Shown here piece after piece: positions 1 through 64,000 of a stretch of DNA of 64,000 nucleotides. The notes under the pieces were generated by a model. It saw only the letters and a program-made list of their open reading frames with translations, was not told the origin of the DNA and searched no databases. Within the stretch, counting starts at the first letter, position 1; every line of letters starts with the position of its first letter. The stretch spans positions 1,984,001 to 2,048,000 of the forward strand of contig NZ_CP054052.1 in the NCBI RefSeq assembly GCF_013283835.1. Reading direction: 5' to 3'. The stretch comes from Poseidonibacter lekithochrous (GTDB lineage: Bacteria; Campylobacterota; Campylobacteria; Campylobacterales; Arcobacteraceae). Made by a program: the position numbers and the translations under genes.

Positions 1-254
1 ACTTTAAGTACTGGAATTAATTTATTTAATTGTTTAACAATCTGGTCAATAATTCTTTTATCACCAGTTGTTACAATTGTCATTCTTGAGTATTCACTTC
101 CTTCAATAGGAGCTACTGTTAAAGAATCAATATTATATCCACGAGCAGAGAATAATCCAACAATTCTAGATAAAACATTGTGCTCATTCATCACAACAAC
201 AGAAATAACTTGCCTAGTTGTTTCTGTATCGTAGTAGTGATTAAAATTATTCAT
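1..254 (-). CDS. ilvN: acetolactate synthase small (regulatory) subunit, 3' part cut by window edge
   Basis: The reverse strand reads from ATG at 254 into an ACT domain (MNNFNHYYDTETTRQVISVVV, then NEHNVLSRIVGLFSARGYNIDSLTV). That is the start of IlvN, which binds valine and tunes the catalytic subunit of acetohydroxyacid synthase in valine, leucine and isoleucine synthesis. Only about 84 residues are present; the rest lies left of the window. The start codon shares one base with the ilvB stop (TAATG), so the pair is almost certainly translationally coupled. The call is firm from motif and neighbour. Confidence 0.93.
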   Translation of the reverse strand, partial: MNNFNHYYDTETTRQVISVVVMNEHNVLSRIVGLFSARGYNIDSLTVAPIEGSEYSRMTIVTTGDKRIIDQIVKQLNKLIPVLK

Positions 255-1951
255 TATTTTGCCCCTTCAATTAACGTCATTTCATTTAAAGCATGCCCAT
301 TTGGTACCATAGGTAATACTTCTTCATTTCTTTCAACAATAACTTCAATCATTGCTGGTTTTTTCTTTTCAACTGCATCTTTTAATGCAATATCAAATTC
401 TTCTTTTGTTGTAACTCTATATCCAATTCCACCAAAGGCTTCAACTAACATTTTAAAGTTAGGCTGAGCACTTAAATCAGTTTCAGATAATCTATTATCA
501 TAGAACATTGTTTGCCACTGTCTTACCATTCCTAAGTAATTATTATTTAAAACAATATTTATTACTGGTAAATCAGATTCAACACATGTCATTAACTCTT
601 GAATGTTCATTAAAATAGAACCATCACCTGTGAAGTTAATAGAAACTTTATCTTTATCTTTCATTGCTCTTGCAACACCCATAGCTGCTGGAAGACCAAA
701 CCCCATAGTTCCTAAACCACCAGAAGTGATAAATTGTCTTGGGAAAGAGAATGGATAAAACTGTGCAGTCCACATTTGATGTTGCCCAACATCAGTAGAA
801 ACTACAGCTTTACTTCCTAGTAATTCTCCAACTCTTTGAATTGGCCATTGTGGCTTAATCACATCGTTTGAATCGTTATATCTTAAAGGTTCTTTCTCTC
901 TATATTCAGTTAATAATTCAACCCAGTTAGAGTAATCATTAAATTCATTATCAGAAATTGCTTCTAACATACCTTCAACAGTTTTCTTTAAATCTCCAAC
1001 AATTGGAAAGTCAGGTGTAACTAACTTATCAATACTAGTTGGGTCAATATCAACATGAATTATTCTAGCTTTAGATGCAAATTCATCTAATCTACCTGTA
1101 ACTCTATCATCAAATCTTGCACCTAATGAGATTAATAAATCCGTCTCATGAGTTGCCATATTTGCAGCGAATTCACCATGCATTCCTAACATACCAAAGA
1201 ATAATGGGTTTGAATCACCCATAGTTCCTCTAGCCATTAATGTTTCAACAGCTGGAATATTAAGTTTTTTAGCAAATTCTCTAACTTCATAAGCACAGTT
1301 TGCTAAAATTGCACCACCACCAACATAAATTAAAGGTTTTTTAGCTTTTGAAATTGCTTCCATTGCTTTCTTTAACTGTCTTTTATTGTAGTTAACAGTT
1401 GGTTTATAAGTTGGTAAGTTTATCTTTTGAGGATAAACAAAATCACCTAACTCTGCTGTGATATCTTTTGGGATATCAATATGCACAGGTCCTGGTCTTC
1501 CAGTACTTGCAATATGGAAAGCTTCATTAATAATTCTTGGTAAATCATCAATAGAATTAACTAAATAATTGTGCTTTGTACATGGTCTAGATATACCTAC
1601 CGCATCAATTTCTTGAAATCCATCAGTCCCTATAATAGTTGTTGGTACTTGCCCAGAAATAACAACTAAAGGAGTAGAATCCATATAAGCATCAGCTAAA
1701 CCAGTGATTGCATTTGTGAAACCAGGTCCAGAAGTTACAATTGCAACTCCAACTTTACCAGTAGATCTAGCATAACCTTCCGCTGCTATGATAGATGCCT
1801 GTTCATGTCTATTTAGAATGTGTTGAAAATAGTTTTGTTTATATATTTCATCATAGACGTTCATAATAGCGCCACCTGGGTATCCGAATACGACTTCAAC
1901 CCCTTCTTGATGTAATGATTCTATAACCATTTTTGCGCCAGTCATTTTCAT
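254..1951 (-). CDS. ilvB: acetolactate synthase large (catalytic) subunit
   Basis: 565 residues, normal for the thiamine-diphosphate-dependent subunit that condenses two pyruvates to acetolactate, or pyruvate with 2-oxobutyrate. Visible hallmarks: N-terminal GYPGGAIMN, the cofactor-activating Glu in RHEQAS (about residue 50), the SGPGFTNAITGLADAYMDS stretch, a central FAD-binding-type domain, and the C-terminal ThDP site GDGSILMN followed by LNNNYLGMVRQWQ. It starts at ATG 1951 with GGAGA upstream. It overlaps ilvN by one base, forming an ilvBN operon with a promoter near 1985. Nothing looks damaged. Confidence 0.97.
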   Translation of the reverse strand: MKMTGAKMVIESLHQEGVEVVFGYPGGAIMNVYDEIYKQNYFQHILNRHEQASIIAAEGYARSTGKVGVAIVTSGPGFTNAITGLADAYMDSTPLVVISGQVPTTIIGTDGFQEIDAVGISRPCTKHNYLVNSIDDLPRIINEAFHIASTGRPGPVHIDIPKDITAELGDFVYPQKINLPTYKPTVNYNKRQLKKAMEAISKAKKPLIYVGGGAILANCAYEVREFAKKLNIPAVETLMARGTMGDSNPLFFGMLGMHGEFAANMATHETDLLISLGARFDDRVTGRLDEFASKARIIHVDIDPTSIDKLVTPDFPIVGDLKKTVEGMLEAISDNEFNDYSNWVELLTEYREKEPLRYNDSNDVIKPQWPIQRVGELLGSKAVVSTDVGQHQMWTAQFYPFSFPRQFITSGGLGTMGFGLPAAMGVARAMKDKDKVSINFTGDGSILMNIQELMTCVESDLPVINIVLNNNYLGMVRQWQTMFYDNRLSETDLSAQPNFKMLVEAFGGIGYRVTTKEEFDIALKDAVEKKKPAMIEVIVERNEEVLPMVPNGHALNEMTLIEGAK

Positions 1952-1980
1952 AATATTTCTCCATTTTAAAATAAGCAGAT

Positions 1981-1986
1981 ATTATA
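1981..1986 (-). promoter_or_regulatory. -10 box for ilvBN
   Basis: On the reverse strand the sequence reads TATAAT about 30 nt before the ilvB ATG, with GGAGA in between. The A/T-rich tract upstream with no clear -35 is usual for sigma-70 promoters in this phylum. Assignment is by sequence only. Confidence 0.5.
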
Positions 1987-2063
1987 TAGAAAATTATATT
2001 AATTAACCTTTAGATAATTTTATATACCCATTTTGATTTAGATTCTTTTTAGTTTATTTTAAA

Positions 2064-2069
2064 TATAAT
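2064..2069 (+). promoter_or_regulatory. -10 box for the flagellin-like gene
   Basis: TATAAT stands 31 nt before the ATG at 2100. No sigma-28 or sigma-54 type element is obvious, so a housekeeping promoter is the simplest reading. It is divergent from the ilvBN promoter, in a 148-bp gap. Confidence 0.4.
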
Positions 2070-2099
2070 TTAAGATAGTGTTATTAATAAGGAGTGATT

Positions 2100-2906
2100 A
2101 TGGATGTAAATAGTATTAACAATAATATAAGTACCCTTAACAGCCAGCCTTCCGTTGAACTTAACAAAACCGGAGCTAATAACAAAATTGAGAAAGTAGA
2201 TAATGAATCTTTATCCTTATCTGTTAATCAATATAATCAAAGAAGAGATGAGTTATCTCTTAATGTACAATCACTAAATGAAGGTATTGCAATTGGTAAA
2301 ATTGCGGAGAATTCATTAAATAAACAAGAAGATTTTTTAAATGATATTAAAAAAAATTTAGAATCTTTAAAAAGTGATGATACAAACCTACAAGATAAAA
2401 ATGAAATCAAAGACAAAATCAATCAAGATTTACAAAGTTTTAATCAATTAGCTTATGAAACAAAATTTGCTAATAAAAATATTTTAAGTGTTGATTATTA
2501 TGATGAACAAAAAAATGTTGAGATTAGTACAAGTAATGACAATTTTTCAATTGAAAAACCTAATACCCCTCAAATTGCAAATGATATATTTGAAGGTTTA
2601 AATGAAAGTAATTTAAATTTACCAGATGATTTAGAAAAAGTATTAGATAAAGTTGAAACAGCTACAAGACAAATTCAAACAATTACAAGTGAATTTACAG
2701 ATTTTGGGAATAAACTTGAAAGTAGTGCTAGAGGTACTATACAAGAACAACAAAATCTTTATAACGAAGCGAAAGTAAATAAAAATAGAAATTTTGGGAA
2801 TGAGTCAAGTGATTTTAATAAAACAAATGTAACAGCAAATGTAGGATATTTAGCTGCTTCTCAAGCTAATATTGTGCAAGAACAAAGTGTAAGACTTTTA
2901 TCTTAA
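2100..2906 (+). CDS. flagellin-like protein
   Basis: 269 residues from ATG 2100. AAGGAG at 2089-2094 sits 5 nt before it, which makes it a better start than the in-frame GTG at 2094. The N-terminal third (QYNQRRDELSLNVQSLNEG, then AIGKIAENSLNKQEDFLNDI) is a long amphipathic helix like the D0/D1 region of flagellins, and the last 25 residues (NVGYLAASQANIVQEQSVRL) mirror a flagellin C-terminal D0 helix. The middle is short and Asn/Asp/Glu-rich. No other flagellar gene is adjacent. It could be a minor filament or hook-associated protein rather than the main flagellin. It ends inside a strong terminator hairpin. Confidence 0.6.
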   Translation: MDVNSINNNISTLNSQPSVELNKTGANNKIEKVDNESLSLSVNQYNQRRDELSLNVQSLNEGIAIGKIAENSLNKQEDFLNDIKKNLESLKSDDTNLQDKNEIKDKINQDLQSFNQLAYETKFANKNILSVDYYDEQKNVEISTSNDNFSIEKPNTPQIANDIFEGLNESNLNLPDDLEKVLDKVETATRQIQTITSEFTDFGNKLESSARGTIQEQQNLYNEAKVNKNRNFGNESSDFNKTNVTANVGYLAASQANIVQEQSVRLLS

Positions 2907-2923
2907 GTCTTACACCTTTTTTT
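2887..2923 (+). terminator. rho-independent terminator after flagellin-like gene
   Basis: An 11-bp perfect stem (2887-2897 with 2905-2915), a 7-nt loop and a run of seven T at 2917-2923. It contains the last codons of both convergent genes (2906 on + and 2903 on -). Confidence 0.85.
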
Positions 2924-3820
2924 ATAAGCATTTAAAGCAACACCCTCTCTTAAACCATCATCTAATACAATTGATTCTGTTTTAGCTAACACTTCAAATA
3001 TCGCTCTGTAAATAAAAATACCAACTTCAATAAATTCAACTCGTCCTCGACCTACAAGTTTTGTGATTTCTTCTTTTGAAGATTTAGTTAAGATATTTAG
3101 ACAACTCTCTAAATCATCTAGATTTACAATAGTTCCATTTACAACATCTTTATCATAAGAAAAGAAGTCTTGCCCTAATTTAACTGCCGCAATTGTTGTA
3201 GGAGTTCCAGCAGTTGCTACAAAAGTGTACTCATCTAAATTTATATCTAAAGAGTCCAAATACTTCTGTATTTCTTTTTTTCTATCATCTAAATCTTTAT
3301 TTAAATCATGATAATGAAGATATTCTTGTGTCATAGTTACAATACCAAAATCAAAGCTATGTGCTTCATAATCATCATTTGTATTAACAATGATTTCTGT
3401 TGAACCACCACCAATATCTAATAGTATAAATTTTGAAGAATCAATATTTTCTCTTTTTAAAGCATGTTTAACAGCAAGTAAAGTAAGTCTAGCTTCTTCT
3501 TTACCATCAATAATATTAAACTTGACTCCAGTTTTTTCTGTAAAGTATTTTAGAACTTCTTCATTATTATTAGCTTTTCTCATAGCAGCAGTTGTAACTG
3601 CAACTGCTATGCTTGGATCATAATTAACTATTTCTATTGATTTTTCAATAGCAGTAACTACTCTATTCTGTGCTTCAATTGAAATAAGTCCAGTATCAAC
3701 TAAACCATCAGCCATACCAACTACTTCATTATATTCAGCTAGAATTTTGTCATTTAATCCATTATATTTAAGTACTCTAAAAGAGTTTGAACCTAAATCG
3801 ATACTTACAATTTCACTCAT
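2903..3820 (-). CDS. Ppx/GppA family exopolyphosphatase / pppGpp phosphohydrolase
   Basis: About 305 residues from ATG 3820; a TTG at 3823 is the alternative. The actin-like ATPase fold is seen in SIDLGSNSFRVLKY (phosphate loop 1), LLDIGGGSTEIIV (loop 2) and VATAGTPTTIAAVKLG. Family members hydrolyse polyphosphate or convert pppGpp to ppGpp. The length fits the short GppA/Ppx1 forms lacking the C-terminal HD domain. It lies 8 nt after pssA in the same direction, so it is probably the last gene of a DGC-pssA-ppx transcript. Which substrate is preferred cannot be told from sequence. Confidence 0.88.
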   Translation of the reverse strand: MSEIVSIDLGSNSFRVLKYNGLNDKILAEYNEVVGMADGLVDTGLISIEAQNRVVTAIEKSIEIVNYDPSIAVAVTTAAMRKANNNEEVLKYFTEKTGVKFNIIDGKEEARLTLLAVKHALKRENIDSSKFILLDIGGGSTEIIVNTNDDYEAHSFDFGIVTMTQEYLHYHDLNKDLDDRKKEIQKYLDSLDINLDEYTFVATAGTPTTIAAVKLGQDFFSYDKDVVNGTIVNLDDLESCLNILTKSSKEEITKLVGRGRVEFIEVGIFIYRAIFEVLAKTESIVLDDGLREGVALNAYKKRCKT

Positions 3821-3828
3821 CAAAAGGC

Positions 3829-4386
3829 TTAAGGATGAGGAATTTTTAATTTAGAATTTAATAAATATCCAATAACAATCATTAAAACTAATACTACTGT
3901 TTCTGAAATAAACCCTGTTAAAGAGATTAAATAAACTAACCATAATAAAATTGCTCCAAGAGGTGTAGGAACACCTGTGAAATACTTAGCAACTTCACCT
4001 TCTTCGGCATCAATATTAAACTGAATTAATCTTCTTAATCCAGAAATAACATAATATACAAATGCAAATACTACTAATGGTGTAAATAGAGTTAATTCTT
4101 TTCCATCAATTACCGCAAAATAAATAAACATTGTAGGAACAATAACAAAAGATAAAAAATCTGCATAAGAATCTAATTGAATACCAAACTCAGTTGATAA
4201 ATTATATTTTCGAGCAATTTTTCCATCTACAATATCAAATCCTCCAGCTAACCACGCAAATAGTGCTGCGGCAAAAAACTCTTGATGAGTTAAAAAATAT
4301 ATTGCAAAAATACCTGATGCAATATTAAAAAAAGTAACTATGTTTGCTAAATTGAAATGATTATTTTTATTAAATAAAAAAGTCAT
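3829..4386 (-). CDS. pssA: CDP-diacylglycerol-serine O-phosphatidyltransferase
   Basis: 185 residues with several hydrophobic segments and the full CDP-alcohol phosphotransferase signature: DGKIAR near residue 54, then G eight residues on, DSYAD after that, with the DG..AR, G and D...D spacing intact. It transfers serine to CDP-diacylglycerol in the inner membrane, the first step to phosphatidylethanolamine. The conserved TGVPTPLGA loop is typical of PssA rather than PgsA. It overlaps the upstream cyclase stop codon by one base. Confidence 0.88.
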   Translation of the reverse strand: MTFLFNKNNHFNLANIVTFFNIASGIFAIYFLTHQEFFAAALFAWLAGGFDIVDGKIARKYNLSTEFGIQLDSYADFLSFVIVPTMFIYFAVIDGKELTLFTPLVVFAFVYYVISGLRRLIQFNIDAEEGEVAKYFTGVPTPLGAILLWLVYLISLTGFISETVVLVLMIVIGYLLNSKLKIPHP

Positions 4387-5492
4387 TATTCTCCCTTGTA
4401 AATATGGTATTGGTTTCTACCATTTTGTTTTGATTTATACAGACATTCATCTGCATATTTATATAACTTATTTGCTGATATATATGTATTTGGTTTATAA
4501 ATAATTGCACCCATTGAAACAGAAACAACATCAAGAACTTTACTTCCTTTGTGTTCAATCCCAAGTTCTACAATTTTTTTGTTTATATCATCTAGACATG
4601 ACTTTACTGTGATTTCATCAATATCAAATAAAATCACACCAAACTCTTCTCCACCTAATCTAAATACAAATTCGTATTTTTGATTGAAATATTCCTTTAA
4701 TAATGTAGCAACTTTTTTAAGAGTTTCATCTCCTAAATCATGTCCATAAGTATCATTGTACTGTTTAAAGAAATCAATATCTAACATTAAAAAAGCACAA
4801 TCCCAACTATTTGCATTGGAAATAAAAGGCATATTATCAAAAATTGTATCAAAATATTTTCTATTATAAAGTTTTGTCATTGAATCAGTAATAGAATCAA
4901 TTTTATACTTTTTATTTAGAATTCGCAATTGATTATCTTTTTTTACTAACTGATAAATAATATATGCTATTAATATAAATGATAATACTAAAATTAATAA
5001 TATATTAAAAAATAAGAAGTCTTTCATATTTTTATAATCATCAACAAATATTTTTCTCTGTTTGTAAGCCATTTGAGTTTCGTACTCAATTAAATAATCA
5101 ATCTTTTTTACTACATTTTTGAACTTGTGTAGTTTATTTACTCTAAAAGTTTCTTTTATTGCAAAATCAACACTACCTACAACTTCTTTTTCTTTATCAT
5201 TTTTATATGCTCTATTATAATATTCCCACTCTTTTAAAATAATATTTTTTTCTTTTTTGAAATTACATATATATTTTAAAGTTCTACATGAGATGATTTT
5301 TCTATAATTATCTTGGATATTTTCTAGTTTTACAATAGGAACAAAATTACCAAAATAGATATTATCAATTTGTTTTTTTAATTTATCGATTTGTGAGTTA
5401 AATAATAAAGATGCACCAATTAAGGCTAGTAATACAATAGAAACTAATACAATTAATTTAAATGTTACAGATTTGAGAAAATTATATTTCAT
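4386..5492 (-). CDS. membrane-bound diguanylate cyclase (GGEEF)
   Basis: 368 residues. There is one transmembrane segment near residues 10-30, a periplasmic region of about 120 residues with four-helix-sensor character, a second membrane segment around 157-180 (ILLILVLSFILIAYIIYQLV), then a GGDEF domain from about 205. The active-site loop is GGEEF and the metal-binding LDIDFFKQYNDTYGHDLGD is intact, so it should make c-di-GMP. The four residues that would form an RxxD inhibitory site read QKYE, so product feedback there is unlikely. It leads the operon with pssA and ppx. The ligand of the sensor part is unknown. Confidence 0.88.
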   Translation of the reverse strand: MKYNFLKSVTFKLIVLVSIVLLALIGASLLFNSQIDKLKKQIDNIYFGNFVPIVKLENIQDNYRKIISCRTLKYICNFKKEKNIILKEWEYYNRAYKNDKEKEVVGSVDFAIKETFRVNKLHKFKNVVKKIDYLIEYETQMAYKQRKIFVDDYKNMKDFLFFNILLILVLSFILIAYIIYQLVKKDNQLRILNKKYKIDSITDSMTKLYNRKYFDTIFDNMPFISNANSWDCAFLMLDIDFFKQYNDTYGHDLGDETLKKVATLLKEYFNQKYEFVFRLGGEEFGVILFDIDEITVKSCLDDINKKIVELGIEHKGSKVLDVVSVSMGAIIYKPNTYISANKLYKYADECLYKSKQNGRNQYHIYKGE

Positions 5493-5600
5493 TGGGATAT
5501 TCTATCAAAAAAATATTCAATTTAGATTAATTTTATCTTCAAAAGAAAGAATAAAATTATTAAATAATTTCCTAATAAGTGTATTTAATAAACACTTAGA

Positions 5601-5606
5601 TATAAT
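5601..5606 (+). promoter_or_regulatory. -10 box for the SulP transporter gene
   Basis: TATAAT followed by CGCG, 29 nt before the chosen TTG start, with AAAGG at 5624-5628. The 143-bp gap between the divergent cyclase and this gene holds nothing else I can recognise. Confidence 0.5.
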
Positions 5607-5635
5607 CGCGATTATTAAACAAAAAAGGTATAAAT

Positions 5636-7180
5636 TTGCTAAATATAAAAGATACTTTTATAGGGAATAGCGCAAAAAGTGATATGTTATCAGGAATAGT
5701 AGTTGCTATTGCTCTTGTTCCAGAAGCTATTGCATTTTCAATTATTGCTGGTGTTTCTCCACTAGTTGGATTATACACTGCATTTATTTTAGGATTAATC
5801 ACTGCATTAATTGGTGGTAAAGCAGGAATGATTAGTGGTGCTACTGGTGCTGTTGCAGTTGTATTAGTTGCATTAGGAATTAAAGTTAAAGAATCAATTT
5901 CTCCTGAAGTTTTGGCTCAATTAACACAAAATGGAGAGTTATCAAATTATATTCTTCAATACATTTTACTTGCAACAATAGTCGCAGGTATTTTACAAGT
6001 TACAATTGGTGTTTTAAAACTAGGAAAATTGATTAGACTTGTTCCACAGCCTGCAATGTATGGTTTTGTAAATGGTCTTGCTATTGTAATTGCAATGGCT
6101 CAATTTCCATTATTTGAGGGTGAAAGCTGGATTATGTATGCACTTGTTGCTGCAACAATGATTTTAGTTAAATTCTTCCCAAAAGTTTCAAATGCAGTTC
6201 CATCAGGATTAGTTGCTATTGTTGTAATTTCTGCTGTTGTTATTGGTATGGATTTAGATACTAAAAGAGTTGGGGACTTAGCTGATATTTCAGGGAATTT
6301 ACCTACTTTTGCTTTACCTACATTACATGTAAACTTTGAATCAGTATTAATGGTTTTACCAACAGCTGTATTAGTTGCATTAGTTGGATTAATTGAGTCA
6401 TTATTAACACTATCTGTTTTAGATGAAATGGGTGGTAAAAGAGGTAGTGGAAACCAAGAGTGTATAGCTCAAGGTGCTGGAAATATTACTTGTGGATTCT
6501 TTGGTGGTATGGCTGGATGTGCTATGATTGGTCAATCAATTATTAACTTCTCAAATGGCGGTTGGGGTAGATTATCTGCACTAAGTGCTGCACTATTATT
6601 AATCTCGTTTGTTGTTGTATTATCTGATTTTATTGCAATGATTCCAGTTGCTGTGTTAGTTGGAATTATGTTTATGGTTTCAATTGGAACATTTGAATGG
6701 GAAAGTGGTAATAGATTTAGATTTATGCCTAACTCAGATAAATTTGTATTGGTAGCAGTTACAGTAATTACAATTTTTGCCGACCTTGCAATTGCTGTTA
6801 TTACAGGTATTATTATTTCTGCATTAGTATTTGCATGGAATCACTCAAAAGTTAGATCAAGAACTTATAGAGAAAATGATGACACTAAAATTTATGAATT
6901 TGATGGTCCATTATTCTTTGGTTCAACAACTTCATTCTTTGAATTATTTGACCTTAAACATGACCCAGAAATCGTTGTTTTAGATTTCAAAGAAGCAAGA
7001 GTTATGGATATTTCTGGAGTAGAAGCTATTGATACTATTACTAAGAAATATGCAGATGCTGGTAAAAAACTTACAATTAGACACTTAAGTGAAGATTGTA
7101 AAAAAATACTAAAAAATGCTGGTCCATTTTGTACTTATGAAGAAAATGACCCTAACTACAAAGTAGCTGTAAACTACTAA
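5636..7180 (+). CDS. SulP family anion transporter with C-terminal STAS domain
   Basis: 514 residues. The start is TTG at 5636, chosen because AAAGG lies 7 nt before it and the family's LSGIVVAIALVPEAIAFS first helix begins only 17 residues later. About ten to twelve membrane segments are followed by a cytoplasmic STAS domain from about residue 415 (KIYEFDGPLFFGSTTSF, VVLDFKEARVMDISGVEAID) that keeps the serine used for regulation in anti-sigma-antagonist-like folds. SulP proteins move sulfate, bicarbonate or similar anions; the substrate is not decidable here. A strong hairpin follows. Confidence 0.9.
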   Translation: MLNIKDTFIGNSAKSDMLSGIVVAIALVPEAIAFSIIAGVSPLVGLYTAFILGLITALIGGKAGMISGATGAVAVVLVALGIKVKESISPEVLAQLTQNGELSNYILQYILLATIVAGILQVTIGVLKLGKLIRLVPQPAMYGFVNGLAIVIAMAQFPLFEGESWIMYALVAATMILVKFFPKVSNAVPSGLVAIVVISAVVIGMDLDTKRVGDLADISGNLPTFALPTLHVNFESVLMVLPTAVLVALVGLIESLLTLSVLDEMGGKRGSGNQECIAQGAGNITCGFFGGMAGCAMIGQSIINFSNGGWGRLSALSAALLLISFVVVLSDFIAMIPVAVLVGIMFMVSIGTFEWESGNRFRFMPNSDKFVLVAVTVITIFADLAIAVITGIIISALVFAWNHSKVRSRTYRENDDTKIYEFDGPLFFGSTTSFFELFDLKHDPEIVVLDFKEARVMDISGVEAIDTITKKYADAGKKLTIRHLSEDCKKILKNAGPFCTYEENDPNYKVAVNY

Positions 7181-7189
7181 TCTCATCTT

Positions 7190-7226
7190 GAAGTTTGGCT
7201 TTTATTAGTCAAACTTCCTTTTATTT
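7190..7226 (+). terminator. rho-independent terminator after SulP gene
   Basis: GAAGTTTG (7190-7197) pairs with CAAACTTC (7210-7217), then a T-rich tract CTTTTATTT. It lies 9 nt after the stop codon. Confidence 0.7.
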
Positions 7227-7281
7227 ACAAAATCACTATTTTTTGCTAAACTTTATATTAAGAATATTTTGAGGTTGATTT

Positions 7282-7800
7282 ATGCAGCTAGCTAATGACT
7301 ATTTATCAGTATCATCAATATATCAACAAATAGCAACAAAAAAATCTGAACTTGCGGCTATTGATAAAAAAGAAGAAGAACAATCTCTTTTTGAAAAAAA
7401 AGATACTATCTCTTTAAGTAATGATATTGGTGGTAAAAATTATGATGAAAACGATTATACAAGAGTATTAGAAAAGTTTAAAACTCTTGATGCTCAAACA
7501 AAAGCTCATGAACAACAACACGCTGCTGCTGGTGATACTAAAGGCGCAATCTCATATAACTATCAAACAGGTCCTGATGGCAAACTATATGCTACGGGTG
7601 GACATGTAAGATTAGATACTTCAATTCCACAAGATGAAGAAGCAGCTCTAGCAAAACTAGACAAACTAGCAAACGCAGCTGGTGCTCCAAGTGAATTAAG
7701 TGGTGCTGATGCTGCAATAGCAAGAGCAGCTAATTTGAATAAAATGCTTATCCTAAATAAACAAGAGGAAGGAAAAGATTATGCAAATAACAAACAATAA
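7282..7800 (+). CDS. SprA-related putative metalloprotease (CJM1_0395-type)
   Basis: 172 residues. The central block AHEQQHAAAGD around residues 75-85 carries an HExxH zinc-binding motif (HEQQH), followed by YNYQTGPDGKLYATGGHVRLDT, the conserved core of the SprA-related family. There is no clear signal peptide. The C-terminal third is Ala-rich and helical. It overlaps the next small gene by 20 nt and so is probably co-translated with it. The substrate is unknown. Members are common in Campylobacterota and often sit near flagellar or secretion genes, which fits the neighbour. Confidence 0.7.
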   Translation: MQLANDYLSVSSIYQQIATKKSELAAIDKKEEEQSLFEKKDTISLSNDIGGKNYDENDYTRVLEKFKTLDAQTKAHEQQHAAAGDTKGAISYNYQTGPDGKLYATGGHVRLDTSIPQDEEAALAKLDKLANAAGAPSELSGADAAIARAANLNKMLILNKQEEGKDYANNKQ

Positions 7801-8023
7801 CCTAAATGGTATGGTTGCAGCGCAAATGCAAGTCAATGAAATGGCTAGTAATTTAGCAGAAGTTGCAAATATAACAGGTGATCCTCAAACACAAGAAGTA
7901 ACTCAAGATTTTATAAACTCGATTGTAGGACAAATTCCTCAAGTAATTGCCTATGAAGCAAATGCACAAGGGATTATTACTCAACAAGCAGTTACAGATA
8001 CACTATTAAATATAAAGGCTTAA
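7781..8023 (+). CDS. small helical protein, flagellar rod/flagellin-like
   Basis: 80 residues, MQITNNNLNGMVAAQMQVNE onward, two amphipathic helices split by a TGDPQTQEVTQDF loop. The pattern (N-rich start, MASNLAEVANI, TQQAVTDTLLNIKA end) resembles the terminal helices of flagellar rod/hook proteins such as FlgB, FlgC or FlgG, but I cannot name a family. It overlaps the SprA-like gene by 20 nt and lies 4 nt before trxC, so all three probably share a transcript. Function is not assigned. Confidence 0.6.
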   Translation: MQITNNNLNGMVAAQMQVNEMASNLAEVANITGDPQTQEVTQDFINSIVGQIPQVIAYEANAQGIITQQAVTDTLLNIKA

Positions 8024-8027
8024 ATTA

Positions 8028-8459
8028 ATGACAAAAGTAAATGTGGTTTGTCCATCATGCTTAAAAATAAATGCAATTCCAAAAAAAGATTCTTATGCAA
8101 AAGCAAATTGTGGTTCATGTAAGAATTCTTTATTAGAAACACATCCAATAGAACTAGATGAATCAAATTTTGATCATGTTGTTGTAAACTCAGATATTCC
8201 AGTAATAGTTGATTTCTGGGCACCTTGGTGTGGTCCATGTAAAATGATGGCTCCAATTTTTAATGAAGTAGCTCAAAAATATCCATTAAAAGCGTTATTT
8301 GTAAAAGTTAATACGGAGAAACATCAAAACTTAGGGGCTAAATTTAATATTAGATCTATTCCCACTCTTGTAGTATATAAAGCAGGAGAAGAAATAAAAA
8401 GAGTTAGTGGAGCACTTGATCCATTAAAACTGTCTAATCTTGTAAATGAGAATTTATAA
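8028..8459 (+). CDS. trxC: thioredoxin 2 with N-terminal zinc ribbon
   Basis: 143 residues. Residues 8-34 hold two CxxC pairs (CPSCLK and CGSCKN) that form the TrxC zinc finger, followed by a standard thioredoxin fold with active site WAPWCGPCKMM and the cis-proline segment IRSIPTLVVY. It reduces disulfides in the cytoplasm and is often tied to oxidative stress. It ends just before a bidirectional hairpin. Confidence 0.94.
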   Translation: MTKVNVVCPSCLKINAIPKKDSYAKANCGSCKNSLLETHPIELDESNFDHVVVNSDIPVIVDFWAPWCGPCKMMAPIFNEVAQKYPLKALFVKVNTEKHQNLGAKFNIRSIPTLVVYKAGEEIKRVSGALDPLKLSNLVNENL

Positions 8460-8470
8460 GATATATTTTA

Positions 8471-8501
8471 TTTATAAAAACTAAGAATTAGTTTTTATAA
8501 A
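8471..8501. terminator. bidirectional terminator hairpin
   Basis: A perfect 14-bp stem (8471-8484 with 8488-8501) and a 3-nt loop between convergent trxC and the DUF523 gene. It overlaps the DUF523 stop codon. A and T tracts inside the stem would give U-rich ends on both strands. Confidence 0.75.
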
Positions 8502-8975
8502 TTTCTTTAACTCACTTAATTGAGTTTCATTAAAAATCACGATTCCATTCTCTTCTAATAATTTAGCACTTAGACCTTGTCCATCTACTAAAGAATCAGA
8601 GAAACTTCCATCATAAATTTTTATATTTCCACATGAAGGTGATTTTGATTTCATTAGAGCTACTTTAATACCTTCTTTAAGACATAAGTCCAAAGTATTT
8701 TTTGCACCAATTAAAAAAGGAATAGTAACATCTTCTTGCTCTTTTGTTAAAACCTTAAAAGGTTTATTTGCACTTACAATTTCAGCCGCAGGTCTAGGTG
8801 TACTTAAACCACCTGAAACCTCTGGACAGAATGAATAAATTTCATTATCACAAAGAATATCCATAAATAATTCTTTTTGAGAAAAAGTAAATTTTGCACC
8901 CATAGCAATAGATGAATTACCTCCATCATATCTCACATCTTCACCTAATAAACAAGATGAGATTAATAACTTCAT
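8481..8975 (-). CDS. DUF523 family protein
   Basis: 164 residues. The family blocks are plain: SSCLLGEDVRYDGGNS at the N-terminus, FCPEVSGGLSTPRPAAEI around residue 50, and ALMKSKSPSCGNIKIYDGSF near 110. The conserved cysteines (SCLLG, CPE, SCG) suggest metal or thiol chemistry, but the family has no established reaction that I would assert. It starts 3 nt after the TtcA-like stop codon, so the two genes are likely co-transcribed and may both concern tRNA or sulfur metabolism. Confidence 0.85.
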   Translation of the reverse strand: MKLLISSCLLGEDVRYDGGNSSIAMGAKFTFSQKELFMDILCDNEIYSFCPEVSGGLSTPRPAAEIVSANKPFKVLTKEQEDVTIPFLIGAKNTLDLCLKEGIKVALMKSKSPSCGNIKIYDGSFSDSLVDGQGLSAKLLEENGIVIFNETQLSELKKFIKTNS

Positions 8976-8978
8976 GTA

Positions 8979-9746
8979 TTAATCTTCTTTTGAATAATCT
9001 AAGTCTTCTTTATTAAAGAATGTAGATGTTTGAATATTTGAGAACGCTGCTTTCATTGAAACAAAAATTTGAGGATTATCTTCTTCTAATTTTGCTAATA
9101 AATCTTTTGATTTAGCTCTTGCATAAGGCATTTTAACATCAAATCTAAGTCCTGGACATGCTTCATCTCCAATTACATTGATTTCATTTTTATCAGCAAA
9201 TGCTCTTAATTGTCTCTCTCTACAGAAAATTAATGGTCTAATTACTTCAAGTCCATTTTCAGCTTTATAAACTGGAGGCATTGATCTCATAGTACCATTG
9301 TAGAAGAAGTTCATAAAGAATGATTCCATAGCATCATCTAAGTGATGTCCTAAAGCTACTTTGTTATAACCTTGCTCTAATGCAGTTGAATAAATGTACC
9401 CTCTTCTCATTCTTGAGAAAAATGAACAGAAAGATGAATTTTTTCTGATTTTTTCACCAGCTAATTCAAAAATTTCAGTATCAACGATTTCATGCTCAAT
9501 ACCATGTTCTTTACAATGGTCAGCTAAAAATTGTACTTGTTCACCCATTCCATAAGTTACTGTTACAGCTTTGAATTCAAAATCAAATGGTGCAACTCTT
9601 TTCATATGGTTTAAAGAGTGTAATAATGTAAGAGAGTCTTTCCCTCCTGAGAATCCAACTAATACTTTGTCGCCTTCTTTTACAAGACCGTATTCTGCGT
9701 TAGTTTTTCCCACTAATTTAGATATTTTTTTACTTAGTTCAATCAA
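8979..9746 (-). CDS. TtcA family tRNA 2-thiolation PP-loop ATPase
   Basis: About 255 residues. The PP-loop SGGKDS is near residue 45, followed by the TtcA-like ALGHHLDDAMESFFMNFFYNG and RPLIFCRERQLRAFAD. TtcA adds sulfur to C32 of tRNA using an Fe-S cluster held by three cysteines. Here the expected CxxC reads CSFF, so the second cysteine is a phenylalanine, while a later CPG may supply the distal one. The start is taken as TTG at 9746, with AGGAT 7 nt upstream; an in-frame TTG at 9776 has no site. Family membership is good; exact activity is uncertain because of the missing ligand. Confidence 0.78.
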   Translation of the reverse strand: MIELSKKISKLVGKTNAEYGLVKEGDKVLVGFSGGKDSLTLLHSLNHMKRVAPFDFEFKAVTVTYGMGEQVQFLADHCKEHGIEHEIVDTEIFELAGEKIRKNSSFCSFFSRMRRGYIYSTALEQGYNKVALGHHLDDAMESFFMNFFYNGTMRSMPPVYKAENGLEVIRPLIFCRERQLRAFADKNEINVIGDEACPGLRFDVKMPYARAKSKDLLAKLEEDNPQIFVSMKAAFSNIQTSTFFNKEDLDYSKED

Positions 9747-9966
9747 GATATAAATCCTATTTAAATTTTTTTGCAATTATATCTAAAAAGTACTCAAGAT
9801 TACACTTTTTACTAATAAAAAAATATTTGATTATAAAAAATGTTTATTATTCACCTAAATCAAGCTAATAAACTTGAATTAAATAGCCTTTTTTCTTAAG
9901 GAACAAAGAATAATAGATTTTATGTAATTTATTGTAATTTTTTACTAAGATTTTAGATAAAAACTA

Positions 9967-9972
9967 TATAAT
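9967..9972 (+). promoter_or_regulatory. -10 box in the 9747-10004 gap
   Basis: CTATATAAT ends at 9972, 33 nt before the ATG at 10005. The rest of this 258-bp gap is featureless A/T-rich DNA with no ORF, tRNA or repeat that I can support. Confidence 0.4.
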
Positions 9973-10004
9973 TTCATACTAATCTCAACTACAAAGAAAT
10001 AATA

Positions 10005-10202
10005 ATGACAACAGAAGAACAAGAAATCTTTAAAGAAAAAATCGCAGAAACAATTTTGCCTATGGCAGTTAATATGACAGAAGATCAAATCAGAAATATT
10101 ATTATTACAGTTGAGAATGAAAATCCTGAATTACCTGTAGGTTTTGCAGATATGTTATTTCAACAAATCATGGTTCACAAATACAATTCTAATCAAATGT
10201 AA
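10005..10202 (+). CDS. small acidic hypothetical protein
   Basis: 65 residues beginning MTTEEQEIFKEKIAETILPM, with a mixed helical pattern and no membrane segment or cysteine. The ribosome site is weak (AAGAAA). It has its own -10 box and is bounded by long gaps, so it is probably monocistronic. No family is recognised. It is kept because codon use matches its neighbours and the reading frame is clean. Confidence 0.55.
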   Translation: MTTEEQEIFKEKIAETILPMAVNMTEDQIRNIIITVENENPELPVGFADMLFQQIMVHKYNSNQM

Positions 10203-10301
10203 TAACTTAAAATTTTATGTTTCAGTTGGTTATATCGATATTAAATATTTAAATTTATTCTAAATTCATCTAATATTTAGCAAGTTTTAATGCTTTATCG
10301 T

Positions 10302-10307
10302 TATAAT
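10302..10307 (+). promoter_or_regulatory. -10 box for the HTH-like gene
   Basis: TATAAT preceded by a T-rich stretch, giving a predicted transcript start near 10313 and a leader of about 26 nt. This caps how far upstream the coding region at 10339 can begin. Confidence 0.5.
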
Positions 10308-10338
10308 TCCCGCCCAAAAAATTTTAAAAGGCTTTCAA

Positions 10339-10656
10339 ATCAGAATCACAGTAACGGTAAAAGATTTAAAAATATTACAAGAACTTTGTAAAGATCATGG
10401 ACAAGCTGAATTATATAAAAAACTTCATATTGAAGAAGATAAATATCAAAAAAGTTTGACTGAGAAAAAAAGTAAAGCAACTAAAAAAGCTACTAAAACT
10501 AGACAAGAAGTTGCAAAGAAAAAAATTGAAGCATCTGTAAATATGATGAGAATGTTTAATCAAAAAATCACTGTTTATTCAGTAGCTAAAGAAGCACAAG
10601 TAAGTTATAATACTGCGTTAAAATACAAAGAATTTATTACACAAAATGCAAAATAA
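10339..10656 (+). CDS. HTH-like DNA-binding protein, apparent non-standard AUC start
   Basis: An ATG/GTG/TTG-limited call begins only at TTG 10456, but the frame is open back to a stop at 10288-10290 and codes clearly from about 10342 (RITVTVKDLKILQELCKDHG). No standard start exists there. The codon just before is ATC at 10339, and AAAAGG at 10326-10331 lies exactly 7 nt upstream, the spacing of a real ribosome site. The product would be about 105 residues: a basic Lys/Thr-rich middle and a C-terminal helix-turn-helix (VYSVAKEAQVSYNTALKYKE). It may be a small nucleoid or plasmid-type regulator. A base error or a true AUC start are both possible. Confidence 0.6.
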   Translation: MRITVTVKDLKILQELCKDHGQAELYKKLHIEEDKYQKSLTEKKSKATKKATKTRQEVAKKKIEASVNMMRMFNQKITVYSVAKEAQVSYNTALKYKEFITQNAK

Positions 10657-10772
10657 CTAGAAATATTTTATATCTTCTAGTGCTTTGCTAAACTACATAT
10701 CTACTCACACACAAATTAAGTAACAATTATTTATTTTTTGGTAATATTTCATTTACTATTTAGGAGAATGAA

Positions 10773-11993
10773 ATGAGAGAATTTATAAATTATGATAAGT
10801 CACTAGAGATACTAAACAATATTAATCTATCAAAACCTACTACTCAAAAAGAGTTCTTAATCAATGCTATTGGAAGTGTTATTGCAAGTGATATTGTTGC
10901 AGATCACAATAGTCCAGAATTTCCAACATCTGGAATGGATGGATATGCAATCAAGCATGAAGATCAAAAGAATAAAACAATAAAAATTATTGATAAAAAT
11001 CCTGCTGGAACTGTTGTTGAATCAATTGTTGAAACTGGTGTTTGTATTAAAACATTTACAGGTTCATTAATGCCACAAGGAAGTGATACATTAATACCTA
11101 TTGAGAATGTAGAAGTTAATGGTGATGAAATTACAATTATAAAAGAAGTACCTTTTGGATTTGCCACTAGAGCTATTGGTGAAAACTATGCTAAAGATGA
11201 AGTTCTTATTAAAAAAGGAACGGTAGTTGGTTTTGCTGAAGTTGGAGTATTAGCTTCTTTAAATATTGTTCAAATACCTGTTATTGTTAATCCTACAGTT
11301 GCAATTGCTAGTACTGGAAGTGAAATCCTTGATTTAGGTGAAGTACAAACTAATGATGCACAAATAAGAAGCTCAAACCATTTAACTATTGAAGCTTTAT
11401 CTAAAAAAGCTGGTGCTAATACATTACAAATGGGTATTGTTGAAGATGATATTGACTCTATTACAAACTTACTAGAAACAGCTTTAGATAAATCTGATGT
11501 TGTAATTACAACGGGTGGAGTATCTGTTGGTGATTATGATTTTGTACAAGATGTAATAAAAGATAAACTAAAAGCAGAAGTTTTATTCCATGGTGTTACT
11601 ATTAAACCAGGAATGCATTTATTAGCAGCTGTTAAAGATGGTAAGATAATTATTGCATTACCAGGATTTGCTTATTCATCAACTGTATGTGCAATCTTAT
11701 ATGTATTACCATTAATTTATAGATTCAGAAATTCAAATGAAAAATTACCAATTGTAAAAGCTAGAATCTCTCAAGATTTCCCAAGAAGAATGCCAAAAAC
11801 AATATTTACAGCTTGTAATGTAGAATATACAAATAATGAGTATCAAGTAAACTTTGATGGTAAGAAAAAAGGAACAAGTGCAATTTTAACAAATATGTTA
11901 GAAAGCCCTGCTCTTTTAATTCAAAAAGACGATAGTGAAGATATTAAAAAAGGTGACTTTGTAGATATCTTATTATTAAACGATCTAAAATAA
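10773..11993 (+). CDS. moeA: molybdopterin molybdenumtransferase (MoeA), divergent
   Basis: 406 residues with the four-domain MoeA layout: SPEFPTSGMDGYAI near residue 47, GTVVESIVETG, GENYAKDEVLIKKGTVV, the MoCF-binding core STGSEIL, then TTGGVSVGDYDFVQDV, and a C-terminal beta domain. It inserts molybdate into adenylylated molybdopterin. The usual LPGNPVS loop reads LPGFAYSS here, a notable change at a conserved site, so this may be a paralogue with altered function. RBS AGGAGA precedes ATG 10773. It ends at a bidirectional hairpin. Confidence 0.85.
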   Translation: MREFINYDKSLEILNNINLSKPTTQKEFLINAIGSVIASDIVADHNSPEFPTSGMDGYAIKHEDQKNKTIKIIDKNPAGTVVESIVETGVCIKTFTGSLMPQGSDTLIPIENVEVNGDEITIIKEVPFGFATRAIGENYAKDEVLIKKGTVVGFAEVGVLASLNIVQIPVIVNPTVAIASTGSEILDLGEVQTNDAQIRSSNHLTIEALSKKAGANTLQMGIVEDDIDSITNLLETALDKSDVVITTGGVSVGDYDFVQDVIKDKLKAEVLFHGVTIKPGMHLLAAVKDGKIIIALPGFAYSSTVCAILYVLPLIYRFRNSNEKLPIVKARISQDFPRRMPKTIFTACNVEYTNNEYQVNFDGKKKGTSAILTNMLESPALLIQKDDSEDIKKGDFVDILLLNDLK

Positions 11994-12000
11994 CATTAAC

Positions 12001-12024
12001 GAAGAAACATTAAAATGTTTCTTC
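12001..12024. terminator. bidirectional terminator hairpin
   Basis: An 11-bp perfect stem around an AA loop between convergent moeA and the PAS-GGDEF gene, with T-rich sequence after it (CTCTTTCTTT). It overlaps the last codons of the cyclase. Confidence 0.75.
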
Positions 12025-13656
12025 TCTTTCTTTACAAATAATAGCAGTATTTCTACCTTGATTTTTAGCTTTATACAAAGCTTTGTCTGCTAATTGATAT
12101 ATCTCTTTTTGAGATAGTGTTGATGTACTTTCAACTACTTTTACACCAATAGATATTGTCAAAAAATCATTAACCTTATTCTCTTTATGCTCAATTTCTA
12201 GATGTTCAATACTTTCTCTTAAATTCTTTGCTAGTACTTCTATACCACCAATATCAACACCTGAAGTAATAATTCCAAACTCTTCACCACCAAGCCTAAA
12301 AACAAAGTCATGTGATCTTTTTAGAGTATATTTTAAAGCTTGCGCAACTTCATGTAGAGCTTTATCACCTGCATCATGTCCATATGTATCATTATATTGT
12401 TTGAAATAATCAATATCTAAAATCATAAATATGATATTTTTAGAATCTCTTTTATTTCTTTTTAGTTCAATATCAAAGGTTGTATTAAAATGTCTTCTAT
12501 TATATATTTTTGTAAGATAATCAGTAATTAATAGTTTTGATATCTCTTTTTTATCTGTTATATCATTATATATAGATGTAAAACCTACAATATTTCCATC
12601 ATCATCAACATTAGGAGTTATTGAGTTTTCAACCCAAAACATTGAACCATCTTTTTTTACGTTTTGATGTTCACCTTTCCAAATGCGACCTTTTAGAATT
12701 GTTTCCCAAAGTTCACGAAAAATATAATCATCATTTTCTGGATGTTTAAAGATATTGTGTTTTTTTCCTATTAGCTCTTTTTTACTATAACCTGTAAATT
12801 TACTATAAGCATCACTCAAATCAATAATAAAGCCATCTTTGTCAGCAATACTAATCAAAATATTTTCATTTACAATTTTTACATATTGTTCTAGACTTTT
12901 TCTTGTAAGTTCTGCTTGTGTTATATTATGACCTTCACAGGCAATATAAATCACTTCATTATTATCATTAAATATTGGTGTATAAGAAAAATCTACATAT
13001 ATCTCTTCTTCATTACTATCGATGAAGGTCTTTTTATTTTGAAGATTTGTACCTTTTGAGGCCATGGATATTTCTAAATCAATATTTTCTTTACATGAGT
13101 CTTTCCACCATGATAAAGAAGATAGTTTTTTACCAATAATATTAGATTCTTTTTGATTTAATATTTTTAAAGAAGTGTCATTTATTTTTAGTATTTTAGA
13201 ATCTCTATCTAATAAGACTATTGAGTTAAAAGAATTATTGAAAATAGTATCTAAGATGTTTTCAGTTAATTCTAATTGGTTATATAACTCTTTTTCTGCA
13301 GTTATATCAGTAATATAACCATAATAATGACTTAACTCACCTTTTTCATTTCTAATAATTTTTGTAACATGACTAACCCAAATAATTTGATTGTTTTTTA
13401 CAATCCTATATGGTTTATAAATAAATTCATCATTTGAAGTTTTTGAGACTTGAGTTCTTTGAGTTAGGAATTCTGACAAATCATCTTTATGAACAAAATC
13501 TTCATGTCTGATTTTGTTATCTAAAAATTCTTTTGCCTTATTCCCATATATATCTAATACGTTATTTGTTACGTATTCTAATCGCCAATTTACGTCTTTT
13601 TTTAAAATAAAAAAAACTGTTGGACTTTGATTTAAGTAGTGTAATAAATTATCCAT
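12010..13656 (-). CDS. PAS-PAS-PAS-GGDEF diguanylate cyclase
   Basis: About 548 residues, soluble. There are three PAS domains (roughly 8-120, 130-250 and 258-375; the third has the FTGYSKKELIGKKHNIFKHP style of redox or aerotaxis PAS). A GGDEF domain follows from about 385, with LDIDYFKQYNDTYGHDAGD and active site GGEEF. RSHD five residues before the active site is an intact RxxD inhibitory site, so product feedback is expected. The start is ATG 13656, with GGAAG 5 nt upstream; TTG at 13668 is less likely. The signal is unknown. Confidence 0.9.
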   Translation of the reverse strand: MDNLLHYLNQSPTVFFILKKDVNWRLEYVTNNVLDIYGNKAKEFLDNKIRHEDFVHKDDLSEFLTQRTQVSKTSNDEFIYKPYRIVKNNQIIWVSHVTKIIRNEKGELSHYYGYITDITAEKELYNQLELTENILDTIFNNSFNSIVLLDRDSKILKINDTSLKILNQKESNIIGKKLSSLSWWKDSCKENIDLEISMASKGTNLQNKKTFIDSNEEEIYVDFSYTPIFNDNNEVIYIACEGHNITQAELTRKSLEQYVKIVNENILISIADKDGFIIDLSDAYSKFTGYSKKELIGKKHNIFKHPENDDYIFRELWETILKGRIWKGEHQNVKKDGSMFWVENSITPNVDDDGNIVGFTSIYNDITDKKEISKLLITDYLTKIYNRRHFNTTFDIELKRNKRDSKNIIFMILDIDYFKQYNDTYGHDAGDKALHEVAQALKYTLKRSHDFVFRLGGEEFGIITSGVDIGGIEVLAKNLRESIEHLEIEHKENKVNDFLTISIGVKVVESTSTLSQKEIYQLADKALYKAKNQGRNTAIICKEREETF

Positions 13657-13721
13657 AATAGCTTCCAAAAGTGTATATAGAATATACTACAACACTTTTG
13701 GTTAATAAGACAATATGAGAA

Positions 13722-14864
13722 TCAGTCTTTTTTAAGAGAAAACTTAGATTTTGTGAAATCTACACTTTTAGGTACAGAAATATGGCTATTGTCTGTTTTT
13801 TCTGTAAAAATTGGTGTTTTTATTGGTTCTTCTTTTTTAAATTTGTTTTTAAATAAATGATAGAAGATTAATACTAACATTAATAAAGAAGCAAGTGATT
13901 CTATTAATGTGCTTTCTTCATGAATCATTGATACATTTAAAAGACTTAAATCTCCTAAGAAAGTATCATAAGCCATACCAAAACATAAGGCTAATATGAA
14001 AATTGTAATTATATAGATGATTAAAGACTTCTTCCCAAGCATTTTATATACTATACTCATAGTCACAGCACTAGTAGCAGGTCCTGCTGTTAAGAATATA
14101 AATACTGCACCTGCACTCATACCTTGCATCATTAAAGCAGCAGCAATTGGCAAAGATGCCGTTGCACAAGTATATAAAGGCATAGCAAATAACATAACAA
14201 CTATATATGTTAAGAACTGATTATCAAATAGTATTTTACTATACTCTTCAGGCATAAAAGTAATAAATAAAGCCCCTAAAATAAGCCCTATTAATAAAGC
14301 TTTTGCCATATCTGAAAATAGTGTTCCATATCCATATTTAAATACTTTGATTATTGAAAAGGATTTTTTTTCTTCTGTATTACTATCACAACAAGAGGAA
14401 CTAGAACAACAAGAGCTTTCTTCAATTTTTTCTTCTATTTTATTTTTTGATTCTTTTTCAAAAAAGTTTTGTACTAAACCCACAGTAATTGCAATAATAA
14501 TAGATGAAACTACTCTAAACAAAGTAAATACAAAACCAAATAATGAATAAGTAGCTAATATAGAATCAACACCAGTAATAGGAGTTGAGATCAAAAAGCT
14601 CTGAACAGCACCTTTGCTAGCACCCTCTTTTCTCAAACCTTGAGCTAGTGGAATAACAGAGCATGAACAAACAGGAAGAGGTATTCCAAATAGTGTAGCT
14701 TTTACAACTGAGCTTGTTGAGTCTTTTCCTAAATGAGAAGAAACAAAATCATCTGGAACTATTTGTTTTAAAATACCTGCAATAAATAGTCCTAGTATTA
14801 CATATATTGAAAATGCATCTAAGAGTACTAAGAAGTTATTTGCAAAACTAATCGCTAAGTCCAT
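13722..14864 (-). CDS. SO_0444-type Cu/Zn efflux permease (DUF318/ArsP-like)
   Basis: About 380 residues and roughly eight membrane helices in two halves. The conserved motif IPLPVCSCSVIPLAQGLRKE lies near residue 65 and the repeat-half motif PLYTCATASLPIAAALM near 235. The cytoplasmic loop between halves carries SSCCSSSSCC, a cysteine cluster typical of this family and suited to binding a soft metal. The product probably exports copper or zinc. It starts at ATG 14864, 6 nt after GGAG, and overlaps rmuC by 17 nt, so it is the distal gene of a ste24-rmuC-permease transcript. Confidence 0.83.
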   Translation of the reverse strand: MDLAISFANNFLVLLDAFSIYVILGLFIAGILKQIVPDDFVSSHLGKDSTSSVVKATLFGIPLPVCSCSVIPLAQGLRKEGASKGAVQSFLISTPITGVDSILATYSLFGFVFTLFRVVSSIIIAITVGLVQNFFEKESKNKIEEKIEESSCCSSSSCCDSNTEEKKSFSIIKVFKYGYGTLFSDMAKALLIGLILGALFITFMPEEYSKILFDNQFLTYIVVMLFAMPLYTCATASLPIAAALMMQGMSAGAVFIFLTAGPATSAVTMSIVYKMLGKKSLIIYIITIFILALCFGMAYDTFLGDLSLLNVSMIHEESTLIESLASLLMLVLIFYHLFKNKFKKEEPIKTPIFTEKTDNSHISVPKSVDFTKSKFSLKKD

Positions 14865-16248
14865 TTTCATCTCCTAATAGTTTTTTTGTATCTATTCTTT
14901 TTTTTGTTTTAACACCTAATTCTAGTAAAGCTTCACTTCTTTTAAGAAGATTTCCATTACCAGTAGAGAGTTTATTTATTGCTCCATCATAGGCTTTTTG
15001 TGTTTTAGAGATATTTGTTCCAATATCTTCTAGGTCTTTCACAAACAGTGCAAACTTGTCATATAAGAACCCTGCTTTTGTAGCAATATCTAAAGCATTT
15101 TCATTTTGGTGTTCATATCGCCAAATATTCTCTATTGTTCTAAGTGTTACAAACAATGTAGAAGGTGATACTAACATTATATTATGCTCAAAAGCAGTTT
15201 TGAATAAGTGATTATCATTTGAAGCAGCAAGCATAAAAGCTCCTTCAATAGGAATAAACATTAATACAAAATCTAAAGTTTTAACATCATCTATATCTTC
15301 ATAACTTTTAGCACTAAGACCTTTGATATGAGCATATAGAGATTTAGTAAGCTCTTTTGTAGCTTCTTCTCTTATTTTAACATCTTCTGTTTCAATATAT
15401 TTTAAATATGCATTTAGAGAAACCTTAGAATCTATTACAATATCTTTATCTTGAGGTAAGTGTACAATAACATCAGGTCTTAATCTTTTACCCTCATTAT
15501 CTGTGTATGAACCTTGAGTAGAATACTCTTTTCCTTCTCTAAGTCCTGTTTGCTCTAAAATCTTTGATAGAATCATCTCACCCCAATCACCTTGGGTTTT
15601 GTTTTCACCTTTTAGAGCTTTTGTAAGATTTAGAGCATCTTGTGAGATTTGATTATTCAACTCTTTTAGGTTCTTGATTTCTGTTAACAGTGATGATCTT
15701 TGTTTTGTTTCATCATTATAAATATCATTTACTCTTTTTCCAAAAGTATCTAACTGGTCTTTAAAAGAAGTAACAACTTGATTTAGATTTCTATTAGATT
15801 TTTTTTGATTTTCTTCAAATAGTTTATTTGCAAGACTTTCAAATTCTAGTTTTAATTGAGCTTTTGAGTTTTCTAATAAAGATATCTTTTCATTAAAATT
15901 TTCTTCTTTTATGTCAAATTCTCGATATAACTGATCTTCTTTATTAGAAAATATCTCTTCTTGTTTTGACAATCTTAATTGATATGATTTTTCTAAGTTT
16001 TCTAGATTTTCTCTTGAGTGAGTTTCAAATGTGTCTATTTTGTCTTTTAGATTTTCATTTATATTATTTAAGATATCTGTTTTAGATTCTAGAGAGTTTA
16101 TTTTAGTTATAGCTTCTTGTTCTAGTTTTAAAAGTTTTGTTTTATATTTTTGTTTTACTATTTGCCATGTTGCAAGAACTGCAACAATGACAAATATAAT
16201 AAGTGAAATACTAAGATAATTTATATCAAAAGTACTATTAATCAACAT
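14848..16248 (-). CDS. rmuC: DNA recombination protein RmuC
   Basis: 466 residues. One N-terminal membrane anchor (residues 9-30) is followed by a long coiled coil (about 35-200). The RmuC core then has QGDWGEMILSKILEQTGLREG, GKRLRPDVIVHLPQDKDIVI, DSKVSLNAYLKY and LDFVLMFIPIEGAF. This is a PD-(D/E)XK-like nuclease region linked to suppression of inverted-repeat rearrangement. It overlaps the upstream protease gene by 11 nt and the downstream permease by 17 nt. Confidence 0.93.
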   Translation of the reverse strand: MLINSTFDINYLSISLIIFVIVAVLATWQIVKQKYKTKLLKLEQEAITKINSLESKTDILNNINENLKDKIDTFETHSRENLENLEKSYQLRLSKQEEIFSNKEDQLYREFDIKEENFNEKISLLENSKAQLKLEFESLANKLFEENQKKSNRNLNQVVTSFKDQLDTFGKRVNDIYNDETKQRSSLLTEIKNLKELNNQISQDALNLTKALKGENKTQGDWGEMILSKILEQTGLREGKEYSTQGSYTDNEGKRLRPDVIVHLPQDKDIVIDSKVSLNAYLKYIETEDVKIREEATKELTKSLYAHIKGLSAKSYEDIDDVKTLDFVLMFIPIEGAFMLAASNDNHLFKTAFEHNIMLVSPSTLFVTLRTIENIWRYEHQNENALDIATKAGFLYDKFALFVKDLEDIGTNISKTQKAYDGAINKLSTGNGNLLKRSEALLELGVKTKKRIDTKKLLGDENGLSD

Positions 16249-17485
16249 CTACAAAATCTTCTTTTAAAGCATCTTTAGAGTTATTGTTTACATCGAAACC
16301 AAGCTCTTTGAATCTCTCAACTAATGGTGGATGAGAGTAATAGAAGAAAATATAAATAGGATGAGATAAAGGAACTGATTTATTCTCATTTGCTAATTTT
16401 AATAAAGCACTAACTAAATCTTGTTTAGATGCTAAGTTTGAACCAAATTCATCTGCAGCATATTCATTATGTCTAGAAATCATAGAAATTAAAGGCATTA
16501 AGAAAAATGATAAGATAGGTGAAAAGATCATAAATACAGCAATAATTGTTGCTGGTTCTTGATTAAGTGATAATCCTAAGAATAATGATTCTGGAAGATT
16601 TCCAAAAATAGCAAAAAATACAAACATAACAACACCCATAATACCAATATTTTTAATAATATCACCATTTTTAAAGTGTCCAAGTTCATGACCTAATACA
16701 GCTAATAATTCATTATGACTTAGCTTTTCAACTAATGTATCAAATAATACAACTCTTTTAGTACTACCTAAACCACCAAAATATGCATTAAGTCTATTGT
16801 CTCTTTTACTTGCATCTACTGAGAAAACCCCAGAACTTTTGAAACCAACTTCATCTAATAATTTTTCAATTTTTGATTCTAATTCTTTATCTTTTAATGG
16901 CTCAAACTTATCAAACATTTTATCTCTAACTAATGGATAAACCATATTAATTATAATAATAACAGCAAAGATAAATGCGAATCCCCAAATCCACCAAGCA
17001 GGTAAGTTTTCAATAATTAATGAAATTCCAGCAATTACTAAAGATCCAAAAATCATAAATAAAAGTCCAGTTTTTACAGTATCTTTTATAAATAGAGATG
17101 CCGTCATATTAGAGAAACCATATTTTTTATCTAATTTAAATGTTGAGTAAATATCAAAAGGAAGAGTTAAAATCCAGTTAATAATTATAAATAAATCAAT
17201 AAAAATTACAGCTTTAAGCCATGGGTTTGTAGTTGTAACTACAGAGTCTAAAGCAGATAATCCAAAGCCAATCCACATAAAGAAAATTACAAATTCATAA
17301 AATGATGAAACAATAGATATTTTTTCTTTTTCAATTGAGTAGTTTGCAGCTTCTTTGTATTTGCTTGAATCTAAAATAATTGGTTCTAAGTTTTTTGCAT
17401 TTTTAACATATCCCACTTGCATAAATGAAGTGTAGATGTGAAATGCAAAATATAAGCAGTATGCTATTACAAATATTTCTAACAC
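16238..17485 (-). CDS. M48 family membrane metalloprotease, Ste24-like
   Basis: 415 residues from GTG 17485, supported by AGGA 7 nt upstream. Seven or so hydrophobic segments surround the zinc site LGHELGHFKNGD (HExxH, about residue 265), and the third ligand lies in NEYAADEFGSNLA. The fold and length match CAAX-prenyl-protease-1 (Ste24) homologues, which in bacteria act in membrane protein quality control rather than prenyl processing. Its 3' end overlaps rmuC by 11 nt. Confidence 0.88.
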   Translation of the reverse strand: MLEIFVIAYCLYFAFHIYTSFMQVGYVKNAKNLEPIILDSSKYKEAANYSIEKEKISIVSSFYEFVIFFMWIGFGLSALDSVVTTTNPWLKAVIFIDLFIIINWILTLPFDIYSTFKLDKKYGFSNMTASLFIKDTVKTGLLFMIFGSLVIAGISLIIENLPAWWIWGFAFIFAVIIIINMVYPLVRDKMFDKFEPLKDKELESKIEKLLDEVGFKSSGVFSVDASKRDNRLNAYFGGLGSTKRVVLFDTLVEKLSHNELLAVLGHELGHFKNGDIIKNIGIMGVVMFVFFAIFGNLPESLFLGLSLNQEPATIIAVFMIFSPILSFFLMPLISMISRHNEYAADEFGSNLASKQDLVSALLKLANENKSVPLSHPIYIFFYYSHPPLVERFKELGFDVNNNSKDALKEDFVDVD

Positions 17486-17567
17486 GAAATAATCCTTTTT
17501 TTGTTTAAAATTAAGGATTTATAATACTATTTTATTACTTCATTTTTAGTAAAAATTATTGTTGTTA

Positions 17568-18566
17568 TTATTCAGAAACTTCTTCATAAACTTCAACTCT
17601 ATTTCGTCCAAGTTTTTTGGCTTCATATAAAGCTAAATCTGCTTTGTGTAATACAGCTTCTAAATCATTATCAGTTGAACATAACATTGATACCCCAACA
17701 CTAACTGTAAACTTAACAAGTTGTTTTTTTGCTGTCTTATATTCTAAAGCTTCCATCTCTTTTCTAATATTCTCAGCAACAATTAATGCACCTCTTAATG
17801 AAGTACTTGGTAATACTGCAGCAAATTCTTCACCACCTAATCTACCAAAAACATCTGATTTTCTTAAAATCGCTTCTGTACTTTTTGCCATTAGTTTGAT
17901 TATATTATCACCAATTTTATGACCATATGAATCATTGATTAATTTAAATTTATCAATATCAATCATAAGAGTTGCTAATTGTTTTTTCTCTCTTCTATTA
18001 TATGAAATCATTGGGGAACAAGATTCAAAAAAACTTCTTCTATTTTTTACACCAGATAAAGAATCAATAGTTGCTAAAACATTTAGTTTTACATTTATGT
18101 TATTTAACTCTTTTGTTCTTTTATCAACTGCATCTTCTAGAACCCTTTGATAGTCTTTTAGTCTTCGCTCTTGGGCATTTAGTTTAATAGCTTCTAATAC
18201 AATTAATTCAAAATCAACTTTTTTTAATTTTCTAGGAATAATTTTATAAACAGAAGCATTATTGATGATGTTTTCAAGAGATTCTAAAGATAATGATTCT
18301 TTAAAAACTATATTTTTAGTATTTGGAGAGTTCTTATAAAGTTCTAACAAAAATTCATCATAAGATACTTGTGATGTATTGTTTCCATTAATTGTAATTA
18401 GTATTTCATTTCCAGCAATTATGTTATTGAAACACCCTATTAATGCCTGTTCTGCATTAATATAACTTTCAATAACATAATCACTATCTACTATTCTAGA
18501 TAGCTTATTATACAACTCATCTAATATCTCTACATCTTTATCAATACAAGCAATAATATATTTCAT
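17568..18566 (-). CDS. diguanylate cyclase with degenerate receiver-like N-terminus
   Basis: 332 residues from ATG 18566; GGAG lies 8 nt before it, and an in-frame TTG at 18581 is less likely. The N-terminal 125 residues look like a receiver fold (MKYIIACIDKDVEILDELYN) but lack a convincing phospho-acceptor Asp block. A coiled linker (about 135-160) leads to the GGDEF domain with MIDIDKFKLINDSYGHKIGD and active site GGEEF. RKSD five residues upstream is an intact inhibitory site. It is likely active and feedback-controlled, with an unknown input. Confidence 0.85.
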   Translation of the reverse strand: MKYIIACIDKDVEILDELYNKLSRIVDSDYVIESYINAEQALIGCFNNIIAGNEILITINGNNTSQVSYDEFLLELYKNSPNTKNIVFKESLSLESLENIINNASVYKIIPRKLKKVDFELIVLEAIKLNAQERRLKDYQRVLEDAVDKRTKELNNINVKLNVLATIDSLSGVKNRRSFFESCSPMISYNRREKKQLATLMIDIDKFKLINDSYGHKIGDNIIKLMAKSTEAILRKSDVFGRLGGEEFAAVLPSTSLRGALIVAENIRKEMEALEYKTAKKQLVKFTVSVGVSMLCSTDNDLEAVLHKADLALYEAKKLGRNRVEVYEEVSE

Positions 18567-18623
18567 TTCATAAACTCCCAATCGAGAATACTAGCTAATA
18601 TTGATTTAAATGTAAGTATAGTA

Positions 18624-19121
18624 TTAGTTAGTTTTTTCTAGTTTATTAAGAAATCTTAAAGATTTGGAAATTATTTCTTTATCATTAGAAAATAAAATAA
18701 CTTCATAGTTTCCTGAAAATGAATCTTTTGTCCAATTTGTACTACCTAAGACAATAATCTCTTCATCAAATATAGCAATTTTCGTATGTAGTTTCTTATT
18801 GGCAACTACTACTTTAACGTTATTTCTTAGAAGATACTTATATATTTTATCATCTTTTTTTACTTTAGATTTATCTAAAAATACTGTTACTTTTAGACCT
18901 CTTTTAGATGCTTTTACTAATGGTTTTGCAAATTTTTTATAAGAAAAGTTATACATTGATACATAAATATTCTTTTTTGAATCCTTAATATAATCAATTA
19001 TTTTTTCTTTTGCAGCTTTTGCTTTATTTGGTAAAAAATAAATTTCATTTTCTACTTTTGCATTAGCAAAACTAAAAAAAAGAGTAAAAACTAAAAATAT
19101 TTTAAAAAAAAATTTATTCAT
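18624..19121 (-). CDS. secreted/periplasmic PLD-family nuclease (single HKD motif)
   Basis: 165 residues. A signal peptide of about 20 residues ends at FANA. One phospholipase-D catalytic motif is present, HTKIAIFDEEIIVLGSTNWT (HxK, x4, D, then GS.N), so the enzyme would act as a dimer like the Nuc endonuclease. It probably cuts DNA in the periplasm; no uptake genes are adjacent. ATG 19121 is preferred over GTG 19124 because of GAGG 9 nt before it. It overlaps the ybgC stop region. Confidence 0.82.
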   Translation of the reverse strand: MNKFFFKIFLVFTLFFSFANAKVENEIYFLPNKAKAAKEKIIDYIKDSKKNIYVSMYNFSYKKFAKPLVKASKRGLKVTVFLDKSKVKKDDKIYKYLLRNNVKVVVANKKLHTKIAIFDEEIIVLGSTNWTKDSFSGNYEVILFSNDKEIISKSLRFLNKLEKTN

Positions 19122-19482
19122 CACCTAATACCTCAAATAACTCTTTTGGTATCTTAGATGGTTTATAATCTTTTAAATAAGCTAATTTAAATTCACCTTT
19201 AAATAAAACCTCTCCATCTCGTAATACTTCTTGATACATTACAACTGACGCTGCTTTTTTCTCAATCAGTTTACAAGTTACCTCTAACATATCCCCAAAT
19301 ACAGCTGACTTAATATAATCTGCTTCAACTCTTTTAACAACAAAGAATTCGTTTTCATTATGAGGAGATAAACCTTTTTTGAAAAACAAATCAGACCTAG
19401 CTCTCTCACAAAATTTCAAATAATTAGCATAATAAACAACTGCCCCAACATCTGTGTCTTCATAGTAAACTCTTACTTTCAT
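19114..19482 (-). CDS. ybgC: YbgC family acyl-CoA thioesterase
   Basis: 122 residues, a hot-dog fold with the catalytic motif YYEDTDVGAVVYYANYL at residues 6-22. YbgC hydrolyses short or medium acyl-CoA/ACP thioesters and in many Proteobacteria lies by tol-pal; no tol genes are adjacent here. Its first eight codons are duplicated at 21959-21981 and everything between looks foreign. The gene has therefore been separated from its original upstream DNA by an inserted element and now relies on whatever promoter the element brought. Confidence 0.92.
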   Translation of the reverse strand: MKVRVYYEDTDVGAVVYYANYLKFCERARSDLFFKKGLSPHNENEFFVVKRVEADYIKSAVFGDMLEVTCKLIEKKAASVVMYQEVLRDGEVLFKGEFKLAYLKDYKPSKIPKELFEVLGDE

Positions 19483-19483
19483 T
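19461..19483. repeat. left attachment-like direct repeat (ybgC 5' end)
   Basis: 23 bp covering the ybgC start codon and next seven codons. It matches 21959-21981 at 22 of 23 positions (A/G difference at the eighth base). Direct repeats of a gene end flanking an integrase-containing segment are the mark of site-specific integration. Confidence 0.8.
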
Positions 19484-19545
19484 CTATAACCCCTACTTTA
19501 TAGTCTTTTTAAAATTTGATATATTTAAAATGACTAAAATAATGT

Positions 19546-20060
19546 CTAAACAATACTATTATATTCATTAATTAAACGTTTGTAGTAATCAATAAAAGCA
19601 GCACTAGCATTACACTCTTCATTATTAATAAATTGATAACATTTATTTTTATGACTTATAACTATTGTATCGGTGAATATAGATTTAGTTTCATCAAACC
19701 ATTCTCTATCGCCTAACTCTTCTGCTGTTTCTTTATCATAATTAAATGGTCTATTATAGTTTTCTTTCTTTTCCACAATTTTAAAAATCTTATTTTCTTT
19801 TACATAAACCATTGAGTTTAATCTACCACTTTTCCAACATTGTATAATTTCAATTTTTTTCAATTGCTTGTTATTATCAGATATAAAAGTAATTGTTCCA
19901 CCTTCAGTACTTTCCTCCGAGATATCAACTTTCTTATAATATTTTAATTTCTTTTTTATATTAGTTTCTTTTTTATATTAGTTTCCAACGATAAAATATT
20001 AACATTTAAAAGAATTAATATATAACTAATTTTTTTAAAAAAGCTTCTTCTGTCAATCAT
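19546..20060 (-). pseudogene. exported protein gene interrupted by a 17-bp tandem duplication
   Basis: The gene starts at ATG 20060, overlapping the stop of the upstream gene by 8 nt (ATGATTGA). It reads MIDRRSFFKKISYILILLNV, a signal-peptide-like N-terminus, then LETNIKKK. There the second copy of a 17-nt repeat (19951-19984) throws it out of frame to a TAA. Removing one copy gives an unbroken product of about 167 residues that runs through KVDISEESTEGGTITFISDN into the open frame ending at 19546 (QCWKSGRLNSMVYVKENKIF onward). A frame limited to standard starts shows only the last 105 residues from TTG 19863. No family is recognised. It may be dead or phase-variable. Confidence 0.75.
19951..19984. 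repeat. 17-bp perfect tandem duplication
   Basis: The unit CTTTTTTATATTAGTTT occurs twice head to tail (19951-19967, 19968-19984). 17 is not a multiple of 3, so each gain or loss of a unit switches the reading frame of the gene it lies in. Confidence 0.95.
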
Positions 20061-20673
20061 AAAATAAGTTCTTTCCCAATTTTGTTGATGTCTTTACATA
20101 TGCATCATCTGATAATTTATTATCTAAAGCATAATTTATACGTATTTTGGCTTCTTTATATGATAGATAACCACCTAAAGTTACAGCATAAAAACCATTA
20201 TCAGAAAGAAATATAGTTAAAATATATTTCAAACCCTTATTATTTTCTCTTACATATTTTTTTGCATCATTTAGAGATTTAAAAGATATTATTATAGGAA
20301 AAGAGTTCCCGATAGATTTCATACTTGAGATAACATCCTTTGCAGATTCAGCAACAATACTATTTTCATTTGTGACTTTTAAAGTAACCTCAGCCAATTT
20401 AATTGCCATTTCTCCATCAATAACTTTTAAAATTTGTAATGCTGCAACTTTTTGATTTGGTTCACCACTAGTGATTTTATCTGCAAAAATTTCAATAATT
20501 TTTAATTCTCTATCAATTACAGCTTGTTCTTGAAGCTTATTAATTTCAACTTCTCTTAATTCTTTAGTATATTCATTTTGCTGTTTTGTAATTAAATAAG
20601 TTCCCACTATACCAACAATTGCAACAACTACAGGAGTGATAAGAACTTCTAAGAGAGTTTTTCTATTTGGCAT
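20053..20673 (-). CDS. membrane-anchored protein with C-terminal SPOR-like domain
   Basis: 206 residues. A short basic N-terminus is followed by one transmembrane helix (about residues 9-28, LITPVVVAIVGIVGTYLI), a charged coiled coil (30-60), a helical middle with KVAALQILKVIDGEMAIKLA, then a domain from about 127 (FPIIISFKSLNDAKKYVREN, YAVTLGGYLSYKEAKIRINY). That last domain has the alternating pattern and the aromatic-G-x-Y feature of SPOR/peptidoglycan-binding repeats. It is cargo of the inserted element and is translationally coupled to the frameshifted gene by an 8-nt overlap. Function is unknown; SPOR is suggested by pattern only. Confidence 0.65.
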   Translation of the reverse strand: MPNRKTLLEVLITPVVVAIVGIVGTYLITKQQNEYTKELREVEINKLQEQAVIDRELKIIEIFADKITSGEPNQKVAALQILKVIDGEMAIKLAEVTLKVTNENSIVAESAKDVISSMKSIGNSFPIIISFKSLNDAKKYVRENNKGLKYILTIFLSDNGFYAVTLGGYLSYKEAKIRINYALDNKLSDDAYVKTSTKLGKNLFYD

Positions 20674-20746
20674 TTCCTCGTTCCCCTTTTAAAATTAAAA
20701 AATAATAAGATTAGATATTTGGTTGATTTTATTAAACCTTTCCGCC

Positions 20747-20935
20747 TCATCTTCTACTATATAATTTTAGTGTAATTGAAACATCTTTATGCCCTAAAGT
20801 TTTATATACCAAAAGAATATCTACTCCATTTTTAATATTTGAGATCATATGTGATGCAAAAGTATGTCTAAGATTATATATACTTCTATCTTTAATACCA
20901 ATATTATATAATAATTCTCTAAATCTTTTGTTCAA
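20747..20935 (-). pseudogene. tyrosine recombinase (integrase), C-terminal remnant
   Basis: About 62 residues remain of a catalytic domain: box II as YNLRHTFASHM (Arg and His kept, the usual leading His is Tyr), LGHKDVSITLKLYSRR with the second His and nucleophile Tyr, then a natural stop. The N-terminal arm-binding domain, the core-binding domain and the first catalytic Arg are missing. The frame can be read a little further upstream (to about 20980, KPFYFHDI-like) without a start, consistent with truncation from the left. It is inactive, and marks the element's origin. Confidence 0.85.
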
Positions 20936-20941
20936 AATATC

Positions 20942-21166
20942 ATGAAAATAAAAAGGTTTTTTAAAATGAAAAATGAAGTTGATAATATAAGAAAAGATAC
21001 TTATGAAAGTAAATATATAGTAGCTTTAGAAAATGAAGATAAAAGTTTAAAAAATCTAGAATTAATTGATGGTAATTCAAATTATGTATTTTTTATAAAT
21101 AAAGAAAATAAAAAAATCACTGCAATACCTTATCAAAATGTAAGGTCTATAGAGAAAAAAGAATAA
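20942..21166 (+). CDS. small hypothetical protein, opposite strand to its neighbours
   Basis: 74 residues from ATG 20942, or 66 from ATG 20966. It is charged, Lys/Glu/Asn-rich, with no membrane segment: ESKYIVALENEDKSLKNLEL, then NYVFFINKENKKITAIPYQN, which looks like a small beta-barrel or beta-hairpin fold. It is the only + strand ORF in the element. No convincing ribosome site separates the two starts. It is supported only by length and a clean frame. Confidence 0.4.
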   Translation: MKIKRFFKMKNEVDNIRKDTYESKYIVALENEDKSLKNLELIDGNSNYVFFINKENKKITAIPYQNVRSIEKKE

Positions 21167-21176
21167 TTAACTACTT

Positions 21177-21794
21177 TTATTTCAATTTATCGATTTCTTC
21201 TAAAATTCTTTTCTCTTTTTTTTCTTTTGATTCAAAAAAGTCAAAATAAATTGCAAGTATAAAAAATAATATTAATAAAAAAATTAATAAAAAAGAACCG
21301 AATCTAAAAACAATATATAACTCTTCACTTAATCCAACATATTTTGCTGTATTTTCTTTTGAAACAATTCTTAACTTATCAAAATCATAATCACTTAAAT
21401 AACGTCCTTCTAAATTAACAATAGAAAAATCAAATTTTTCTGAAGGTCTTAATTTATTAAGATAGACAATTGAATATCCACCTTTATTTTTTAATTTATA
21501 AGGCATATTAGAATTAATTTTAACTTTTTCCTCATTCACATTATTAGGTAAATAAAACTCTATATCATTTTCAACTATATTGCCCTCATTAATTAAAATA
21601 ATTTGATATGCATTTATATCCTTAATACCATTTGCATCATCAATTCTTATTGGACCTTTGTATGTATATTCTAAAGAAGAACTATTTTTAAAATAATCAA
21701 AAAGAAGTGGAAATACTGCTGCTAAAAGAGGAATAAAAACACCAATTAAAATCCAAAAAACTGGATTTTGTTTATTTTTATTTATTTCATCCAA
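21177..21794 (-). CDS. two-TM membrane protein with extracytoplasmic beta-rich domain
   Basis: 205 residues. Membrane helices lie near residues 13-33 (FWILIGVFIPLLAAVFPLLF) and 165-186 (FLLIFLLILFFILAIYFDFF). Between them is a domain of about 130 residues with ENDIEFYLPNNVNEEKVKIN and a GGYSIVYLNKLRPSEKFDFS pattern, like an immunoglobulin-type sandwich. The charged C-terminal tail is cytoplasmic. It is the rightmost cargo gene of the element. No family is recognised. The topology resembles the SPOR-like neighbour in being inner-membrane anchored, so the two may act together at the envelope (inference). Confidence 0.6.
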   Translation of the reverse strand: MDEINKNKQNPVFWILIGVFIPLLAAVFPLLFDYFKNSSSLEYTYKGPIRIDDANGIKDINAYQIILINEGNIVENDIEFYLPNNVNEEKVKINSNMPYKLKNKGGYSIVYLNKLRPSEKFDFSIVNLEGRYLSDYDFDKLRIVSKENTAKYVGLSEELYIVFRFGSFLLIFLLILFFILAIYFDFFESKEKKEKRILEEIDKLK

Positions 21795-21844
21795 AAAATA
21801 CCCTTATATAAATATGTTTTTTAATTATTTAAAATTTTAGATTA

Positions 21845-21863
21845 ATGCCCAAAATCATGCCCA
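21845..21863. repeat. paired ATGCCCA direct repeats, possible integrase arm sites
   Basis: ATGCCCA occurs at 21845-21851 and 21857-21863, a 12-bp period, about 100 bp inside the right attachment-like repeat. Short direct repeats at helical spacing beside an att core are usual arm-type recombinase sites, but this is inference. The surrounding 21795-21958 has no other feature. Confidence 0.4.
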
Positions 21864-21958
21864 CAAACTTTTAGTATTGTTAAATAAAAGAATAACCTAT
21901 ACGTATAAAAAAGCTTAAAATATTGATTTTAAAGAAAATACAAGAAATAAGGTATTCT

Positions 21959-21981
21959 CATAGTAGACTCTTACTTTCATT
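21959..21981. repeat. right attachment-like direct repeat (ybgC 5' end remnant)
   Basis: Read on the reverse strand it still spells ATG then codons for KVRVYYE, the first residues of YbgC, before diverging into noncoding sequence. One mismatch to the intact copy at 19461-19483. The DNA to its right (21982-22197) is therefore probably the original upstream region of ybgC. Confidence 0.8.
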
Positions 21982-22119
21982 ATTAACCTTTTTATAAATC
22001 CTATAACAACTTTTTAATCTAGAACTATAATTAATTTTATGATGGATTATACATAAAAGAAGCATATTCACATATAAAATATGACATAAACTATTATTAT
22101 ATTTTATATTATTCACCAA

Positions 22120-22134
22120 TGCGACTAAGTTGCA
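22120..22134. promoter_or_regulatory. palindromic operator 1 of the nik-like operon
   Basis: TGCGACT-A-AGTTGCA, a 7-1-7 inverted repeat with one mismatch, flanked by A and T that extend the symmetry. It lies where a -35 would be relative to the -10 at 22152. Confidence 0.6.
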
Positions 22135-22151
22135 TGAAAGCTTCACTATTG

Positions 22152-22182
22152 TATAAATCACAAATAATACAACTAAGTTGCA
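22152..22182 (+). promoter_or_regulatory. -10 box and palindromic operator 2 of the nik-like operon
   Basis: TATAAA at 22152-22157 is followed at 22168-22182 by TACAACT-A-AGTTGCA, the same 7-1-7 palindrome as operator 1, with centres 48 bp apart. It would cover the first transcribed bases, an arrangement that suits repression. The RBS AAAGGA follows at 22187-22192. Confidence 0.6.
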
Positions 22183-22197
22183 ATAAAAAGGAATAAA

Positions 22198-23691
22198 ATG
22201 AGAGTTAATATTTTTTTTAAATTTATATTTTTAACTGCCTTAGCATTAACAATAAATGCTAAAGAGTTGAAAATTGTTGGTGCATGGAAAATAACAGGAA
22301 TGGAACCTGCACAGTCTGGGTATATTTTTTCAAGAACACAAGTTGCTGAAACATTAATGACAGTTGATAAAACAGGAAAAGTAATACCTTCACTTGCAAA
22401 AAAAATTGAAGTATCTAAAGATGGTTTAACGTGGGATATTACATTAAGAGAAAAGGTAAAGTTTCATGATGGAAGTTCATTAAATGCTAATATAGTAGTA
22501 TCTAATTTAAATAGAGAAGTTGTACTAACAAAAAGTGTATTAAGAAAAGTTCCACTAAAAAGTATTGAAGCAATAGATAACAAAGTGCAAATTAAACTAA
22601 ACTCACAATTTAGTCCTCTACCTGCTTATCTGGCTCACTATAGTACAATTATCTTATCAAAAAACTCATTTGATACAAATGGAAAAACTACAAAAATCAT
22701 AGGAACAGGTGCTTATAAAATAAAATCAATTAGTGTTCCATCTTCAGTAAAATTAACAAAAAATGAAAACTGGTGGAATGGAGAAGCAAATATCAAAGAT
22801 ATTAGTTATTTAGCAGTACCAAAGGGTGAATCAAGAACTCTTATGGTTAAAAGTGGAGAAGCAAATATTGCATACAATATTATGCCAATTTCTGCTAAAA
22901 CTCTAAAGAGAAACCCTAATTTAAACACTACTGTTGTTGCAATTCCAAGAACAAGTATGTTAAAAGTAAACGCTGCATCACCATACTTAAATAACAAAAA
23001 TTTAAGAGAAGCTATTAGTTTATCTATCAATAGAAAGGGTATTGCAAAAGCACTTTTACACAATGAAACTTTAGCTGCAACACAAATGTTTCCATCAGGA
23101 GTAAATGGATGGCACAATACTTCAATAAAGCAATTAACTTACGATATTGAAAAAGCTAAAGCACTTCTAGAAAAAGAAGGATGGAAAGTTGGTAAAGATG
23201 GTTATAGATATAAAAATGGAAAAAAACTTGAAATAACTTTAGATACTTATGCAAGTAGATCTCTAAATCATATTGCAACAGCGATAAAAGCACAGCTTAA
23301 AAAATCTGGTATTTACTTAAAAGTTATTATTGGAGATTACACAGAAATTGTAAATAAGCATAAAGATAATACTTTAGAATTAGGACTAATTTCAAGAAAC
23401 TTTTCTCTAGTACCAAATCCTCTTGGAACTCTATTATCAGACTACTCAAAAGGTGGTGCAACATGGGGTGCAATGAATTGGGATAATCCTAGTATGTTTA
23501 AATACTTAGATGAATTAAAAAAAGGTGGACAATTAGACATTAGAGATAAGATAACAGAACTTCTACAAAATGAATTACCTACTATTCCAGTTGTATATTC
23601 TGAACTAATTGTAGTTTCAAATAAAAAACTAAAAAACTTCTATGTTGATCCATATGAATTAAACTATTTTCTATCAGAAATTAAATGGTAA
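22198..23691 (+). CDS. ABC transporter substrate-binding protein, NikA/DppA type
   Basis: 497 residues, periplasmic. The signal peptide ends near residue 21 (LTINA), followed by KELKIVGAWKITGMEPAQSG. Family 5 solute-binding blocks are clear: WDITLREKVKFHDGSSLNA, GTGAYKI, NLREAISLSINRKGIAKALL, and a final PTIPVVYSELIVVSNKKLKN. It would capture nickel (free or chelated) or a peptide for import. It heads an operon whose genes all overlap by 4 to 8 nt and is preceded by two palindromic operators. The metal assignment is inference from the NikABC-like set; substrate residues cannot be read off. Confidence 0.82.
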   Translation: MRVNIFFKFIFLTALALTINAKELKIVGAWKITGMEPAQSGYIFSRTQVAETLMTVDKTGKVIPSLAKKIEVSKDGLTWDITLREKVKFHDGSSLNANIVVSNLNREVVLTKSVLRKVPLKSIEAIDNKVQIKLNSQFSPLPAYLAHYSTIILSKNSFDTNGKTTKIIGTGAYKIKSISVPSSVKLTKNENWWNGEANIKDISYLAVPKGESRTLMVKSGEANIAYNIMPISAKTLKRNPNLNTTVVAIPRTSMLKVNAASPYLNNKNLREAISLSINRKGIAKALLHNETLAATQMFPSGVNGWHNTSIKQLTYDIEKAKALLEKEGWKVGKDGYRYKNGKKLEITLDTYASRSLNHIATAIKAQLKKSGIYLKVIIGDYTEIVNKHKDNTLELGLISRNFSLVPNPLGTLLSDYSKGGATWGAMNWDNPSMFKYLDELKKGGQLDIRDKITELLQNELPTIPVVYSELIVVSNKKLKNFYVDPYELNYFLSEIKW

Positions 23692-24626
23692 AAACTCTCT
23701 CTTTACGAATAGTACAAGCTTTAGCTCTTGCACTATTCGTACATACTATCTGTTTTATAATGATGCAAATGTTACCAGGTGACCAAGCAACACAAATTGC
23801 TGCAGGTCGCTATGGTGCTGATAGTCTAAGTATTGATATTGCAGAAAGTGTATCAATTGAATTAGGACTTGATAAACCAATAATTGAGCAATATTGGAAT
23901 TCACTTTATCATCTATTAACTTTAAATCTTGGACATTCTTTAATAAGTGGAGAAAAAGTAATTGATGCAATAACAGTTCAACTGGGATATTCTATATATC
24001 TAACTGCTATTGCTTTTTGTTTAAGCTTAATAATAGCCTTCCCTATAGGTGTTTTTACTGGATTAAATGCTCATTCTAAAGCTGATAAACTTGGTTTATT
24101 ATTTTCTGTTTTTCTAAAAGCAATTCCACCATTTGTTCTAGGAATTATACTTATACTTATACTTAGCATACAATTTACACTTTTGCCACCTGCGGGATAT
24201 GAAGATTTTACTTATATGATTTTGCCAGCATTGACTTTGGCTTTAGGTCTTAGTGCAGTATCAAGTCGTGTAATTAGAGAATCAATGAGTGATGTAGCAC
24301 AATCAAGTTATTTTAAATATGCAAAATATAAAGGATTAAGTAATAGAGTTATGATTAAACAACATGGCATAAAAAATACATCTATTCCTATTCTTGCTTT
24401 TTTAGCCTTACAGTCTATTTATTTAATTGATGGAGTTGTAGTTGTAGAAGCCATCTTTGCATTTCCAGGTATTGGTCAAGCTTTAGTAGAAGCAATATTT
24501 AGTAGAGATGTTCCCATGATACAAGGAACAGTTCTAGTTTTAGGATTATTATTTGTATTAATAAATCTTTTTATTGATATTATTTCACAATATTTAGACC
24601 CAAGGTTAAAATCAAAAAATGCATAA
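23685..24626 (+). CDS. ABC transporter permease, NikB/DppB type
   Basis: 313 residues and about six membrane helices, with MQMLPGDQATQIAAGRYGAD after the first helix and the C-terminal EAIFAFPGIGQALVEAIFSR EAA-type coupling segment. It forms the import channel with the next gene. It overlaps the binding-protein gene by 7 nt and the second permease by 8 nt. Confidence 0.88.
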   Translation: MVKTLSLRIVQALALALFVHTICFIMMQMLPGDQATQIAAGRYGADSLSIDIAESVSIELGLDKPIIEQYWNSLYHLLTLNLGHSLISGEKVIDAITVQLGYSIYLTAIAFCLSLIIAFPIGVFTGLNAHSKADKLGLLFSVFLKAIPPFVLGIILILILSIQFTLLPPAGYEDFTYMILPALTLALGLSAVSSRVIRESMSDVAQSSYFKYAKYKGLSNRVMIKQHGIKNTSIPILAFLALQSIYLIDGVVVVEAIFAFPGIGQALVEAIFSRDVPMIQGTVLVLGLLFVLINLFIDIISQYLDPRLKSKNA

Positions 24627-25413
24627 AATCACTAATCTAAAATATCTTGGAATTATAATACTAAGTTTATTACTTCTATTTGCTTTTATTACACCCTTAA
24701 TAAGTAATATTGATCCTAATGAACAAGACTTAATGAATTCACTAGTAGGTATATCATCTCAATACTTTTTTGGAACAGATCAGTTTGGTAGAGATATGTT
24801 TATAAGACTTGCCTATGCAACACAACTTTCCGTATCATTAGCTTTTTTTATTACACTTAGTTCTATAATTCCTGGAATATTATTAGGAGTACTTGCAGCA
24901 TATAAAAGTGGAATAATAGAAAAATCCTTAACATTATTCTCTGATATGATTTTAGCATTACCTGGATTATTACTTATTCTATTAGTTATCTCTTTTTCTC
25001 CAGGAAATACTATTCTTTTACATCTTGCTCTTTCACTAACATTATGGGTTGAGTTTTATAAAGTTAGTCGGGCAAAAACTAAAACAATTTTAATTCAACC
25101 ATATATTGAAGCTACTAAGTTATTAGGCTTTTCATCTTTTTATATCTTACGAAAAGAGATTATTCCTGGACTTTATGGAATAATGATTACTTTATCAACT
25201 TTTACCATGAGTACTGCAATTATATCTTTATCAACACTAAGTGCTCTAGGGGTTGGAGTACAACCACCAACTTCTGAACTTGGTAATATGATAGTTGATT
25301 TTCTTCCATATTTTGATGACAGACCATTATTAATTGCCTTACCCACGATAATTATCTTTTTATTAGTTTTATCATTACAATTAATTACAAATAAAGGTAA
25401 TAAAAATGTTTAG
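24619..25413 (+). CDS. ABC transporter permease, NikC/DppC type
   Basis: 264 residues, slightly short for the family. After the first helix comes HFGTDQFGRDMF-like FFGTDQFGRDMFIRL, the usual NikC/DppC signature. The coupling loop is EATKLLGFSSFYILRKEIIP. About six helices. Overlaps on both sides bind it to the operon. Confidence 0.88.
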   Translation: MHKITNLKYLGIIILSLLLLFAFITPLISNIDPNEQDLMNSLVGISSQYFFGTDQFGRDMFIRLAYATQLSVSLAFFITLSSIIPGILLGVLAAYKSGIIEKSLTLFSDMILALPGLLLILLVISFSPGNTILLHLALSLTLWVEFYKVSRAKTKTILIQPYIEATKLLGFSSFYILRKEIIPGLYGIMITLSTFTMSTAIISLSTLSALGVGVQPPTSELGNMIVDFLPYFDDRPLLIALPTIIIFLLVLSLQLITNKGNKNV

Positions 25414-26791
25414 TAAACTAAAAATAATTAATTTATCTATTTTTACAGATAATAAAATATTACTAGAAAATATAAATCTAGTTATTAAACAAGGTGAACC
25501 ACTTGTGCTTTTAGGAGAATCAGGTTCAGGAAAATCTTTAATTATTGATGCTGTAATGGGTAGTTTAGATAGTAAATTAAATCTTAAAGGAGAAATCTAC
25601 TTAGATGATTTAGATTTATTACGTTTATCAAATAAGCAAAGAAGAGCTTTATGGGGTAAAAAAATTGCCTTATTACCACAAGAACCTTCACGTGCACTTG
25701 ATCCTACAATGAAAATTGTAAATCAAGTTAGTGAAGTACATCAATATATTCATAAAAGAGGTAAGAAAAAGAGCTATAAACACAGTTTAAAGGATTTAAA
25801 AGATGTATCATTAGATAGTTTTGAAGACTCATATCCTTTTGAATTATCAGGTGGAATGTGTCAACGGCTAACCATTGCTATTACTCATGCTTCTAATGCA
25901 CAAGTTTTATTAGCCGATGAACCAACAAAAGGTCTAGACCAGGCACTTTGTAAAAATGTTGCAAAAAGATTAAATAAAGAAATTAATGACAATCGTTTAC
26001 TTCTTGTTGTTACACATGATATAGAAGTTGCAAAATATATTAAAGGTACTTTAGGTGTAATTGTAGATGGTAAATTAGTAGAATATAATACACATAAAAA
26101 TATTTTTACAAGTCCTCAACACCCCTATACTAAAAAACTTCTACAAAGTGATAGTTCAAACTGGGAAATTGAAAAAGCAAAAGAATCTAATCAAATTCTT
26201 ATTGAAGCAAAAAATATTTCTAAAATTTATGGGGAAAATAAACTTTACGAGAACCTAAATATCACTTTAAAAAAAGGTGAGATAACATCAATAGTTGGAA
26301 AAAGTGGTTGTGGGAAAAGTACACTAGGAGATATTTTGCTTGGCATTAAAAAACCAACAAAGGGTAAAGTTATAACTTCAATTCTTAGTCCAATTCAACT
26401 TCAGAAAATCTATCAAGACCCACCTAGTGTATTCTTACCACACCAAACTTTATTAGAAGGCTTTGAAGATCTTATTAAACTTCATAAACTTTGTATGCAT
26501 ATGTTATATGATTGGTTTAATAAAATGAAACTAGATAGAGAACTTTTAAATAGAAAACCATCAGAAGTATCTGGTGGACAATTACAACGTATGGCAATAA
26601 TCAGAGTACTTCTTTTAAAGCCATCTATTATTTTTGCAGATGAAATCACGTCAAGGTTAGATCCAATTACACAGCAAGCAATCATTTATTTATTAGTAGA
26701 TATAGTTAAAAAAGAGCAGTTATCACTACTTTTAATAACACATGATTTACAAATAGCACAAAAAATATCAAATAAAATTATACAATTATGA
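25406..26791 (+). CDS. fused dual ATP-binding subunit, NikDE/DppDF type
   Basis: 461 residues with two complete nucleotide-binding domains. First: Walker A LGESGSGKS (about 36-44), signature LSGGMCQRL, Walker B VLLADEP. A short linker with HPYTKKLLQS typical of DppD/OppD follows. Second from about 265: Walker A VGKSGCGKS, signature VSGGQLQRM, Walker B IIFADEI. Most relatives keep the two ATPases as separate genes, so the pump here should have a single-chain motor. The second Walker B has I in place of the usual P after DE, a mild change. Confidence 0.9.
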   Translation: MFSKLKIINLSIFTDNKILLENINLVIKQGEPLVLLGESGSGKSLIIDAVMGSLDSKLNLKGEIYLDDLDLLRLSNKQRRALWGKKIALLPQEPSRALDPTMKIVNQVSEVHQYIHKRGKKKSYKHSLKDLKDVSLDSFEDSYPFELSGGMCQRLTIAITHASNAQVLLADEPTKGLDQALCKNVAKRLNKEINDNRLLLVVTHDIEVAKYIKGTLGVIVDGKLVEYNTHKNIFTSPQHPYTKKLLQSDSSNWEIEKAKESNQILIEAKNISKIYGENKLYENLNITLKKGEITSIVGKSGCGKSTLGDILLGIKKPTKGKVITSILSPIQLQKIYQDPPSVFLPHQTLLEGFEDLIKLHKLCMHMLYDWFNKMKLDRELLNRKPSEVSGGQLQRMAIIRVLLLKPSIIFADEITSRLDPITQQAIIYLLVDIVKKEQLSLLLITHDLQIAQKISNKIIQL

Positions 26792-28101
26792 CAAGTACTA
26801 AACTAAGCTATAGAGAATACCTTACTCTTGCAATTCCTTTTGTAATTTCAACAGTTACTCAACCACTTTTAGGTGCTGTAGATACTGCTGTTTTAGGAAG
26901 ATTAGATGATTCATCTTTTATGGGTGGTGTTGCTATTGGTGCAGTTATATTTAATACTCTATATTGGCTTTTAGGTTTTTTAAGAGTTAGTACATCAGGA
27001 TTTGCTGCACAATCACTTGGTACCTTAAGTGATAAAGATTCACTTTATGCTTTTTTACGCCCTGCCATTATTGCTTTTATTTTAGGCTTAGCTTTTATTG
27101 TACTACAAAACCCTATTAAAATTGGAGCTGAATCTATTTTTGGTATAGATTCAAATGTATGGGAATCAACAATTGTATATTATGATATATTAATTTGGGG
27201 AGCTCCACTTGTATTAATTTCCTATGTTAATCTTGGCTGGTTAATGGGAAGAAAACTTATAAAAGAAACTCTATATCTACAAGTCTCTATGAATGTAATA
27301 AATATTGTTCTTGATATAGTATTTGTATTGTATTTTGAAATGGGTGTTTATGGTGTTGCTTATGCTACACTTTTTTCTCAAGCCTTTGGCTTTTTTGTAG
27401 GAGTATATTTAATAACTAGGCAAATTTCAGTAAATAAAATTTTCCATATTTATAGTGATCTTTTTGAAAAAGAGGTTTTTTCTAAAATTATGGGAGTAAA
27501 TACAGATTTTCTTATTCGAACAATTTGTTTACTTATTATGACTAATATGTTTATTGCAAAAGGAAGTTCATTTGGTAAAGAAGTACTTGCAGCAAATGCT
27601 GTTTTATTTCAACTACAATATATCATAGCCTATTTATATGATGGGTTTGCAAATGCTTCAAGTGTGTATACAGGAAAAGCTATAGGAGAAAAAAATCTTG
27701 ATGCGTATAAAAGAATCATAAAAGTATCAAATATTTCTACAATATATCTTAATATAATTTGTGTTGTAATTATAGCAATATTTTCAAATGAATTAATTCT
27801 ACTTTTTACTAATATAAAAAATGTAATAGATATTGCACAAGACCATAGTTTCTGGCTAATTTTATTTCCTATTGTAATAGGACATGGACTTACCTATGCA
27901 GGACTTTACAATGGAGCTACATTCACAGCCCCAGTAAGAGATTCTATGATTTTAGCTTTAATTGTTTTTCTTGTAGCTTATAGTTTTTTAATACCAATTT
28001 ATGGAAATCATGGGTTATGGCTTGCCTTTATACTCTTTAGTTTAGCTAGAACTATAATGTTTTTTATTTATCTAAAGAAAATGCAGAGGTGCCTTTTTTA
28101 G
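26788..28101 (+). CDS. MATE family efflux transporter
   Basis: 437 residues, twelve predicted membrane helices and the MATE pattern near the N-terminus (AIPFVISTVTQPLLGAVDTA, VLGRL). It exports cationic compounds or metabolites with Na+ or H+. It overlaps the ATPase gene by 4 nt (ATGA), so it belongs to the same operon as the importer. Pairing an importer with an exporter could mean export of a metal-binding molecule whose complex is then imported (speculative: no ligand-synthesis gene is here). Confidence 0.87.
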   Translation: MTSTKLSYREYLTLAIPFVISTVTQPLLGAVDTAVLGRLDDSSFMGGVAIGAVIFNTLYWLLGFLRVSTSGFAAQSLGTLSDKDSLYAFLRPAIIAFILGLAFIVLQNPIKIGAESIFGIDSNVWESTIVYYDILIWGAPLVLISYVNLGWLMGRKLIKETLYLQVSMNVINIVLDIVFVLYFEMGVYGVAYATLFSQAFGFFVGVYLITRQISVNKIFHIYSDLFEKEVFSKIMGVNTDFLIRTICLLIMTNMFIAKGSSFGKEVLAANAVLFQLQYIIAYLYDGFANASSVYTGKAIGEKNLDAYKRIIKVSNISTIYLNIICVVIIAIFSNELILLFTNIKNVIDIAQDHSFWLILFPIVIGHGLTYAGLYNGATFTAPVRDSMILALIVFLVAYSFLIPIYGNHGLWLAFILFSLARTIMFFIYLKKMQRCLF

Positions 28102-28197
28102 TTCACAGAATTTCTATTATTTAGACACTTCTTAAATTTAAAAGTAAAATATGCTAAAATCAATTTTTAAAATTATATATATTTAAAGGTATTTTTT

Positions 28198-28587
28198 GTG
28201 TCAATATTTGCTTTACAATCTTTAGCTGGTGGATTCCTAGATGAGGATTTACAAAATTTTAATAAATATTTTGATGATTGGTGTATTCACTTTGAGACTT
28301 ATGAAGAAGCTGCTGATATTGCAGAAACTCTTGAAAATGAGGAAGCTATTGATATTGTGGAAATAACTCCATTGAGTTACCCAAAGTATTTTTTCCCTGC
28401 TTTACAAGGTACTATTTATACAACACGTCAAATAGAAGATAAAATTATATGTGTGGTAGAGCCAGTTATGGGTGCTAGTTTTAGAATTGCAATATGTAAT
28501 TTAAAAACAAAAAGAGTAAGACTTACAAACACACGTTATAAAAGTATTCCAAACGTAGAAGGTGCTTTTTCTAGCTTTGGAGAGTAG
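28198..28587 (+). CDS. hypothetical protein, 129 residues
   Basis: Start GTG at 28198 with AAAGG upstream. An acidic N-terminal half (YFDDWCIHFETYEEAADIAE, TLENEEAIDIVEI) leads to a C-terminal half with short strands (FFPALQGTIYTTRQIEDKII). No signal peptide or membrane segment; two cysteines are not in a motif. Soluble, probably cytoplasmic, family not recognised. It stands alone between the nik-like operon and the convergent PAS gene. Confidence 0.65.
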   Translation: MSIFALQSLAGGFLDEDLQNFNKYFDDWCIHFETYEEAADIAETLENEEAIDIVEITPLSYPKYFFPALQGTIYTTRQIEDKIICVVEPVMGASFRIAICNLKTKRVRLTNTRYKSIPNVEGAFSSFGE

Positions 28588-28602
28588 TCTAAATTTATTA
28601 AA

Positions 28603-28632
28603 ATAAACCAAGAGTTTTAACTCTTAGTTTAT
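28603..28632. terminator. bidirectional terminator hairpin
   Basis: ATAAAC-c-AAGAGTT pairs with AACTCTT-a-GTTTAT around a TT loop (one mismatch) between the convergent genes ending at 28587 and 28629. Confidence 0.65.
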
Positions 28633-29015
28633 CTCATACTTTTATATCTTTTTTCTATTTCACTAATATCATTTTGTCTTGGTTTTCTTCTACAAGACAT
28701 ATAACATAGCTCACCTTTTTCATTTTTGTATGGATATACTGTTGCGTATACCCAATAAAAACTTCCTGATTTAGATTTGTTTTTTACAAAACCTTGCCAA
28801 ACTTTATCATCTTTTACAGTATTCCATAGATCATCAAAAGCAGCTTTTGGCATATCATCATGTCTTACTATATTGTGAGGCATTCCAACTAACTCTTCTA
28901 GTTTATACTCAGCAACGTTACAAAATTCATCGTTTGCATATGTAATGATTCCTTTAGCATCTGTTTCACTAACTAAAAAGGCATTATCATTTAATATTTT
29001 TTCTCTGTAATTCAT
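28629..29015 (-). CDS. PAS-domain protein, CetB/Aer-type redox sensor
   Basis: 128 residues, almost all one PAS domain: FLVSETDAKGIITYANDEFC, then YKLEELVGMPHNIVRHDDMP, DLWNTVKDDKVWQGFVKNKS and GSFYWVYATVYPYKNEKGEL. The HNIVRHDDMP and VWQGFVKN blocks are those of FAD-binding aerotaxis PAS domains. It starts 8 nt after the chemoreceptor stop, so the two genes share a transcript. In Campylobacter the CetA/CetB pair splits energy taxis between a membrane transducer and a cytoplasmic PAS protein; the same division is likely here. Confidence 0.82.
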   Translation of the reverse strand: MNYREKILNDNAFLVSETDAKGIITYANDEFCNVAEYKLEELVGMPHNIVRHDDMPKAAFDDLWNTVKDDKVWQGFVKNKSKSGSFYWVYATVYPYKNEKGELCYMSCRRKPRQNDISEIEKRYKSMR

Positions 29016-29023
29016 TATTTTTC

Positions 29024-31570
29024 CTATTTATTACAATTAATTTCTCTAATTTTGTTTAATAAATCAAACACTATATCAATATTTTTCTCTATGTTTTCTG
29101 TAACAGCAAAAAGCTGTCCATTTTCATAATCATCTGCATATAAATCTACTGTATCTTGTACCATACAGTGAACTTTTTTATGTGCGATTTTTAATTGTGT
29201 CCACTCAGCTGATTGTGCAAACTCTGAATCCTCATTTGCATCAATCCACTTACCTAAGTTACACTCATGATCATTTTTAACAGTAAATCTAAAACCTTGT
29301 TTACATTGAGCGAAATTTGTATTTTTAAATACAATATGATCTGATTTTAATTTATTTAAATCAAAAATCATATCAGTATTACAGATTCTCTTTTTTGCAT
29401 CCATATCAAAACTTGTTTTATTTACAGCAGATTGTAATTGTTGCGCTAAACCTGTAGTTGTTTGAGCCATAGTACTAATATTTGATGCTAATGAAGCATT
29501 TTGTTGTGTAGCTTGGTCAAGTGAGTTTACTGTATCTGTAATTTGGCTCATTGCTTGTTGTTGTTCTTTTGATGCATTTGCAACATCTTCAATAAGACCA
29601 ATGGTAGTACTGATATTTTCATTTAGTTCATTATAACCGTCAATCATTTCAGTTGTAATTTCTTTACCAGTTTTAGCTTTTGAAGTAGCACTTTCTACTA
29701 AATCTTTAATCTCTTTAGCAGCTTCTGCACTTCTTGATGCAAGATTTCGAACTTCCGCAGCAACTACTGCAAATCCCTTACCAGCTTCTCCAGCAGTTGC
29801 CGCTTCTACAGCTGCATTTAGTGAAAGAATATTTGTTTGGAAGGCTATCTGATCAATAACAGAAATAGCTTCATGAATTGCATTTACTTCTTCCCCTAAC
29901 TCTTCCATAGATTCAGATGTTCTTGAAGCTAATGCTTTTCCTGAGTTATTTGACTTTGTAACATTCTGAGCATAAGTAGACATTTGCATTGCAGTTTCAC
30001 TACTTTTGTTAATAGTTGCAGAAATCTCTTCAATAGCAGCAGCTGTCTGCTCTAGCGATGCAGCTTGTGCATTTGATGAATCACTTAATTTAATAGAAGC
30101 ATTAGATAATTCCCCTGCACTATTAGTTAATTTGTTATTAGATTCATCAATTAAACACATTACTTCATTAATAGTAGATTGAGTTACTTTTGTTCCACTC
30201 ATTAGTGAAGCTACAATACCTGTAAGTCCCTCGATATGTGGAACTTTATGATCATATTTTGCATTTGATAATGCTACTAATGTATCTGATAGAATCAATA
30301 AATTTTTATGCATTGTTTTAATCATATTATTAATCTCACTAACTAAAGAATCAACCTCTGATGAATGAGCTTTATTTTTGATAGTATCATTTAATAAACC
30401 AGCATTTACTTTTTCAATTATTCCTTTTGCTTCTGAAATCACTTCTCTATCTTGATTTACACCTTTCTCAATAGAGTCTAAATACTCATTGAAAGATTTT
30501 ACTAAATCCCCTATTTCGTCTTGTGAAGTAATTTCAAGTCTTTGAGAATCAGAACTACTATTTTTTGAAATATTATTAATAGAATCTTTTAGATTAAAAA
30601 TAGGTGCTAGAATATTTTTTTTCATATTGATTAAAGAAACTATCATACTTAATAATAATGCAACAACAAGAATAATCAATGCCGTCCAAATAATAGATGA
30701 AGTATGATCAACTGCAATCATTACCTTTTCAAGTGGTCTTGCACTTAATGCAATTCCTAATTTTTTACCATTAAAATCTTTTACATCAATGTATGAATAA
30801 AAGTACTTATCACTAATAAGATACCCCTCTTTCATTAAAACATTAAAATCAATAGTTTTACTATCTTGAACTAAATCATTATTAATAAACTTTTGAGAAA
30901 TTACATAGTTTTGTAATCTTTTATTATCATTAATATTAGAAATAGATACAGATGAGTTCATTAATAATAAAAAAGCATCACCAGTTTTATCAAAAGACTT
31001 TGCAACAGAATTAATTCCTTGCATAAACTCTAATGAACCTAAATGAGTATTAGATATAGAATCGAAGATTGCAACAACAGCTCGGATGCTTAAACCAGCT
31101 TTTCCAACTTCAAAAGTATTAACAGCAATATTATTAGTACTTACTTTTAATACACTTTTTCTAAATGATTTTAAATCATCACCAAATTTTTCAGGTTTCC
31201 ATGATCTTAAAAAAGATTTTGTATCTTTAGTATGAATATGTACTTTGATATTCTTAAAAGGCGTAGATTTTTTCATATTAATAGATAAACTTGAAAGTGC
31301 TTCTTTTGCAAGATTTCTATTATTTTCTTTTAATGCCTCTTGAATTTTAGCGTCATTTGATATTGATATTGCGTTTGAAATACCAACATCAAATTTTGAT
31401 TTTATCTTTAAATCAGACAGATTATTCAACTCATTTTTTACCCCTGTGTAAACTTCTAAAGTTAAATCATTTTTATACTTGTTTAGTATTAAATAGCCAA
31501 TAATTAGCATTAATACCGTTACAATCGTAGCAATAAGTGAAAACTTCTTTGCAATACTTAAATTCCCCAT
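29024..31570 (-). CDS. methyl-accepting chemotaxis protein with C-terminal CZB domain
   Basis: 848 residues from ATG 31570, with GGGAG 5 nt upstream; ATG 31582 is the alternative. TM1 spans about 8-28. A periplasmic single-cache-like sensor of about 270 residues is followed by TM2 near 290-312, a HAMP, and a signalling domain with the hairpin tip ([40 protein letters not shown]). The C-terminus carries a chemoreceptor zinc-binding domain: [13 protein letters not shown] and IAHKKVH give the Cys and two His ligands, HIVF the first His. Family knowledge links CZB domains to zinc or hypochlorite sensing. It is paired with the PAS gene. Confidence 0.92.
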
Positions 31571-31702
31571 AACAACTCCCATTAAAAAAACTTATGTATT
31601 CTACAAAGTTATTTATTAATAATTCTTATTTTAAAGATTATTAAAGTGGGAATTTAATTATTTTTTGAAATTTCGTTATTTTTTTGGGAATAAAAAGATG
31701 TT

Positions 31703-32722
31703 TTATCCCATAGGATATAAAATATCTTTTTGAATTTCTTCTATTTTTTTCATTAATTCATCATCAATTTTAAAATCAAATGCAGCTAAAGACTCATCTA
31801 ATTGTCCTAATTCTCTAGCACCAATAATAGTAGATGCTACAAAATAAAAATGTTTAGAGTAAGCAACTGCAAGAGTTACAGGAGAGATTCCATACTCTTT
31901 AGCTAATACCATATATCTTTTAGTAGCTTCTATAGTTTTATCATTTACAAATCTATGTGCCATGGCTTGGACTCTTGGATTCTTATTTGTAATATAAGAA
32001 GTGAATCTACAATTTTCAGGATATAGTCCATTATTATATTTACCAGATAAAACTCCTCCTGCAATTGGAGAGTAAGGTAAAAGTGAGATGTTCTCTTTTT
32101 CACAAACATTTGCAAGTTCATCATGAAATCTTGGGTTTAATAAAGAGAAGTTATTTTGAATAGATTCAAATCTAGCTAAATTATTATATTTTGAAACTTC
32201 ATTTGCTTTTGTAAGTCCATAAGCAGAATCATTTGAAGTACCTAAGTATCTTACTTTTCCTTCTTTGATAAGCTCATCAAAAGCTTTCATGCTCTCTTCA
32301 ATAGGTACAACAGCATCAGGCCAATGCATTTGATAAAGATCAATATAATCAGTTTTTAATTTTTTTAGACTTCCTTCTACTGCTTTTTTAATATGAAAAG
32401 AATCTATAGCAGTAAGACCATGCCTAATAGGTGGAACAAACCATCCAGAAGCAGCTCCTGCAACTTTTGTAGCAAGTATAATAGAATCTCTATCTTTAGT
32501 TTGTAACCAATCCCCTACCCAGTCTTCTGTAATACCTGCTGTATTAGCTTTTGGAGGAACTGGATAAAGCTCAGCTGTATCAAAAAAGTTTATTCCTCTA
32601 TCATAAGCTTTATCCATTATTCTAAATGCTTCTTCTTTAGATGTACTAGAACCAAAAGTCATCGTTCCCATACAAATAGAAGATACTCTTAATCCACTTT
32701 TTCCTATATATCTAAAATCCAT
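31703..32722 (-). CDS. aldo/keto reductase
   Basis: 339 residues, TIM-barrel NAD(P)H oxidoreductase. The start block is MDFRYIGKSGLRVSSICMGT. The catalytic tetrad is visible: Asp in FFDTAELYP, Tyr in the same block, Lys in LATKVAG, His in YQMHWPD. The nucleotide site includes LLPYSPIAGGVLSGKY and STIIGARELGQLDES. Probably a general carbonyl reductase (Tas/YajO-like). It is monocistronic between the chemoreceptor and the SLAC1 gene. Confidence 0.9.
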   Translation of the reverse strand: MDFRYIGKSGLRVSSICMGTMTFGSSTSKEEAFRIMDKAYDRGINFFDTAELYPVPPKANTAGITEDWVGDWLQTKDRDSIILATKVAGAASGWFVPPIRHGLTAIDSFHIKKAVEGSLKKLKTDYIDLYQMHWPDAVVPIEESMKAFDELIKEGKVRYLGTSNDSAYGLTKANEVSKYNNLARFESIQNNFSLLNPRFHDELANVCEKENISLLPYSPIAGGVLSGKYNNGLYPENCRFTSYITNKNPRVQAMAHRFVNDKTIEATKRYMVLAKEYGISPVTLAVAYSKHFYFVASTIIGARELGQLDESLAAFDFKIDDELMKKIEEIQKDILYPMG

Positions 32723-32785
32723 AATAACACCTTACATAATTTATTTGTTTTATTTAAGTGAAGATTTTAACATATTAAATATATA

Positions 32786-33763
32786 TTATTCCATTATACA
32801 TATCTCTTTTTTACGCATATGAGAAATAGTTTCTTTAGCTACTAATAAAACAATCACAGATGATAAAACTAAGAAAATATAAGCTAATACATAATAGAAA
32901 AAATATTGAGATAATTCATACATTAACAAAGTAGCTAAAGTAATAGCAGCCATTGGAAAAGTAAAAGCCCACCAAGAAATAAAGAATTTAATATTTATAT
33001 AGTTCTTATACATAACAAAAACTAAAATAGTAAAAAACAATCCCAAACTATAAAGAATATGAGCAAAAAAATCCACATGACCAATTAATTTAATATAAGA
33101 GATAAATCCAATAGAAGGTGGTGCAATTAATATAAATAGTGTAGGCATAAACTTTGGTGCAAACTGTTTATGAAAAATGATTCTATTTAAAATTATAGAG
33201 AATAATATAATCCAAAAGAAAATACCAATAGAGAAATAAAAATATAAAACATGTTCATTTATAAAACCCTTTCCTGCAATAGGAACAATCAAGTTTCCAA
33301 CAATTGGAATAAACCAAGCAGGGTTTGAGTGTACAACTTCTAGGGAGTTATTAATCCAAAATCTTATTGTATAAAAAGTAAAAAAGATATGTAGCATTGC
33401 CCCACATATAAATAAAACATATGAAAGAGTTTCATAATCATGTCTATGAAACATTGATAATAATAAAGTTGATATTGAAATTGCTGCAAAGAAATTTACT
33501 CTTATTGGATGAGTGAACTCACCTTTTACTTCTTTATTATGTTTTATGATTTTTATTATATATGTTACTAATATAAGTAAAAACAACATACTTGAAAAGC
33601 CACCTAGAATATAGCCTATAAATGATGGTAAGTATAGTATATGTTCTGCTTTTTGAAAAGCCAAAGCCAAACCGGTTAATCCCATAACAATTGCAAACAT
33701 CATTACAGGAAAGTTCTGTAATCTATTTGATTCTATTTTTATAATATTTTCGTTTTCATTCAT
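32786..33763 (-). CDS. SLAC1/TDT family anion channel or transporter
   Basis: 325 residues, ten predicted membrane helices with the TehA/SLAC1 pattern: NFPVMMFAIVMGLTGLALAF at the N-terminus, NPAWFIPIVGNLIVPIAG mid-protein, and SWWAFTFPMAAITLATLLMY toward the end. The central pore-gating Phe of TehA would be in the WWAFTFP segment. Members move chloride, tellurite-linked anions or dicarboxylates; the substrate is not decidable. Confidence 0.85.
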   Translation of the reverse strand: MNENENIIKIESNRLQNFPVMMFAIVMGLTGLALAFQKAEHILYLPSFIGYILGGFSSMLFLLILVTYIIKIIKHNKEVKGEFTHPIRVNFFAAISISTLLLSMFHRHDYETLSYVLFICGAMLHIFFTFYTIRFWINNSLEVVHSNPAWFIPIVGNLIVPIAGKGFINEHVLYFYFSIGIFFWIILFSIILNRIIFHKQFAPKFMPTLFILIAPPSIGFISYIKLIGHVDFFAHILYSLGLFFTILVFVMYKNYINIKFFISWWAFTFPMAAITLATLLMYELSQYFFYYVLAYIFLVLSSVIVLLVAKETISHMRKKEICIME

Positions 33764-33791
33764 TTATTAAATCCTATTAAGAATAAATTAT

Positions 33792-33797
33792 TATAAT
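33792..33797 (+). promoter_or_regulatory. -10 box for the 70-residue gene
   Basis: TATAAT 19 nt before ATG 33816, leaving a leader of roughly 12 nt with AAAAAAGG as ribosome site. Divergent from the SLAC1-like gene. Confidence 0.4.
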
Positions 33798-33815
33798 TAG
33801 CAAAAAAGGTTTTAA

Positions 33816-34028
33816 ATGGCAAAAAAGAAGCAATCATTAGTAGATTTAAGAAAAATGAATCTTTCTTTTGAAGAAAAAAATCAAATAATAAAATTAATAA
33901 ATCTTAAAACAAAAACATTGACTTTAGATACAGAGATTTATGAAAATGACCAATTTATCGCTAAAAGAGAGATGGTTTATGCTCATTTACCTAAAAAACT
34001 AAAAGCACAATTAAACAGTTTTTTTTAA
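33816..34028 (+). CDS. small basic hypothetical protein
   Basis: 70 residues, MAKKKQSLVDLRKMNLSFEE onward. Lys-rich, predicted helices plus a short strand pair (TKTLTLDTEIYENDQFIAKR), no membrane segment. A good ribosome site (AAAAAAGG, 7 nt before ATG) and a downstream hairpin support it as a real monocistronic gene. No family recognised. Confidence 0.6.
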   Translation: MAKKKQSLVDLRKMNLSFEEKNQIIKLINLKTKTLTLDTEIYENDQFIAKREMVYAHLPKKLKAQLNSFF

Positions 34029-34070
34029 TTATCAGTATAATTATAACTTATTATTATTAAAGAAAGTTTC

Positions 34071-34099
34071 ATTTGATATAAGTAAAACTTATATCAAAT
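34071..34099. terminator. bidirectional terminator hairpin
   Basis: A perfect 13-bp stem (34071-34083 with 34087-34099) and a 3-nt loop, between the 70-residue gene and the end of cbiL on the opposite strand. Confidence 0.75.
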
Positions 34100-34104
34100 A
34101 AATA

Positions 34105-34767
34105 TTATTGAACAAAGTCAATAAAAAGAGTCATGTATTTATCTACTTGTTCTTTCTTTTGAAGATGAATATTTTCACCTTCATAATTAAGATTTTCGAA
34201 AGTATAAATATCACCTTTTGAAGGTATTAAGTTTGTTTGCATTCCAATTTTTGGTCGCATATAAACAGTTGTATTTGGTACGTTTTCTTTATGTAAAGGA
34301 ACAATACTAAATGAACCATCTCCAACACATAGAGGTTTTTTTACCTTTGCAGATGCATGTGAGAAAGAAGTAACACCAGGTATTACTTCTGATTTTTCAT
34401 ATATTAATTCATTTTGTTCTTTTATTAAATCAAGTAGATAATAAACCGTACTATATACAGCACTATCTCCTAATGTAACAAAAGACAAAGTTTCGTATTC
34501 ACCAAATGATTCATAAATCTTGTCAACTTGTGCTTGCCAATCTTCCGTTTTGAAATTCATTGGTGTATACATTGGAATTACTGGTTTATCAAAACCAAAC
34601 TCTTCCATTAATTTACTTACAATTTTAAAAGTCATAGACTTTTTAAAACTATGGTCAGGGCTTTTGGTAGGAATACAAATAGCATCAGAGTTTTTTAATG
34701 CTCTTAATGCTTTTACTGTAATTAATTCAAAATCTCCAGGACCAAGTGATACCATATATAATTTCAT
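34105..34767 (-). CDS. cbiL: precorrin-2/cobalt-precorrin-2 C20-methyltransferase
   Basis: 220 residues with the tetrapyrrole methylase fold: MKLYMVSLGPGDFELITVKA at the N-terminus, TLGDSAVYSTVYYLLDLI around residue 100 and VIPGVTSFSHASA near 130. It adds the C20 methyl group from SAM. It is the last gene of the reverse-strand trio cbiM-cbiK-cbiL. The IPTKSPDHSFKKS insert after the first strand is typical of CbiL/CobI rather than of the other methylases in this locus. Confidence 0.9.
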   Translation of the reverse strand: MKLYMVSLGPGDFELITVKALRALKNSDAICIPTKSPDHSFKKSMTFKIVSKLMEEFGFDKPVIPMYTPMNFKTEDWQAQVDKIYESFGEYETLSFVTLGDSAVYSTVYYLLDLIKEQNELIYEKSEVIPGVTSFSHASAKVKKPLCVGDGSFSIVPLHKENVPNTTVYMRPKIGMQTNLIPSKGDIYTFENLNYEGENIHLQKKEQVDKYMTLFIDFVQ

Positions 34768-34780
34768 CTATCACCCTATC

Positions 34781-35623
34781 TTAGTAAGTAAACTGTTTAT
34801 GTTTAATTCCCATCATTTTAAATGAGTCTTCAATCTCTTTTAAAATAATAGTTTGAGTCTTTTCAAGTTCAATAAGATTAAATGTATCACCTTTTGATAA
34901 AGATGAAGCAATAGTCGAATCAAATGTATCACTTAAATCGTCTCTGATTTCGTGCATATCTTTCATATAGTGATTACCACTAACTAAAAGCATTGGAATA
35001 ACTTGTACTTTTTTAACTCCAGCTTTTTTCATCTTAAGTTTTAAAGCATCACTAATTTCATTATAAGGCATAGCACCCTCTAATGAACAAGTAAAGTTAG
35101 ATTCACTAATCATTTCTAAAAATGAAGCAGCATAATTAATAGAATCAATTCCACTAGTATCAAGTCTAGGTGTTCCATGAATTACATACAAGTTTGCAGT
35201 ATCTTCTTGTGTAACTTTTTCATTTAGATCTTTTAAAAAGTTTGATGTCTCTTTTGTTTTAGTTAAAAGAGCATTAGTACATTTTATATTAGCTAATGAA
35301 AAATGTTTGAATCCATCTACAATTTTTTTAAGAACTTCATGTTCATCTGTTGGATATATATTAATTGAAGCTACTACAACGTGTTTAAATCCAAGCATAT
35401 CAACATCAGAGAGAGTTTGTGGCAAGTTTTTATACTCTTCCTTTTTCTCTTTCTTAAGCATTTTGATTACCATTCTAGATGAAAATGAAACAAAAACTTC
35501 ACAATCTGGAAATTTATCTTCAACAACATCTTTTAAATCAAGATATTTTTGTTGCTCTATTACTGAACCAAAACAAGCAAGGACAATAGCCCTTTTCTTG
35601 TTATAGTGTCTATATCTTTTCAT
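34781..35623 (-). CDS. cbiK: sirohydrochlorin cobaltochelatase
   Basis: 280 residues, class II chelatase. RAIVLACFGSV begins the first half. The metal-site histidines are visible in YVIHGTPRLDT and VSGNHYMKDMHEIRDDL. It inserts Co2+ into sirohydrochlorin, the committing step of the anaerobic B12 route. Its length matches the two-domain CbiK rather than the short CbiX. The ATG overlaps the cbiM stop codon (TAATG). Confidence 0.9.
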   Translation of the reverse strand: MKRYRHYNKKRAIVLACFGSVIEQQKYLDLKDVVEDKFPDCEVFVSFSSRMVIKMLKKEKKEEYKNLPQTLSDVDMLGFKHVVVASINIYPTDEHEVLKKIVDGFKHFSLANIKCTNALLTKTKETSNFLKDLNEKVTQEDTANLYVIHGTPRLDTSGIDSINYAASFLEMISESNFTCSLEGAMPYNEISDALKLKMKKAGVKKVQVIPMLLVSGNHYMKDMHEIRDDLSDTFDSTIASSLSKGDTFNLIELEKTQTIILKEIEDSFKMMGIKHKQFTY

Positions 35624-36303
35624 TACGCAGCTGGATTATATAATCTGTTATTTACAAAAGGACTATTTTGTAAAGAAGCTAATGTTTTTGCACCGGCAAG
35701 TACAGCTAAATCAACTAATGGCTCAAGTAAAATAACACTCATATAAGCAGCACCAAAAGAGAATACAGAAGTTAAGTTTTCAGCACCAAAACCTTGACCG
35801 TATAATGCCCAGAATGCAACCCATGTAACAATACCACCTTGGTAAACTACAGATAATTTTAATGCATCAGTATATTTAATATCTTTGTATGCAATATTTT
35901 GAGGAATGATTTTATTCGCTAAGTAAGACATTGCAAATAAAGGCATTAATAAAGTAGTTACATTAGCTCCATATTGTGGTAAATCAAATGGTGCAAAGAA
36001 TAATCCTTGGATTAATAAACCAAATGCTAAACCAAATGCAGCAGCACCAGCTCCAAGTACTAAGAAAAGAGTTGAACCTAAAATTAAATGAACCTCAGAA
36101 ACTCCTACAGCTTGGTGTGGGAATACTTCAAAGAACATAAATACTAAGATAGTAGCCATAACTGTTTTTGCAACAGTAGGAACTAATCCAGATTTTTTAA
36201 TACTGTCAATTGCTAATTTACCAGCAATACCAAATGAAACTGCAGCAGTTCCATAACTTAAAACCATTTTCGCACCGTGTACGATTCCTTCTTCTATATG
36301 CAT
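35623..36303 (-). CDS. cbiM: cobalt transport protein, ECF-type permease component
   Basis: 226 residues and about six or seven membrane helices. MHIEEGIVHG at the N-terminus contributes the metal-binding amine/His of CbiM/NikM proteins. EVFPHQAVGVSEVHLILGST and LAFGLLIQGLFFAPFDLPQY are family blocks. It supplies cobalt to CbiK, encoded just after it. No cbiN, cbiQ or cbiO is present in the window; a lone CbiM can work only with partners encoded elsewhere. The leader upstream is long and unusually G+C-rich at 36421-36470. Confidence 0.87.
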   Translation of the reverse strand: MHIEEGIVHGAKMVLSYGTAAVSFGIAGKLAIDSIKKSGLVPTVAKTVMATILVFMFFEVFPHQAVGVSEVHLILGSTLFLVLGAGAAAFGLAFGLLIQGLFFAPFDLPQYGANVTTLLMPLFAMSYLANKIIPQNIAYKDIKYTDALKLSVVYQGGIVTWVAFWALYGQGFGAENLTSVFSFGAAYMSVILLEPLVDLAVLAGAKTLASLQNSPFVNNRLYNPAA

Positions 36304-36420
36304 AGAAAATCCTTATGTTTTAGTTTAAAATAATAAAAAAGTTTAATTAATTTGTTTATTAATAATTAATTACAATAATTGTGTGATTGTGTTAAAAAAA
36401 GTGTTTATTTGATAATAATT

Positions 36421-36470
36421 GGGGGATCAAGCGAGCTTATCTTGTTTTCGTAAGCTGTCTTATGGTATAA
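36421..36470 (-). other. G+C-richer hairpin segment in the cbiM/cbiA intergenic region
   Basis: Within a 304-bp A/T-rich gap this 50-bp block stands out for its G and C. Read on the reverse strand it has AGCTTA...TAAGCT with an 11-nt loop, followed by CGCTTGATCCCCC, and it starts just after a TTATACC that could be a -10 box. It could be the 5' end of a structured cbiM leader. It lacks the conserved core of a cobalamin riboswitch, and I do not assign it to a known class. Confidence 0.35.
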
Positions 36471-36518
36471 CATATTAATTTCAATTTTAGATAATTTATT
36501 TATTGTCGAGAACATCGC

Positions 36519-36552
36519 AATTGTTGACAATTTAAAATATCGTTTATTATAC
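36519..36552 (+). promoter_or_regulatory. promoter of the cbiA operon with overlapping palindrome
   Basis: TTGACA (36524-36529), a 17-nt spacer and TTATAC (36547-36552) form a near-consensus promoter, unusual here because most promoters lack a -35. The -35 lies inside AATTGT-tg-ACAATT (36519-36532), a perfect 6-2-6 palindrome suited to a repressor. The leader is about 50 nt and RBS AGAGG precedes ATG 36608. Confidence 0.6.
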
Positions 36553-36607
36553 CCTCGTAGATTCTTCATACCCGTATTTTAACTAAAAAAAATAACAAAG
36601 AGGTAAA

Positions 36608-37873
36608 ATGAAGGCTTTATGTGTTAGTGCTATATCTTCAAATGAAGGTAAAACACTCCTAACTACCGCACTTTTGCAAAATTTCAAAAAAAGCGTAAGA
36701 GCTTATAAAATAGGTCCAGATTATATTGACCCACAATTCCATAAAGCAATTTCAAAAAGAGATTCTGTAAACCTAGATTCTTTTATTATGAATGAAAATC
36801 AAGTTAATTGGATTTTTAATAAATACAATGACCAAGATATTTCAATACTTGAAGGAGTAATGGGATTTTATGATGGAATGGACAAAGGCTCATCAGCTTA
36901 TGATGTAACAAAAGCTTTAAATGTTCCAACTGTTTTATTACTAGATGGATCTGGTTCTTATATTACAATTTCTGCAGTTCTTAAGGGATTAAAAACTTAT
37001 AAAGATGATAATACTATTAAAGCAGTTGTTTTAAATAAACTATCTTCATCTATGCATTTTGCTCTTATTAAAAAACAAATAGAGAGTGATTTTGATGATG
37101 TTGCAGTTTTAGGTTGGATAAAAAAAGATTTACCAGCACTTAAAGAAACACATTTAGGTTTAGACCTAGTTGATGCAAATGAAGAATTACTTGAAAATAT
37201 TTCTAATGAAATACTAGAAAATATTGATTTAGAAAAATTAGAAGAAATTTCACACTTCCAATCAAAACAAACTTCAGATTATCCTTTTGATACTTTTTCA
37301 AAAGTTAATAAAAAAATATCTATTATAAAAGATAAAAACTTTTCATTTATTTACCATGACAATATAGAGTTCTTAAAAGAATTGTTTGAACAAGTAGAAT
37401 TTATTGATTCTACTAAAGATGAAGTAATTAGCCAAGACAGTGATATTGTATATATTCCTGGTGGGTATGTAGAAACTACTGAATCATATAATAGAATTAA
37501 AAACTCTAATAAATTTAAACAATCTCTAATTTCCCATGCTCAATCAAAACATATATATGCTGAATGTGCAGGATTATTGTATTTAGGTAAAAGCGTAGAT
37601 GAAAAACAGATGTCAAATATATTAGATGTTGAATTTACACTTACACAAAAAAGAACTAGATTAGGATATTACTACTCTAGTGCTGGCCTTAAGGGCCATG
37701 CATTTCATTACACAAAACCCATAGATACAAAAGATGGGATTGATATTTTAAGTAAAAAGCCTTCGGGCAAAGGTGAGTATGGGAGTTGGAAATCTAATAA
37801 AATATTTGGAACATACTTACACACAATGTTTAGAAACAACACAAATTATATAAAGGATTATTTTGGAATTTAA
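36608..37873 (+). CDS. cbiA: cobyrinate a,c-diamide synthase
   Basis: 421 residues. The N-terminal ATP-binding domain begins VSAISSNEGKTLLTTALL, followed by KIGPDYIDPQFH and the LEGVMGFYDGMDKGSSAYDV block. The C-terminal glutamine amidotransferase domain has the nucleophile in HIYAECAGLLYLG and the acid/His pair near GHAFHY. It amidates carboxylates a and c of cobyrinate. First gene of the + strand operon; the next start (TTG 37863) overlaps its 3' end by 11 nt. Confidence 0.92.
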   Translation: MKALCVSAISSNEGKTLLTTALLQNFKKSVRAYKIGPDYIDPQFHKAISKRDSVNLDSFIMNENQVNWIFNKYNDQDISILEGVMGFYDGMDKGSSAYDVTKALNVPTVLLLDGSGSYITISAVLKGLKTYKDDNTIKAVVLNKLSSSMHFALIKKQIESDFDDVAVLGWIKKDLPALKETHLGLDLVDANEELLENISNEILENIDLEKLEEISHFQSKQTSDYPFDTFSKVNKKISIIKDKNFSFIYHDNIEFLKELFEQVEFIDSTKDEVISQDSDIVYIPGGYVETTESYNRIKNSNKFKQSLISHAQSKHIYAECAGLLYLGKSVDEKQMSNILDVEFTLTQKRTRLGYYYSSAGLKGHAFHYTKPIDTKDGIDILSKKPSGKGEYGSWKSNKIFGTYLHTMFRNNTNYIKDYFGI

Positions 37874-38573
37874 AAGAGAAGAGCCACCAATTAATATTGG
37901 AGCAGATATTTCAGTAAGATCATTTGAAATGATTGAAGAAGAGTTAAAAGATTATGCTAAAGCAGATGAGTTCTCATATGAACAAAGAGAAGTTATTGCA
38001 AGACTTATTCATACAACTACTTGTTTTGAAGAAGTTTTAGACAATATTTACTTTTCAGATAATTCTATTGAGAAAATTCAAGGACTATTAAAAAACAAAG
38101 CTAAAATCATTGTTGATGTAAACATGATCAAAGTTGGTCTTAGTGATTTCTATTTAAAACAATACGAAACTGATGTTGTTTGTTATATTAATGAACCATT
38201 CACTTATGAAATGGCTGAGAAAAATAAAACTACTAGATCTTATGCTGCTGTTGTAGAAGCTATCAAAAAGCATAAAGACGAACCAATGGTATTAGCTTGT
38301 GGAAATGCTCCTACTTTTATTTATGCAGCAATTAATACATTATTAGAAGAAGGTGTAGATTTAAAAAATGTAGCACTTCTTTTATTCCCTGTTGGATTTG
38401 TAAATGTTGTTGAGTCAAAAGATTATGGAAGAAGATTTTGTGATCATTTTGATGTTGCAGGAATTATTATGCAAGGAAGATTTGGAAGCTCAACTATGAC
38501 AGTTGCAACACTTCATGCTATTTTCAAATTAATCAAAGATTATGATGGAAGCGAAAAGTACAATGGAAAATAA
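37863..38573 (+). CDS. cbiC: precorrin-8X / cobalt-precorrin-8 methylmutase
   Basis: 236 residues from TTG 37863 inside the cbiA end. The family core is present: EEPPINIGADISVRSFEMIE at the N-terminus, the catalytic His in ARLIHTTTCFE (about residue 56), DVNMIKVGLS and the VVLACGNAPTFIYAAI-type stretch. It moves the C11 methyl to C12, giving cobyrinate. It overlaps the next gene by up to 32 nt. Confidence 0.92.
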   Translation: MEFKREEPPINIGADISVRSFEMIEEELKDYAKADEFSYEQREVIARLIHTTTCFEEVLDNIYFSDNSIEKIQGLLKNKAKIIVDVNMIKVGLSDFYLKQYETDVVCYINEPFTYEMAEKNKTTRSYAAVVEAIKKHKDEPMVLACGNAPTFIYAAINTLLEEGVDLKNVALLLFPVGFVNVVESKDYGRRFCDHFDVAGIIMQGRFGSSTMTVATLHAIFKLIKDYDGSEKYNGK

Positions 38574-39042
38574 ATTACAAGACTTAACTACAGAAAAAAA
38601 CATCAATATGATGGGTTCTGAAGTAGTTGATGGATTTGCTTGTAAACCAAAAAAACTTGTACCTAATAAACCTATTATGCACTTTAAAACACATATCTTT
38701 ATTTGTAACGATGGAAGATGTGGTGGAGCTCATAAAAATGATGAGGTAGCAGCAGAGTTAAGAGATATTTTAAAAGAAGTAAATCTTGCAAAAGGTGAAA
38801 CAAGAATCAAAATATCTAGAACAGGTTGTTTTGGAGCTTGTAGATTCAGATCAGTTGCTAATATTTTTGAAAATACAAGAGCTAATGGTTATGAACCAAA
38901 CAATAACCTATGGCTTAGAAATATTCATAAATATACAAAAGAGCAATGGGTTGAATTATTTCATGCATTAGCTGAAAATAAAAATATAGATGATTTACCA
39001 TTTAAACAAGTTCCAATAAGTGAACCATCAACATATAAATAA
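38542..39042 (+). CDS. [2Fe-2S] thioredoxin-like ferredoxin of the cobalamin locus
   Basis: 166 residues from ATG 38542, or 159 from ATG 38563; neither has a clear ribosome site and both lie inside cbiC. The core is a NuoE/thioredoxin-like ferredoxin: THIFICNDGRCGGAHKN and SRTGCFGACRFRSVANIFEN give four cysteines (Cx4C and Cx3C). A C-terminal tail of about 45 residues has YTKEQWVELFHALAENKNID. It lies between cbiC and cbiD with overlaps on both sides, so it probably supplies electrons to a redox step of the pathway (inference; the reductase CbiJ is the one not seen here). Confidence 0.82.
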   Translation: MMEAKSTMENKLQDLTTEKNINMMGSEVVDGFACKPKKLVPNKPIMHFKTHIFICNDGRCGGAHKNDEVAAELRDILKEVNLAKGETRIKISRTGCFGACRFRSVANIFENTRANGYEPNNNLWLRNIHKYTKEQWVELFHALAENKNIDDLPFKQVPISEPSTYK

Positions 39043-40082
39043 TGCCTAAAAAACAAGAAGAAGAAAAAAGAGTTTTAAGAAAAGGTCTAACGACTGGAGT
39101 TCATGCTACATTAGCTTTTTCAAAAGCACTAGAAGCATTTCTTATTACAAAAGAGCCAAGTGTTACAATGATAAATAAAATCGATAACGATGATTTAGAT
39201 GTAACAAAAGGCTGTGAGATAGTAATAAATGTGAGTGATAAAAAAGCTGATTTAATGGTAAGTGAGGTAGAACACAAACCTCAAGAATCAAGTGTGGGCA
39301 CAAATAAATTGTATATTTATGCAGGTATTGGTGTTGGAGTGGTAACAAAAAAGGGGCTTAAGATATCTCCAGATTTTCCGGCTATTAACCCAGTACCCCT
39401 GGAGAATATACAAAATGTTTTTTTAAGACAAGTAGAGGAATATCATAATCTTACTATTCATTGTACTGTTTCAGTTACAAATGGAGAAGAGATTGCAAAA
39501 CAAACTGCAAACTCAAAAGTAGGAGTACTTGGTGGTATCTCTATATTAGGAACATCTGGAATTGTAAAACCAGTATCTAGTACTGCTTATATTGATTCTG
39601 TTAAAACAGAAATTGAGTTTGCAAAACAAAATGGTTTTGAACCTCTTATTTTTACTCTTGGAAACTCTGCTTTTAGAGTATCAAAAGAGCGATATGTAGA
39701 AGAGCAAATAGTAGAAGTAGCAAACTTTGTATATGACTCAATAGAAATAGCAAGTGAACTTGAAGTTAAACAAGTGAAGTTTGTATGTGGTATTGGAAAA
39801 ATGACTAAAGTCTATCAAGGTTTTAAAAATACCCATAATAGATTTGGGGTTATTGACTTTGTCTTATTACAAAAACATATAGAAGAAGAACTGGGATACA
39901 AAGTAGACATTGAATCTACAAAAACAGTAAAAGGTATATCTCAAGAGTTAGACAAAATCGGACTTATTGATGATTTATACACGATGATTACAAGAAAAGC
40001 AAATGAACAAATAAAAGAATGGTTTCCAAAGTCAAATGTGGAAGCTATTATATTAGAACAAAGGGAGGTTACTGGATGGTAA
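39042..40082 (+). CDS. cbiD: cobalt-precorrin-5B C1-methyltransferase
   Basis: 346 residues. The CbiD start motif LRKGLTTGVHATLAFSKALE is present, with His where most have Cys-Ala. AGIGVGVVTKKGLKISP and the FTLGNSAFRVSKERY region follow. CbiD methylates C1 only in the anaerobic (early cobalt) branch, so it helps fix the pathway type. The start overlaps the ferredoxin stop (TAATG). Confidence 0.92.
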   Translation: MPKKQEEEKRVLRKGLTTGVHATLAFSKALEAFLITKEPSVTMINKIDNDDLDVTKGCEIVINVSDKKADLMVSEVEHKPQESSVGTNKLYIYAGIGVGVVTKKGLKISPDFPAINPVPLENIQNVFLRQVEEYHNLTIHCTVSVTNGEEIAKQTANSKVGVLGGISILGTSGIVKPVSSTAYIDSVKTEIEFAKQNGFEPLIFTLGNSAFRVSKERYVEEQIVEVANFVYDSIEIASELEVKQVKFVCGIGKMTKVYQGFKNTHNRFGVIDFVLLQKHIEEELGYKVDIESTKTVKGISQELDKIGLIDDLYTMITRKANEQIKEWFPKSNVEAIILEQREVTGW

Positions 40083-41257
40083 CTATTGCTGGAAATGGAA
40101 TGGGTGCTTATGATTTCACTAATCTAGAATTAAACTTCTGCGATTATGACAAAATCATTTGTGACCAAAACTTTACTGAAAATGGCAGAACAATTTTAAA
40201 ACTAAAGTTTAAAGATGCCAAAGAGTATATATTAGAAAACTATGAAAAAGAGAATATCTTATATGTAGTTACAGGTTCACCTCTATTTTTCTCTGCGGGG
40301 ACTTTAATAGCTAAAAGGCTTCCACGTGATCAAGTAAAGATGATAAATAATACTTCATCTAAGACTTATCTATTAGAGAAAGTATTCGTATCTGAGACTG
40401 ATGTGAGTGTAGTATCTATACATGGAAGAACTGCTATAGACTTGACTGAGTTTATGAATAAAAAATATACATTTGTAGTATGTGATAAAAACTCTATTTC
40501 AAGATTACAAGAAGCTATAGAGTTTTACAAAGTTGGTAATATAAATACTACTATAGGTTATAAGCTTGGATATGAAGATGAGATTATAGAAGAAGTTAAC
40601 CTATTTGATTTTGATGATAAAAAGTTTGATTTAGAACAACCTTTTGTATTACTACTTCAAAGAAACTTTGAGCATAAGAAAAATGTATGTGATGATTTAG
40701 AGTTTGAAACTGAACGTGGAATGATTACAAAGAAATACAAAAGACACTTAAGCTTACAAAACTTAGATTTAGAACCAAATCAGCTTTTATGGGATATAGG
40801 TGCAGGAAGTGGTTCTTGTGGTATAGAAGCATATAAAAGATACAAAGTAAAAACTATATTCTTTGAGAAGAACGAAACAAGAGTTGAATTCATCAAAGCA
40901 AACTTGACTGCTCATCATGTAAGTGATTGTAAACTTTATGTAGGTGAAGCACAAGAGATATACCCTACTTTAGAGCAAAACCCACAAAGAATCTTTGTAG
41001 GTGGTGGTGGAGAGAAAGTAATTGATACTTTGCCATATCTATATGAAAGACTAGATGTAAACGGAATAATGCTAATTAACGCTATTACATTAAAACACCT
41101 GAGCCAAATGATAAGTGTTTTAAATGAAGCAAAAATAGAATATGACACTCACTCTATTTCTCTTACTACTTATAAGGGTAAGTTAAATCTAGTAGAGCCT
41201 GAACGTCAACTATTCCAATTAAAAATATATAAGAAGAATAAAGAAGAGGAAGTATAA
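40076..41257 (+). CDS. cbiET: bifunctional cobalt-precorrin-6B C5/C15-methyltransferase and decarboxylase (CbiE-CbiT fusion)
   Basis: 393 residues from ATG 40076; a strong GGAGG at 40064-40068 is 7 nt upstream, which rules out the longer frame from 40019. The N-terminal CbiE half begins MVTIAGNGMGAYDFTNLELN. The C-terminal CbiT half has a Rossmann methyltransferase motif LLWDIGAGSGSCGIEAYKRY. It methylates C5 and C15 and removes the acetate carboxyl at C12. It overlaps cbiD by 7 nt. Confidence 0.92.
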   Translation: MVTIAGNGMGAYDFTNLELNFCDYDKIICDQNFTENGRTILKLKFKDAKEYILENYEKENILYVVTGSPLFFSAGTLIAKRLPRDQVKMINNTSSKTYLLEKVFVSETDVSVVSIHGRTAIDLTEFMNKKYTFVVCDKNSISRLQEAIEFYKVGNINTTIGYKLGYEDEIIEEVNLFDFDDKKFDLEQPFVLLLQRNFEHKKNVCDDLEFETERGMITKKYKRHLSLQNLDLEPNQLLWDIGAGSGSCGIEAYKRYKVKTIFFEKNETRVEFIKANLTAHHVSDCKLYVGEAQEIYPTLEQNPQRIFVGGGGEKVIDTLPYLYERLDVNGIMLINAITLKHLSQMISVLNEAKIEYDTHSISLTTYKGKLNLVEPERQLFQLKIYKKNKEEEV

Positions 41258-41259
41258 AT

Positions 41260-42036
41260 ATGATTTATTTTATAGGTGCAGGTCCTGGGGATCCTGATTT
41301 AGTTACAGTAAAAGCACAAAAGATTTTACAAAAAGCAGATGCTGTTTTATATACAGGTTCATTAGTACCAAAAGAAGTACTATCTTGGTGTAAAGAAGAT
41401 GCTATTGTAGAAGATTCTCAAGGTATGAAATATCCTGAAATTTTTGAGTTCTTAGAAAAACATCAAGACAAACTTGTAGCTAGAGTACATACTGGCGATC
41501 CTTCTATTTATTCTACTATTGCAAAACAAATTGAGCATTTAAAAGAGCAAAATATTGAATACTCTGTAATTCCTGGTATTACTGCGGCATTTGGTGCGGC
41601 GGCTTCTTTAGGTATCGAATATACAATTCCTGGGGTTTCACAAACTGTAATACTTTCAAGAGTAGAAGGGAAAACTCCAAATCCTGAAAAACTAGAGAAT
41701 ATCTTAGCTTGTAAGAATTCATCATTGGCTTTTTACTTATCAATTTTATTACTTAAGAAACTAAAGAAAACAGCATTAGAGATGGACTACAGTCCTGATA
41801 CTCCTTGTTGGGTAATTGAGAAAGCTACATGGGCTGAAGAGAAGATCTATAAAGGAACTATCTCAAATATTCACGAACAAGTAGGACATATTAGAGGTGT
41901 AGCTCTTATTTTATTTGGAGATTACTTACATCAAAAAGAAACAGAAGAGTCTCATCTTTATGTAAAACCACTTGTAAAAGAAGTAGAAGCTAAAAAAGAG
42001 ATAAGAAAGAAAAAAAAGGAAGAAGCAAATGGATAA
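41260..42036 (+). CDS. cbiF: precorrin-4 / cobalt-precorrin-4 C11-methyltransferase
   Basis: 258 residues, tetrapyrrole methylase: MIYFIGAGPGDPDLVTVKAQ, VARVHTGDPSIYSTIAKQIE near residue 80, VIPGITAAFGAAASLGIEYT and the C-terminal RGVALILFGDYL. The Lys/Glu-rich tail is typical of linkers. It adds the C11 methyl. The start lies 2 nt after cbiET, and cbiG overlaps its end by 8 nt. Confidence 0.92.
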   Translation: MIYFIGAGPGDPDLVTVKAQKILQKADAVLYTGSLVPKEVLSWCKEDAIVEDSQGMKYPEIFEFLEKHQDKLVARVHTGDPSIYSTIAKQIEHLKEQNIEYSVIPGITAAFGAAASLGIEYTIPGVSQTVILSRVEGKTPNPEKLENILACKNSSLAFYLSILLLKKLKKTALEMDYSPDTPCWVIEKATWAEEKIYKGTISNIHEQVGHIRGVALILFGDYLHQKETEESHLYVKPLVKEVEAKKEIRKKKKEEANG

Positions 42037-43045
42037 ACTAAAAATTGCAGTAGTTACAATCAACCAGCCAAGTTTAACAGCTGCTTGTAACCTAGTACCA
42101 TATTTACATGATTACCATGTAGATGTATTTGGAAAAAAAGATTTAGAACATAACTTAGAGCATTTAAACCTATATGGAAAAATCGATGAGATTATGCAAC
42201 CAGCATGGGAAGGTTATGATGCAATTGTTTGTATCTTAGCTATGGGAGCAGTTGTTAGAAAGATTGCACCATTCTTAAAAGACAAAGCAACAGACCCAGC
42301 TGTAATCGTAATCAATTTAGCATTAGACAAAATCGTACCATTACTAAGTGGACACTTAGGTGGAGCAAATGAGCTAAGTGACACAATCGCTTCTAGAATT
42401 GAAGGTTGTGTAAACTTCGTATCAACAGCAACGGATCAGACTAAAACATTAGCCTTTGAGATGTTTGCTAAAAAAAATGATTTAGAAATTCATAACTTAA
42501 AAGAGTTAGCTCTAATCTCAAACTCTCTTTTAAATAAAAAAGATGTTGAGGTTCTAACTTGTGAAGCTATCTACGAAACTATTCCAAATAAAAAGAACTT
42601 AACAAGAGTAGAAGAACAAACAAGTGAGTTATGTGTGAATATTACTCCTTTTGATAGCCCTCTTCTTACTTTTAAACCTAAGGTATTTTTAGGAATTGGA
42701 TGTAATAGAGATACATCTTGCAAAGATATTGAAGCTGGATTTTTATGGTTTTTAAAAGAGCATAAATTAAAAGTTGAGCAAATAGAAAACATAGCATCTT
42801 TTGAAGCAAAGGCTGATGAGGTAGGATTATTAGAGTTTGCAAAGAAATATAACTTTGATATTCAATTCTATAATGAAGAACAGATAAATGCGCTTCAAGG
42901 TGAATTTAGTCCATCGCAAGCTACTAAGTTCTTCGGACTTAAAGGAGTTAGTGAACCTTCTTCAATTTTATCATCAAAATACAATGAATTAATTATTCCA
43001 AAAAATGTATATGAGAAAAAAATTACAATTGCAGCTGCAGTATAA
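42029..43045 (+). CDS. cbiG: cobalt-precorrin-5A hydrolase
   Basis: 338 residues. The CbiG core has CILAMGAVVRKIAPFLKDKA followed by DPAVIVINLALDKIVPLLSG and HLGGANELSDTIAS, then a C-terminal domain starting near VFLGIGCNRDTSCKDIEAGF. It opens the ring lactone and releases acetaldehyde in the anaerobic branch, before CbiD acts. Its presence with CbiD confirms the early-cobalt route. Confidence 0.92.
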   Translation: MDKLKIAVVTINQPSLTAACNLVPYLHDYHVDVFGKKDLEHNLEHLNLYGKIDEIMQPAWEGYDAIVCILAMGAVVRKIAPFLKDKATDPAVIVINLALDKIVPLLSGHLGGANELSDTIASRIEGCVNFVSTATDQTKTLAFEMFAKKNDLEIHNLKELALISNSLLNKKDVEVLTCEAIYETIPNKKNLTRVEEQTSELCVNITPFDSPLLTFKPKVFLGIGCNRDTSCKDIEAGFLWFLKEHKLKVEQIENIASFEAKADEVGLLEFAKKYNFDIQFYNEEQINALQGEFSPSQATKFFGLKGVSEPSSILSSKYNELIIPKNVYEKKITIAAAV

Positions 43046-43086
43046 AAAAGAAATATAAAAAAATATAAAGAAAACAGGAAACAAAA

Positions 43087-43878
43087 ATGGCAAAGAAATT
43101 ATATATCGTATCAACAGGTGCAGGTGGGTTAGACTATATCTCACCAGCAGCACTAAGAGCTCTTAAAGAGTGTGAAGTAGTAGTATCTTATAGTAAATAT
43201 GCTAGAGAATTGGGAAGTCTTATAGAGGGTAAAGAATTATTTACATCTGGAATGACTCATGAGATTGCAAGATGTGGACAAGCTATTGATTATGCGGAGC
43301 AAGGAAAAACAACTTGTATTCTTTCTAATGGAGATGTAAACGTATATGGTATGGCTACACTTGTAACTGAACTTATGGAAGAGAGAGATTTATGGGATGA
43401 AATCGAAGTTATTTCACTTCCTGGTGTTACTTCATTCTTAGCAGCAGCTTCAAAAGCCGGAGCTCCTGTATCTCAAGATTTCTCTATTATCTCATTATCT
43501 GATAGACTTACAGATATTAACCTAATTGACAAAAGAGTAAAAGCAGCACTTAATTGTGACTTTGTAACTGGAATTTATAATCCAAAATCAAAGAAGAGAA
43601 TCTTACCTTACCAAAACTTTATGGCAGCACTTAAAGATGGATACCAAGATAGAATCGCAATTATTGCTTCAAATGTAGGAAGAGAAGGAAAAGAAAAGAT
43701 TACAATCACAACTGCTCAAGATTTAATCGATCAAGATATAGAACACCCAGAAGTTACTATGTCAACACTAATCATCATTTGTAACTCAAATGCAAGATTA
43801 ACTAAAAACAATCTAGTATTAACTCCTAGAGGGTATTTAAATAAATATGAATTATCTGGTGAGTTAAAAGCTAAATAG
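43087..43878 (+). CDS. cbiH: precorrin-3B / cobalt-factor-III C17-methyltransferase
   Basis: 263 residues, tetrapyrrole methylase: KKLYIVSTGAGGLDYISPAA, CILSNGDVNVYGMATLVTEL, ISLPGVTSFLAAASKAGAPV and the CbiH-specific CDFVTGIYNPKSKKR. It contracts the ring while methylating C17. Last gene of the cbiA operon, 41 nt after cbiG, followed by a terminator. Confidence 0.92.
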   Translation: MAKKLYIVSTGAGGLDYISPAALRALKECEVVVSYSKYARELGSLIEGKELFTSGMTHEIARCGQAIDYAEQGKTTCILSNGDVNVYGMATLVTELMEERDLWDEIEVISLPGVTSFLAAASKAGAPVSQDFSIISLSDRLTDINLIDKRVKAALNCDFVTGIYNPKSKKRILPYQNFMAALKDGYQDRIAIIASNVGREGKEKITITTAQDLIDQDIEHPEVTMSTLIIICNSNARLTKNNLVLTPRGYLNKYELSGELKAK

Positions 43879-43886
43879 TTCTTTGA

Positions 43887-43916
43887 AAGATTAAAAGTCA
43901 CTTGGCTTTTAATCTT
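43887..43916 (+). terminator. terminator of the cbi operon
   Basis: AAGATTAAAAG (43887-43897) pairs with CTTTTAATCTT (43906-43916) around an 8-nt loop, 8 nt after cbiH. T-rich sequence follows. Confidence 0.7.
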
Positions 43917-43947
43917 CAATTTTATAAATCATTTTAAGGACAATTAC

Positions 43948-44535
43948 TTGTTTACTAAATTCAAAGACTTTTTATTTACACATATAGATATAACTCAAGA
44001 AGAATGGAATCTAATAGAATCTAAACTTACTATTTCTACTTATAAAAAAAATGAACATATTTTAAATCATGAAGAAGTTTGTGACAAAATACGATTTATC
44101 AATAGTGGTATTACTCGTATGTATTATTTTGATGAAAATGCAAAAGAGTTTACTTGTCAAATTTCTACTAACTTGGAAGATTATATTATTGATAACTTTG
44201 CTATAGATTACCACAGTTTTACAACTCAAACAAAAAGTATGTCAAATATCGAAGTATTAGAAAATGCAGAGATAGTTGAAATATCTTTTGATGATGTAAA
44301 ATATTTAGCTTCTAAAACTACTGCCTTCGAGCAACTACATACAAAAGTAACTCAACTAATACATGAATCAATGAGAAATGATTTGATAAATGTAAATACA
44401 CTATCAAATGATGAAAGGTATGAGAACTTTATAGAGAAGTATCATTTAGTTCACAAGAATATTCCTCAATACATAATCGCTTCATTTTTAGGCATAACTC
44501 CAGTAGCTCTAAGTAGACTAAAAAAAAGAAAATAG
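43948..44535 (+). CDS. Crp/Fnr family transcriptional regulator
   Basis: 195 residues from TTG 43948 with AAGGA 7 nt upstream. The N-terminal cyclic-nucleotide-binding-type beta-roll (YKKNEHILNHEEVCDKIRFI, TRMYYFDENAKEFTCQI) is followed by a C-terminal HTH (NIPQYIIASFLGITPVALSR). The arrangement is that of the short Crp-like regulators that control redox or nitrosative genes, without Fnr-type N-terminal cysteines. It lies just before the Acg-like gene and may control it (inference). Confidence 0.83.
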   Translation: MFTKFKDFLFTHIDITQEEWNLIESKLTISTYKKNEHILNHEEVCDKIRFINSGITRMYYFDENAKEFTCQISTNLEDYIIDNFAIDYHSFTTQTKSMSNIEVLENAEIVEISFDDVKYLASKTTAFEQLHTKVTQLIHESMRNDLINVNTLSNDERYENFIEKYHLVHKNIPQYIIASFLGITPVALSRLKKRK

Positions 44536-44619
44536 ATACAAAAAATTAACCAAGTATAATGAAATCATTTTTCATTTATTTTATACTTAATTCATAAAAT
44601 AAACAAGAATGGATTTAAA

Positions 44620-45822
44620 ATGAATAAACAAAGAAGAGATTTCATAAAAGTAGTTGGACTTACTACAGGTATTATATTAGCCCCTAGTTTAGCAAATGCA
44701 TCAAAAGAAAATTATTTCCAAGATAACTACTGTGATAGCAATATCTTAAATAAATCATGGGAAGGTCATAATAAAGATGAACAAGATATACGAGTAAAAG
44801 TACTATCTTATTCGATACTAGCAGCTAATCCTCATAATACTCAAGCATGGCTTATAGATTTAAAAGAAGATCAGAGCATAGATTTATACGTAGATAAAAC
44901 AAGAGTACTACCTCAAACTGATCCTTTTTATAGACAAATACATATAGGTCAAGGTACATTTCTTGAAAATCTTAGTATTAGTGCTTCTTATTTTGGATAC
45001 AAAGCTCAAATTAACTACTTTCCAAATGGAGAATATTCAAATGAAACTTTAGAAGAAAAAGCAATTACTAATATCAAATTAATCAAAGATGAGTCTATTA
45101 AAAAAGATGAGTTATTTGACTTTATACTTTTAAGACATACAAATAAAAGAAAATATCAAAATTTGAAAATAGATGAAAAAAGAATAGCTATTTTAAAAAA
45201 TGAACTTTCAAAAGTTTTAGATAATGATTCTTCTATAAAGATAACAAGTGACAAAAAGAAGATACAAAAGTTAAGCAAAATTGCAATAGAAGCAATGAGA
45301 ATTGAAAACCTAGATAAACAAAGAGATTTAGAAACAATCAAAATGTTTAGATTTAATGATAGTGAAGTTAATCAGTATAGAGATGGATTTGGTTTTGCTC
45401 AAAATGGAAAATCCGGAATTACAAAGTTCTTATTAGAAAACTTCTTTGTATCACGAGAAGATGCAAAAAAAAATCCTCATACCTTTGCAAATGAAGGATT
45501 AAAAATAACAAAAGATCAAGCCTTATCAACAAATACCTATGCATGGTTAAGTACAAAAGGTAATTCTAGATTAGAACAAGTAAAAATAGGAAGAGTCTAT
45601 TCTAGATTAAATCTAATAACAACATCTTTAGGAATTGCTATTCATCCAATGAGCCAAGTACTTCAAGAGTATAAAGATATGAATAAACTACAAGCAGAAT
45701 TTTTAAAAGAAACTAACACAAAAGAAAATCATACGGTACAAATGTTTTTTAGAATTGGAAATGCTGAGAAAACTGAGCATACGGCAAGGAGAGATATAAA
45801 AGATTTTTATAAAGTAGTATAG
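44620..45822 (+). CDS. Acg family nitroreductase-like FMN protein with Tat signal
   Basis: 400 residues. The N-terminus MNKQRRDFIKVVGLTTGIIL is a twin-arginine signal (RRDF) with cleavage near ANA, so it folds before export. The nitroreductase-like FMN core has ILAANPHNTQAWLIDLKEDQ and LLRHTNKRKYQNLKI, and ends with FFRIGNAEKTEHTARRDIKD. The family has two half-nitroreductase repeats and includes mycobacterial Acg, which binds flavin but lacks ordinary nitroreductase activity. The role here is unknown. Confidence 0.82.
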   Translation: MNKQRRDFIKVVGLTTGIILAPSLANASKENYFQDNYCDSNILNKSWEGHNKDEQDIRVKVLSYSILAANPHNTQAWLIDLKEDQSIDLYVDKTRVLPQTDPFYRQIHIGQGTFLENLSISASYFGYKAQINYFPNGEYSNETLEEKAITNIKLIKDESIKKDELFDFILLRHTNKRKYQNLKIDEKRIAILKNELSKVLDNDSSIKITSDKKKIQKLSKIAIEAMRIENLDKQRDLETIKMFRFNDSEVNQYRDGFGFAQNGKSGITKFLLENFFVSREDAKKNPHTFANEGLKITKDQALSTNTYAWLSTKGNSRLEQVKIGRVYSRLNLITTSLGIAIHPMSQVLQEYKDMNKLQAEFLKETNTKENHTVQMFFRIGNAEKTEHTARRDIKDFYKVV

Positions 45823-45850
45823 TTTAAATATAAAATTTGTACAATAAGCC

Positions 45851-46735
45851 ATGATTAACAATGAAAAACAAAACACACTTATAATTCCTCAAGGCTTAGA
45901 TAATCAAGCAGGAGTTAAACAGATATTTAAATATCAAAATAACTCTACTATTTTATATAAATGCCTAGATTATAATCTTATAAACTTGGAGTTTTATACT
46001 CATACCCATTGTATTGTGTATAACTGCAATGGGGTTGAGACTATTACATCTTATGATTTTACTAGTGTGGACATAGGGAAAGCAGAACTTCTTTTTTTAC
46101 CTAAAGATATGCATTTAATCTCTGATTTTATAAGTAATAATAAATCTTTAGAAGCTTATATGTTTTTTATAAATGATGATATTGTTGATAAATTTATCGC
46201 TGATAAAAAGATACAAAAATCAAAAGAAGAGAAAAAAGTGAGTTTTTATAAGATGAATGTAAATGACTCAGTTCTTAAATTTATAGAGTCTTTGACTTTA
46301 GTAAGTCAAAATCAATATGATTCAAAACAATTCTTAGAGATAAAACTATTAGAATTATTATATATAATTGATGCTATTGATGATAGATTAGTTCAATCAT
46401 TGATGATAGAAAACAAAGACAAAGAAAAAAGAAATATTAAGTCTTTGATGAAAAAATATTATCTTTCAAACTTTACTATGAATGAATATGCCCTACTTTC
46501 AGGTAGAAGTCTGTCTACATTTCATAGGGATTTTAAAAAACACAATAACACTACCCCAAAACAATACTTACTAGATTTAAAACTAGAATACTCTAAAAAT
46601 CAATTAGAAAGTGTAAATAAAACAGTAAGTGAAATATCTTCTGAAATAGGCTATGAAAACGTATCTCACTTTATAAAAGCTTTCAAAAGTAAATACAATA
46701 TCACTCCAAAACAAATCTCAAAAAAGCAACTTTGA
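45851..46735 (+). CDS. AraC family transcriptional regulator
   Basis: 294 residues. The N-terminal ligand-binding half (about 1-180) has DIGKAELLFLPKDMHLISDF. The C-terminal double HTH runs from about 190: FTMNEYALLSGRSLSTFHRD and VSEISSEIGYENVSHFIKAF followed by KSKYNITPKQ, all typical AraC spacing. It starts 28 nt after the Acg-like gene and precedes a small monooxygenase, which it may regulate. The inducer is unknown. Confidence 0.88.
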   Translation: MINNEKQNTLIIPQGLDNQAGVKQIFKYQNNSTILYKCLDYNLINLEFYTHTHCIVYNCNGVETITSYDFTSVDIGKAELLFLPKDMHLISDFISNNKSLEAYMFFINDDIVDKFIADKKIQKSKEEKKVSFYKMNVNDSVLKFIESLTLVSQNQYDSKQFLEIKLLELLYIIDAIDDRLVQSLMIENKDKEKRNIKSLMKKYYLSNFTMNEYALLSGRSLSTFHRDFKKHNNTTPKQYLLDLKLEYSKNQLESVNKTVSEISSEIGYENVSHFIKAFKSKYNITPKQISKKQL

Positions 46736-46824
46736 CACAAAAACCGTATTTTTTATATTTTTTGAGTAGTTATAAAAATCTAATTCAAATATAATTTTCC
46801 TGAACTTAACAACAGGAGAATTAA

Positions 46825-47115
46825 ATGGAAACAAAAGTGATTTTAACATTAACAGTTAAAGCAGACACAAAAAAAGAGTTTATGGAATTTTTAGATAAAA
46901 ATGTACCAAATGTACGATCTTTTGAAGGATGCTCTCAAGTAAATTTATATTTTGATGAAAAAACAAATGAAATGGTAATTAGTGAAAACTGGCAATCAAA
47001 AACTCACCATGGCAAATATATTGAATTTATTTCAAAAAATGGTGTGATGCAAAGCCTAATCTCTTTTTTACAAAAAGAACCAAGTATTAAATACTATGAA
47101 GCACTTAAAATATAA
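46825..47115 (+). CDS. ABM-domain putative quinol monooxygenase
   Basis: 96 residues, a dimeric ferredoxin-like fold of the antibiotic-biosynthesis-monooxygenase type: KVILTLTVKADTKKEFMEFL, FEGCSQVNLYFDEKTNEMVI, SENWQSKTHHGKYIEFISKN. Such proteins oxidise quinols or act on electrophiles (YgiN-like). It has an RBS CAGGAG. Its neighbours are an AraC gene upstream and a methyltransferase downstream, a set that looks like a small detoxification unit. Confidence 0.8.
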   Translation: METKVILTLTVKADTKKEFMEFLDKNVPNVRSFEGCSQVNLYFDEKTNEMVISENWQSKTHHGKYIEFISKNGVMQSLISFLQKEPSIKYYEALKI

Positions 47116-47178
47116 GTATTAGATGTTTTTAAAATTATTTAATTATAATCTTATAAATTAAATATATAAAAGACAAAC

Positions 47179-47985
47179 ATGAATAATACAGACATAAAAC
47201 AAATTATTGAAGATACATTTGATGATGTATCTTCTTTATATGATATAAACGAATATTTTTTAATAACTGCTAAAAAAATGGTTAACAACCTTGAGTACAA
47301 AGGATATCTTAATATATTAGATCTTTCTTGTGGTACGGGGAATGTAGCCCTTCTTTTAGCATCTAAGTTTAAGAACTCCAAAGTTATTGGTGTTGATATC
47401 TCATCATCAATGATAGAAGTAGCAAGTCAAAAAGCAAAAGATCTAAGACTTTCAAATGTACAATTCATTAAAGCTGACGTAGAAAATCTTGATTATGAAG
47501 ATAAAACCTTTGATATTATTACTTGTGGTTTTGGACTATTTTTTTACTCTAATATGAATGAATCTCTAAAATCTTTTATGAAATTACTTAAAAATGATGG
47601 AGTATTTACATTCTCTTCTTTTACAAAAGAAGCCTTCAATCCTTATTCTGATATTTTCCTAGACTCTTTACATAAAGACTATGGTTTAAACTATCCTAAA
47701 GGTATTAATTTATTTTTAGAAACAGAAGATGAAATAAATGATTTAGTAAAAGCAGCAGGCAAATATCGACATAAAATTGAAAAATTAGAAATATCAAAAT
47801 TGATTACAGTTGAGCAATGGTGGGATACATTAAACTCAGCAGGATACAAAGGAATGTTAAATCAACTCTCAAAAGATGATTTAGAAAAGTTTAAAACTGA
47901 ACATTTCAAAGATGTATCAAAGTTTTGTAAAGATGGAAAAATCAACTTACAAACAGACACTTTTGTAACAAAGGTTTTTATCTAA
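47179..47985 (+). CDS. class I SAM-dependent methyltransferase
   Basis: 268 residues. Rossmann motif I is ILDLSCGTGNVALLLASKF near residue 50, then VIGVDISSSMIEVASQKAKD, FIKADVENLDYEDKTFDIIT and a UbiE-like LKNDGVFTFSSFTKEAF. The target is unknown, either a small molecule or a quinone-like ring by similarity of layout. It starts 63 nt after the monooxygenase gene. Confidence 0.83.
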   Translation: MNNTDIKQIIEDTFDDVSSLYDINEYFLITAKKMVNNLEYKGYLNILDLSCGTGNVALLLASKFKNSKVIGVDISSSMIEVASQKAKDLRLSNVQFIKADVENLDYEDKTFDIITCGFGLFFYSNMNESLKSFMKLLKNDGVFTFSSFTKEAFNPYSDIFLDSLHKDYGLNYPKGINLFLETEDEINDLVKAAGKYRHKIEKLEISKLITVEQWWDTLNSAGYKGMLNQLSKDDLEKFKTEHFKDVSKFCKDGKINLQTDTFVTKVFI

Positions 47986-48046
47986 TTTATAAAAAATCTT
48001 CATTTAGTTATAATCCATTCTTAAAAATATACCATCAAGGAAATAA

Positions 48047-48793
48047 ATGAAAATAGCTATTTTATCTGATATTAAATCTAATGTTTATGCTTTAGAAGCA
48101 GTAATTGCGGATGCAAAAAGTAGATCAGTAGATGCTATGTTAAATCTTGGGGATTCATTTTATGGACCAATTGAACCAAGAGCTACATACAATTTAATAA
48201 AAGAAAATCAATTTATTACAATTAGTGGAAATGAAGACAGACAAGTATTAGAAGCAACACCAGCACAACTAGAAGAGAATGAAACATTAAGATATACATA
48301 TAATCAATTAGCTGATGATGTATTATATTGGATTCAAGACTTATCATTTGAAAAATTAATAGGACCTGATTATTATATGATTCATGGAACATATATGGAT
48401 GATTCTTTATATATGTTAGAAGATGTAAGCTCTGGAAAACCAGTACTTAAAAATGATAAACAAATTTTAGAAATTATTGATGATATTAAATCTACATTTG
48501 TTATGTGTGGAAACTCTGGGCTTCCTAGATGTACAACACTATCATCAGGACAGGTTATAATTAACCCAGGAGCTGTTGGATTACAAGCTTTTAAATCAAA
48601 TGTACCAAATGATCATATTATTGAAAACAACACTCCTGATGCATCTTATGTGATTTTAAACGTAGAAGACAATCAATATAGTGTAGAACCAATTAGAGTA
48701 GCTTATGATTACGAAAAAGCTGCATTAAAAGCAGAAGAGAATAATAGAGCAGATTGGGCACATAGTTTAAGAACTGGAAAAGTTCTAAACTAG
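48047..48793 (+). CDS. YfcE-like metallophosphoesterase fold, metal ligands partly lost
   Basis: 248 residues with the family layout, but key ligands changed. The first motif reads SDIKSN in place of SDIHGN (His to Lys), GD.. is kept as NLGDSFYGP, GNHD reads GNEDRQ, the IHG block is kept as YYMIHGTYMDD, and the GHTH motif reads GNSG. INPGAVG and the closing ASYVILN strand are normal. At least three histidines that hold the dinuclear metal are missing, so phosphoesterase activity is doubtful. The frame is intact and ends convergent with a cyclase. Confidence 0.82.
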   Translation: MKIAILSDIKSNVYALEAVIADAKSRSVDAMLNLGDSFYGPIEPRATYNLIKENQFITISGNEDRQVLEATPAQLEENETLRYTYNQLADDVLYWIQDLSFEKLIGPDYYMIHGTYMDDSLYMLEDVSSGKPVLKNDKQILEIIDDIKSTFVMCGNSGLPRCTTLSSGQVIINPGAVGLQAFKSNVPNDHIIENNTPDASYVILNVEDNQYSVEPIRVAYDYEKAALKAEENNRADWAHSLRTGKVLN

Positions 48794-50385
48794 GCCTTAT
48801 AAAATTTTATAGTATTTTTACCAGCAGCTTTGGCAGAGTACATTGCCATATCTGCTGATTTTAAAATCTTGTTATATTTATCCCCATCTTTTGGGAACAG
48901 TGCAATTCCAGCACTTCCTGAAAGTTTTAACTTTACATCACCATATAAAGTATATTCAGTAAATACATCTTCGAATAGTTCTTCAACTTTTCTTTTAATT
49001 TCATCTTTATCACTAATATTCCTGAAAAGAATAACAAACTCATCTCCTGCTAACCTAGCTGGAACAGCATCATGTAAGCATTCTATATCATAAATAGAAG
49101 TAGTTTTTGACTCATTTGAAAAAGAAAAATGTTTCATTAGTCTTTGTGCAAACATAGATAGTAATTCATCCCCTGCTCTATGTCCATGGGTATCATTAAC
49201 TTCTTTAAATCCATCAAAATCAATAAATACTAAAGCACCTTTTTGATTGTTTTTTTTCATCTTATCAAAAGATTTATTTATTAATTCATAAAAATAGTTT
49301 CTATTTGGTAATCCTGTATTCATATCAGTATAAGCAAGACGTGTAATAGATTTATTATTGTCATCAATTTTATCCATCATTTTAATAAAGCCATTTTTTA
49401 ATTCTCTAATTTCTAAAGGCATTATTTTTGAAGTATTAAACTCAATTTTAGTTTCATTTCTACCTTTTCCAATAGCTCTAATTACAGAAGATAATCTCTC
49501 TAATGGATTAATAAGTAAAAAAGAAATTGGAATAGTAATTAATAATGCTAGACCTAAACCAAGAAGTAATACATACATTGCCATTTCATCAATACTTTTT
49601 GCTTTATTTTTTAACTCAGATACTGGTTGAGGAACCATTACTCCCCAGTTTGAACCAGATACAGAAGTATATCCCGCAATCATATCGTCTTTTAAAGCAG
49701 GAGAATAAAATATCTCAATACCAGTTTGACCTGACATCATTTTTTGAACAGCACTAACTTTTGATATATTTTTTCGGCTTTTAATCCATGAATCTAAAGG
49801 ATGAGCAAGAACATTACCTTCTTGATCAACAACAGCAGCATGTCCTTTCTTACCAAAGGCAACCTTTTTTCCCATTTGAACAATATAATCAGTTGATAAA
49901 TAAGCAATTATAAAATTATCACCTTTTTCTTTTAATCCTAAAAGAATTGGTCCAGTATTCATACTCTTATCTTCTGTCACCGTTGATAAAACAATTTGAT
50001 CTTTTTTTATAGATGCAATTGCAAGTTCTAATATATGTGGTGAAACTTTTGTTTGACAAATAGTCTCTCTTATAGAAAGACAGTTTAGTACATCACCTTT
50101 TTTTGATACTTCTAGAACAGATTGATAACCATAACTTTTAAATATAGTTTTGATAGATTCACTTTCTTTATCAATATCATCATTTAATATAACTAGAACT
50201 CCAGTCACATCTTTGTAGTATCTCTCAAATGCACCCGCAAGATTTTTGGCAATAAGTAAGTGTCTTTCTTTTACATCGTTATATTCTGATTCTAATGCTT
50301 TTGAGTATGGCCACATCCAAAATAGTATTAAAGGGATCAATGCTACTAATGAAAAAGTGACTATAAATAGATAACGTAAACGCAT
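48790..50385 (-). CDS. dCache-HAMP-GGDEF diguanylate cyclase
   Basis: 531 residues. TM1 spans about 5-25, a periplasmic double-Cache sensor about 35-265 (FGKKGHAAVVDQEGNVLAHP, GSNWGVMVPQP), and TM2 about 270-295. HAMP and a linker with KIMPLEIRELKNGFIKMMDK follow, then GGDEF from about 355 with FIDFDGFKEVNDTHGHRAGD and active site AGDEF. There is no RxxD inhibitory site before the active site. A Cache domain suggests a small organic ligand such as an amino or carboxylic acid. It overlaps the metallophosphoesterase end by 4 nt on the opposite strand. Confidence 0.9.
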   Translation of the reverse strand: MRLRYLFIVTFSLVALIPLILFWMWPYSKALESEYNDVKERHLLIAKNLAGAFERYYKDVTGVLVILNDDIDKESESIKTIFKSYGYQSVLEVSKKGDVLNCLSIRETICQTKVSPHILELAIASIKKDQIVLSTVTEDKSMNTGPILLGLKEKGDNFIIAYLSTDYIVQMGKKVAFGKKGHAAVVDQEGNVLAHPLDSWIKSRKNISKVSAVQKMMSGQTGIEIFYSPALKDDMIAGYTSVSGSNWGVMVPQPVSELKNKAKSIDEMAMYVLLLGLGLALLITIPISFLLINPLERLSSVIRAIGKGRNETKIEFNTSKIMPLEIRELKNGFIKMMDKIDDNNKSITRLAYTDMNTGLPNRNYFYELINKSFDKMKKNNQKGALVFIDFDGFKEVNDTHGHRAGDELLSMFAQRLMKHFSFSNESKTTSIYDIECLHDAVPARLAGDEFVILFRNISDKDEIKRKVEELFEDVFTEYTLYGDVKLKLSGSAGIALFPKDGDKYNKILKSADMAMYSAKAAGKNTIKFYKA

Positions 50386-50473
50386 ATTTGGTTTTCTTTC
50401 AAATAAATTTTATATAAGTAACTTCTATCTTACCATAAACTTATATTGCTAGAAATTAATTGATATTCTTCCT

Positions 50474-50479
50474 TATAAT
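50474..50479 (+). promoter_or_regulatory. -10 box for the lysine-rich small protein
   Basis: TATAAT 55 nt before ATG 50534, with AAGG at 50524-50527 as ribosome site. Confidence 0.4.
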
Positions 50480-50533
50480 AGATTTTTTACCAAAATTTCT
50501 ATACAATACGAAAAATATTTATCAAGGTAAGTT

Positions 50534-50764
50534 ATGTCAAGAAAAAACACTTCAAGTGTAGATACTACAAAAGGTGACAAGATTGCTAGAAAAAGCAATG
50601 AAAACAAAAACGAAATTCCAGTTTCTTTTAACCAAAAAGAGGTTTCAGAACAAGTAATTAATGCTAGAAAAGGTTCAAACGTAGATTTAAATAAAGCCAA
50701 AGCTAAGAAAAAAGCTAAAATGGCAAAAGCATCTAAAAAGAAAAATAAACCTAAAAAGAAATAA
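50534..50764 (+). CDS. lysine-rich small basic protein
   Basis: 76 residues. The N-terminal 45 are polar and Asn/Ser-rich (MSRKNTSSVDTTKGDKIARK). The last 25 are almost only Lys and Ala (KAKAKKKAKMAKASKKKNKP), like the tails of histone-H1-like and other nucleic-acid-binding proteins. It has its own promoter and a strong terminator, so it is a real monocistronic gene. Possible roles are nucleoid or ribosome association, by composition only. Confidence 0.7.
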   Translation: MSRKNTSSVDTTKGDKIARKSNENKNEIPVSFNQKEVSEQVINARKGSNVDLNKAKAKKKAKMAKASKKKNKPKKK

Positions 50765-50772
50765 TTCTTTTT

Positions 50773-50804
50773 AAATAAGAAAGAGTACAACTCTTTTCTT
50801 ATTT
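50773..50804 (+). terminator. terminator after lysine-rich protein gene
   Basis: AAATAAGAAAGAGT pairs with ACTCTTTTCTTATTT (one bulged base) around a 3-nt loop, 9 nt after the stop codon. Confidence 0.75.
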
Positions 50805-50855
50805 ACACTATTACACACTTCTAAAAATTCTCTCACTTATTAACTAAGGACTAAA

Positions 50856-51467
50856 ATGAACTGGTTAGCTCATGTATTTTTATCTGAACAAAACATAGAT
50901 TTTCAAGTAGGAAATTTTATATCAGACCCACTTAAAGGTAAAGCATGGGAAAATGCAAGTGAAGATATAAAAAAAGGTATGGAAGTTCACAAAATCATAG
51001 ATTCTTACACCGATTCACATGCTGTATTTAAACAAAGCAAAAAAAGACTAAAAGATAAGGGTTTATTAAAAGCTGTTATTGTTGATTTTACTTATGATTA
51101 TTTATTAGCTAAAAACTGGGATAAATTTTGCAATATTGAACTAAATGAGTTTATGAATGATTTTTATAAAAATGCAGAAAAAAGAAAAATAGATTACCCA
51201 AGTAGACCAAAAGAAATAGTATCAAATATGGTTTCAAGGGATTTACTAAACTATCAAGACCTAAATCATCTTAAACAAGCTTTTGTAAGACTAGACAGAA
51301 GATTATCTGAGCGTTTATCAAAAAGAGATAGTGCAATTTCTTATTATGAAATAGCACAAGATAAAATGCCTCAATTAGAAGAAGACTTCTTAGAATTTTT
51401 TCCTGATTTAATACAAAAAGTAAAAGAGAATACAGATATAAACAAACTTTTCCACTGGAAGATATAA
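50856..51467 (+). CDS. acpH: acyl carrier protein phosphodiesterase
   Basis: 203 residues. The AcpH family blocks are MNWLAHVFLSEQNIDFQVGN, ISDPLKGK, HKIIDSYTDSHAVFKQSKKR and DFTYDYLLAKNWD; the conserved His and Asp residues match the HD-like metal site of this family. It removes the phosphopantetheine arm from ACP. RBS AAGGA. The next gene begins directly after its stop codon. Confidence 0.87.
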   Translation: MNWLAHVFLSEQNIDFQVGNFISDPLKGKAWENASEDIKKGMEVHKIIDSYTDSHAVFKQSKKRLKDKGLLKAVIVDFTYDYLLAKNWDKFCNIELNEFMNDFYKNAEKRKIDYPSRPKEIVSNMVSRDLLNYQDLNHLKQAFVRLDRRLSERLSKRDSAISYYEIAQDKMPQLEEDFLEFFPDLIQKVKENTDINKLFHWKI

Positions 51468-52286
51468 ATGTCTAATAAAATCTTCAAAAAAGAAAAACTT
51501 CCTTTTATTGAAATAAGATATATACACGATGTAAGAAGTTGTGAGAAAAAACACTCCCATAAAGAACTAGTATTTACTGCAATTAAACAAGGAAGTATTG
51601 ATATTATTTTTGAGAATAAAACAGATTCATTAAAGCCAAATGAATTATCAATAATAAATCCTCAAGAAATACATTGTGCACAGCTTCATGATAATTTATG
51701 TAAACATTGTTATGTTATGTATTTAGATAATACATTGATGAGTGATTTGCAAAACTCTTTATTTGAAGATAATATCGAATATTTACTATTTAATACTTCT
51801 TTAGTTAAAGACAAAAGAGTCCATAAGACTTTTGTTTCTTTATGTGAAAGCTTTTTCTCAAATGACACAGACTCAATTGAAAAAGAAGAAAATTTAATAG
51901 AATTCATATTATCACTACTTAAACAATATACTTCAAAAACTTTATTCAAAAAAACTGATAATAAAAACTCCATTCAAGCAAAAAAAATAGAAAAATACTT
52001 ATTAGAAAATATTGAAGATGATATATTATTAGAAGATATTTCCCAATATATGGACTTATCAATTGTTCATATTTTAAGAATATTCAAAAAAGAGTTTGGT
52101 TTACCTATTCATTCATATCTAATAAATAAAAAAGTACATATTGCAAAGGACTTATTAGCTAAAAATATTGCTATAAGTGAAGTAGCTCAAAGAAGCGGAT
52201 TCTTCGATCAAAGCCACTTAAATAGATCTTTTAAAAGAGTCTTTCAACTAACACCAAAAGAGTATCAAAAAAACATCTTTTCTTAA
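51468..52286 (+). CDS. AraC family transcriptional regulator with cupin N-terminus
   Basis: 272 residues beginning at the base after the acpH stop. The N-terminal cupin has KKHSHKELVFTAIKQGSIDI, LKPNELSIINPQEIHCAQ, typical of AraC sensors. The C-terminal double HTH is DDILLEDISQYMDLSIVHIL and IAISEVAQRSGFFDQSHLNR followed by LTPKEYQK. It is followed by a methyltransferase gene, repeating the AraC/methyltransferase order seen at 45.8-48 kb. Confidence 0.88.
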   Translation: MSNKIFKKEKLPFIEIRYIHDVRSCEKKHSHKELVFTAIKQGSIDIIFENKTDSLKPNELSIINPQEIHCAQLHDNLCKHCYVMYLDNTLMSDLQNSLFEDNIEYLLFNTSLVKDKRVHKTFVSLCESFFSNDTDSIEKEENLIEFILSLLKQYTSKTLFKKTDNKNSIQAKKIEKYLLENIEDDILLEDISQYMDLSIVHILRIFKKEFGLPIHSYLINKKVHIAKDLLAKNIAISEVAQRSGFFDQSHLNRSFKRVFQLTPKEYQKNIFS

Positions 52287-52356
52287 AATGTTAATTTTGT
52301 ACAAGCTTTAAATTTTTATATTTTATAAACTTCTTTTATCAAACAAAGGAGTATGT

Positions 52357-53124
52357 ATGAATATACAAAAACAACATAATGAAAAAATCATAGAACAATT
52401 CTCAAAACAAGCTGTACCCTTTACAACAATAGAAGGTCACTACGATAGTGTAGATACTATTATCTCTATGTGTGAGCTAAAATCATATCATAAAGTTCTA
52501 GATATCGCTTGTGGTACAGGTATCGTTACTTGTGAGTTTGCAAAGCATGCAAAAGAAGTAATAGGATTAGATATCACAGAAGGGATGTTAAATCAAGCTA
52601 GAAAACTACAAAAAGAAAAAGAACTAAACAATATAAATTTTAGAAACTCAAATGTTGAAGTTTTACCTTTTGAGGATAATAGTTTTGATATAGTATTTAC
52701 TCGATATAGTTTTCATCATTTCTTAGATACACAAAAAGTATTTGATGAGATGTTAAGGGTTTGTAAAAAAGATGGGAAGATTATTATTGTAGATGTCTCA
52801 CTTAAACAAAGTGTTTCATTAGCTTATAACCAAATGGAAAAACTAAGAGATCCATCTCATACTAAAGCTTTAACATTTGAAGAGTTTAACAATCTTTTTG
52901 ATAATAGTGAGTTAAAAAATCATAAAGAAAGTTCATATAAAGTCAATCTAGAATTAGAAAAACAATTAGAAGCATCTTTCCCAAATAAAGGTGATGAAGA
53001 TAAAATAAGAAAAATATTTCAAGAAGATATTAAAACAAATGCTTTAGGAGTAGAATCTTATAAAAAAGATGGAAAAATATACTTTTCATACCCTATTAGT
53101 ATATTTTTAGCCCAAAAGAAATAG
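52357..53124 (+). CDS. class I SAM-dependent methyltransferase (UbiE-like)
   Basis: 255 residues with VLDIACGTGIVTCEFAKHAK near residue 48, VIGLDITEGMLNQARKLQ, VLPFEDNSFDIVFTRYSFHH and MLRVCKKDGKIIIVDVS, a standard methyltransferase 11 domain. Strong RBS AAAGGAG. Substrate unknown. The genes downstream are convergent and encode corrinoid/iron-complex uptake. Confidence 0.86.
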   Translation: MNIQKQHNEKIIEQFSKQAVPFTTIEGHYDSVDTIISMCELKSYHKVLDIACGTGIVTCEFAKHAKEVIGLDITEGMLNQARKLQKEKELNNINFRNSNVEVLPFEDNSFDIVFTRYSFHHFLDTQKVFDEMLRVCKKDGKIIIVDVSLKQSVSLAYNQMEKLRDPSHTKALTFEEFNNLFDNSELKNHKESSYKVNLELEKQLEASFPNKGDEDKIRKIFQEDIKTNALGVESYKKDGKIYFSYPISIFLAQKK

Positions 53125-53148
53125 AAGAGTTTAAGCTCTTTTATTTCT
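53117..53148. terminator. bidirectional terminator hairpin
   Basis: A 13-bp stem (53117-53129 with 53136-53148, one G-T wobble) between convergent methyltransferase and permease genes. It covers both gene ends. Confidence 0.7.
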
Positions 53149-54090
53149 CTTTATAAGTAAATATACAAAGAATGGCGCCCCAATAAAGGCAGTAACTACA
53201 CCAATTGGAATACTTGAAGCTGTATTTAAATTCCTAGCTATTAAATCAGAAACAACTAAAAATATTCCCCCATAGAAAAATACTGGAAAGATTAGCTTAT
53301 CTGCACTTTGTTTGTAAATAAGTTTTATAATATGAGGAACTACAAGCCCAACAAAACCAATAGGTCCCACAAAACTAATACTAATACCAACAACAAGTGA
53401 GATAACAACTAAAAGTAAAAGATTTAATTTATGTACATTTAGACCTTTTAAAAATGCTGTATCATTTGAGATTAGAAGAAGTTTTATTTTTGCTCTATTT
53501 TTATAAATAGTAAAATACATAATCATTGCAGTAACAAATACTGTAATTGAGCTAGTAAATCCAACAGTATCTAAACTACCAAGGGTAAATCTAACAATAG
53601 AGTAGTTTTGCTCCAAATTACTCATATAAAACACTAGAAGTAGCACAGAAGAGTAAAAGTACGATAATGCAATACCTATTAGAAGTATTGAGTTAGTTGA
53701 GACTGCAATAGAATCTTTATTTATTCTACGTGATATAAAATACAAAATAGTAATAGTAAATAATGAACCTAAAGCAGATGAAAAAGACAATAACATAGTA
53801 GGAAAAAATACTATTGAAATAGCTGTAAACATAGTAGTTCCACTAGCAATTCCCAAAGTATAGGGAGTTATCAAAGCATTTTTAAAAATGATTTGAAATA
53901 TTAAACCACTTAAAGCTAAAATCCCACCAACAAAAAAGGCCAATAAAACTCTAGAGATTCTCAAATCCCAGAATACTTTATAAGTAATACTTGAAGAATC
54001 AAATATTTCATTTAAGTTAAGTGCTATTTCTCCTAGAAATGGCGCGATTAGTAGAATAAATATACTTACAATAAATAGTGCTTTTTTCAT
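53131..54090 (-). CDS. btuC: FecCD-type ABC permease, probable cobalamin uptake (BtuC-like)
   Basis: 319 residues, ten helices, FecCD family: LRISRVLLAFFVGGILALSG, YTLGIASGTTMFTAIS and VGPIGFVGLVVPHIIKLIYK near residue 235. It forms the inner-membrane channel for an iron-siderophore or corrinoid. The gene order TonB receptor, binding protein, ATPase, permease and the BtuF-like binding protein favour vitamin B12. It overlaps the ATPase gene by 4 nt. Confidence 0.85.
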   Translation of the reverse strand: MKKALFIVSIFILLIAPFLGEIALNLNEIFDSSSITYKVFWDLRISRVLLAFFVGGILALSGLIFQIIFKNALITPYTLGIASGTTMFTAISIVFFPTMLLSFSSALGSLFTITILYFISRRINKDSIAVSTNSILLIGIALSYFYSSVLLLVFYMSNLEQNYSIVRFTLGSLDTVGFTSSITVFVTAMIMYFTIYKNRAKIKLLLISNDTAFLKGLNVHKLNLLLLVVISLVVGISISFVGPIGFVGLVVPHIIKLIYKQSADKLIFPVFFYGGIFLVVSDLIARNLNTASSIPIGVVTAFIGAPFFVYLLIKRNKRA

Positions 54091-54785
54091 AGATTTACCA
54101 CCAAGTGTTCATCTATTTTGGAAATAGTATTATTGTAAAACCTTTTTAGATTTTCATTTGAAAAGAACTCATCATGTTCTCCATAAAATTCTATCTCTCC
54201 ATCTTTTAAATACAATACTTTATATTTTAAAGCATAGGCTAAATCAAGATTATGAGTAATTACTATTTTTTGTTGAAGCATAGGTGATTGTAAAATATCA
54301 TAGACTTCTTTTAGTCTGCTAATATCTAAATTTGCAGTAAGTTCATCAAAAATAGTGATTTTTGCATCATGCATAATACTTGAAGCTAAAAGTAACAGTT
54401 GTTTTTCCCCTGAAGAAAAAGCTTTACAATATCTATTTTCTAGTTTCTCTAGTTTTAAAAGTTTGATTAATTTTGTAATCTTTTCATTGTCAACTGATGT
54501 AATAGAAGCTAGTTCCATAAACTCTCGTAAAGTAAGATATTCATCGAATATTTCTAGTTTTGGAGGTATGTAGTTTATTAAAGTAGCTCTTTTATTATCA
54601 GCAATTGAGTCAAGTTTTTCACCAAAAAGTTTAACATCTTGGTTTTCTATTAAGTTTGATAAAACCTTAGCTAGTGTGGACTTTCCAGCACCATTTTCAC
54701 CTAGGATTATTAAGTTGTCATTATCATTTAGTTGGAAAGTAATATTATTTAGAATATCACTTTTGTAGTTGTTTATCTCTAACAT
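54087..54785 (-). CDS. btuD: ABC transporter ATP-binding protein, probable cobalamin uptake (BtuD-like)
   Basis: 232 residues: Walker A LGENGAGKS (about 33-41), Q-loop near YIPPKLE, signature FSSGEKQLL (a variant of LSGGQ), Walker B ITIFDELTA and the switch His in VITHNLDLA. It drives the FecCD-type permease encoded after it. It overlaps the binding-protein gene by 29 nt and the permease by 4 nt. Confidence 0.86.
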   Translation of the reverse strand: MLEINNYKSDILNNITFQLNDNDNLIILGENGAGKSTLAKVLSNLIENQDVKLFGEKLDSIADNKRATLINYIPPKLEIFDEYLTLREFMELASITSVDNEKITKLIKLLKLEKLENRYCKAFSSGEKQLLLLASSIMHDAKITIFDELTANLDISRLKEVYDILQSPMLQQKIVITHNLDLAYALKYKVLYLKDGEIEFYGEHDEFFSNENLKRFYNNTISKIDEHLVVNL

Positions 54786-55596
54786 TATTTAGTATCTTTT
54801 TAAAATCTCTTATAAAATATATAACCCTATGACTAGGAATTCCTGAATATGTTTTGTCAATAATATAAATATCTTTATTTATACTTGCATTTACTGGAAG
54901 TGTTTGCCAAAGTGTTTTTAGTCTTTCTTGTTCTTCTATCTTACCATCTAAAAATGGCGATAAAAGCACTATTATATCAGGATTCATATTTATTATCTTC
55001 TCAGAGTTTACAACTGGTTGATTTGTACTTTCAGAGTAGTAGGCATTTTTGTTATTTGAAGCTTTTAAAACATCTTCAAAATATAGATTATTACCTGCAA
55101 TATAGATTTGATTATTTAGATTTTTTCGTGGACCTATTACTGTTAAGATTTTTTTATTCTTTACAATATTCGATAGTGAAGCTAAAGATTCATCAATTGT
55201 TTTTACAAGCTCGTTTGCTTTTTCATCTCTTTTAAAATATTTTCCAAGAGTAGTAATAGTTTTTTTAATAGATGAAATTGTATCTGTTTTAAAAATTAAT
55301 GTATTAATTCCTAAAGCTTTTAAATTACGAAGAAGTTTTTCATCATAATTTTGAGTAATTACAACAGTAGGTTTATAAGCTATAATTTTCTCTAGTGAGA
55401 TAGTAGCGTAACCACCTACTTTAGGAATAGATTTTGATTCTTCAGGATAATCACTATATTGAGTATTAGCCACAATATTCTTGCCCTCACCTAAAGCAAA
55501 TACTATTTCATTTATTGAAGGAGAGAGAGTTATTATTCTCTGCTCTCCAAATAAATTTATACATGATATTAAAAGTATAAATATTAGTTTATTCAT
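54757..55596 (-). CDS. btuF: periplasmic corrinoid/metal-chelate binding protein (BtuF-like)
   Basis: 279 residues. A signal peptide ends near FGE, followed by RIITLSPSINEIVFALGEGK, VANTQYSDYPEESKSIPKVG and GYATISLEKIIAYKPTVVIT, the BtuF pattern (YPE..K.IP.VG, then IE.I....PDLV). The class III binding-protein fold has a long connecting helix. It starts 1 nt after the receptor gene stop. B12 is the likely cargo, though related haem and siderophore binders share the motif. Confidence 0.85.
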   Translation of the reverse strand: MNKLIFILLISCINLFGEQRIITLSPSINEIVFALGEGKNIVANTQYSDYPEESKSIPKVGGYATISLEKIIAYKPTVVITQNYDEKLLRNLKALGINTLIFKTDTISSIKKTITTLGKYFKRDEKANELVKTIDESLASLSNIVKNKKILTVIGPRKNLNNQIYIAGNNLYFEDVLKASNNKNAYYSESTNQPVVNSEKIINMNPDIIVLLSPFLDGKIEEQERLKTLWQTLPVNASINKDIYIIDKTYSGIPSHRVIYFIRDFKKILNNVRDKQLQK

Positions 55597-55597
55597 A

Positions 55598-57400
55598 TTA
55601 GAATGTTGCCTTTAATCCTACGTATCCACTTCTTTCAGGTGTTGCATACCCATCAATGTTTTGGTAGTATTTATCAAATAAGTTATCAATTTTTAAATAT
55701 GTAGAAAACGTTTTATTAATTTCATAATTAACTACTGAATTCCAAACAGTATAGTTTCCAGTTTCTGCACCTGTCTTATTAGCACCATCATATCTAGTTC
55801 CAACATAAGATCCATTTACATTAAAATGAAATTTGTCAAATCCATAATAATCAACAGCAAAACCTAATTCTCTTTTTGCTCTTCTTGATAAATCTTGGTC
55901 TTTATTATCTTTAGCACTTAAATGTAGATAGTTTAAAGATAGTAATGTATTTTCTGTAATATCTTTATTATAAGAAAGTTCATAACCTTTAAGTTTTGTT
56001 TCCCCATCTAGGTTTTCATACTGAGTATTTGGCCATGAACCAGATACGTATTGAATCATATCAGTAATTCTACTTTCAAAATATGTTACTTTAAAATTTT
56101 TATATTCAACATTTAAATCTAAAGATTTTGTAGTTTCAGGTTTTAATGTAGGAGTATAATTTAAATTACTAAGAGTTGGCGCATTATATGCTGTTCCGTA
56201 GTTAGCACTTACATTTAAATCATCTGATACTAAATATTTAGCACCAATTTTACCAGTAATTTTTTCTTTAAACTTACTATTATCATCAAATCTTAATGTT
56301 TGAGCAAAAATTAAATTACCAAATCTATTTGAATTTGATAGGAAAACAGCTTTAGTATTAAATTTAAGTTCACTAGAAGAGTATTCAAAATTTTGTTTAT
56401 TTAAACCTACTAATAATTTTCCATTATCTGTATAATCAATATCACTTTGTAAAGCAAATTCATTTACTGAACTAATAGCATTAAAAGTACCTTGAGTTCT
56501 ATCAAATCTTGATTGTTGAGCATTAAGTTTAATTTGATAAATATCTGATTTATGAGTATAACTTGCAGATTTTAAATATTGCTTGAAAAAACCTTTTTTA
56601 GTTGTATCATCAGATGAACTATTATCATATTTATATTCAGAATCAATCTTTTTATATAAAAGCTCAATTAAATCATTATCACTAAGATTTAAACCTGCTT
56701 GAATATTATATGTATTATTTGAATATCCATCTTTATCATAACCTAATTCATCACCTCTTTTTCCATAGTCAGCTGAACCTTTTTTTGCTTCAAAGGCACT
56801 ATATCCTTCAGTGTCAACTCTATATGCACCAACTTTGATATAACCTTTTTCTGTTCTATTTGACACATTTGCTGATATTTTCTTTGTATGAAAACTACCA
56901 TATTCTACAGCCACATTACCATGAAGACCTTTCTTTGCCTTTGATGTAATAATATTTACAACACCACCACTAGCATCTGCACCCCAAATTCCAGATTGAG
57001 CTCCTTTTACTACTTCAATAGATTCGATATCATCTATTAAAAGTTGAGCAATATTTGCACCACTTAAACCTGCTGTTTCGTTATATCTAATACCATCAAT
57101 TAAAACTAATATTCGCTTTCCACTTACACCTCTAATTGTAAGATTATCTAATTGTCCTAATCCACCATTACTTGTAAGATTAACACCTGGAATTGTATTA
57201 AGAGCTTGACTAACACTATTAAAGTTTTTTTCTTGAATGTCTTCTTTTGTAATTACATCAATATTTGAAGTTACATCTTTAATTGATTGTTCTGATTTAG
57301 TTGCACTATATACAGTAATTTCTGATAAGTTTTCGTTTGAGTATAAGTTTGTTGCTAGTAGTAAGCCTGCAACTAGGCTTGAAGTTTGTATTTTATTCAT
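55598..57400 (-). CDS. btuB: TonB-dependent outer-membrane receptor (BtuB-like)
   Basis: 600 residues. The signal peptide (to about 21) is followed by a TonB box SEITVYSA, a plug domain with SQALNTIPGVNLTSNGGLGQ, LTIRGVSGKRILVLIDGIRY and WGADASGGVVNIITSKAK, then a beta-barrel ending YVGLKATF with a terminal Phe as outer-membrane targeting signal. Its length and plug are close to BtuB. It is coupled by an 8-nt overlap to a 67-residue upstream ORF. No cobalamin riboswitch was seen before it. Confidence 0.86.
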   Translation of the reverse strand: MNKIQTSSLVAGLLLATNLYSNENLSEITVYSATKSEQSIKDVTSNIDVITKEDIQEKNFNSVSQALNTIPGVNLTSNGGLGQLDNLTIRGVSGKRILVLIDGIRYNETAGLSGANIAQLLIDDIESIEVVKGAQSGIWGADASGGVVNIITSKAKKGLHGNVAVEYGSFHTKKISANVSNRTEKGYIKVGAYRVDTEGYSAFEAKKGSADYGKRGDELGYDKDGYSNNTYNIQAGLNLSDNDLIELLYKKIDSEYKYDNSSSDDTTKKGFFKQYLKSASYTHKSDIYQIKLNAQQSRFDRTQGTFNAISSVNEFALQSDIDYTDNGKLLVGLNKQNFEYSSSELKFNTKAVFLSNSNRFGNLIFAQTLRFDDNSKFKEKITGKIGAKYLVSDDLNVSANYGTAYNAPTLSNLNYTPTLKPETTKSLDLNVEYKNFKVTYFESRITDMIQYVSGSWPNTQYENLDGETKLKGYELSYNKDITENTLLSLNYLHLSAKDNKDQDLSRRAKRELGFAVDYYGFDKFHFNVNGSYVGTRYDGANKTGAETGNYTVWNSVVNYEINKTFSTYLKIDNLFDKYYQNIDGYATPERSGYVGLKATF

Positions 57401-57596
57401 TTATGTTTCCTGAGTTTACCTTATTGGGGTAATCTTTATTAATTGGTTTTAATTCTTTTAAAAGTAGACATTTAAAAATTGATGGAAAACTAATAGTTAA
57501 TAGATTAAGAATCAAGCTGTAAATAGAGTTTAGTTTTGTATTAGTAGTAGCTAGTAAAATACCCAATTGAGTAAAATATTTTTTTGATTTATTCAT
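57393..57596 (-). CDS. 67-residue upstream ORF, possible leader peptide of btuB
   Basis: MNKSKKYFTQLGILLATTNT and a hydrophobic middle (SLILNLLTISFPSIFKCLLL), then a polar tail. It has a promoter (TATAAT at 57641-57646 on the reverse strand) and GAAGGA before ATG 57596. Its stop overlaps the btuB start by 8 nt (ATGAATAA), a spacing suited to translational coupling. No family is recognised. It could be a regulatory leader, or merely an open frame in the leader RNA. Confidence 0.45.
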   Translation of the reverse strand: MNKSKKYFTQLGILLATTNTKLNSIYSLILNLLTISFPSIFKCLLLKELKPINKDYPNKVNSGNINE

Positions 57597-57640
57597 ACTA
57601 TATCATTCCTTCGTTTTAATTTTTACTTTAAAAGTTCGGA

Positions 57641-57646
57641 ATTATA
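57641..57646 (-). promoter_or_regulatory. -10 box of the btuB operon
   Basis: TATAAT on the reverse strand, with a predicted transcript start near 57634, which leaves a 234-nt leader that includes the 67-residue ORF. Confidence 0.45.
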
Positions 57647-57671
57647 TATTAAATACAATTAAATTAATGCA

Positions 57672-58382
57672 TTAGATAGAAATATTTGTAAGAGGTCCAA
57701 CATTGCCTGTGTAAAATTGATACGCAAGAAAAATCATATATACACCAAATCCAAGTACTAAAACAGCAGCAGATTTAATAAATAAATCTCTTAAGTCAGA
57801 TTGTTTAAACATACCAACAAAGAAACCTAAAGAGAACATAGCAGGTAAAGTACTAAGTCCAAAAATAAGCATAACCATAGCACCATAAAAAGCACTAGCA
57901 GTACTAGCAGCAATTATTGCAAAAGCATATACGAAACCACATGGTAAAAGTCCATTTAAAGCTCCAAGAAAATAAAAACTTCCTAATGAATCTGAACCTA
58001 AAAGCTTTTTGAATGTTTTTTGATAAAGAGTAGATTTAGAACATGAGTGTTCTAACATAGATAAAAATTTAATTTTTCCTAATAGTGAAAAACCAACTAA
58101 TATCATCATAACACCAGTTAATAAAAGTAATAATGAATTTGTTAAAGAATTGAATGTAACAACACTTCCAAAGAACCCAATTATAGCTCCAATAATTACA
58201 TAAGTTGTAATTCTTCCCATTGAATAGAAAAGATGTGAAAAAGCTTGAGCTTTTTTTGACCAATTACTTCTAATTTTTGTGCTTGAGTATGCCATTACAA
58301 TACCCCCACACATACCGACACAGTGGCCAAAGGACCCAAGAACTGCGATTGTTATAATAGTTACGATACTAAGTGTTTCCAT
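57672..58382 (-). CDS. TauE/SafE-type membrane protein with CcdA-like HCxxMCGG motif
   Basis: 236 residues from ATG 58382 (GGAG 9 nt before it; TTG 58397 is less likely). Six membrane helices, with SFGHCVGMCGGIVMAYSS in the first and NGLLPCGFVYAFAIIAASTA after the midpoint, the paired Cys motifs of the COG2836/DsbD_2-like group often found beside cytochrome oxidase and copper-handling genes. It may pass electrons or copper across the inner membrane. Sulfite export is only a family label. Promoter at 58405-58410. Confidence 0.8.
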   Translation of the reverse strand: METLSIVTIITIAVLGSFGHCVGMCGGIVMAYSSTKIRSNWSKKAQAFSHLFYSMGRITTYVIIGAIIGFFGSVVTFNSLTNSLLLLLTGVMMILVGFSLLGKIKFLSMLEHSCSKSTLYQKTFKKLLGSDSLGSFYFLGALNGLLPCGFVYAFAIIAASTASAFYGAMVMLIFGLSTLPAMFSLGFFVGMFKQSDLRDLFIKSAAVLVLGFGVYMIFLAYQFYTGNVGPLTNISI

Positions 58383-58404
58383 AAATTCTAACTCCAAGGG
58401 GTGT

Positions 58405-58410
58405 ATTATA
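58405..58410 (-). promoter_or_regulatory. -10 box of the TauE/SafE-like gene
   Basis: TATAAT on the reverse strand about 22 nt before ATG 58382, downstream of the small-RNA terminator, so the gene has its own promoter. Confidence 0.5.
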
Positions 58411-58452
58411 TTCTGTTATTAATAAAGATTACTTTTAATTAGGATAGTAGAC

Positions 58453-58482
58453 AAAAAAAAAGCTTCGCTATTTGCGAAGCTT
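58453..58482 (-). terminator. rho-independent terminator of the putative small RNA
   Basis: AGCTTCGC/GCGAAGCT stem of 8-9 bp with a 5-nt loop (58460-58482), followed on the reverse strand by nine T (58461-58453). It is the most G+C-rich stem in the gap and points only in the reverse direction. Confidence 0.88.
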
Positions 58483-58571
58483 ATGTTAATTATTTATATT
58501 AATTTCGAAATTCAATAGGATACTAATTAAAATTATTAGTAGTAGGAGGATTTAATATAAATACCCTATAT
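58453..58571 (-). ncRNA. putative small RNA of about 120 nt
   Basis: Reverse strand. An extended -10 TGATATAAT (58586-58578) would start a transcript near 58571, and a strong terminator ends it at 58453, with no coding frame between. Parts seen: an unpaired 5' stretch carrying TCCTCCTACT (58550-58541), complementary to Shine-Dalgarno sequences; a 7-bp hairpin (58521-58541); a short palindrome AATTTCGAAATT (58501-58512); and the terminator. Such an exposed C-rich loop is typical of regulatory RNAs in this phylum. It has not been matched to a known family. Confidence 0.6.
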
Positions 58572-58577
58572 GAAGAA

Positions 58578-58586
58578 ATTATATCA
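58578..58586 (-). promoter_or_regulatory. extended -10 promoter of the putative small RNA
   Basis: TGATATAAT, a full TGnTATAAT extended -10 on the reverse strand. Confidence 0.55.
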
Positions 58587-58710
58587 GGCGAAATGTTAAT
58601 TAATTGTTAAATCAAGATAAAAATTGTCCTATTTAGATAAATTCCATAAAAGTTGTAGAAAAGTAACACTTTTGTACATATATAAAATCTAGTCTTTATA
58701 TATATCCCAT

Positions 58711-58716
58711 TATAAT
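58711..58716 (+). promoter_or_regulatory. -10 box of the HAD phosphatase gene
   Basis: TATAAT 33 nt before ATG 58750, with AGGA in between. It lies back to back with the small-RNA promoter, about 125 bp away. Confidence 0.5.
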
Positions 58717-58749
58717 ACAAAAAATTAAAAGATTTTAGGATTAAAGACA

Positions 58750-59373
58750 ATGCATTTAATAATGTTTGACATGGATGGAACTTTAGTAGATAGTTCAAAA
58801 GCAATAACAAATACAATCAATTATGTAAGAGAAAATTTAGGCTTCAAAAGACTTGAAAAAAGTTATATTTTAGAAAAAGTAAATGACCCTAGTATTAATT
58901 CAGCAGAATTCTTCTATGGAACACAAGAATTTACAGATGAACAAACACATTTATTTGAAGAGTACTATAATAAGAATTGTTTATATGACTTAGAAGTTTA
59001 TGATGGAATTACAAAATTAATAGAAGATTTAAAAGATGATTTTACTTTAGCAGTAGCTACAAATGCAAATTCTGATTTTGCTAGAAAAATGTTAGATCAC
59101 GTAGGAATTGAAAAACACTTCTCTACAATCTTAGGTTACGATAGCGTAGTAAATCCAAAACCACATCCAGAAATGGTACAAAAAATTCTGAATAAACATG
59201 ATATCCAAAAAGAAAACGCTCAATTAATTGGTGATTCTCACAAAGATATTATGGCAGCATCAAGTGCGGGTGTTGATTCAGTATTAGTAAACTGGGGATT
59301 TTCAGATCATGAAGAAAATGCTATTGAAACTATTGAAGAGTTAGAAAGGAAAATATTTGAGAAGTTTAAATAA
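58750..59373 (+). CDS. HAD family phosphatase, Gph/PGP type
   Basis: 207 residues with all four HAD motifs: MFDMDGTLVDSS at the start (nucleophile Asp), VATNANSDFARKML (motif II), NPKPHPEMVQKIL (Lys, motif III) and LIGDSHKDIMAASSAG (motif IV). A helical cap follows motif I (about 15-80). Phosphoglycolate or another small phosphate ester is the likely substrate. A hairpin (59361-59378) lies in its last codons, and a T-run follows on the + strand after 59400. Confidence 0.9.
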   Translation: MHLIMFDMDGTLVDSSKAITNTINYVRENLGFKRLEKSYILEKVNDPSINSAEFFYGTQEFTDEQTHLFEEYYNKNCLYDLEVYDGITKLIEDLKDDFTLAVATNANSDFARKMLDHVGIEKHFSTILGYDSVVNPKPHPEMVQKILNKHDIQKENAQLIGDSHKDIMAASSAGVDSVLVNWGFSDHEENAIETIEELERKIFEKFK

Positions 59374-59396
59374 ACTTCTCTAATATTAATTAGTGT

Positions 59397-59843
59397 TTAC
59401 TTTTTTTTGATTTGTGCAGAATTTCTGTAAGTCTTAATAACTTCAACTTTTTCACCATCTACAAATTCACTATCATCGATATCACTATCTATTTCCCAAT
59501 AAGTTCCTTTGAAAAAAACCTTTGAGTTTTTTATTTGCCCTATTCCACCCTCATGTAAAAAATTATCAGTAATTTCTTCTTCAGATGACAAAAACTTTTC
59601 TAAAGCTTTTTTTCTTAATAAAACAATAAAAATCAGCGATATTATAGATGCTACTGCTAATTGCCATACTCCATCACTAAAAGGAAATACCATACTAATT
59701 AAAGCAGTGATTACAAAACCTAATCCAAACCAGATTAAAATAAAAGATGATATTACAGCTTCAAGACCTATTAAAACTACTCCAATACCTAAAAGTATAT
59801 ATGGATTAATTATCTCAAGTAGCATTGTTGTTTGCACTTCCAT
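59397..59843 (-). CDS. NfeD-like membrane protein
   Basis: 148 residues from ATG 59843, chosen for AAAGGAG 6 nt upstream. Three or four membrane helices occupy the first 80 residues (PYILLGIGVVLIGLEAVISS). A C-terminal OB-fold-like domain follows (GGIGQIKNSKVFFKGTYWEI, VDGEKVEVIKTY). NfeD proteins pair with band-7 proteins, and this gene overlaps the band-7 gene by 29 nt on the same strand, the standard arrangement. Together they likely form a membrane microdomain or protease-regulating scaffold. Confidence 0.86.
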   Translation of the reverse strand: MEVQTTMLLEIINPYILLGIGVVLIGLEAVISSFILIWFGLGFVITALISMVFPFSDGVWQLAVASIISLIFIVLLRKKALEKFLSSEEEITDNFLHEGGIGQIKNSKVFFKGTYWEIDSDIDDSEFVDGEKVEVIKTYRNSAQIKKK

Positions 59844-60750
59844 TACTAACTCCTTTAAAGAACGCATCACCTAAAACACTTGTACTTCCAATCATTTGAG
59901 TTACATCATAAGGTAATATCATCTTATCATTAGAAGGACTTTCAGCCAAGGCTTTAAATGCAGCAACTCTATCTTTTGCAAGTAAGAATTCAGCAGCCAT
60001 TTTATTTTGTTCCATTGATTCATTAATAAAAACCATTGCTTGTTTTTGACCCGCTGCAATTTGTTCTTGTTCGTATCTTTTAGCATCTGCCATTCTCTCA
60101 ATTGCTTCTGCTTTTAGAACTTCTTCTTGTTTAAAAGCTTCTGCACTTCTAATAACAGCTTCTTTATCAGCTCTTGCTTTTGTTTCAATAGCTCTTTTTT
60201 CTCTCTCAGCTTCCATTTGCATATTCATAGCACGCTCAATTTCAGCAGGAACAGAAATATCAGAGATTTCAACACGAGTTACTTTAATACCCCAGTTAGC
60301 TGCGGCACTTCCTAGTTCGCTTTGAAGTTTTGCATTTAGACTTTCTCTATTTGATAAAGTATCATCTAAATCCATTCCTCCAATTTCAGATCTAAGTGTT
60401 GTCATAGCTAGATTTGCAATTGCATTTTTGAAATCAACAACATTATATGTAGCCTCTTTAGCATCTTCTACTTTACAAAATACAATACCATCAATAGAGA
60501 TATTTACATTGTCTTTAGTAATAACTGATTGTTTTTCAATATCTACTAATTGTTCTCTTGAAGTAAGTCTAGTTCTTACAGAATCAACAATAGGAATAAT
60601 CACATGAAAACCACCATGTAATATCTTATTAAACTTCCCAAGTCTTTCTATAACAAATAAATCTGATTGAGGTACAATTCTTACCCCTTTGGCAATAATA
60701 ATTAATACAAAAATAATTATTGCTATGGGGAATATTAGAGTTTCATTCAT
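59815..60750 (-). CDS. SPFH/band 7 membrane protein (QmcA/stomatin-like)
   Basis: 311 residues. N-terminal anchor IFPIAIIIFVLIIIAKGVRI, then the SPFH domain (VPQSDLFVIERLGKFNKILH, VITKDNVNISIDGIVFCKVE, RSEIGGMDLDDTLSNRESLN). A long charged coiled coil follows (about 185-260, Glu/Ala/Lys-rich), then a Ser/Asn tail. It oligomerises at the inner membrane. It is encoded with NfeD downstream. Confidence 0.9.
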   Translation of the reverse strand: MNETLIFPIAIIIFVLIIIAKGVRIVPQSDLFVIERLGKFNKILHGGFHVIIPIVDSVRTRLTSREQLVDIEKQSVITKDNVNISIDGIVFCKVEDAKEATYNVVDFKNAIANLAMTTLRSEIGGMDLDDTLSNRESLNAKLQSELGSAAANWGIKVTRVEISDISVPAEIERAMNMQMEAEREKRAIETKARADKEAVIRSAEAFKQEEVLKAEAIERMADAKRYEQEQIAAGQKQAMVFINESMEQNKMAAEFLLAKDRVAAFKALAESPSNDKMILPYDVTQMIGSTSVLGDAFFKGVSNGSANNNAT

Positions 60751-60801
60751 AACTTTCCTTTAAATATTTTATATAATATAATAACATATTTAGGTAAACA
60801 G

Positions 60802-61656
60802 TTAGTGAATAATTATGTTTTTTAAGTCCAAATTAAATTGATTTCCATTATCAAAAGTATCAATCTTAATAGAAATCTTATTTTTATCACAAAATTCTTT
60901 TACCATTGATAATCCAAGACCAAAACCATCTTTACTTGAGTCTTCTTGGAAATACTTATCAAAAATTATAAATAAGTTTTTTGTGTCGATTTTCTCACCA
61001 TTATTATAAATAGATAAGACATTGTTTTCAAAAAATATATTTACTTTTGGATTTGATTTAGAATTATATTTTAAGGCATTTGATATTAGATTATCCAAAG
61101 TCTTTTCAAAACCATTTAAATCAGTTAGAAGCTTTATATTTGGGATAAGAGATTCTATTTCAATATCTTTTTTTATGTCTTCAAACTTCTCAATAGAAGA
61201 GTTAATCATATCATCTAAATAAAACTCTTGATCATCAATTTTATCAATCTCTTTTTTAATATTATATTCCATATTTTCATATAATTTCAAAAGATTATTA
61301 CTTGCATCTTTTATTCTTTTTAATCTTTTTACACTCTTTTCATCTGTAACATTTTTTTCCAAAAGTTGTGTGTTCATTTTGATAGTTGAAACAGGAATAT
61401 TTAGTTCATGGATAGTTTCTTTTACACTTTTTTCTAAGTTATCATCACTTCTAAAAAGAGGTTTTAAAATAGTATTTGTAAAGCTAAGAAAAAGAGCTAG
61501 ACCTAAAATTAATAAAGGAACAATTAGAAAAATAAAGTTTTCTTGATTTAATCCAAATAGTGCCATTAAAACATGATTTACATATAAAATAATAATTAGA
61601 GTGATAGTGAATATAATAGAAATTGAAATTAAAAAATCTCTTTTTTTAGAATTCAA
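60802..61656 (-). CDS. two-component sensor histidine kinase
   Basis: 284 residues from TTG 61656 with AGGA 7 nt upstream. Two membrane helices (about 10-30 and 38-58) with almost no periplasmic loop, so it may sense in or at the membrane. The phosphoacceptor is His in ETIHELNIPVSTIKM. N box LISNALKYNSK, G boxes IFDKYFQEDSSKDGFGLGLS. There is no HAMP. It overlaps the response regulator gene by 11 nt. Confidence 0.88.
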   Translation of the reverse strand: MNSKKRDFLISISIIFTITLIIILYVNHVLMALFGLNQENFIFLIVPLLILGLALFLSFTNTILKPLFRSDDNLEKSVKETIHELNIPVSTIKMNTQLLEKNVTDEKSVKRLKRIKDASNNLLKLYENMEYNIKKEIDKIDDQEFYLDDMINSSIEKFEDIKKDIEIESLIPNIKLLTDLNGFEKTLDNLISNALKYNSKSNPKVNIFFENNVLSIYNNGEKIDTKNLFIIFDKYFQEDSSKDGFGLGLSMVKEFCDKNKISIKIDTFDNGNQFNLDLKNIIIH

Positions 61657-62305
61657 TTTTGTATCCTATTCCTTTAATATTTGATAAGGAATCTTTTCCT
61701 AGTAGTTTTTTTATTGAATTAATATATACTCGGATTGAACCTTCACTATACTCTTCATCACAAGCCCAAAGCTTAGAGATAATCATATCTTTAGTTACGA
61801 TTTCACCTCTATTTTCAATAAATAGCTCTAATAATTCTGATACTTTTACAGGAAGGTTTATATCTTCATTATTTTCAAAAACTCTTTTTGAAATAGGATT
61901 AAATACTAAATTATTGTTTAGTTCAATATTTTCAAATTGTTTATTATTTCGTTTTAATAAAGCTCTAATTCGTAATATTAACTCATCTAAATCTACAGGT
62001 TTTTTAAGATAATCATCACAACCATTGTTAAAACCTTTTTGCAAAGTTTCTTTATCTTTGTATGATGTTAAAAAAATTGAAGGGGTTTGATCACCTGAAC
62101 TTCTAAGTTGTTCAAGAAGGTCAAGACCATTTATTTTTGGTACATTAATATCAAAAATATATAAGTCATATTTATTTTCATAGTTTAAATCTAAGCAAGC
62201 TTCACCGTCATAAGCAATATCTACACAAAAACCCTCATCTTCCAAAAAGTCCTCTAATGTACTTGCAAATAGTTCATCATCTTCTAAAACCAATATCTTA
62301 TGCAA
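61646..62305 (-). CDS. OmpR family response regulator
   Basis: 219 residues. Receiver with acidic pair LEDDELF, phospho-Asp in YDLYIFDINVPKINGLDLL, Thr/Ser in IFLTSYKD and Lys in YLKKPVD. The C-terminal winged helix (about 125-219, NGKRVFENNEDI-like start, then GSIRVYINSIKKLLGKDSLS) binds DNA. It is co-transcribed with the kinase that follows. Regulon unknown. Confidence 0.92.
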   Translation of the reverse strand: MHKILVLEDDELFASTLEDFLEDEGFCVDIAYDGEACLDLNYENKYDLYIFDINVPKINGLDLLEQLRSSGDQTPSIFLTSYKDKETLQKGFNNGCDDYLKKPVDLDELILRIRALLKRNNKQFENIELNNNLVFNPISKRVFENNEDINLPVKVSELLELFIENRGEIVTKDMIISKLWACDEEYSEGSIRVYINSIKKLLGKDSLSNIKGIGYKIEF

Positions 62306-62385
62306 TAAATATCCTTGATTAAATTCATATTTTATTATTATAGTTATAAATAGTTAAAAATGTGTTAATTAAAATAAAAAGTAAG

Positions 62386-62420
62386 CTTTAAAGATTTTAA
62401 ATTATTTAAAATCTTTAAAG
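62386..62420 (-). terminator. terminator of the purU-trmL transcript
   Basis: A perfect 16-bp stem (62386-62401 with 62405-62420) and a 3-nt loop overlapping the end of trmL. On the reverse strand TTACTTTTTATTTT follows. Confidence 0.8.
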
Positions 62421-62866
62421 TTTTGTCTTAATGCTTCATAAGCAATAATAGATACTGAGTTTGCAATATTTAAACTTCTAGCATCATTTGTCATAGGAAT
62501 AGTAATACAAGATTCTTCTCTTTTATCTAATACTTCTTGAGGAAGTCCAGCATCTTCTCTACCGAAGTAAAAATAATCACCAGTATTAAATTCTGCATCA
62601 AAGTAATTTTGAGTTGTTTTAGTTGTTGCAAAGAAGTGTCTAGGAGAGAATGGATTCTTTTCCCAAAACTCTTCAATATTTTCATACTCTCTCACATCTA
62701 ATTCAAACCAATAATCAAGCCCTGCTCGTCTTACTTCTTTTTCTGTAATATCACCAAAACCATAAGGTTTAATAAGGTGTAAAGTACAATCCATAGCAAA
62801 TGCTAATCTTCCTATTGTACCTACGTTTCCTGGCATTCTAGGTTCTAATAAAACAAGATTAAACAT
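62402..62866 (-). CDS. trmL: tRNA (cytidine/uridine-34-2'-O)-methyltransferase
   Basis: 154 residues, SPOUT fold: MFNLVLLEPRMPGNVGTIGR, HLIKPYGFGDITEKEVRRAG, YFGREDAGLPQEVL and ITIPMTNDARSLNIANSVSI, which form the deep trefoil knot. It methylates the wobble ribose of certain tRNA-Leu. Its start overlaps the purU stop (TAATG). Confidence 0.94.
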   Translation of the reverse strand: MFNLVLLEPRMPGNVGTIGRLAFAMDCTLHLIKPYGFGDITEKEVRRAGLDYWFELDVREYENIEEFWEKNPFSPRHFFATTKTTQNYFDAEFNTGDYFYFGREDAGLPQEVLDKREESCITIPMTNDARSLNIANSVSIIAYEALRQNFKDFK

Positions 62867-63699
62867 TATAAAATCACCGTCTTATTTCCATGAACAAATA
62901 CTTTATCATCAAGTAATAATTGGAAAGCATTTGAAAGTACGATTTTTTCTACGTTTCTTCCTGCTTTTCTCATATCTTGCCATGAGTATGAATGGTCAAC
63001 TCTTACAACGTCTTGAGAGATAATTGGACCTTCATCTAAATCATTAGTTACATAATGTGCAGTTGCTCCAATAATCTTAACACCTCTTTGGTGTGCTTGT
63101 TTATATGGGTTTGCACCAATAAATGCTGGTAAGAATGAATGATGAATATTTAAAACTTTTTTAGGGAAATTTCCTACAAATTTAGAAGTTAAAATTCTCA
63201 TATATTTTGCTAATACAATTAATTCTGGTTCATATTTATTGATTTCTTCAATCATTAAATCTTCATGAGTTTCTCTCTCCATACCTTCTGCACTAATACA
63301 AGTGAAAGGAATTCCAAACTTCTCAACTAAATCTCTTAAATCTTCATGGTTTGCAATTACAGCTTTGATATCTGCATTTAATTCCCCATCAATATATCTG
63401 ATTAATAAGTCACCTAAAACATGTGTTTCTTTAGTTGCTAAAATAACTACATCTTTTTTAGTTTTTTTATTTAGTTTGATTTCTGCATTTGGAGGTAAAA
63501 CTTCGTTTAACTCTTTAAGTAAGATATTTTTTGAAACGTTTCCAGAGATAATTGTTCTCATAAAAAATTTGTTAGTTTCTGAATCTACATATTCAGCATT
63601 TTGTTCTATATTTAAGTTGTTTGCAAAAAGAACTTTTGAAATGTTATAAACAAGTCCTTTTGCATCTTCAGTATCTATTAAAAGTATATACTTATCCAT
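62866..63699 (-). CDS. purU: formyltetrahydrofolate deformylase
   Basis: 277 residues from ATG 63699 (AGGA 5 nt upstream; ATG 63702 also possible). The N-terminal ACT domain (YILLIDTEDAKGLVYNISKV) is followed by a formyl-transferase catalytic domain with NIHHSFLPAFIGANPYKQAH and AHYVTNDLDEGPIISQDVVR; the His and Asp there are catalytic. It releases formate from 10-formyl-THF to balance one-carbon pools. It is coupled to trmL. Confidence 0.94.
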   Translation of the reverse strand: MDKYILLIDTEDAKGLVYNISKVLFANNLNIEQNAEYVDSETNKFFMRTIISGNVSKNILLKELNEVLPPNAEIKLNKKTKKDVVILATKETHVLGDLLIRYIDGELNADIKAVIANHEDLRDLVEKFGIPFTCISAEGMERETHEDLMIEEINKYEPELIVLAKYMRILTSKFVGNFPKKVLNIHHSFLPAFIGANPYKQAHQRGVKIIGATAHYVTNDLDEGPIISQDVVRVDHSYSWQDMRKAGRNVEKIVLSNAFQLLLDDKVFVHGNKTVIL

Positions 63700-63709
63700 C
63701 ATTATCCTA

Positions 63710-63741
63710 TATTATTCTCGTTAAATTTGACGAGAATAATA
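63710..63741. terminator. hairpin between pyk and purU
   Basis: A 12-bp stem (63710-63721 with 63730-63741) and an 8-nt loop. On the reverse strand it follows the pyk stop by 12 nt and ends just before the purU ribosome site with no T-run, so it may act as a partial terminator or RNA-stability element rather than a full stop. Confidence 0.5.
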
Positions 63742-63753
63742 CCATTTTATTGA

Positions 63754-64000
63754 TTAATAGTTAATATATTTTTTTTTGCTTATTACATAATTTAAATAAT
63801 ATTTTATTTCAGAGCTATTTAGTACTTTAATTGTATTTGTACTACCAGGAACTCCTGCTGGATAACCTATAGTTACAATGTATGGACCATTTTCATCAAG
63901 CTGATTTCTATTCTTTAAAATCTTCAACATTTTTTTTATCATTCTACTAGCCCTTGCTTCTTTAAACTTAGCAATTGGTTCAACACCCCAAATAGGATTT
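63754..64000 (-). CDS. pyk: pyruvate kinase, C-terminal part cut by window edge
   Basis: The reverse strand is open from the right edge to a stop at 63754. It reads NPIWGVEPIAKFKEARASRM, then a helix, then YIVTIGYPAGVPGSTNTIKV, which is the C-terminal regulatory domain of pyruvate kinase (the G.P.G..GSTN loop near the allosteric site). The final residues are a Lys/Tyr-rich tail longer than usual. An ATG inside (63942) gives only 62 residues; the true start lies beyond the window. About 81 residues are present. Confidence 0.85.
   Translation of the reverse strand, partial: NPIWGVEPIAKFKEARASRMIKKMLKILKNRNQLDENGPYIVTIGYPAGVPGSTNTIKVLNSSEIKYYLNYVISKKKYINY

Follow-up and report, generated by a model that had tools for sequence, protein, structure and literature searches.

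A stretch on the minus strand of the Poseidonibacter lekithochrous genome, located between a SafE-like gene and a divergent HAD-family gene (58750-59373), raises the question of whether it encodes an RNA and, if so, on which mRNA and in response to which signal such an RNA would act. An earlier note on the window (the whole stretch of 64,000 nucleotides that was analysed) had read it as an orphan unit encoding a small regulatory RNA (sRNA) with an exposed anti-Shine-Dalgarno loop. Genomes, loci and genera are designated below by G, L and g numbers, g1 being the genus of P. lekithochrous.

The RNA gene between the HAD and SafE-like genes

The promoter, the approximately 120 nt devoid of a reading frame, the hairpin and the nine-U terminator that had been described on the reverse strand were all found (Table 1). 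The 5' end of the RNA was placed 7 nt downstream of the -10 element. The 134-nt stretch folds with -29 kcal/mol (z -5.16), and none of 200 shuffled sequences was equally stable. The minimum-energy fold of the sRNA consists of a 5' stem-loop with UCCUCCUACUACUAAUAA in its loop, an A+U-rich linker and the terminator. Thus, the C-rich seed reported by the earlier note exists, but it sits in the loop of the 5' stem-loop and not in an unpaired 5' part. At least eight of its 11 bases are unpaired in the minimum-energy fold of each of five copies. The centroid fold of the P. lekithochrous sRNA deviates from its minimum-energy fold in that the final seed bases are paired. The terminator scan gave 4 terminator-like sites in 5 kb, compared to a mean of 1.1 in shuffles. 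As the note had stated, there is no coding gene just upstream on the minus strand to which the terminator could belong, the next sizeable minus-strand ORF ending at 59397. In the P. lekithochrous sequence no convincing open frame was found inside the sRNA stretch, and internal ORFs of at least 10 codons are absent in 39 of the 48 copies described below. A mechanically called 69-codon ORF with a TTG start (58607-58816) is antisense to the start of the HAD gene.

Table 1. Positions of the sRNA gene, its promoter elements and neighbouring features in the window.
Feature	Position	Strand	Basis or remark
Small RNA	58453-58571	-	about 119 nt; covariance model R1 and 48 aligned copies; fold z -3.4 for 58453-58571
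Extended -10 TGATATAAT	58578-58586	-	sequence
5' stem-loop	58515-58569	-	outer stem 58569-58560 with 58524-58515; inner stem 58556-58551 with 58531-58526
Seed UCCUCCUACUA	58540-58550	-	complement of the ccoN Shine-Dalgarno sequence
Intrinsic terminator	58453-58482	-	9-bp stem (58482-58460, 5 G-C pairs), then nine T
TTAACA-N5-TTAACA direct repeat	58594-58610	-	in place of the -35; 10 nt before the -10
13-bp imperfect palindrome GATAAAAATTGTC	58616-58628		upstream element; similar in g1, g3 and g10 copies, by eye
SafE-like DsbD_2 membrane protein	57672-58397	-	downstream of the sRNA; Pfam PF13386, E 6.1e-51; synteny
TATAAT, possible separate promoter of SafE	58405-58410	-	between terminator and SafE
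OmpR-type response regulator, candidate sRNA activator	61646-62305	-	3 kb from the sRNA
Sensor histidine kinase, paired with the regulator	60802-61656	-	HisKA/HATPase_c
Response-regulator promoter	62337-62368	-	TTAACACATTTTTAACT at 62368-62352 (one mismatch), 9 nt, TATAAT at 62342-62337

We applied a covariance model, built from 13 copies, to 104 genomes of the family Arcobacteraceae. The model had a match at E <= 1 in 56 of them, and the 48 sequences at E <= 1e-4 were aligned. By hand tally these come from all 10 genomes of g1, the single genome of g3, 29 of 31 genomes of g10, the single genome of g18 and 7 of 16 genomes of g19. The earlier note would have given up its reading if the element were unique to one strain; instead, there are 48 copies in 48 genomes. 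Moreover, TATTNAATCCTCCTACTACTAA was found in eight contigs among named records, all of them Arcobacter or Aliarcobacter, and BLAST against 100 relatives recovered copies at the same place, 14 of 37 loci having SafE and 12 of those also HAD nearby. The weak model matches that were read are terminators or other stretches in which the loop is missing, and the second match in the P. lekithochrous genome (611114-611199), considered as a paralogue, is a terminator without the loop. An order-wide search of 248 genomes gave a match in 10, all inside the family, using a model that also missed diverged units within it. Searching 31 genomes (other genera and g19) for the exact TCCTCCTACTA gave 63 places, and the 30 loci that were read contained, besides ccoN, no sRNA-type unit. 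The unit of G129, found by synteny, also contains TCCTCCTACTA.

The alignment bears out the conservation and covariation that the note had suggested looking for. Standard pairs fill 97.2% of the base-pair cells and 14 of the 19 pairs show changes on both sides, figures from an alignment that was fitted to the model and is therefore biased towards the structure. Four of five covariation measures were reached by none of 500 shuffles and the fifth, further pair types, by six; when the structure was slid along the alignment as a control, 36.5-52.1% of cells were paired. The terminator helix has both-side changes in 9 of 10 modelled pairs (97.5% of cells paired) and the 5' stem-loop in 5 of 9 (96.8%), where each doubly changed pair is backed by two to four sequences. 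These are largely g19 copies, whose stem is made of different bases but encloses an unchanged CCUCCUACUAC loop. All 48 copies keep the loop, both helices and the terminator, and the seed is the most conserved part.

Units of the same layout with other loops occur in further genomes: UUCUCCUACUA in G139 and G140, GUCUCUCCUAAAA in G016, CCCCUCCUGUU in G017, UUCUCCUACA in G022, UUCUCCAAAC in G024 and CUCCUAACUAAU in G036. Those of G020 and G046 retain the promoter box and the terminator and lack CUCC. These diverged units, assessed by eye, carry less certainty than the 48 aligned copies.

The position of the unit suggests another reading, in which the RNA is a cis-acting leader: the promoter would belong to the operon of SafE and a NosL-like gene, the hairpin-terminator would be an attenuator, and read-through would yield the downstream mRNA. 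By synteny the NosL-like gene, which was named by eye and has no Pfam family match in two copies, precedes SafE in many relatives, and the unit stands directly before this pair in many genera. In addition, in G030, G019 and G027 SafE or the NosL-like gene follows the box immediately, with no RNA in between (the box being relaxed in the latter two). However, an attenuator or riboswitch would always be found upstream of the same gene, and units recognised by eye are not. In g14 (G022, L418) no ORF was found behind the unit and SafE has no box within 1.5 kb, and in g12 the unit is 3.6-3.7 kb away from SafE, before another gene. A TA[TA]AAT box that could serve SafE separately follows within 110 nt of the terminator in 41 of 48 copies (mean of 200 shuffles 26.1, maximum 34). 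The conservation peaks in the seed, the terminator pairs solely with itself in the minimum-energy folds, and the Rfam search of the window returned no family at the gathering threshold, and the best score noted was Phe_leader with 26.4 bits against 55. We therefore consider a leader function unlikely as the main explanation. It is partly compatible with an sRNA, as the RNA may have begun as a leader of the NosL-like/SafE operon, and a leader-derived sRNA may do both jobs. SafE itself is present in 29 of 30 further genomes, and a relaxed box with a -10 was found within 1.5 kb upstream of it at 14 of 30 further loci and not at the other 16. On its other side the SafE gene adjoins a BtuB/BtuF-like vitamin B12 uptake cluster (53131-57400); no cobalamin riboswitch was detected in the window at the Rfam threshold.

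Given 48 copies, two covarying helices, a nearly invariant loop core and little coding potential, the sequence argues for the small regulatory RNA with an exposed anti-Shine-Dalgarno loop that had been postulated, and a gene for it is almost certainly present at this site.

Predicted pairing of the loop with the ccoN leader

The ccoN gene encodes a heme-copper subunit, namely subunit I of the copper-containing cbb3 oxidase, and P. lekithochrous has a second copy of it. We searched 18 genomes for AGTAGGAGGA, the exact complement, and obtained matches in 17 of them, at 108 places of which 90 were read. Apart from sRNA genes and 16S rRNA copies, the match that recurs at a start site is ccoN, with TTAGTAGGAGGAGATTG-ATG, in 10 genomes. 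In total 70 ccoN leaders were read. Within the P. lekithochrous genome AGTAGGAGGA is found four times: in the sRNA's own complement, in the Shine-Dalgarno sequence of ccoN, at one place without a start behind it and before an ORF of just 62 codons. When two mismatches were allowed, the target pattern was found 139 times, compared to 94 for the control.

The seed pairs with the Shine-Dalgarno sequence of the P. lekithochrous ccoN over 11 bp, in a duplex of -20.5 kcal/mol. We scanned 388 genes in 464 kb of the same genome, using heuristic start sites and ignoring mRNA structure, and ccoN came first; the best other gene had -18.4, and the mean was -6.6 (sd 2.9). By run length alone, two of the 388 leaders also have 11 contiguous bases, complementary to the A+U-rich region of the loop. 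The second ccoN copy scores -10.0 in P. lekithochrous and six such copies in relatives score -4.3 to -9.6 (with the P. lekithochrous loop). The duplex with nosZ, a further copper enzyme assigned by eye, is weak (-11.3). The second ccoN of P. lekithochrous (G000:C1:2692920-2693148, L463) has a weak, different leader.

The contiguous pairing of each sRNA with the ccoN of its own genome was compared in 57 genomes that had been chosen by CUCC-like patterns in the unit. It extends over 8 bp in 4 genomes, 9 bp in 11, 10 bp in 7, 11 bp in 20, 12 bp in 10, 13 bp in 2, 14 bp in 1 and 15 bp in 2. Conserved pairing with an mRNA encoded elsewhere, as expected of a trans-acting sRNA, is therefore seen in 42 of the 57 genomes when at least 10 bp are asked for. 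Outside the AGGAGG, leader and sRNA show matching changes: UACAA goes with UUGUA in G060, G018 and G106, the pairing reaches 15 bp in G054, and CUCCUAAA goes with UUUAGGAG in G016. C-to-U changes in the seed are held by wobble pairs in G001, G026, G102, G110, G139 and G140. The pairing is shorter, at only 9 bp, in eight g10 genomes (G034, G044, G100, G104, G109, G121, G123, G125) and covers 8 bp in G122. The longest run of G024 and of G036 falls outside the Shine-Dalgarno core, and that of G020 includes five wobbles. Four units outside the 57 pair weakly or off the seed, over 10 bp with two to three wobbles in G040 and G130 and over 6 bp in G039 and G049 (duplexes of -12.7 to -16.1). Even where the unit pairs poorly, in g12 and other genomes (G020, G024), the leader AUUAGUAGGAGGA has been conserved, so that it may be kept for another reason. 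This weakens a claim of co-evolution across the whole family. The tree of the neighbouring HAD protein leaves the origins of the ACAA loop at one or two.

The RNA might instead damp translation in general, as a broad anti-Shine-Dalgarno sRNA whose targets would be many AGGAGG leaders, or cytochromes in general, rather than mainly ccoN. Such breadth would fit the CUCC core, which is the most stable part across genera, and the exact matches that some g10 genomes have at nrfA-like, cytochrome c-like and ferredoxin-like starts (by eye; L165, L167, L168, L206, L219), genes that are possible further targets on the basis of sequence. However, AGGAGG lies within 25 nt of a candidate start in only 4 of the 388 sampled P. 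lekithochrous genes, none of the 388 pairs as stably as ccoN, and in part of the genomes the bases flanking the core change together with ccoN. We regard a general damper as doubtful. The reading of the loop as anti-Shine-Dalgarno is supported, and beyond generic Shine-Dalgarno mimicry the loop fits the ccoN leader better than the others sampled. In several g10 genomes an apparent 16S rRNA (L182, L183, L185 and similar loci) also holds an exact AGTAGGAGGA, making the seed complementary to rRNA too. Taken together, ccoN is probably a direct target of the sRNA, as judged from the predicted duplexes.

The -10 of ccoN (TATATAA) is so close that the mRNA probably starts at the paired stretch. Its promoter in P. 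lekithochrous (L255, 1380-1575) has GTGAC direct repeats with an 11-bp period just before the -10 and, further up, TTAAC repeats in the opposite orientation; near ccoN of G100 and G011 such repeats match the full box. No bd oxidase or cydA was found in the P. lekithochrous genome, so full repression of the cbb3 oxidase would come at a high cost if the second cbb3 did not take its place.

The promoter box, copper genes and a candidate regulator

The sigma-70 scan did not list the sRNA promoter, in which a direct repeat, a likely response-regulator site by its sequence, occupies the -35 position. Close to the start, 41 of 48 copies have a stricter -10 pattern, compared to 19.7 after shuffling. 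Within 60 nt upstream, the exact TTAACA-N5-TTAACA is present in every copy of g1 (10), g3 (1) and g19 (7) and in two of g10, which makes 20 of the 48. It is absent in 28, namely 27 of 29 g10 copies and the g18 copy, where control must differ or be degenerate.

Searching 18 genomes from 13 genera for the repeat with a TANNNT -10 at 8-11 nt gave 53 matches, compared to 8 for the reversed control. Four of the 53 are duplicates due to the flexible gap, which leaves 49 distinct sites, and all of these except one in G016 were read. The bare repeat with up to one mismatch is not enriched in the P. lekithochrous genome (87 compared to 100 for the control); the strict box with a -10 has a single match there, the sRNA promoter. 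sRNA-type units, the diverged ones recognised by eye, stand at 11 of the 49 sites, including those in G011 and G057. The copper genes TonB-copper receptor, PCuAC, NosL and SafE follow 15 of the 38 other sites. In detail, TonB-copper receptors are found in G124, G024, G036, G058 and G022 (TIGR01778 was the sole family listed, below the cut-off) and, by eye, in G010; PCuAC (PF04314) at five sites, in G057, G017, G016, G022 and G058; NosL (PF05573) at three, in G017, G024 and G010; and SafE directly after the box at one of the 49 (G030). In P. lekithochrous four tandem repeats, one of them imperfect, precede GATAAT at a copper receptor gene. Thus, the unit is not the orphan it had been taken for, since its promoter box is common to copper-acquisition genes, and the sRNA promoter is very probably a copper-regulon promoter. 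Copper control of the sRNA would follow from these common promoters, and as the genes that use the same promoter serve uptake and delivery, the signal would be a shortage of copper rather than an excess.

A different signal, for example oxygen, redox or iron, is improbable in our view, even though siderophore-type TonB receptors and porins are among the boxed genes, ccoN has GTGAC repeats of its own in its promoter and the box is missing in most g10 copies. The boxed families that recur, TonB-copper, PCuAC and NosL, have copper in common. The remaining boxed genes encode ExbB and an EF-hand protein and, by eye, TonB, SecG, MetH, flagellin and unknowns. A phosphate site similar to that of PhoP in Bacillus was dropped as an identity of the box because copper families recur downstream.

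Some further elements were observed. The palindrome upstream of the sRNA promoter is of the type GATAAA-N-TTTATC and is found in many copies; it bears a slight resemblance to a Fur-type box and might act for the divergent HAD gene as well. L424 (G026:C1:1495900-1496900) is another box-driven stretch, in which a long hairpin (GUUCUCUAU ... AUAGAGAAC) precedes a TonB receptor-like gene and may be a second sRNA or a leader. In L108, about 130 nt separate an exact TTAACA-N5-TTAACA (G000:C1:2825158) from a nosZ-like gene (by eye) that follows it, and there is no -10 at the usual spacing. One box site, in G057, is followed by a PepSY_TM protein. In Bordetella the PepSY_TM protein CrpH is upregulated by copper starvation and supports heme-copper oxidases (PMC13038864, in excerpt), and a TonB-dependent copper importer is dedicated to heme-copper oxidases (PMC12914433, in excerpt).

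A candidate for the regulator lies close to the sRNA (Table 1). Over 105 aa, the first 110 residues of a boxed OmpR-type regulator in G010 share 63% identity with the response regulator in the window, and the two are likely orthologous. We infer that this regulator, together with its histidine kinase, controls the box.

A proposed copper-sparing circuit

With moderate confidence, we propose as the whole loop a trans-acting sRNA that belongs to a copper-limitation regulon and masks the ribosome site of ccoN, which would make it a copper-sparing counterpart of RyhB. An OmpR-type regulator, most likely the one 3 kb away, would become active when the periplasm or oxidase assembly has too little copper, bind the TTAACA repeats that replace the -35 and turn on copper TonB receptors, PCuAC, NosL, the NosL-like/SafE operon and the sRNA. 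The 5' hairpin would keep UCCUCCUACUA largely single-stranded, allowing it to pair with UAGUAGGAGGA, which would lie at the 5' end of the short ccoN leader or close to it. This would cover the Shine-Dalgarno sequence and block translation of the main cbb3 oxidase, so that copper would be spared as uptake rises; the second ccoN, where present, has no such site and would escape. We lean slightly towards the more specific version, in which a two-component system of this family, responding to copper limitation, produces an sRNA that shuts off the main cbb3 oxidase at the ribosome site, spares the second copy where there is one and has changed together with the ccoN leader in some lineages.

Several known RNAs resemble parts of this scheme. 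In RepG of Helicobacter and other C/U-rich-loop sRNAs of Campylobacterota, a pyrimidine-rich loop pairs with G-rich leaders. The likeness to C-rich loops of Helicobacter and Campylobacter claimed by the earlier note is of this general kind, a pyrimidine-rich single-stranded loop; unlike in RepG, the seed is in the 5' hairpin loop and not in the terminator loop. The alphaproteobacterial NfeR1 and suhB RNAs expose CCUCC loops against Shine-Dalgarno sequences. The sRNA described here shares the exposed anti-Shine-Dalgarno loop, but has a single such loop at its 5' end, another promoter and no Rfam match at threshold. In plants, copper shortage turns on miR398 and its relatives, which lower copper proteins; the scheme is alike, whereas the present RNA is bacterial and is proposed to act at the ribosome site. 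RyhB and PrrF are iron-sparing sRNAs. NrrF, another one, acts on cytochrome bc1 (PMC5586341, in excerpt). As in these cases, the proposed metal-regulon sRNA would reduce a metal-rich respiratory enzyme at the same time as uptake genes are raised, and as for RyhB its promoter is common to metal-uptake genes (the exact box in the 20 copies given above). Unlike them, it stands with copper genes, has a direct-repeat box instead of a Fur box and belongs to no Rfam family at threshold. The nickel-responsive s-SodF of Streptomyces also pairs with a metalloenzyme mRNA in response to a metal other than iron, but derives from a 3' UTR (PMC9294342, in excerpt), whereas the sRNA here has its own promoter and terminator. 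Finally, a copper-responsive upstream ORF in Bordetella (PMC9426467, in excerpt) is likewise post-transcriptional and tied to copper acquisition; it is a cis-acting small ORF, in contrast to the separate RNA found here.

A review from 2022 covers sRNAs for iron, manganese and nickel and, in excerpt, considers it very likely that further sparing sRNAs exist, copper being among the metals named (PMC9294342). Metal sparing by sRNA is known for iron, and among the matches listed in our literature searches we found described no bacterial case for copper, no sRNA acting on ccoN or cbb3 and no report of the RNA at 58453-58571, neither in general nor for Aliarcobacter butzleri; these searches do not prove absence. 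The words ccoN and Arcobacter do not occur in the main text of the C. jejuni dRNA-seq paper (PMC3656092), as excerpted. If the proposal is true, it would suggest a function for the NosL-like/SafE operon and would place copper import and oxidase assembly in one small circuit with a sensor pair and an sRNA.
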